Source: Candidatus Omnitrophota bacterium
GTDB lineage: Bacteria > Omnitrophota > Gorgyraeia > JACOVV01
Assembly: GCA_016177145.1 (NCBI GenBank)
Contig: JACOVV010000206.1
Span: 1-19,540 of the forward strand
Direction of reading: 5' to 3'
DNA: 19,540 nt
Shown here: piece after piece, positions 1-19,540 of the stretch
Position numbering within the stretch: the first letter of the stretch is position 1
How the letters are laid out: each line of letters opens with the position of its first letter
Program-made: the position numbers and the translations under genes
Notes under the pieces: generated by a model
Databases searched by the model: none
Told to the model about the DNA's origin: nothing
What the model saw: only the letters and a program-made list of their open reading frames with translations

Positions 1-436
1 CCACTCCCTGAGCGGCGGCGGCTAAAGAAGCGACAGGGGTCAGTGGTTTGTCCGAGTAACCGGACTGGGCGATGACCGGAAGATACACATTTTTTGCTTG
101 GGAAATAGCTTCCGCTAACTCCGCGTCTTCTTCGCTGGGCTGCAGGAAAAGAAAGTTCAGCAGAATGGCTTTAGCGCCGGCGGTTTTCAAGGCGTGAATC
201 AATTGAGTGTGCCATTTCCTTGAGATGGGCCATTGACCGATCCGATGCAATGTGTCTTCGCCAATTTCAATAATGATGATCTCTGGATGGGAAGGGGGCG
301 CGTACCGGTGCCGGTATCTCCAGTCAAGGGTGGTTAATTCGAACATTTCTCCCCAGCGCAGAAACACTCCTAGGCCGGTAATTAAAAACACAGCCAGAAC
401 AAACGCGGACCGCAGCATCAGGGAACGATGTCGCAT
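1..436 (-). CDS. CHASE2-domain membrane sensor protein, partial (C-terminal part beyond the left edge)
   Basis: The visible 145 residues start at an ATG at 436. A hydrophobic stretch at about residues 6-24 (LRSAFVLAVFLITGLGVFL) looks like a signal anchor. A CHASE2-type region follows: TTLDWRYR, then PEIIIIEIGEDTLHRIGQWP, HTQLIHALKTAGAKAI and a LPVIAQ strand. CHASE2 is an extracytoplasmic sensory domain usually joined to a SpoIIE/PP2C phosphatase, nucleotide cyclase or histidine kinase; the output domain lies outside the window. The gene follows the RsbW-like kinase by 11 nt, and a GGAGG overlaps that gene's stop codon 14 nt before the ATG, so cotranslation is likely. Because the STAS and RsbW-like genes lie directly upstream, an RsbU/SpoIIE-type phosphatase output is the natural prediction. 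That is inference only. Confidence 0.8.
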   Translation of the reverse strand, partial: MRHRSLMLRSAFVLAVFLITGLGVFLRWGEMFELTTLDWRYRHRYAPPSHPEIIIIEIGEDTLHRIGQWPISRKWHTQLIHALKTAGAKAILLNFLFLQPSEEDAELAEAISQAKNVYLPVIAQSGYSDKPLTPVASLAAAAQGV

Positions 437-447
437 TGAAAGAAGGG

Positions 448-822
448 TTACCTCCGCCTCTTGGTCATTCTCACCTGATTTCCTTGCCGGTTATACCGGA
501 CATCATCCATAAACTGGCGCATCAGAACTAAACCATATCCTTTTGAAGAAGTTTTAGAAGGATCAAACCCCTTTCCCTGGTCTTCAACGATAATCGTTAC
601 TTGATTTCGTCCAGAATCGAGCGTGAATTGAAACTGGATTTTTTTGGAAGGGTCTTCGCGATTACCGTGTCTGACGGCATTGGTTAAAGCCTCTTCCACC
701 GCCAGCCGGATATCAAAAAGAATGTCATCGTTCCATTTTTCTTTTTTGAGGGCGTCCAGAAGCTGCTTCGTGGCCCAGGGAATCCTATCAACGCGGCTAG
801 GAAGCCGCAGCGTCTGAACCAT
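448..822 (-). CDS. RsbW/SpoIIAB-like anti-sigma factor serine kinase (HATPase_c)
   Basis: This 124-residue protein is a compact GHKL ATPase with no sensor or dimerisation domain, as in RsbW/SpoIIAB-type anti-sigma kinases. The N-box is visible at about residues 41-54 (RLAVEEALTNAVRH), the G1 box as VEDQGKGFDP, and the G2 region as GYGLVLMRQFMDDVRY. Such proteins bind a sigma factor or other effector and phosphorylate a STAS partner on serine. Its ATG at 822 lies 26 nt inside the end of the STAS gene, so the two are translationally coupled. The downstream neighbour is the CHASE2 protein. No sigma factor gene is visible in the window, so the target is unknown and need not be a sigma factor. Confidence 0.88.
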   Translation of the reverse strand: MVQTLRLPSRVDRIPWATKQLLDALKKEKWNDDILFDIRLAVEEALTNAVRHGNREDPSKKIQFQFTLDSGRNQVTIIVEDQGKGFDPSKTSSKGYGLVLMRQFMDDVRYNRQGNQVRMTKRRR

Positions 823-1123
823 CTTGGATGTTAAAAAATTTGTTGAGGCGTGTCACTTCGACTACTTTCTTGACATTCAAGGTTAAACCCGAAAGAATCA
901 ATTTACCTTGCAGGTACGCGACCTGGTGATGGTACTCGACCAGCAAACGCAGCCCCGAACTATCCACGTAATCCACCTTGCGTAAATCTATTAATACTTT
1001 CTTCAATTTGGCTTCGACGGCCCTTTTAAGCGCCGTTTCAAGCTCTGGATAAGTATTCAACGTCAGTTCACCCTCCAGAACCAATTTGATGCCCCCTTCG
1101 ACGGGCTCTTGGCCGATTTTCAT
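797..1123 (-). CDS. STAS-domain anti-anti-sigma factor (SpoIIAA/RsbV-like)
   Basis: This 108-residue single-domain STAS protein begins with a strand pair (IKLVLEGELTLNTYPELETAL). The diagnostic segment KKVLIDLRKVDYVDSSGLRLL carries the phosphoacceptor loop D54-S55-S56-G57. By comparison with SpoIIAA, S56 is the likely serine phosphorylated by the kinase encoded next. When unphosphorylated such proteins sequester the RsbW-like kinase and free its target. The start codon overlaps the accA stop (ATGA), so it is translationally coupled to fatty-acid synthesis, which is not a usual partner for this module. It could act in a non-sigma partner-switching pathway. Confidence 0.9.
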   Translation of the reverse strand: MKIGQEPVEGGIKLVLEGELTLNTYPELETALKRAVEAKLKKVLIDLRKVDYVDSSGLRLLVEYHHQVAYLQGKLILSGLTLNVKKVVEVTRLNKFFNIQDGSDAAAS

Positions 1124-2082
1124 TGGGCCGCCTCCTCAAAAATCCCCATTCGGCGAAATTTTTCATAGCGTTGTTGGACGAGTTCATCGGTGTCAATCTT
1201 CTCAAATTCATCCAGGTACTCCTGTATGACACTTTTGACACGAAGAGCCATGGCGTCAGCGTCACGATGGGCCCCTCCCAACGGCTCCTCGATAATCCGA
1301 TCAATGAGTTTGAATTCCAGTAAATCCTTTGCCGTTAACTTCAGGCACTCGGCCGCCTCGCGCGCTTTCGTCCGATCCTTCCAGAGAATCGCGGAGCACC
1401 CTTCCGGGGAAATAACAGAATAGTAGGCATTTTCCAGGACACAAATCCGGTCTCCCATGCCGACCCCCAGAGCGCCGCCGCTCCCCCCCTCACCGATGAC
1501 GATCACAATGACGGGGATGTGAAGCGACGCCATAAAACGGATGTTTTCCGCGATCGCGTGCGCCTGACCTCTCTCTTCAGCTCCAATGCCGGGATAAGCT
1601 CCCGGCGTATCCACGAAACAAACCAGCGGCAGATGGAATTTCTCCGCCATCGCCATCAGACGCATGGCCTTGCGGTATCCTTCAGGGTGAGCGCTCCCAA
1701 AATTCCGGCGGATATTTTCTTTAATATCCCTCCCTTTTTGGTGGCCCAGGATCATCATCGGTCTTTTTTCAAAGAACGCTAATCCCCCCACTAGAGCTTT
1801 GTCGTCGCCGAAAAGACGATCCCCATGAAGCTCGACGAAATCAGAAAAAATCATGCGGACGTAATCCAAAGTTAACGGTCTCTTCGGGTGACGGGCCAAC
1901 TGGATTTTCTGCCACGGAGTCAGGTTGCTGAAAACCTCTTTTTTCATTTTTTCAAGACGGGCTTCCAGTTTCCGGATCTCCGGTTCAAAATCCAGTTTTT
2001 TATCTGCGGTAACGCTTCTTAATTCTTCTATCTTTCGTTCGATTTCGACAATCGGTTTTTCAAAATCAAGTTCTCCAGCCAT
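1120..2082 (-). CDS. accA: Acetyl-CoA carboxylase carboxyltransferase subunit alpha
   Basis: AccA is the alpha subunit of the carboxyltransferase that, with AccD, moves the carboxyl group from biotin to acetyl-CoA to make malonyl-CoA in the cytoplasm. The 320 residues match the family length. There is the N-terminal helical region (FEKPIVEIERKIEELR), WQKIQLARHPKRPLTLDY, and the crotonase-like core with GQAHAIAENI, then GEGGSGGALGVGMGDRI and YYSVISPEGCSAILWKD. A good Shine-Dalgarno (AAGAGGA) sits just before the ATG at 2082. The gene follows the L,D-transpeptidase by 17 nt and overlaps the STAS gene by 4 nt. No accD or biotin carrier gene is in the window. Confidence 0.97.
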   Translation of the reverse strand: MAGELDFEKPIVEIERKIEELRSVTADKKLDFEPEIRKLEARLEKMKKEVFSNLTPWQKIQLARHPKRPLTLDYVRMIFSDFVELHGDRLFGDDKALVGGLAFFEKRPMMILGHQKGRDIKENIRRNFGSAHPEGYRKAMRLMAMAEKFHLPLVCFVDTPGAYPGIGAEERGQAHAIAENIRFMASLHIPVIVIVIGEGGSGGALGVGMGDRICVLENAYYSVISPEGCSAILWKDRTKAREAAECLKLTAKDLLEFKLIDRIIEEPLGGAHRDADAMALRVKSVIQEYLDEFEKIDTDELVQQRYEKFRRMGIFEEAAQ

Positions 2083-2099
2083 AGAGATCCTCTTATTTT

Positions 2100-2831
2100 T
2101 TACGATTTCCCCTGGGTGGATTCTGTCGTCTCGACAATTTTGACCGCGGTCCCCTCAGGCAGCAGCGCGTAAAGTTCTTCGACATCCTCGTTGCGCATTC
2201 GTACGCACCCAGCCGTAACCGCCTGTCCAATCTTCTCAGGTTCTACCGTCCCGTGAATGCCAAAACCTTTTGGATGCTCCTTAGAAGAAATCCCCATCCA
2301 CCGTGTTCCCAGAATATTCTCAGGGCTCCCCGGAGGAATGACAGCGCCTGTCTTGTACCATGTCGGATTCTCCAATCGAGTTACGATGATAAAATCCCCG
2401 ACCGGCGTCGAATTGTCTTTGCCGGTGGAGACCACGTATTCTTTTACCGGCTTCCCGTCAAGGCGGAGTTCCATTCGGTTTTTTGCCTTGCTCACCAAAA
2501 CATCGAATTTCCCAGGAGGAATTTTTAGTTTCTGTCCTACTCTAATAGAATCGCCCTGGAGGTCATTTAACTTCTTGATCAATTCTAGGGTTGTGTTATA
2601 GCGCCGTGCTATCTTGATCAGAGCGTCGCCCGGCTGGACTGTGTAGTCAATCGTTTGTCGTGAGAGAACCTCCAGAACATTGATATCTTTTTCTGGAGAT
2701 GTATCTGCTTTCATGGATGCCGGTGTCTGTTCTTCAACCGGCCCTGATTGATTCTTAGTCCATCCCCACCAAAGCAGTATTCCCCCCGCCGCCAACAGAG
2801 CAATGATGATACTGAGTCGCCGTTTATTCAT
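2100..2831 (-). CDS. LysM-domain L,D-transpeptidase (YkuD/ErfK family)
   Basis: This 243-residue enzyme is predicted to cross-link peptidoglycan or attach proteins to it outside the inner membrane. Residues 6-23 form a hydrophobic N-terminal anchor, followed by a linker rich in E, P and T. A LysM domain lies at about 62-105 (YTVQPGDALIKIARRYNTT through IRVGQKLKIPPGK). The YkuD catalytic domain fills about 109-233. Its signature IHGTVEPEKIGQAVTAGCVR supplies H193 and the nucleophile C209. The ATG overlaps the stop of the DUF212 gene (ATGA). Domain order and length are ordinary for the family; the exact reaction (3-3 cross-linking or lipoprotein attachment) cannot be read from the sequence. Confidence 0.94.
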   Translation of the reverse strand: MNKRRLSIIIALLAAGGILLWWGWTKNQSGPVEEQTPASMKADTSPEKDINVLEVLSRQTIDYTVQPGDALIKIARRYNTTLELIKKLNDLQGDSIRVGQKLKIPPGKFDVLVSKAKNRMELRLDGKPVKEYVVSTGKDNSTPVGDFIIVTRLENPTWYKTGAVIPPGSPENILGTRWMGISSKEHPKGFGIHGTVEPEKIGQAVTAGCVRMRNEDVEELYALLPEGTAVKIVETTESTQGKS

Positions 2832-3292
2832 AAGTCACCCCACAGGTTATAGCAAAACACCGCCATGACAATTCCCAGAAGCCCCCCCACCAATACCTGG
2901 ATGGGAGTGTGGCCGATTAATTCTTTCAGCCGTTCGTCACGGATTCCTTTGTTTAAATAAATATCGTCAATAATCTTATTTAAAATTCCCGCCTGCCGGC
3001 CTGCCGACCGGCGCACTCCTTGAGCGTCAAACATGGTCACCAGGCAAAAAATCGAAGTGACGGCAAACAATGGGCTATCGAATCCTGATTGAAATCCAAC
3101 AGAGGTCGCCAACGCGCTGACACCCGCGGCATGAGCGCTTGGCATGCCCCCCGTCCCAAGCACCCACTTAAAATTAAATCGCTGTCCCTGAAATAGACAC
3201 AATAGTATTTTGATACTCTGGGCGACGGCCCAAGTAATCAAAGTAGATAAAAAAATTTTATTCTTACAAATTTCGACCACAAAATCTCGCAT
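2828..3292 (-). CDS. Divergent PAP2 family (DUF212) membrane protein
   Basis: A 154-residue integral membrane protein. It shows the hallmarks of the divergent PAP2 family: GTGGMPSAHAAGVSALAT, then TMFDAQGVRRSAGRQAGILN and the C-terminal LKELIGHTPIQVLVGGLLGI. Three or four hydrophobic segments are apparent. The PSxxH motif is retained, but the other residues of classical PAP2 acid phosphatases are not clearly present, so activity on lipid phosphates is uncertain. It sits between a membrane-anchored coiled-coil protein and an L,D-transpeptidase, which suggests an envelope or lipid-carrier role. The ATG at 3292 has only a weak AAGG just before it. Confidence 0.88.
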   Translation of the reverse strand: MRDFVVEICKNKIFLSTLITWAVAQSIKILLCLFQGQRFNFKWVLGTGGMPSAHAAGVSALATSVGFQSGFDSPLFAVTSIFCLVTMFDAQGVRRSAGRQAGILNKIIDDIYLNKGIRDERLKELIGHTPIQVLVGGLLGIVMAVFCYNLWGDL

Positions 3293-3311
3293 GCCTTGTG
3301 TAGTTTCGTTC

Positions 3312-3905
3312 CTAAATTTGCCCGTCTTTTGCCAATGCGGGGAGTGGCGCTGGAATCACCTGCACTGTCCCCTGATGATGTTGTGTCGATCTCCCCTCGT
3401 GCACCAGAAATCCCTTATTCCCTGCGGCAAGAAGTTGTTTATCCCGCAACCTAATGAAGGATTGCTTACGCTCTTTTTGTTTACGCCGGGCGTCTTTTAG
3501 CGCCCGCTTTAACTCCGTTCGATCTTGAAACTTTCGCTCTAACGTTTCTTTCTCCGACGTTAAAAAAGCGACTTTAACTGCTAAAGCCCGTCTGTTTTCA
3601 ACAAGTGTACCGATCCTGTCAACCAACGGCCGGCTAGGATTCGCTAACCCAATTTCTTCTTCCCGGGCTTGATGTAAGACCTGGTCAATCGCTTCCAACT
3701 CTGCTTCGGCCTGTGCTAATTCCTGTTCGATAGTCCCCTTCTCAGCCATTAGTTTTTGCAGTTCGCCGACTCTTTTATCATATTCCACTTCCATCTGGCG
3801 TATCATTGAAGCAGTCTGCTGAGTAACTCTATGGATGGTAATATGTTGGTAGGCCAGTAACACGATAAGACAAAGCAGGAACACCCTGCGGATCACGCGT
3901 CCCAT
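3312..3905 (-). CDS. Membrane-anchored coiled-coil protein of unknown function
   Basis: I do not recognise a named family. Read from the ATG at 3905 the product is 197 residues. Positively charged residues and a transmembrane segment (VFLLCLIVLLAYQHI, about 7-22) are followed by about 140 residues rich in E, K, Q, L and A with the spacing of a long coiled coil, then a less ordered tail ending VIPAPLPALAKDGQI. The layout of one N-terminal membrane helix plus a coil is like FtsB/FtsL-type septum proteins but much longer. A TTG at 3926 in the same frame would add seven residues. I prefer the ATG because a TATAAA box lies between the two. It follows ilvB by 44 nt or more and precedes envelope genes. 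Confidence 0.75.
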   Translation of the reverse strand: MGRVIRRVFLLCLIVLLAYQHITIHRVTQQTASMIRQMEVEYDKRVGELQKLMAEKGTIEQELAQAEAELEAIDQVLHQAREEEIGLANPSRPLVDRIGTLVENRRALAVKVAFLTSEKETLERKFQDRTELKRALKDARRKQKERKQSFIRLRDKQLLAAGNKGFLVHEGRSTQHHQGTVQVIPAPLPALAKDGQI

Positions 3906-3914
3906 AAGTCTTTT

Positions 3915-3920
3915 TTTATA
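3915..3920 (-). promoter_or_regulatory. Candidate -10 box of the coiled-coil gene
   Basis: On the minus strand TATAAA ends 9 nt before the ATG at 3905. A weak -35 candidate, TTGCAT, lies 17 nt upstream of it. There is no Shine-Dalgarno between the box and the ATG, only an A-rich stretch. Transcription starting about 7 nt after the box would give a leader of only 2-3 nt. It lies in the 44-nt gap after the ilvB stop, so this gene may be transcribed separately from ilvB. Confidence 0.45.
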
Positions 3921-3949
3921 CACCAAGACGGTGAAAAATGCAACTTTAA

Positions 3950-5665
3950 TTATTCTATAATGACATCTTTATAGGTTTTACCGGAAGGAATCATCGGCAG
4001 CACATGTTCCTGATAGGGAACAATCACATCCAAGATGTACGTTGTTTTGGCGGCCAGCATTTCACGAATAGCATGGGAGAGTTCCTTTTTCTGGGTCACC
4101 TTCCGTCCTGGAATTTTAAAAGCGCCGGCTACTTTAATAAAATCCGGATAGGAATTGGAGTCGCTTGGATCTCCGATATAAGTATGCCCCCTGTTCCCTT
4201 TGTAGAAACGATCCTCCCATTGCACTACCATCCCCAGATGCTGGTTATTGAGGATCATGACCTTGACGGCGATTTTTTCCAAGTAAGCGGTCGCCAGTTC
4301 CTGAATGTTCATCTGGAAACTGCCGTCCCCGTCGATATCCACCACCTCTTTTTCGGGATGCGCTAGTTTGGCTCCCAGCGCCGCCGGAAAACCAAATCCC
4401 ATCGATCCCAATCCCGAGGAGGAAAGAAATTGCCTCGGCCGCGTAAATTTGTAGTGTTGCGCGGTCCACATCTGATGCTGCCCCACGCCGACGGCAATAA
4501 TCGCGTCGTCGTGAGTCATCTCGCTTAAAAGACGGATCGCGTATTGAGGAAGGATACAATCATCGCGGTCCTTGAAATCAAAAGGATACTGTTTCTTCCA
4601 CTGTTCGATCTGATGGCGCCATTCGGTGTAATCGCCCGGCTTGACCATTTTTAAAAGCTCCTCAAGCGCGTAACAGACATCGCTCACCACCGGAATATGC
4701 ACTTCCCTGTTCTTGTTAATCTCGGAAGGATCAATATCCACATGCACAATCGTGCCGTGTTCGGCGAATTTTTCCACTTTGCCGGTCACCCGATCGTCAA
4801 AGCGCACGCCAAAGGCCAGCAATAGATCCGCTTCATTGACAGCGTTGTTCGCGAAAACAGAACCGTGCATCCCCAGCATTCGGAGCGCCAGAGGATGTGT
4901 TTCGGGGAAACAACCCAGCCCCATCACCGTCTGTGCCACGGGGATTTGAGTTTTCTCGACAAATTTTTTCAATACTTCTGACGCCCCGGAAGAAATAATC
5001 CCACCGCCGACGTAGAACACCGGCCTCTTCGCTTTGGCGATCGCGTCGGCAATCTGGCGAAGCTGGTTCGGGTGCGCGTGAATATTCGGCTTGTAACTGC
5101 GCATCTCCACTTTCTCCGGGAATTCCGGAACAACCATTTCCTGCTGGACATCCTTAGGAATATCCACCACGACAGGACCCGGCCTGCCGGTAGAAGCGAT
5201 GTAAAAAGCTTCCTTAATCACCCGCGGGATATCCCGGATATCCTGGACTAAATAGTTGTGTTTCACGATCGGCCTGGTGACACCGACCACGTCGGTCTCC
5301 TGGAAAGCGTTCTTACCGATGTTGTAACGCGGGACCTGGCCCGTAATCGCCACAATGGGAGTCGAATCCATATAGGCATCGGCGATTCCTGTGATTAGAT
5401 TCGTCGCGCCAGGTCCAGAGGTCGCGATACAGACCCCCACCTTGCCGCTCGCGCGGGCGTACCCCTCGGCGGCAAAGACCTCTCCCTGTTCATGACGAGG
5501 AAGAATGGTCCGAATCTTCTTGGAATAAGTCAGCGCCTGGTGAAGCTCCATACTGTTGCCGCCCGGGTAAGCAAAAAGAATCTCAACTCCTTCCCGTTCA
5601 AGGGCCTTGATGACAATTTCCGCCCCCTTGATCGGCTTATGAATTTTTGAATCTGTATGTTCCAT
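3950..5665 (-). CDS. ilvB: Acetolactate synthase large (catalytic) subunit
   Basis: This ThDP enzyme condenses two pyruvates (or pyruvate and 2-ketobutyrate) in valine, leucine and isoleucine synthesis. The 571 residues are full length. Visible features are [15 protein letters not shown] near the N-terminus, the ThDP-activating glutamate E59 in RHEQ, the GPGATN loop, and the ThDP/Mg motif with GDG at 446-448 followed by FQMN and LNNQHLGM. The form [16 protein letters not shown] is closer to plant and PVC-type enzymes than to the usual GYPGGAVLPIYDAL of many bacteria. The start is set at ATG 5665; a TTG at 5686 is in frame but would overlap the promoter -10 box. No regulatory ilvN gene follows, unlike many operons, and the next gene is an unrelated coiled-coil protein. 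Confidence 0.95.
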
Positions 5666-5674
5666 AGAGCCAAG

Positions 5675-5683
5675 AGTATACCA
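5675..5683 (-). promoter_or_regulatory. Extended -10 promoter element of ilvB
   Basis: The minus strand reads TGGTATACT, a TGn extension plus a near-consensus -10 hexamer at 5675-5680, ending 9 nt before the ilvB ATG at 5665. The -35 region is poor (TTTCAC at 17 nt), as is common with extended -10 promoters. There is no Shine-Dalgarno before the ATG. The predicted transcript would start within about 3 nt of the ATG. Confidence 0.6.
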
Positions 5684-5690
5684 CAAAAGA

Positions 5691-5710
5691 GAGAAAGGTG
5701 AAAGGCGAAG
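5691..5710. repeat. Degenerate 7-bp-period tandem repeat, purine-rich
   Basis: On the plus strand three related heptamers follow each other: GAGAAAG, GTGAAAG, GCGAAGA. The tract lies in the intergenic region between divergent ilvB and comM. Taken alone it would be unremarkable. It is listed because three other tracts with the same period but different units occur in the window. Confidence 0.4.
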
Positions 5711-5769
5711 AAAAATGAAAGAATTTGGCGAGTTAGAGCGTCTTATATTAATAAAGGAGGAAATAACTT

Positions 5770-7323
5770 ATGCTTTCAAAAACATTTTCAGCCAGTCCGC
5801 TGGGGATTCAAGCTTGTTTAGTCGAGGTCGAAGTAGAAGTCGCTCAAGGGCTCCCGCAGGTGATTCTGGTGGGATTGCCGGATACAGCTCTACGGGAAAG
5901 CCGGGACCGGATTCTCACCGCCATCCGCCAGAGCCGGTTCCCTCATGAACCGCGCAAACTGATTATTAACCTGGCGCCGGCCGATTTAAGAAAAGAAGGG
6001 CCTCTCTTTGACCTTTCCATCGCCGTCGGCATTCTGGCCGCTCAAGAAATCGTTTCGCAGGAAGCGGCCCAGGAATACGTGATGATCGGAGAATTAGCGT
6101 TAGACGGAACCATTCGTCCCGTCCGCGGCGTCCTGCCAATCGCTCTCTCGATGGCGAAGAATGGAAAGAAAAAACTAATTCTCCCGGTTCAGAACACGCG
6201 CGAAGCGAGTATTGTCAGAGAAATCGAGTGTTACCCGGTCGGCCATCTCGCGGAAACCGTTTCATTCCTGAATGGAGAAACCCCCATCACTCCTTATCGT
6301 TATCAGGAAGAACTCCCCTCCTCCAACTCATTAGATCCACAACCTTCGATCGGACAGTTTGATTTTTCCGAAGTCCAAGGGCAGTTTCAAGCGAAGCGGG
6401 CTTTGGAGATTGCCGCCGCCGGCCGGCATAATCTCCTGATGATCGGGCCGCCGGGAAGCGGAAAGACGATGCTCGCCCAGCGGCTCCCTTCTATTTTGCC
6501 GCCGATGAGCCGCCAGGAATCGCTGGAGACCAGCGCGCTTTACAGCATCGTCGGGCAATTGAACCATGAGCGCCCTCTTTTGACCCGCCCCCCCTTTCGC
6601 ACCCCGCATCACTCCGCCAGCGCGGTGGCCCTTTGCGGCGGCGGGACACATCCCCGCCCCGGCGAAATCAGTCTGGCCAATAACGGCATTCTTTTCCTGG
6701 ATGAGTTCCCTGAATTCGACCGTTCCACTTTGGAATCACTGCGCCAGCCAATGGAAGAAGGAGAAATTACCATCGCGCGAGTCCAGCGCTCGCTCCGTTT
6801 CCCGGCGCGGTTTCTTCTCGTCGCGGCGATGAACCCCTGTCCGTGCGGGTTCCTCGGTGATCCACGGAAAGAATGTTCTTGTTCCCCGCGAGAAGTTTGG
6901 CGGTATCGCCATAAAATTTCCGGGCCGCTTTTGGACCGGATTGATATCCAGGTGGAAGTCCCCCCGCTTCGCTTCCATGAACTGAACTCTTCCCAAAAAC
7001 AGGAATCCTCCGCGGAAATTTATACCCGCGTGGCGTCCGCCAGGGAAAAACAGATCAAGCGGTTCAGCTCACTGGGGATTGAATGGAATGCTCAAATGTC
7101 TCACCGGCAAATCAAGAAATCGTGTCCCTTGGGAGAAGCGGAATCGAACCTACTTCGCCAAGCGATGGAAACTTTCGGCTTAAGCGCCCGCGCGCACGAC
7201 AAAATCTTGAAGGTAGCTCGAACAATCAGTGACCTGGCGGGAAGCGAAAATATCAAAGTGGAACATCTGGCTGAGGCGATACAATATAGAAACTTAGACC
7301 GAAATGTTGGAGGAACAATTTGA
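5770..7323 (+). CDS. comM: YifB/ComM family Mg-chelatase-like AAA+ ATPase
   Basis: ComM is a hexameric AAA+ helicase that promotes branch migration during integration of DNA taken up by natural transformation; many non-competent bacteria also carry it. The 517 residues match the family. An N-terminal Lon-protease-like fold domain includes LINLAPADLRKEGPLFDLSIA. Walker A is GPPGSGKT at 226-233 and Walker B ILFLDEF has D311-E312. The family cysteine cluster is at C357, C359, C369 and C371. The C-terminal helical region ends with LSARAHDKILKVARTISDLAG. A strong Shine-Dalgarno, AGGAGG at 5755-5760, sits 9 nt before the ATG. It is the only long plus-strand gene, divergent from ilvB and convergent with the phosphatase gene. 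Confidence 0.95.
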   Translation: MLSKTFSASPLGIQACLVEVEVEVAQGLPQVILVGLPDTALRESRDRILTAIRQSRFPHEPRKLIINLAPADLRKEGPLFDLSIAVGILAAQEIVSQEAAQEYVMIGELALDGTIRPVRGVLPIALSMAKNGKKKLILPVQNTREASIVREIECYPVGHLAETVSFLNGETPITPYRYQEELPSSNSLDPQPSIGQFDFSEVQGQFQAKRALEIAAAGRHNLLMIGPPGSGKTMLAQRLPSILPPMSRQESLETSALYSIVGQLNHERPLLTRPPFRTPHHSASAVALCGGGTHPRPGEISLANNGILFLDEFPEFDRSTLESLRQPMEEGEITIARVQRSLRFPARFLLVAAMNPCPCGFLGDPRKECSCSPREVWRYRHKISGPLLDRIDIQVEVPPLRFHELNSSQKQESSAEIYTRVASAREKQIKRFSSLGIEWNAQMSHRQIKKSCPLGEAESNLLRQAMETFGLSARAHDKILKVARTISDLAGSENIKVEHLAEAIQYRNLDRNVGGTI

Positions 7324-7356
7324 CTTTTGCCCTTTGACTTTTTACTTTTGACTTTC
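7322..7356. repeat. Heptanucleotide tandem repeat (GACTTTT type) in a convergent gap
   Basis: Five consecutive 7-base units run GACTTTT, GCCCTTT, GACTTTT, TACTTTT, GACTTTC. They begin inside the comM stop codon and end one base before the complement of the phosphatase stop, so they fill the whole gap between the convergent genes. No GC-rich hairpin is present, so this is not an ordinary intrinsic terminator for either gene. Confidence 0.8.
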
Positions 7357-7357
7357 T

Positions 7358-7993
7358 CTAGACCGGCGGTTCTTCCTGGAAATGCGGGCCGTGGAGGTGG
7401 CAGGTGTCGTTGATATCGGTGAGATAGGTTCGCCCGTCCAGAACTTCCACGATGGTGAGACTGGAATTTTCCAGGAAAATATTCAACAGCACTTTATCGA
7501 AATCGGCTTTGAGCCAGTGGGAGATCAGAGCGGCCAGGATGCCGCCGTGGGTCACCAAGACGACCCTCTCTTTGGTTTCTGAAGCGGTTATTTCCGCGAA
7601 CGCCTTCACCGCCCGCCGGCGGAATTTCGCGATGGTTTCGGCCTTTGGAATTTTGATCTTGGAGGGAGCTTTCAGCCATTTCTGATAGCCGTTGTTGTAG
7701 AGCCGGTTGACCTCTTCCGGCCTCTTCCCTTCCCAAGCCCCCAGATGGATCTCCATTAATCCTTTTTTGGTATGGCAGGGAATCGCCAACCCCTTGGCCA
7801 GAATCCGCGCCGACTCATGCGCGCGCATTAGGGGACTGGCAATAATCTTTTCGACCTTTTCCCGTTTTAGGCGGGAAATCAGTTTTTCGATTTGTCCTCT
7901 CCCTTTTTCGGAAAGAGGAGGATTGGAATGCCCCTGGACTCGATTTTCAGCGTTCCAGGTGCTTTGGCCGTGACGAATCAGATATAGACGCAT
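7358..7993 (-). CDS. Histidine phosphatase family protein (phosphoglycerate mutase-like)
   Basis: A 211-residue member of the histidine phosphatase superfamily. The catalytic core is present: R7-H8-G9 with the phosphorylated H8, R57 in SPLMRAHESA, the proton donor candidate E81 in EIHLGAWEG, and H149 in THGG. The N-terminus MRLYLIRHGQSTWNAENRVQ is typical of the CobC/GpmB-like branch. Substrates in that branch range from alpha-ribazole phosphate to phosphoserine and 3-phosphoglycerate, and the sequence alone does not decide between them. A B12-dependent reductase in the window makes a cobalamin-pathway role possible but does not support it strongly. It follows mnmE by 12 nt and is probably cotranscribed with it. 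Confidence 0.9.
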   Translation of the reverse strand: MRLYLIRHGQSTWNAENRVQGHSNPPLSEKGRGQIEKLISRLKREKVEKIIASPLMRAHESARILAKGLAIPCHTKKGLMEIHLGAWEGKRPEEVNRLYNNGYQKWLKAPSKIKIPKAETIAKFRRRAVKAFAEITASETKERVVLVTHGGILAALISHWLKADFDKVLLNIFLENSSLTIVEVLDGRTYLTDINDTCHLHGPHFQEEPPV

Positions 7994-8005
7994 GATATTA
8001 TCTCT

Positions 8006-9382
8006 TTATTTACCTATGCAAAACTTCGAGAAAATCCGCCCCAGTAAATCTTCGGTGGTTGTCTCCCCCACAATCTCTCCGATCGCGTCCAGCGCGTCGC
8101 GGATATCCACAGAGATAAACTCAGCGGAGAGTTTTTTCTCCATTGTTTCAAGCAAGCGGCCCAGCGCTTTATCCGCGCGAATCAACCCTTCCTTGTGACG
8201 GACGTTCGTGACTAACTCTTCCGCTGAGCCGATCACTTCTCCTTGCCAGACTAATTTTGAGATCACCCCGATAAGTTCCTCAAGTCCTTTCCCTTGAGAA
8301 GCGGATATGGAAACGACTGGGAACCCATTGCTCCATTCTTTGATCCGCGCCTGATCAATTTTTTGAGGGAGATCGTTCTTGTTGATCACGATGACCGCTT
8401 GACGAGCGGCGGCTTTTTCCAAAATCTCATCATCTTCTCTTGTTAAAGAAGCGGACCCATCCAGGATGGTCAGCAAAAGGTCGGCTCTCTCAAAGTAAGT
8501 CCGGCTCCGGCGAATTCCCTCTTTTTCGATCGTATCTTCACTTTCCCGAATTCCGGCGGTGTCCACTAACCGCATTGGGATCCCATCGAGATTCATCACT
8601 TCCTCGATTATATCTCGTGTTGTCCCGGGAATCGGTGTCACAATCGCCCGTTCTCGGCCAAGGAGCGCATTTAATAAACTCGATTTGCCGACGTTCGGCT
8701 TCCCGCAAATGACCCCCACAACCCCTTCACGAAGGACCTGCCCTCTTTCCGCAGTCGTTGAGAGTTTGTGAATTTCATCTTTTATCTTTTTGACCCGGTT
8801 GAGCATGTCAATACCGGAGAGAATTTCCAAATCTTCATCTGGAAAATCCACCGAGGCCTCGACGTAAGCGTAGATATCGAGCAGTTCTTCCCGGATCTGG
8901 CGGACTCTTTTGGAAAGATGCCCTTCAAGTTGATTCATCGCCACTCGTAAACTCAAATCGGTCTGCGACCGGATAATATCGAGTACCGCCTCGGCTTGGA
9001 CCAAATCAATACGCCCATTTAAAAACGCCCTCTTGGTAAACTCTCCCGGCTCTGCCAGCCGCGCCCCTTTCTGCAAGAGCAGATCCAAAATCCGCCGCGT
9101 CACCAGTATCCCGCCGTGGCAACTGATCTCGACCATCTCTTCCGCGGTGTAGCTCTTGGGCGCCCGCATCACGGTGACGAGGACTTCGTCAATACCCACC
9201 ACCCACCCATAATGCACTGTGAAACTTTTAACTTCAGCCAGTTTTTTCCCGCTTTGGCTCCGGAATATTTTATCAGCGATGGCGATCGCCTCTTTCCCGC
9301 TCAAGCGGACAATCCCAATCCCCCCTTCTCCGATGGGGGTCGAAATCGCTGCAATGGTATCGTCTAAATCATGGAGTTTCAT
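8006..9382 (-). CDS. mnmE: tRNA uridine-5-carboxymethylaminomethyl modification GTPase
   Basis: MnmE, with MnmG, modifies the wobble uridine of several tRNAs using 5,10-methylene-THF as the carbon donor. The 458 residues match the family. The N-terminal folate-binding domain begins DTIAAISTPIGEGGIGIVRLSG. A helical domain surrounds a Ras-like G domain with G1 GKPNVGKS at 227-234, the switch region TTRD at 254-257, DTAG at 274-277 and NKND at 334-337. The invariant C-terminal CIGK (455-458) that carries the catalytic cysteine is intact. It starts 12 nt after the DUF309 gene but has its own extended -10 box inside that gene's end, and no Shine-Dalgarno. The folate requirement links it to pabB, folC and purH nearby. 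Confidence 0.97.
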   Translation of the reverse strand: MKLHDLDDTIAAISTPIGEGGIGIVRLSGKEAIAIADKIFRSQSGKKLAEVKSFTVHYGWVVGIDEVLVTVMRAPKSYTAEEMVEISCHGGILVTRRILDLLLQKGARLAEPGEFTKRAFLNGRIDLVQAEAVLDIIRSQTDLSLRVAMNQLEGHLSKRVRQIREELLDIYAYVEASVDFPDEDLEILSGIDMLNRVKKIKDEIHKLSTTAERGQVLREGVVGVICGKPNVGKSSLLNALLGRERAIVTPIPGTTRDIIEEVMNLDGIPMRLVDTAGIRESEDTIEKEGIRRSRTYFERADLLLTILDGSASLTREDDEILEKAAARQAVIVINKNDLPQKIDQARIKEWSNGFPVVSISASQGKGLEELIGVISKLVWQGEVIGSAEELVTNVRHKEGLIRADKALGRLLETMEKKLSAEFISVDIRDALDAIGEIVGETTTEDLLGRIFSKFCIGK

Positions 9383-9393
9383 AGGGAGGTTTT

Positions 9394-9402
9394 ATTATAC
9401 CA
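9394..9402 (-). promoter_or_regulatory. Extended -10 promoter element of mnmE
   Basis: The minus strand reads TGGTATAAT, a perfect extended -10, overlapping the TAA stop of the DUF309 gene. The hexamer is at 9394-9399 and ends 11 nt before the mnmE ATG at 9382. The 11 nt (aaaacctccct) contain an anti-Shine-Dalgarno-like run rather than a Shine-Dalgarno. The -35 is weak (TTCGAT at 18 nt). A leader of about 4-5 nt is predicted. Confidence 0.6.
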
Positions 9403-9970
9403 GCGGCCGGAGTTTAAATCGAAAAACAACTTTTACAGGATCGTTGCTAGTGACAGCAACGGGGGTATGCCGGAGGCGATTGGCAAAACCGATCAGTTGA
9501 GTCAGAGAGAGCCCCATATAACGGCTTTTGCGGGAACCCGATGCTAAAGTGACCTGCCGGAAAAGCTCCTCCGCCCGCTTGGCTTGTTGTTGGACGCGGC
9601 GCTTTCTTCCTTCTCTCGCTTTGACTCCCGCCGCCGCGAGTTTAATGAGCCCTTTCAAAAAATCGGCCGTTACTCCTTTTCTCCCGCACGCGAGCCAGAC
9701 CGATTCCCACGCGTCATGCGCTTCCCAATAATAGCCGTGATTGAAGAGGTCAATGCCATAGAGATACGGCCGACACTTGCACCAGTTAGGAAAAGGGACG
9801 GTTCTATTTTTTTCATTTTTTAAGATTTTAGAAAAAATAGAACCGTCCCTTTTCTCCCCGTAACTATGTCCTTTGGGATCCCGCACCGGATGCGGGAACC
9901 GTGTGGGAATATACGCGTATGGTGGAAATGGTTCATCCGGAACCAGTCGAACGGATTGATTTCGTTTCAT
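9395..9970 (-). CDS. DUF309 domain-containing protein carrying an in-frame palindromic insert
   Basis: A 191-residue cytoplasmic protein of unknown biochemical role. The DUF309 core is clear at about residues 72-115: YGIDLFNHGYYWEAHDAWES, then FLKGLIKLAAAGVKAREG. The N-terminal PFPPYAYIPTRFPHPVRDP followed by GHSYG is, from memory, shared by relatives in which it runs almost directly into the W-x-x-C-R-P-Y segment. Here residues about 40-60 (KRDGSIFSKILKNEKNRTVPF) are encoded by a 63-bp inverted repeat. They are probably foreign to the fold and would form an exposed loop. The ATG follows the folC stop directly, with AGGG upstream, so translation is coupled. Confidence 0.8.
   Translation of the reverse strand: MKRNQSVRLVPDEPFPPYAYIPTRFPHPVRDPKGHSYGEKRDGSIFSKILKNEKNRTVPFPNWCKCRPYLYGIDLFNHGYYWEAHDAWESVWLACGRKGVTADFLKGLIKLAAAGVKAREGRKRRVQQQAKRAEELFRQVTLASGSRKSRYMGLSLTQLIGFANRLRHTPVAVTSNDPVKVVFRFKLRPLV
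9791..9853. repeat. 63-bp inverted repeat inside the DUF309 gene
   Basis: The left arm starts AAAAGGGACGGTTCT and continues into a T run (9791-9812). The right arm (9832-9853) is its perfect 22-bp complement. The arms flank a 19-nt AT-rich loop at 9813-9831. The total of 63 bp is exactly 21 codons, so the host frame is preserved. The 11-mer GGAAAAGGGAC that overlaps the left tip recurs at 12409-12419, at the edge of the composite element in purH. Confidence 0.9.
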
Positions 9971-11338
9971 CTAAAACCCTAATAGCTTCCTGGCTTTTTC
10001 CTGCGCCGAGGTGAACGGTTTCTGCATCGCCTGGATTGCTTCGGCGACCACAAAGAGGGATCCCGTGACAAGAATAAGGTCGCCTGTAGAGATCATCTTT
10101 CGGGCTTTATGGAGGGCTTCGTCAATGTGGGAGAATTTGCCGGCCAGTTTTTGCGTCGGGACCATCTCGGCTAAGCGATCCACGGAGGTGGCGCGCGGAT
10201 GATCGGCGCGAGTCACCATAATCCGGTGGGCGATCCTGGAAAGCTCGGAAAGGATTCCCTGTTGATCTTTGTCTTTGGAAATCCCGATCACCAGCAACAA
10301 ATGGTCATACTGAAACCATTCCGGTATGGCTTGCGCGAGCGCCGCGGCGCTCGCCTTGTTCTGCGCGCCGTCCACGACAATGAACGGCCGCTCATGCAGG
10401 ACCTGAAGACGGCCCGGCCATTGGGCCTGACTCAAACCCTCGGCGATTGATTTTTCTGAAACGGGAATATTTTGTTCCTTAAGACACTCCGCTATTCCAA
10501 TCGCCGTGAGCGCGTTATTCACCTGGTAATCCCCCAACAGAGACAATGATAATTTCTCATACCGCTCTAATCGCCCGACGGCATTGAAAGATTGTTTCCG
10601 GCGCTGACGGTCCCGTTCGATTTTGCCCTCAAGATGAATCTCCTTCCCCACTTCATAAAGTGGGGCGTTCTTTTCTTTGGCGGTTTGCGCCAAGACTTCC
10701 ATCACCTGCGGCATCTGCGGAGAAACGACCACCGGAACTTTTTCCTTGATAATTCCCGCTTTTTCTTTGGCGATGGAAGCCAAATCAGACCCAAGGATCG
10801 CGGTATGGTCATAACTGATCGAGGTCATCGCGCACACTTTTGGCGTCACTACATTGGTCGCGTCCAGACGCCCACCGAGTCCCGTTTCTAAAACAACGAT
10901 ATCAACCGCTTCTCCAGAAAAAAAGAGAAAAGCAATGACCGTGAATATCTCAAACCATGTCAAGGGTCCCCATTGTTCATTTTGACGATAACGCTCTGCG
11001 GCTGGTTTGATCGTCTCCACTAATTGGGTTAATTGTTGTTCTGGGATTGAGATTCCAGAGAGCTGAATTCTCTCTTTTAAGTCAAATAGATGCGGCGAGG
11101 TGTACAGTCCTGTCCGGTATCCTGCTACTTTGAGAATCGAGGCAAGCATCGCGGCGGTGGAACCCTTTCCCTTAGTGCCTGCGATATGAATCGTCGGAAA
11201 TTTCTGGTGAGGATTGCCGAGCTGCTCTAAGAGCCAGTGGACTCGCTCCAGGCGCCAGAGTCCTTCGGTGGTCTGGGGAGAGATTTTTTCGTAATTAGCA
11301 AAGGTATCTAGGTATTGAAGGGATTCGGTATATTCCAT
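9971..11338 (-). CDS. folC: Folylpolyglutamate synthase / dihydrofolate synthase (Mur ligase family)
   Basis: FolC adds glutamate to dihydropteroate and/or to folates, ATP-dependently, in the cytoplasm. From the ATG at 11338 the product is 455 residues, near the family length. The Mur-ligase P-loop GTKGKGS is at 54-60, followed by YRTGLYTSPHLFDLKERIQL. VLETGLGGRLDATNVV and ISYDHTAILGSDLASIAKEKAGIIK follow, and the ligand-domain motif RPFIVVDGAQNKAS is near 330. An in-frame TTG at 11365 would start within the right arm of an intergenic palindrome, so I reject that start. A GTG at 11347 is also possible. The DUF309 ATG abuts the stop codon. Whether it has both FolC activities or only one cannot be told. 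Confidence 0.95.
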   Translation of the reverse strand: MEYTESLQYLDTFANYEKISPQTTEGLWRLERVHWLLEQLGNPHQKFPTIHIAGTKGKGSTAAMLASILKVAGYRTGLYTSPHLFDLKERIQLSGISIPEQQLTQLVETIKPAAERYRQNEQWGPLTWFEIFTVIAFLFFSGEAVDIVVLETGLGGRLDATNVVTPKVCAMTSISYDHTAILGSDLASIAKEKAGIIKEKVPVVVSPQMPQVMEVLAQTAKEKNAPLYEVGKEIHLEGKIERDRQRRKQSFNAVGRLERYEKLSLSLLGDYQVNNALTAIGIAECLKEQNIPVSEKSIAEGLSQAQWPGRLQVLHERPFIVVDGAQNKASAAALAQAIPEWFQYDHLLLVIGISKDKDQQGILSELSRIAHRIMVTRADHPRATSVDRLAEMVPTQKLAGKFSHIDEALHKARKMISTGDLILVTGSLFVVAEAIQAMQKPFTSAQEKARKLLGF

Positions 11339-11355
11339 TTCATCCACGCAATCTA

Positions 11356-11384
11356 GTAGGGGCAACCCCCTGTGGTTGCCCCTA
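11356..11384. repeat. GTAGGGGC-family palindrome, intergenic purH-folC
   Basis: Arms TAGGGGCAACC (11357-11367) and GGTTGCCCCTA (11374-11384) are perfect complements with a 6-nt loop CCCTGT. The left tip is GTAGGGGC, as in the elements within pabB and purH. It lies just upstream of folC, and its right half overlaps a spurious upstream TTG start. It could form an RNA hairpin between purH and folC, but no T-run follows. Confidence 0.9.
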
Positions 11385-11401
11385 TACCCAATATTGAATT
11401 T

Positions 11402-11427
11402 GGGCGGGCACGGGGGCCCGCCCCTAC
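11402..11427. repeat. GTAGGGGC-family palindrome, GC-rich variant
   Basis: Arms GGGCGGGC (11402-11409) and GCCCGCCC (11416-11423) flank a 6-nt loop. The right end reads GCCCCTAC, the family tip; the left tip is degenerate. It lies 17 nt from the first intergenic copy and 17 nt from the purH stop. The pair therefore occupies much of the 105-nt purH-folC gap. Confidence 0.8.
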
Positions 11428-11443
11428 GATTCCGTCAATGGTG

Positions 11444-13096
11444 TCAATGCTTAAAATGCCTCACACCCGTAAACACCATCGCGATTCCAGCGTCATCCGC
11501 TTTCGCAATGACCTCTGGGTCTTTAATGGAACCTCCGGGCTGGACAATACAACTGATGCCCGCCAGAGAAGCGACCTGAACGTTATCCGGCATCGGGAAG
11601 AAAGCGTCGCTGGCAAGGACTGACCCGACGGCTCGATGCCCGGCTTTTCTCACCGCGATCCGGACCGATTCCACCCGTGAGGGTTGGCCCCCGCAAATCC
11701 CAACGGTCTTGGTCCCCTGGCAAATGACAATGGCGTTGGAGCGGGTCCATTTGGCTACTTTCCAGGTAAAGAGAGTCGATTTCAATTGCTCCGGTGTCGG
11801 ATGCCGCTGGGTGACCACCTTCCATTGTTTGGGATCTTCGATGGTGGTATCACACTCTTGAACCAATAATCCTCCATGGATTCGTTTGACGTCCCATGTT
11901 TCTGTTTTTTTAGGGGAATTACGTAGGGGCGAATGATCATTCGCCCCTACGATGACGCGAAGGTTTTTCTTTTGTCTTAAAATTTCCAGCGCCTTGTCAG
12001 AATAACCCGGCGCAACCAAACACTCCAAGAACCCGGCATCCACAATCGCTTTGGCGGTCTTGTCGTCAACCAAACGATTGAACCCGATGATTCCGCCAAA
12101 CGCTGAAACGGGGTCTGTGTCAAAGGCCTCCTGGAACGCCTGAGTCAGCGTCGGCGCTTGAGAAACCCCGCAGGGACTCATATGTTTGATGACCGCCGCT
12201 GTCGGTTCTTTAAATTCGCTGACTAGCGCCAGAGCGGCGTCGAGATCAAGAAGATTGTTGAAGGATAATTCTTTCCCGTGCAATTGTTTTAATGGGGGCG
12301 CAATAAATTGCGCCCCTACATCTTCACTATACCAGGCGGCCTTCTGGTGAGGGTTTTCACCGTAACGAAGATCCTGAACCTTCGTGGCGTGGATTGAAAT
12401 GTGTTGTGGGAAAAGGGACTGTCCCCCCGCTGGAGGCGGGCAGGCGAAGGGGACTGTCCCCAAAATGGCGTTGCCCCTACCTGTAAGGTATTGCGCGATC
12501 GCCTTATCATAGGAAGCGGTCGTCATAAACGCCCCGACCGCCCAACGACTCGCCGTCTCTTTGCTAACCGCCCCTTTATTTTTCTTTAACTCCGCGGCTA
12601 AATCCGCGTACTGCACCGGATCACTCACCACTACAACATGTTCGTGATTCTTCGCGGCGCTTCTGAGCAACGTCACACCACCAATGTCAATCTGCTCAAT
12701 CGCCTCCTGGAAAATTTTATTCTTTTTTCTGCCCCCTGAACCCTGAACCCTGTCCCCTTTTTTAACTGTCTCCTCAAACGGATACAAATTCACCACCACC
12801 AAATCAATCGGCTCGATCTTATATTTCTTAAGCTCGGCTTGGTCTTTTTTATCAGCTCGGCGGGCTAGAATTCCTCCATGCACTTTAGGATGCAATGTCT
12901 TAACTCTCCCCCCCAGCATCTCTGGAGATGCTGTATAGTCGGCAATCTCAGTACAAGGGACTTTTGATTTCTTCAAAAGAGCGGCAGTTCCACCGGTGGA
13001 TAAAATAGAAATTTTCAGTTTTACTAATTCCCTGGCCAGTTCGACAATTTCTGTTTTATCAGAAACGCTCAGCAGCGCCTTTTTAATTTTGATCAT
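11444..13096 (-). CDS. purH: Bifunctional AICAR formyltransferase / IMP cyclohydrolase with several insertions
   Basis: PurH catalyses the last two steps of IMP synthesis: 10-formyl-THF-dependent formylation of AICAR, then ring closure. The N-terminal MGS-like cyclohydrolase domain starts KKALLSVSDKTEIVELA and carries LGGRVKTLHPKVHGGILARR. The AICAR transformylase domain includes LRYGENPHQKAAWY, GKELSFNNLLDLDAAL, IKHMSPCGVS and the C-terminal FTGVRHFKH. At 550 residues it is longer than typical PurH (about 510-530). The excess falls at four places made of repeats: about residues 115-126 (heptad tract), 206-228 (composite palindrome), 260-269 and 382-391 (GTAGGGGC palindromes). All keep the frame and lie between conserved motifs. 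The ATG at 13096 overlaps the end of the aminotransferase gene by 14 nt. Confidence 0.96.
   Translation of the reverse strand: MIKIKKALLSVSDKTEIVELARELVKLKISILSTGGTAALLKKSKVPCTEIADYTASPEMLGGRVKTLHPKVHGGILARRADKKDQAELKKYKIEPIDLVVVNLYPFEETVKKGDRVQGSGGRKKNKIFQEAIEQIDIGGVTLLRSAAKNHEHVVVVSDPVQYADLAAELKKNKGAVSKETASRWAVGAFMTTASYDKAIAQYLTGRGNAILGTVPFACPPPAGGQSLFPQHISIHATKVQDLRYGENPHQKAAWYSEDVGAQFIAPPLKQLHGKELSFNNLLDLDAALALVSEFKEPTAAVIKHMSPCGVSQAPTLTQAFQEAFDTDPVSAFGGIIGFNRLVDDKTAKAIVDAGFLECLVAPGYSDKALEILRQKKNLRVIVGANDHSPLRNSPKKTETWDVKRIHGGLLVQECDTTIEDPKQWKVVTQRHPTPEQLKSTLFTWKVAKWTRSNAIVICQGTKTVGICGGQPSRVESVRIAVRKAGHRAVGSVLASDAFFPMPDNVQVASLAGISCIVQPGGSIKDPEVIAKADDAGIAMVFTGVRHFKH
11922..11951. repeat. 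Perfect 30-bp palindrome in purH (GTAGGGGC family)
   Basis: CGTAGGGGCGAATGA is followed directly by its exact complement, giving 15-bp arms with no loop. It is read in purH as VGANDHSPLR (residues about 382-391), between KKNLRVI and the conserved VKRIHGGLLVQ strand. The GTA-GGG-GCG frame is the same as in the pabB copies. Confidence 0.92.
12294..12319. repeat. GTAGGGGC-family palindrome in purH, partly degraded
   Basis: Arms GGGGCGCAAT (12295-12304) and ATTGCGCCCC (12307-12316) are exact complements with a 2-nt AA loop. The right tip is the family's GCCCCTAC and the left tip is mutated to TGGGGGC. On the coding strand it is read GTA-GGG-GCG as VGAQFIAPP, just before LKQLHGKELSFNN. Mutation only at one tip suggests an older insertion. 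Confidence 0.85.
12409..12480. repeat. Composite palindromic element in purH
   Basis: Several pieces lie side by side. GGGACTGTCCC is at 12415-12425 and GGGGACTGTCCCC at 12449-12461. Between them is an inner hairpin, CCCGC (12426-12430) pairing with GCGGG (12436-12440). A solo arm CGTTGCCCCTAC, matching the right arm of the GTAGGGGCAAC-type palindrome near folC, is at 12469-12480. The region encodes about residues 206-228 of PurH (GNAILGTVPFACPPPAGGQS), between the end of a helix and the conserved LRYGENPHQ. It looks like one element nested in or beside another. Confidence 0.8.
12732..12757. repeat. Heptanucleotide tandem repeat (CCCTGAA type) within purH
   Basis: On the plus strand CCCTGAA, CCCTGAA, CCCTGTC follow one another at 12734-12754, flanked by C runs. 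In PurH it encodes about RVQGSGGR, within an apparent insertion of roughly 12 residues between VVNLYPFEET and the conserved EAIEQIDIGG. The frame is kept. Confidence 0.8.
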
Positions 13097-13877
13097 TGTC
13101 TACTCTCTTTTCCCACGCTTGAATTTCTTCTTCAAGCCGTTTCGTTAATCGTTTTGTGATCCTACCGGTTCCGATTCCAATTTGCCGCCCATCCACCATC
13201 CGTACCGGCATGATCCCCATCGAAGTATTCGTCAAAAATGCTTCCTCACAGTTATAAATGTCATGACGGGTTAACGGAATTTCCTCAACGGATATCCCTT
13301 CGCCGGCCGCTAACCGAATGACATGGTTCCGTGTCACTCCCTCTAAAAGTCCGGCATACACCGGCGTTGTCCTCATCGCCCCTCTTTTAATGATAAAAAA
13401 ATTACAGATCGTTCCTTCGGTCACGTATCCCTGCTCGTTGAGCAACAGCGGCTCAAAGGCCTCTTGGGCTCTCCCTTCCTCCAAAGCGAAAACACCCCCC
13501 AGCGCGTTGTTGGACTTCACTTGCGGGCTAACCGCCATCGGGGAATTTCTTCTTGTTGGAACCGTCGCCAGGGGCACCCCTTCATTATAATACGTTTGGG
13601 GGTATTCTTTCTTGGGAATAATGTTGGTGGTTAACCCGTAGGTTTCCTTTTCCCAATCACGGCAGAGAGTCACACGGACAAAAACTGATTTTTCTTTCTG
13701 GCGGGCAAAATCTTCTTTCATCCTGCGGGTCACTTCTTCTCTAGCGTAAGGAGGCGTCCATCCCAAAGAGCGCGCCGAAGCAAACAGGCGGTCGAGGTGT
13801 TCTTCCAATAAGAAGAACTCTCCTTGATAACAACGCAGACTTTCAAAAACTCCGTGCGCCCAGTTACCCACTGTCAT
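13083..13877 (-). CDS. Class IV (PabC/IlvE-like) PLP aminotransferase or lyase, short at the N-terminus
   Basis: This 264-residue fold-type IV PLP enzyme is probably the aminodeoxychorismate lyase that releases p-aminobenzoate from the PabB product. Motifs seen are HGVFESLRCYQGEFFLLEEHLDRL, the SPQVKSNNALG segment with the PLP lysine, and LLNEQGYVTEGTICNFF. A cofactor-binding turn is seen as LLEGVTRNHVIRLA. Neighbouring pabB and folC favour PabC over a branched-chain or D-amino-acid aminotransferase. Family members normally have 20-25 more residues before this point (a strand like LNGEF and a DRGFLYGDG loop); here an in-frame TAA lies just upstream, at the hicBA junction. I choose ATG 13877 because AAGGAA sits 9 nt upstream; GTG 13883 is in frame but too close to it. 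Confidence 0.85.
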   Translation of the reverse strand: MTVGNWAHGVFESLRCYQGEFFLLEEHLDRLFASARSLGWTPPYAREEVTRRMKEDFARQKEKSVFVRVTLCRDWEKETYGLTTNIIPKKEYPQTYYNEGVPLATVPTRRNSPMAVSPQVKSNNALGGVFALEEGRAQEAFEPLLLNEQGYVTEGTICNFFIIKRGAMRTTPVYAGLLEGVTRNHVIRLAAGEGISVEEIPLTRHDIYNCEEAFLTNTSMGIMPVRMVDGRQIGIGTGRITKRLTKRLEEEIQAWEKRVDNDQN

Positions 13878-13905
13878 TGACACTGGTTCCTTAACATGTT
13901 ATAAT
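13877..13905 (+). promoter_or_regulatory. Full consensus sigma70-type promoter of hicBA
   Basis: TTGACA at 13877-13882 and TATAAT at 13900-13905 are separated by exactly 17 nt, with a TG extension at 13897-13898. This is an unusually perfect promoter compared with the others in the window. The -35 box overlaps the start codon of the divergent aminotransferase gene. The predicted start near 13912 gives a leader of about 15 nt with GGTGA before the hicB ATG. Confidence 0.85.
13892..13901. promoter_or_regulatory. Perfect 10-bp palindrome over the hicBA -10 region
   Basis: TAACATGTTA is its own complement and covers the TG extension and the first bases of the -10 box. HicA-HicB systems are generally autorepressed, so this is a candidate operator half or site. 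No binding is shown by the sequence itself. Confidence 0.45.
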
Positions 13906-13915
13906 TTATGTAGAT

Positions 13916-13928
13916 ATAGGTGACCTAT
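13916..13928. promoter_or_regulatory. Inverted repeat over the hicB ribosome site and start codon
   Basis: ATAGGT and ACCTAT flank one central G at 13916-13928. The dyad spans the GGTGA Shine-Dalgarno and the first two bases of the hicB ATG. Its centre is about 25 bp from that of the palindrome in the promoter, so the two could act together as an operator. Confidence 0.4.
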
Positions 13929-14151
13929 GCATCGTTTACAACTCACAGTTGAATTGATTAACGAACCTCATAACGGTGGCTACACCACTTACTGTCCTGA
14001 ATTTGACGTTATGTCTCAAGGGGATGATCCTGATGATGCGATCAAGAACCTTCGAGAAGCCGTTCGCGGATACGTCAAAACCATCGGAATCAAGCAAGCG
14101 CTCAAGGAATATCGCAAGACCATTCGAGAATTCCTTGAGGTCAACGTTTGA
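13927..14151 (+). CDS. hicB: HicB-family antitoxin
   Basis: This 74-residue protein has the partly degraded RNase H-like fold of HicB antitoxins: VELINEPHNGGYTTYCPEFD, then the GDDPDDAIKNLREAVRGYVK helix. It would bind and mask HicA. There is no clear C-terminal helix-turn-helix or ribbon-helix-helix domain; the tail KEYRKTIREFLEVNV is short. DNA binding for autoregulation, if any, is therefore not obvious from the sequence. It has a consensus promoter and overlaps hicA by the shared A of TGATG. The antitoxin-first order is less usual than toxin-first but well known for this family. Confidence 0.9.
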   Translation: MHRLQLTVELINEPHNGGYTTYCPEFDVMSQGDDPDDAIKNLREAVRGYVKTIGIKQALKEYRKTIREFLEVNV

Positions 14152-14387
14152 TGTCCGGACGCCTTCCCCGTATTACCGGCAAACAACTTGTTCGCAGTCT
14201 CACCAAGACGGGTTTTCTTGTTAAACGAATCGAAGGAAGCCATTACATCCTTCAGAAGCAATTCCCAGAAGGAACAGTAACGATTCCCGTTCCTGTTCAC
14301 GCCGGCAAAGTCATTAAACCTGGCTTGATGAATCATATCCTTCGGAAAGCACGCCTGAGTCCAGAAGAACTGCATAGATTCCTATAA
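14151..14387 (+). CDS. hicA: HicA-family mRNA interferase toxin
   Basis: HicA is a small dsRBD-like ribonuclease that cleaves mRNA when not held by HicB. The 78 residues start at ATG 14151, with GAGG 10 nt upstream; a TTG at 14148 just before it is in frame but less likely. The family signature is complete: PRITGKQLVRSLTKTGF, then GSHYIL with the catalytic H31, and VPVHAGKVIKPGLMNHILRK. The gene ends 6 nt inside the 3' end of pabB on the opposite strand, so there is no spare sequence between the toxin-antitoxin unit and the folate genes. Confidence 0.93.
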   Translation: MSGRLPRITGKQLVRSLTKTGFLVKRIEGSHYILQKQFPEGTVTIPVPVHAGKVIKPGLMNHILRKARLSPEELHRFL

Positions 14388-15791
14388 GTATAATGCCTCG
14401 GATTTCTGTTCTACATTTCTCATTGACTGCACCGCTTCCAGCAGCGCCTGCCCTTTGCGAAGGGTTTCTTCGTATTCCTTCTCCGGGATCGAATCGGCCA
14501 CGATGCCGGCACCGACTTGAATGAAAAGTTTTCCTTGAGAAACCACGAATGTCCGGATCACGATGTTGAGATCCATCTCCCCGGAAAAACTCAAATAGCC
14601 GACTGAACCGGTATATAATCCTCGCTTCACCGGTTCCAATTCCTCAATAATCTCCATCGCGCGAATCTTGGGAGTTCCTGTAATCGTCCCCCCTGGGAAA
14701 GCGGCTTCAACCGCATCCAGCCGGTCACGATCCTTTCGCAACCGCCCCTGGACATTGGAGACAATGTGGCGGACATGCGAGTATTCCTCGACCGTCATCA
14801 ATTCATTCACTTCCACTGAGCCATACTCACACACTCTCCCTAAATCGTTTCGCTCCAAATCCATCAACATCACGTGTTCAGCCCGCTCCTTGGGACTCAG
14901 CAATAACTCTTCCGCGTAGCGGTGATCCATGAACCTGTTTTGAGCGACCCGGGGCCGGGTTCCGGCAATGGGGCGAGTTTCCACTAAATCCCCCTGTACT
15001 CTTAGAAGGCGTTCCGGTGAACATCCGGCAATTGTGACTTTGCTCATCGGCAGATAGCAGGCAAAGGGAGATGGATTAATTTCCCGCAACCGGAGATAAA
15101 GTAGGGGCACATTGCAATGTGCCCCTACCGGATCGCCGCTGATATCGGCGGAAATCCTTTGAGAAAGATTGACCTGGTAGATATCGCCTGCGGCGATGTA
15201 TTCCTTGGCGCGGAGAACCATTTGCTCGAAATGGCTCTGGGTCATTTCGAATTGGATGTTGCTGATATTCGGGCGTAGGGGCACATTGCAATGTGCCCCT
15301 ACGTTCATCTTACACAACAGCATTTCATGACAAGAAAATAATCTTTTAATAATTTCCCGATATTCTTTCTCCCCCTGTTCTCCCGGATAAAACGGTTCCG
15401 CCACCCAGCACCGGTTCTCCTGGTGATCCCAACTGATGACCGTCTGGACCTGTACCCATTCACTCTCCCCCTCATAACTAAAATAACCAATTAATCCCGC
15501 TGTAAACGGAGGCAGTCCAGGAGAAGCTGCCGCTTTTTTCTGATTTAAAATCTCTCTTAGTTGATTGACTTCATGAAACGTATCAATTGGATTCAACCCG
15601 ATAAAAGAATACCGCCCGGTATTGGGATGAAACCGGGCGCTGTCGAGCCAGTAACTGCGGACTTGATTTTCCTGGAGAGATAAAAAAACTATTGCTGGGT
15701 CAGGCGCTGGGGAGATCTCCGCTGAGATAACAACCCCCTCCCGTCTTTTTTGAATCCGCTGTATCTCCTGCCATGAAGGACAAATTACCAC
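14382..15791 (-). CDS. pabB: Aminodeoxychorismate synthase component I, with two identical inserts
   Basis: PabB converts chorismate and ammonia (from PabA) to aminodeoxychorismate, the precursor of p-aminobenzoate. The 469 residues include the N-terminal half (YWLDSARFHPNTGRYSFIG) and the chorismate-binding domain: GDIYQVNLSQRI, REINPSPFACYLP, ETRPIAGTRPR, ERNDLGRVCEYGSVEV, GGTITGTPKIRAMEIIEELEP. MDLNIVIRT favours PabB over TrpE. VGAHCNVPL occurs twice, at 164-172 and 222-230, each encoded by the same 28-bp palindrome. The second interrupts the normally continuous GDP...LYLRLREINP segment. The start is a GTG at 15791 overlapping the lipoprotein stop by 7 nt, with no earlier ATG and no clear Shine-Dalgarno. 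No pabA is in the window. Confidence 0.93.
   Translation of the reverse strand: MVICPSWQEIQRIQKRREGVVISAEISPAPDPAIVFLSLQENQVRSYWLDSARFHPNTGRYSFIGLNPIDTFHEVNQLREILNQKKAAASPGLPPFTAGLIGYFSYEGESEWVQVQTVISWDHQENRCWVAEPFYPGEQGEKEYREIIKRLFSCHEMLLCKMNVGAHCNVPLRPNISNIQFEMTQSHFEQMVLRAKEYIAAGDIYQVNLSQRISADISGDPVGAHCNVPLLYLRLREINPSPFACYLPMSKVTIAGCSPERLLRVQGDLVETRPIAGTRPRVAQNRFMDHRYAEELLLSPKERAEHVMLMDLERNDLGRVCEYGSVEVNELMTVEEYSHVRHIVSNVQGRLRKDRDRLDAVEAAFPGGTITGTPKIRAMEIIEELEPVKRGLYTGSVGYLSFSGEMDLNIVIRTFVVSQGKLFIQVGAGIVADSIPEKEYEETLRKGQALLEAVQSMRNVEQKSEALYL
15101..15128. repeat. Perfect 28-bp palindrome in pabB, copy A (GTAGGGGC family)
   Basis: GTAGGGGCACATTG is followed at once by its exact complement. 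It is identical over 28 bp to copy B, 146 bp away. It is read in frame as VGAHCNVPLL, between GDP and LYLRLREINP of the chorismate-binding domain. Confidence 0.95.
15274..15303. repeat. Perfect 30-bp palindrome in pabB, copy B (GTAGGGGC family)
   Basis: The 28-bp core at 15275-15302 is identical to copy A, and one more flanking base pair (C and G) extends the symmetry to 30 bp. It is read as VGAHCNVPLR at residues 164-173, in the linker between the N-terminal and chorismate-binding parts of PabB. Confidence 0.95.
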
Positions 15792-16366
15792 GACACTAGA
15801 AGGCGCGCCTGTTGTTTACGCAGGCGGATTTCCTCTTCCAGTTTCTTGATCTGGAGTTTTAATTCCTGACGCTGTACCGCCAGCCGGGCGAGCTGGTTCT
15901 TCAGTTCCTGTTCGGCAGAGGCATTCGTATCGGCTCCCCCTTGAGCCGGCTGTTGAATCTGGTTCTCTAACTGCCGAATCTCTTTATCCGCCTGCCGGAA
16001 CTGATCCTGGGTTTGTTTCAATTGGGATTCAAGATCTTTTTTCAGCTGGCCGACTTGATCCCGTTCCGGAGCCATTTTGGCCTGCAAGGTTTGAACCTTT
16101 GCTTGAAACTCCTTCTCCTGGGCGCCGAGCTGGTCTCGAAGCTCTTTGATTTTTCCATCCAGGTCTGTTTTGACCGCGTCAAACTGGGCTTGCAAGCTGG
16201 CGATTTCAGAGCGAATCACCTGTTTTTTCTCCCAGGCGCCGCTAAAGGAGGGGTCCTTCTGGAGCACCTGTTCCGCCTGGGTTTCCAGCGGCTGGGAGCA
16301 GCCCAAAAGCAAGACCACAGACCACAGTCCACAGACCACAGACAAAAACAACGTGCTCCGTCTCAT
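15785..16366 (-). CDS. Coiled-coil lipoprotein of unknown function
   Basis: Read from ATG 16366, the product is 193 residues. The signal peptide MRRSTLFLSVVCGLWSVVLL leads to a lipobox L20-L21-G22-C23, so lipidation at C23 and export are expected. The rest (about 50-190) is rich in Q, K, E and L with coiled-coil periodicity, broken by a short linker QPAQGGADTNASAE. I recognise no named family; it could be an envelope spacer or scaffolding protein. Most of the hydrophobic signal core is encoded by a 7-base tandem repeat, which is odd. A longer in-frame extension upstream lacks support because a promoter-like box precedes this ATG. It overlaps pabB by 7 nt. Confidence 0.8.
   Translation of the reverse strand: MRRSTLFLSVVCGLWSVVLLLGCSQPLETQAEQVLQKDPSFSGAWEKKQVIRSEIASLQAQFDAVKTDLDGKIKELRDQLGAQEKEFQAKVQTLQAKMAPERDQVGQLKKDLESQLKQTQDQFRQADKEIRQLENQIQQPAQGGADTNASAEQELKNQLARLAVQRQELKLQIKKLEEEIRLRKQQARLLVSW
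16313..16343. repeat. Heptanucleotide tandem repeat (GACCACA type) encoding a signal peptide core
   Basis: On the plus strand GACCACA, GACCACA, GTCCACA, GACCACA follow in register, then a partial GAC. On the coding strand it is read as about SVVCGLWSVV, the hydrophobic core of the lipoprotein signal peptide. Because 7 is not a multiple of 3, successive units are read in different frames. Confidence 0.85.
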
Positions 16367-16373
16367 GAAAGGA

Positions 16374-16382
16374 ATTATATCA
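16374..16382 (-). promoter_or_regulatory. Extended -10 promoter element of the lipoprotein gene
   Basis: The minus strand reads TGATATAAT, a perfect extended -10, in the gap after dcd. The hexamer ends 7 nt before the ATG at 16366, which puts the expected transcription start on or next to the A of the ATG. The intervening TCCTTTC has no Shine-Dalgarno. Confidence 0.6.
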
Positions 16383-16403
16383 TAATTGGGTATTACAGTG
16401 TTC

Positions 16404-16985
16404 TTATCCTTCCACCCGGCTGGTGGTGATGGCGGTCTGCTTCTGGTACTTTCCCTTCTTATCAGCATAGGAAACTTCGCAGATCTCGTCGCTTTCTAAA
16501 AATACCATCTGGGCGATCCCTTCATTGGCATAGAGCTTGGCGGGAACTGGAGCGGTATTGGAAATGGAAATCGTCAAGTACCCCTCCCATTCCGGCTCGG
16601 AAGGAGTGACGTTGACGATGATCCCGCATCGGGCGTAGGAACTTTTGCCAAAGCAGAGGGCTAAAATATTGCGAGGGATTCGGAAATATTCCAAACTACG
16701 CGCTAAAACAAACGAGTTGGCGGGAATAACACAGACGTCCCCTTTAAGATAGGTGAGCGAACGCGGATTGAAGTTTTTAGGGTCAATGACTTGGGGACAG
16801 TCCCCTTCGGGGACAGTCCCCTTAAACCCGGCAAATACCTGAAATTCGTCCGCAATCCGGATATCGTAACCGTAACTCGACGGCCCGAAACTGATGCACC
16901 CCTGCCGCACCTGCGACTCGACGAACGGCTCGATCATCCGGTGGTCGAGAGACATGCGCTTAATCCAAGAATCGGGTTTGATCAT
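16404..16985 (-). CDS. dcd: dCTP deaminase with a palindromic insert
   Basis: Dcd deaminates dCTP to dUTP, feeding dTMP synthesis. From ATG 16985 it is 193 residues, starting [20 protein letters not shown] as in relatives. [43 protein letters not shown] and the catalytic region [20 protein letters not shown] are intact. Between VFAGF and VIDPKNF, about 8-10 residues ([10 protein letters not shown]) are encoded by two copies of GGGGACAGTCCCC. Relatives have a shorter loop here, from memory. The ATG overlaps the nrdJ stop (ATGA); ATG 16991 is an alternative. Pairing with nrdJ puts both in deoxynucleotide supply. The bifunctional dCTP deaminase/dUTPase form cannot be excluded. Confidence 0.95.
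16793..16821. repeat. Tandem GGGGACAGTCCCC element in dcd
   Basis: Two 13-bp copies, 16793-16805 and 16809-16821, are separated by TTC. Each is a near-palindrome (GGGGAC and GTCCCC around one base). The same unit flanks an inner hairpin in purH, where the spacer also starts TTCG on the matching strand. The coding-strand read GTVP is shared between dcd and purH. Confidence 0.88.
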
Positions 16986-19540
16986 GAGCATCCAATCGAA
17001 TTCCCGCAATTGAGGCACTTGTAGCAGGCGCCATTGCGGACGGTAATGTGCCCGCAGATATTGCAGAACGGCGCGTCCCCCATCATCTGCGCTAAATGCT
17101 CATCCAATGCCCCGGCGGCGTTTCCTTTTCCGTTGCCGTTGCCTCCACCTCCCACCGCTTCAGCGACACTGAGCGTCGGAGCCGGGTATGGTTTGGACGC
17201 CTTGGGCGCTTCCTCTGTTTGTTTGCCTTGCGAATCTTCCGCTGTTTTCTTCTGTTTCTCTAATTGCAGCATTATCTCTTCCGGTTTTACCTGCACAAAA
17301 TCGGTCCGCCCCAGATACTCCATTCCCAGCACTCGGAAGATGTAATCAATCATCGAGGTGGCAAATTTAATGTTGGGATGATCCACAGTCCCTTGGGGTT
17401 CGAAACGAGTGAAGGTAAACACATCCACGAACTCTTCCAGCGGAACTCCGTATTGCAGTCCCAGCGAGACGGCGATGGCAAAGCAGTTCATCATGCTTCT
17501 AAACGCCGCTCCCTCCTTGTGCATATCAATGAAGATTTCTCCCAGTTTTCCGTCGTCATACTCGCCGGTGCGCAGATAGACTTTTTGCCCGCCGACTTTG
17601 GCCTCGACGGTGAACCCGCTTCTCTTCTTGGGAAGCCGCTGACGTTCCAGACGAACCGGCTGTTGAGCTTGCGCCGGGGCCGTGGAAGTTTTATCGTTAC
17701 TGTTATCCCCTTTTGTATTGAGCGGCTGAGACATTTTGCATCCATCGCGGTAAAGAGCCGCGGCTTTGAGTCCCAATCGCCAGCTCTCGGTATAAATCCG
17801 TTCGATTTCTTCAACCGTGATCTCATTCGGCAGATTCACTGTCTTGGAGATGGCTCCTGAGATAAACGGCTGCGCCGCCGCCATCATCCGGATATGTCCC
17901 ATCGGAGCGATGAACCGGCGGCCGTAACGTCCGCACTTATTGGCGCAGTCAAAGATCGGCAGATGATCCGCCGTCAAATGAGGGGCGCCCTCTACTGTCA
18001 TGGTCCCGCAGATGACCTGGGCCGCTTCCTCAATCTGCTCGGCCGTGAAACCGAGCGTTTTGAGCAGATCAAATTTCGGACTCTTGTACTGCTCGGGTTT
18101 AAACTCAAACCGATGCAACGCCGCTTCTCCAAGAGTCCAAGCGTTAAAAGCGTGGCTTAACTCGAACGCTCCCGGCAATACGGACTCTACCTTCTTTAAA
18201 TCTTCCGTCGTGAATCCTTTCGCCGCCAGCGTCTGCTCATTAATGTGCGGCGCCCCCTTGAGAGTCATGGTTCCGACCACATAGCTAATGATGTCGTGGA
18301 TCTGAGATTGAGCGTAGCCGAGCCGCTTGAGCGCCGTCGGGATGGATTGGTTCACGATTTTGAAATACCCGCCGCCGGCCAGTTTCTTGAATTTCACCAG
18401 CGCGAACTCCGGCTCAACCCCTGTGGTATCGCAGTCCATCAGCAAAGCAATGGTTCCGGTCGGAGCAAGAACCGTGGTTTGAGCGTTGCGATAACCGTGT
18501 TGTCTTCCCAACTCCACCGCCCCGTCCCAGTCCTCGCGAGCCGCTTTGAGCAGATCGCCGTCGCAGAGCCGGTCGTCAATGGCGTAAGCGGCCGCGCGGT
18601 GCATTTCCATCACTTCCAAAAATGGCTCCCGGTTCTTTTCATAGCCGGGGAATGGCCCTTTATCGGCCGCGATTTCAGCCGACACGCGGTAAGCGTGGCC
18701 GCAGAGAATCGCCGTCAACGCTCCCGAAATGGCGCGCGCCTTGTCGCTGTCGTAAGGAATGCCGTTGACCATCAAGAGTGTTCCGAGGTTCGCGTATCCC
18801 AGTCCCAGCGGACGATAATCGTGGCTGTTGCGGGCGATCTTCGCCGTCGGATAGGAAGCGAAATCAACAATGATCTCCATCGCCGTTGTAAAAACGCGGA
18901 TCGCCTGGTGGTATCCGGCGATGTCAAAAACGCCGTTTTCATTCCACAGTTTCATCAGGTTAATCGAAGCGAGATTGCAAGCGGAGTCGTCAAGGAACAT
19001 ATACTCCGAGCATGGGTTACTTGCATTAATCCGGCCGCTCTTCTTGGAGGTATGCCATTTGTTAATCGTGGAGTCGAATTGGACGCCGGGATCCGCGCAG
19101 GCCCAGGCCGCCTCTGAAATCTGGCGCATTAACTCGCGCGCTTTATAGGTCTGGGCGATCTCTCCGGTCGTGCGGAATTTCGTCTGCCAGAGACCGTCAT
19201 CGAGATAAGATTGCATGAATTCATCGGAGATCCGGACCGAGTTGTTCGAGTTTTGTCCGGAGACGGTCTTGTAAGCTTCACCGTTAAAATCGGACGGATA
19301 GCCGTTTTCAATCAACAGACGGACTTTTTTCTCTTCCTTTAATTTCCAATTGATGAAATCGCCGATTTCAGGATGATCCATGTCCAGGCAGACCATCTTG
19401 GCCGCCCGCCGGGTCGTTCCTCCCGATTTCGTCGCTCCCGCTCCCTTATCTAAAACCTCCAGGAAAGACATGAGTCCGGAGGAAGTCCCTCCCCCAGAAA
19501 GTTTTTCCTGGTGCCCGCGGATTTTTGAAAAATTAGTCCC
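16982..19540 (-). CDS. nrdJ: Vitamin B12-dependent (class II) ribonucleotide reductase, N-terminus cut by the window edge
   Basis: NrdJ reduces ribonucleotides to deoxyribonucleotides with adenosylcobalamin, without oxygen or a separate radical subunit. The frame is open to the edge, beginning GTNFSKIRG and [20 protein letters not shown], so the ATG at 19471 is internal; 852 residues are visible. Key points are [16 protein letters not shown] with the thiyl-radical cysteine and glutamate of NPCSE, the [20 protein letters not shown] loop, and a TSCPD-type domain near the C-terminus (about [17 protein letters not shown] onward). The terminal zinc-ribbon-like cluster is C-x2-C-x9-C-x2-C-x2-C ([20 protein letters not shown]). 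Two similar segments, [10 protein letters not shown] and [10 protein letters not shown], suggest an internal duplication usual in this subfamily. No cobalamin riboswitch is visible, since the 5' end lies outside. Confidence 0.95.

Follow-up and report, generated by a model that had tools for sequence, protein, structure and literature searches.

Symmetric GTAG-ended palindromes read in frame within pabB and other protein genes of an Omnitrophota genome: a probable variant of REP elements

The GTAG REP superfamily consists of palindromes of 20–40 bp that carry a GTAG end and occur in many copies, and the available part of Di Nocera et al. (2013; PMC3733652) already describes such repeats inside genes, most of the GTAG ones in the verrucomicrobium O. 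terrae. According to the same text, two REPs can occur in one gene, the inserts are thought to be neutral in loops, dimers or groups account for over half of the inserts in genes, and different REPs are found at about the same recB site in two Xanthomonas species. In the accessible portion of Bertels and Rainey (2011; PMC3116915), the mobile unit is the REPIN, an inverted pair of REPs, which becomes one long palindrome with a single REP when its spacer is lost. The TnpAREP of E. coli requires GTAG and cleaves at CT on the 5′ or 3′ side of the REP; enzymes from other groups can still bind when GTAG is altered, and one of them cleaves at CA as well (PMC8266576, available sections). Rickettsia palindromic elements (RPEs) were first reported at about 150 bp, while RPE-4 and RPE-6 are small and belong to the CGTC class (PMC10969869 and PMC3733652, as far as available).

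The window analysed here is the whole stretch of 19,540 nucleotides of a Candidatus Omnitrophota bacterium (contig JACOVV010000206.1). Its pabB gene (aminodeoxychorismate/anthranilate synthase component I; 14382..15791, minus strand), identified by its ORF, Pfam and PDB relatives, encodes a PabB/TrpE-like product (Chorismate_bind, E 1.2e-90) and hosts two inserts. An earlier note on this DNA had described two identical 28-bp palindromes in frame in this gene, both read as VGAHCNVPL, and this was confirmed with exact coordinates. The 28-mer GTAGGGGCACATTGCAATGTGCCCCTAC, a perfect palindrome, occurs at 15275–15302, encoding residues 164–172 in the linker between the N-domain and the chorismate-binding domain, and, separated by 146 bp, at 15101–15128, encoding residues 222–230 in the beta-alpha turn GDP|LYLRL. 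Both copies are read in the same phase 0 (GTA GGG GCA CAT TGC AAT GTG CCC CTA C..). The 28-mer was absent from 200 dinucleotide shuffles of the window, even with up to three mismatches allowed.

Comparison with relatives supported the proposed in-frame acquisition. At the GDP|LYLRL site, each of the 11 aligned PabB relatives shows a pair of native residues where nine are found here, a net gain of seven, and at the linker site VGAHCNVPL is missing from 10 of 10 relatives covering it (P0007 does not cover this site). A contig scan with PabB listed the best 80 of 588 relatives, with 36–55% identity. The refuting condition named in the note, distant homologs with identical peptides at identical positions, was not seen among the 11 aligned relatives. 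In a structure predicted with 12 sequences (mean pLDDT 74.6, pTM 0.78), confidence falls below 50 only at residues 163–171, 220–226 and 458–469, the last being the C-terminal tail. By this prediction the two inserts lie in loops, namely the interdomain linker and a strand-helix turn, in agreement with the suggestion that the enzyme tolerates these peptides. The PabB linker of near relatives (alignment A1, columns 201–270) carries other repeat-like peptides, such as NLPPHPALSPLWGERGRVRG in P0004 and IASVPLASLGVLRNDN in P0005 and in the sister genome; in P0002 it contains VGADLCVRPKEGTHTGVPL, which we take from the protein sequence to be a REP pair. Several repeat families thus seem to invade the same place.

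The sister genome, whose comparison had also been proposed, lacks the inserts of pabB, GatB and SAM_HAT; no RtcB was detected in the sister, whose genome is about 71% complete. The idea of a simple insertion had to be modified. Measured against near relatives that have no insert, GatB and SAM_HAT show a net gain of six residues each, PurH site a one of five and a GT9 protein one of a single residue, and GuaA site 1 has gained six relative to P0123, so that together with the +7 at GDP|LYLRL the gain is smaller than the 9–10 residues of the element at all six readable sites; because these are alignment readings in variable loops of roughly 68–84% identity, it is uncertain how many bases were lost. 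Inserting 28 or 29 bases and nothing else would not keep the frame in any case. Judged from the aligned sequences, native residues appear to have been replaced rather than cleanly interrupted, as at GDP|LYLRL where two were exchanged, which is unusual.

The genome that holds the window (G000; 1,234,550 bases in 237 contigs, 60.36% complete) contains 76 exact palindromes of the form GTAGGGGC(0-30)GCCCCTAC and none of the reversed control pattern. The note had treated the palindromes as a two-copy oddity of one gene; its own proposal of a genome search revealed a genome-wide family instead, with two further members in purH. Recent or ongoing copying, as the note had concluded, is supported in its copying part by 13 exact copies of the pabB 28-mer in this genome. 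With a looser rule applied to the DNA fetched around the listed sites (145,394 bases), we obtained 88 sites, a few of which are looped REPs or decayed copies. Both ends, GTAGGGGC and GCCCCTAC, are kept at 74 of them, and 62 of these 74 are perfect or have a mismatch only at an odd centre. The two-ended sites are 27, 28 or 29 bp long (3, 40 and 31 sites, respectively), within the 20–40 bp of many-copy REPs. The body GGGGCGGGTTTNAAACCCGCCCC was found 36 times in the genome and GGGGCACATTGCAATGTGCCCC at 15 of the 88 sites; further groups are GAATNATNATTC and GAACGGCCGTTC. Eight of the 88 sites are located at contig ends (C10, C49, C60, C61, C96, C120, C127 and C179), and some contigs begin exactly at GTAG, suggesting that the repeats break the assembly.

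Across the class the pattern is patchy and was detected in 57 of 384 genomes, the reversed control occurring in eight genomes, once in each. G088, a member of another family of the class, contains 104 such palindromes; at its loci L249–L279 many of them have flanks in common and may belong to a larger composite. The exact pabB 28-mer was absent from the viral collection IMG/VR. The pattern GTAGGGGC(10-14)GCCCCTAC was present there in at least 120 viral stretches (loci L280–L359 among those listed), and phages might carry such palindromes between hosts. By title and the start of the abstract, our literature search returned no paper on palindromic repeats in Omnitrophota.

Sites were scored as intragenic when the ORF spanned 130 codons or more and 50 or more of these lay on either side of the palindrome, and those within 150 bases of the end of the analysed DNA were set aside (16 of 88 in G000, 2 of 12 in the sister genome). 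By this rule 39 of 72 scorable sites are internal to ORFs in G000 (34 in phase 0 and five in phase 2), as are seven of ten in the sister genome (five and two, respectively), while in G088 only one of the 35 palindromes fetched from its 104 is internal. The intragenic habit of this genus is unusual compared with the palindrome-rich G088. Since one of the three phases is closed by TAG (phase 1), two phases are open. Of the 58 listed ORFs, 40 were searched against Pfam, and 38 of these matched a family; with pabB, the table holds 39 ORFs. Inside one Pfam domain or between domains of one protein we counted 27 sites, 25 in phase 0 and two in phase 2 (one-sided binomial p 2.8e-6, assuming equal odds). 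Sites on the N side of domains (15 rows; ten in phase 0, five in phase 2) and on the C side (seven rows; five and two) were kept out of this count and include one site counted in two ORFs; outside the domains the bias is less marked, at 15 to 7. A PurH loop of relatives offers clear examples of phase-2 inserts. We ascribe the 25:2 bias to selection on the peptide, with an insertion bias as the alternative. Host proteins include the GMP synthase GuaA, PurH and PabB (two inserts each), GatB, RtcB, RecG, LpxK, CobS, a FabD-like transferase and a HAM1 protein. Named genomes among the best GuaA matches are mostly Candidatus Omnitrophota/Omnitrophica MAGs, in keeping with this phylum. The flanks of the G000 sites showed no clean CT rule as a target motif; there is a weak preference for a pyrimidine before GTAG, with some excess of AC and AT.

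The purH gene of the window (AICARFT/IMPCHase; 11444..13096, minus strand), identified by its ORF, Pfam and PDB relatives, carries two inserts and one remnant. A perfect 28-bp palindrome with the core GAATGATCATTC at 11923..11950 is read in the VGA phase as VGANDHSPL, a peptide restricted to the PurH of the window among 11 aligned rows. Another palindrome, with one decayed end, at about 12292..12319 is read in the same phase as VGAQFIAPPL. The corresponding peptide (V/A)GA(Q/R)FIAPP(L/F) is common to the PurH of the window and three relatives (P0242, P0243 and P0247; four of 11 rows), and the insert is thus probably old. At the loop preceding FPQH, a lone arm GTAGGGGC is retained (12473–12480, minus strand), followed in reading direction by a GGGACTGTCCCC-type repeat; in the sister genome the corresponding position is occupied by a full palindrome. 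This second repeat type contains GGGACTGTCCCC twice, in frame, at 12415–12461 and adjoins the lone arm. Its peptide ILGTVPFACPPP.GGQS is also present in P0243, and in P0245 (alignment A3) VGAMPFDSAQGKHMPPL resembles one repeat nested within a palindrome peptide. In total, GTAGGGGC occurs ten times in the window compared with a mean of 0.33 in shuffles.

At several orthologous sites the position of the insert is common while the core differs. In the PurH loop before FPQH, the peptides RGTARRAPT (P0244), RGEACLAPT (P0246, the sister genome) and RGERPFAPT (P0247) are each obtained by reading a different palindrome core in phase 2; the sister's is taken from DNA and the other two are read back from the peptide. 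At PurH site b, the FIAPP-type peptide is replaced by VGAAGGHSPL in the sister genome and by VGVGCALPL in P0244. GuaA site 2 reads VGARCNVPL in G000; P0123 has VGANNYSPL at the same codon, P0122 a degenerate GGHGGPPL, and P0124–P0126 have no insert. Upstream of their Pfam matches, a UDG-like protein has the core ACATGGCCATGT here and GTATTGCAATAC in the sister genome, each with an extra half arm on opposite sides, and one GT9 site has GAATGATCATTC here and GAATCATTATTC in the sister genome.

These differing cores may reflect exchange, repeated insertion at one spot or in-place drift. In the last case the cores would have diverged without exchange with other copies, a point change in one arm being transferred to the other by template switching at the hairpin. 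This is possible, if on the doubtful side: GAATGATCATTC and GAATCATTATTC of the GT9 site belong to the same subfamily, and asymmetric intermediates exist, with 11 GTAG-ended sites showing one bad pair, but VGANNYSPL of P0123 and RGERPFAPT of P0247, both read back from protein, are readings of GAATAATTATTC and GAACGGCCGTTC, subfamilies that are found elsewhere. More speculatively, the double-tagged REPs could be exchangeable cassettes whose core is swapped between subfamilies while position and phase stay fixed, giving essential enzymes of sister species different peptides in the same loop; a RAYT (REP-associated tyrosine transposase) that cuts at the tags and swaps hairpins would do so. We regard this as rather unlikely.

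Kinship to GTAG REPs is indicated by neighbouring elements. In the gap between purH and the next gene, the window contains a looped GTAG REP (GTAG-GGGCAACCCCCTGTGGTTGCCC; 11356..11381, plus strand) and a second one in opposite orientation (GTAG-GGGCGGGCCCCCGTGCCCGCCC; 11402..11427, minus strand), forming an inverted pair. The former overlaps the predicted start of the neighbouring gene, which is presumably folC-like. The fetched loci of G000 contain 41 single-tag hairpins of the type GTAG-GGGC..loop..GCCC, of which six are internal by the ORF rule, 29 are not and six lie near ends; this sample is centred on the symmetric palindromes and hence non-random. In these 41 elements GTAG is unpaired, as expected of GTAG REPs, whereas in the symmetric palindromes it is paired with CTAC; the pabB palindromes are therefore a variant that would work like a GTAG REP rather than plain members. 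Two inverted REPs with a spacer, the definition of a REPIN, are present at 11356–11427 but not in the 28-mers, which have no spacer.

RAYT genes (Y1_Tnp) were not found in G000, which is 60% complete, and no GTAGGGGC lies within 1.5 kb of the single RAYT of the sister genome. Inverted GTAGGGGC REPs enclose two RAYT genes of G088, with spans of 518 and 533 bp. In 12 palindrome-bearing relatives there are 47 Y1_Tnp matches; among the 30 loci inspected, these two in G088 are the only ones tightly enclosed by a pair, eight have sites elsewhere in the locus, and 20 lack GTAGGGGC and GCCCCTAC. RAYT flanks at 20 loci of relatives showed no GTAGGGGC-type palindrome and a single GTAG...CTAC palindrome of another type (L030). 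Y1_Tnp matches occur in 23 of 29 genomes of the class and are equally common in relatives without palindromes, so that they do not track the pattern. A GTAG...CTAC palindrome, with GTAG and CT on each strand, would make a compact TnpAREP substrate.

Taken together, we consider it probable, with roughly three chances in four, that the palindromes are GTAG-type REPs in a symmetric, double-tagged and loopless form, spread by copying and tolerated in loops. This reading starts from an observed family, its copy number, its open reading through real genes and its absence from relatives, and supposes RAYT mobility, selection against the other phase and neutrality. The element would consist of GTAG, a self-complementary body and CTAC, each strand thus bearing a GTAG tag and a CT beside the stem. 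Such small non-autonomous elements would most likely be mobilised in trans by a RAYT acting on the folded single strand. A copy that has entered a gene would be retained only where it leaves the frame open and falls in a loop or linker; because the palindrome is perfect, either orientation gives the same peptide, which, judging from sequence, is probably a tolerated passenger.

The analogy to the Rickettsia elements, which the note had named as the closest, holds for the way of working, that is, in-frame palindromes in many unrelated genes, and the lack of a detected RAYT in the 60% complete G000 would fit an independent selfish element without any RAYT or REP link that spreads by replication slippage or template switching. 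Such an origin is nevertheless improbable. The palindromes have GTAG/CTAC ends and share their loci with canonical GTAG REPs, including the inverted pair of the window, which points to the GTAG REP superfamily as the closest kin. In G088 two RAYT genes are flanked by such REPs; the small intragenic RPE-4 and RPE-6 are grouped with CGTC-class repeats of R. conorii in the available text of PMC3733652. A role in the mRNA, where a stable hairpin in the coding region tunes translation or decay, is less probable still: the 28-mer alone folds at about -21 kcal/mol, but the hosts are unrelated and a non-coding function leaves the 25 to 2 phase bias unexplained.

That the peptides are useful, for instance as Cys-His metal sites or regulatory loops, and are kept by selection at chosen sites is very unlikely. 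The VGA-FIAPP peptide in four of 11 PurH rows and the UDG and one GT9 site common to the sister genome indicate that inserts can persist, yet the peptide often differs between species at common sites, only some cores encode Cys or His, the hosts are unrelated proteins and predicted order is low at the PabB inserts. An assembly artefact, through chimeric joins or copied repeats in a fragmented MAG, is hardly credible despite the eight sites at contig ends. The flanks of the pabB and purH inserts both continue the same protein as in relatives, on one contig, and the sister, a separate genome record, also has inserts (seven of ten scorable sites internal). The observation is real, and its kind is known.

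If the interpretation as symmetric GTAG REPs is true, the term 'extragenic' fails for this genus, and an element of less than 30 bp steadily supplies core enzymes with new loops. Sister species would then provide natural replicates with a different peptide at the same site of the same enzyme, and the long-standing problem posed by the Rickettsia elements, how selfish DNA is taken up into proteins, would become testable with enzymes differing by one cassette. VGAGFKPAPT- or VGANNYSPL-like peptides in proteins of such MAGs may be repeat-derived.

With the Rickettsia elements the palindromes share an in-frame location in many unrelated protein genes of one genus, here at 27 sites inside or between Pfam domains. 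They differ in the host phylum and in having GTAG/CTAC rather than CGTC ends, a comparison based on the description of RPEs. The small dispersed repeats of cyanobacteria, with units of about 20–30 bp found genome-wide, are similar by description. Unlike REPINs, the palindromes have no spacer and are located in coding sequence; by analogy, the 28-mer may be a collapsed REPIN. The closest likeness is to GTAG REPs as described in the available part of PMC3733652: size, GTAG end, copy number, intragenic cases, two copies per gene and differing REPs per site. As intragenic GTAG REPs are already in print there, the palindromes represent a variant of those. In the accessible parts of the REP and RPE literature searched, we found no description of the symmetric double-tagged form. 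What sets the palindromes apart from the published GTAG REPs is a GTAG at either end that takes part in pairing, the lack of a fixed loop, an intragenic position for more than half of the sites scored, the dominance of one phase, and inserts that are mostly single units of 28–29 bp. The double-ended form, the intragenic density and the turnover at fixed gene positions are what is unusual in this genus.
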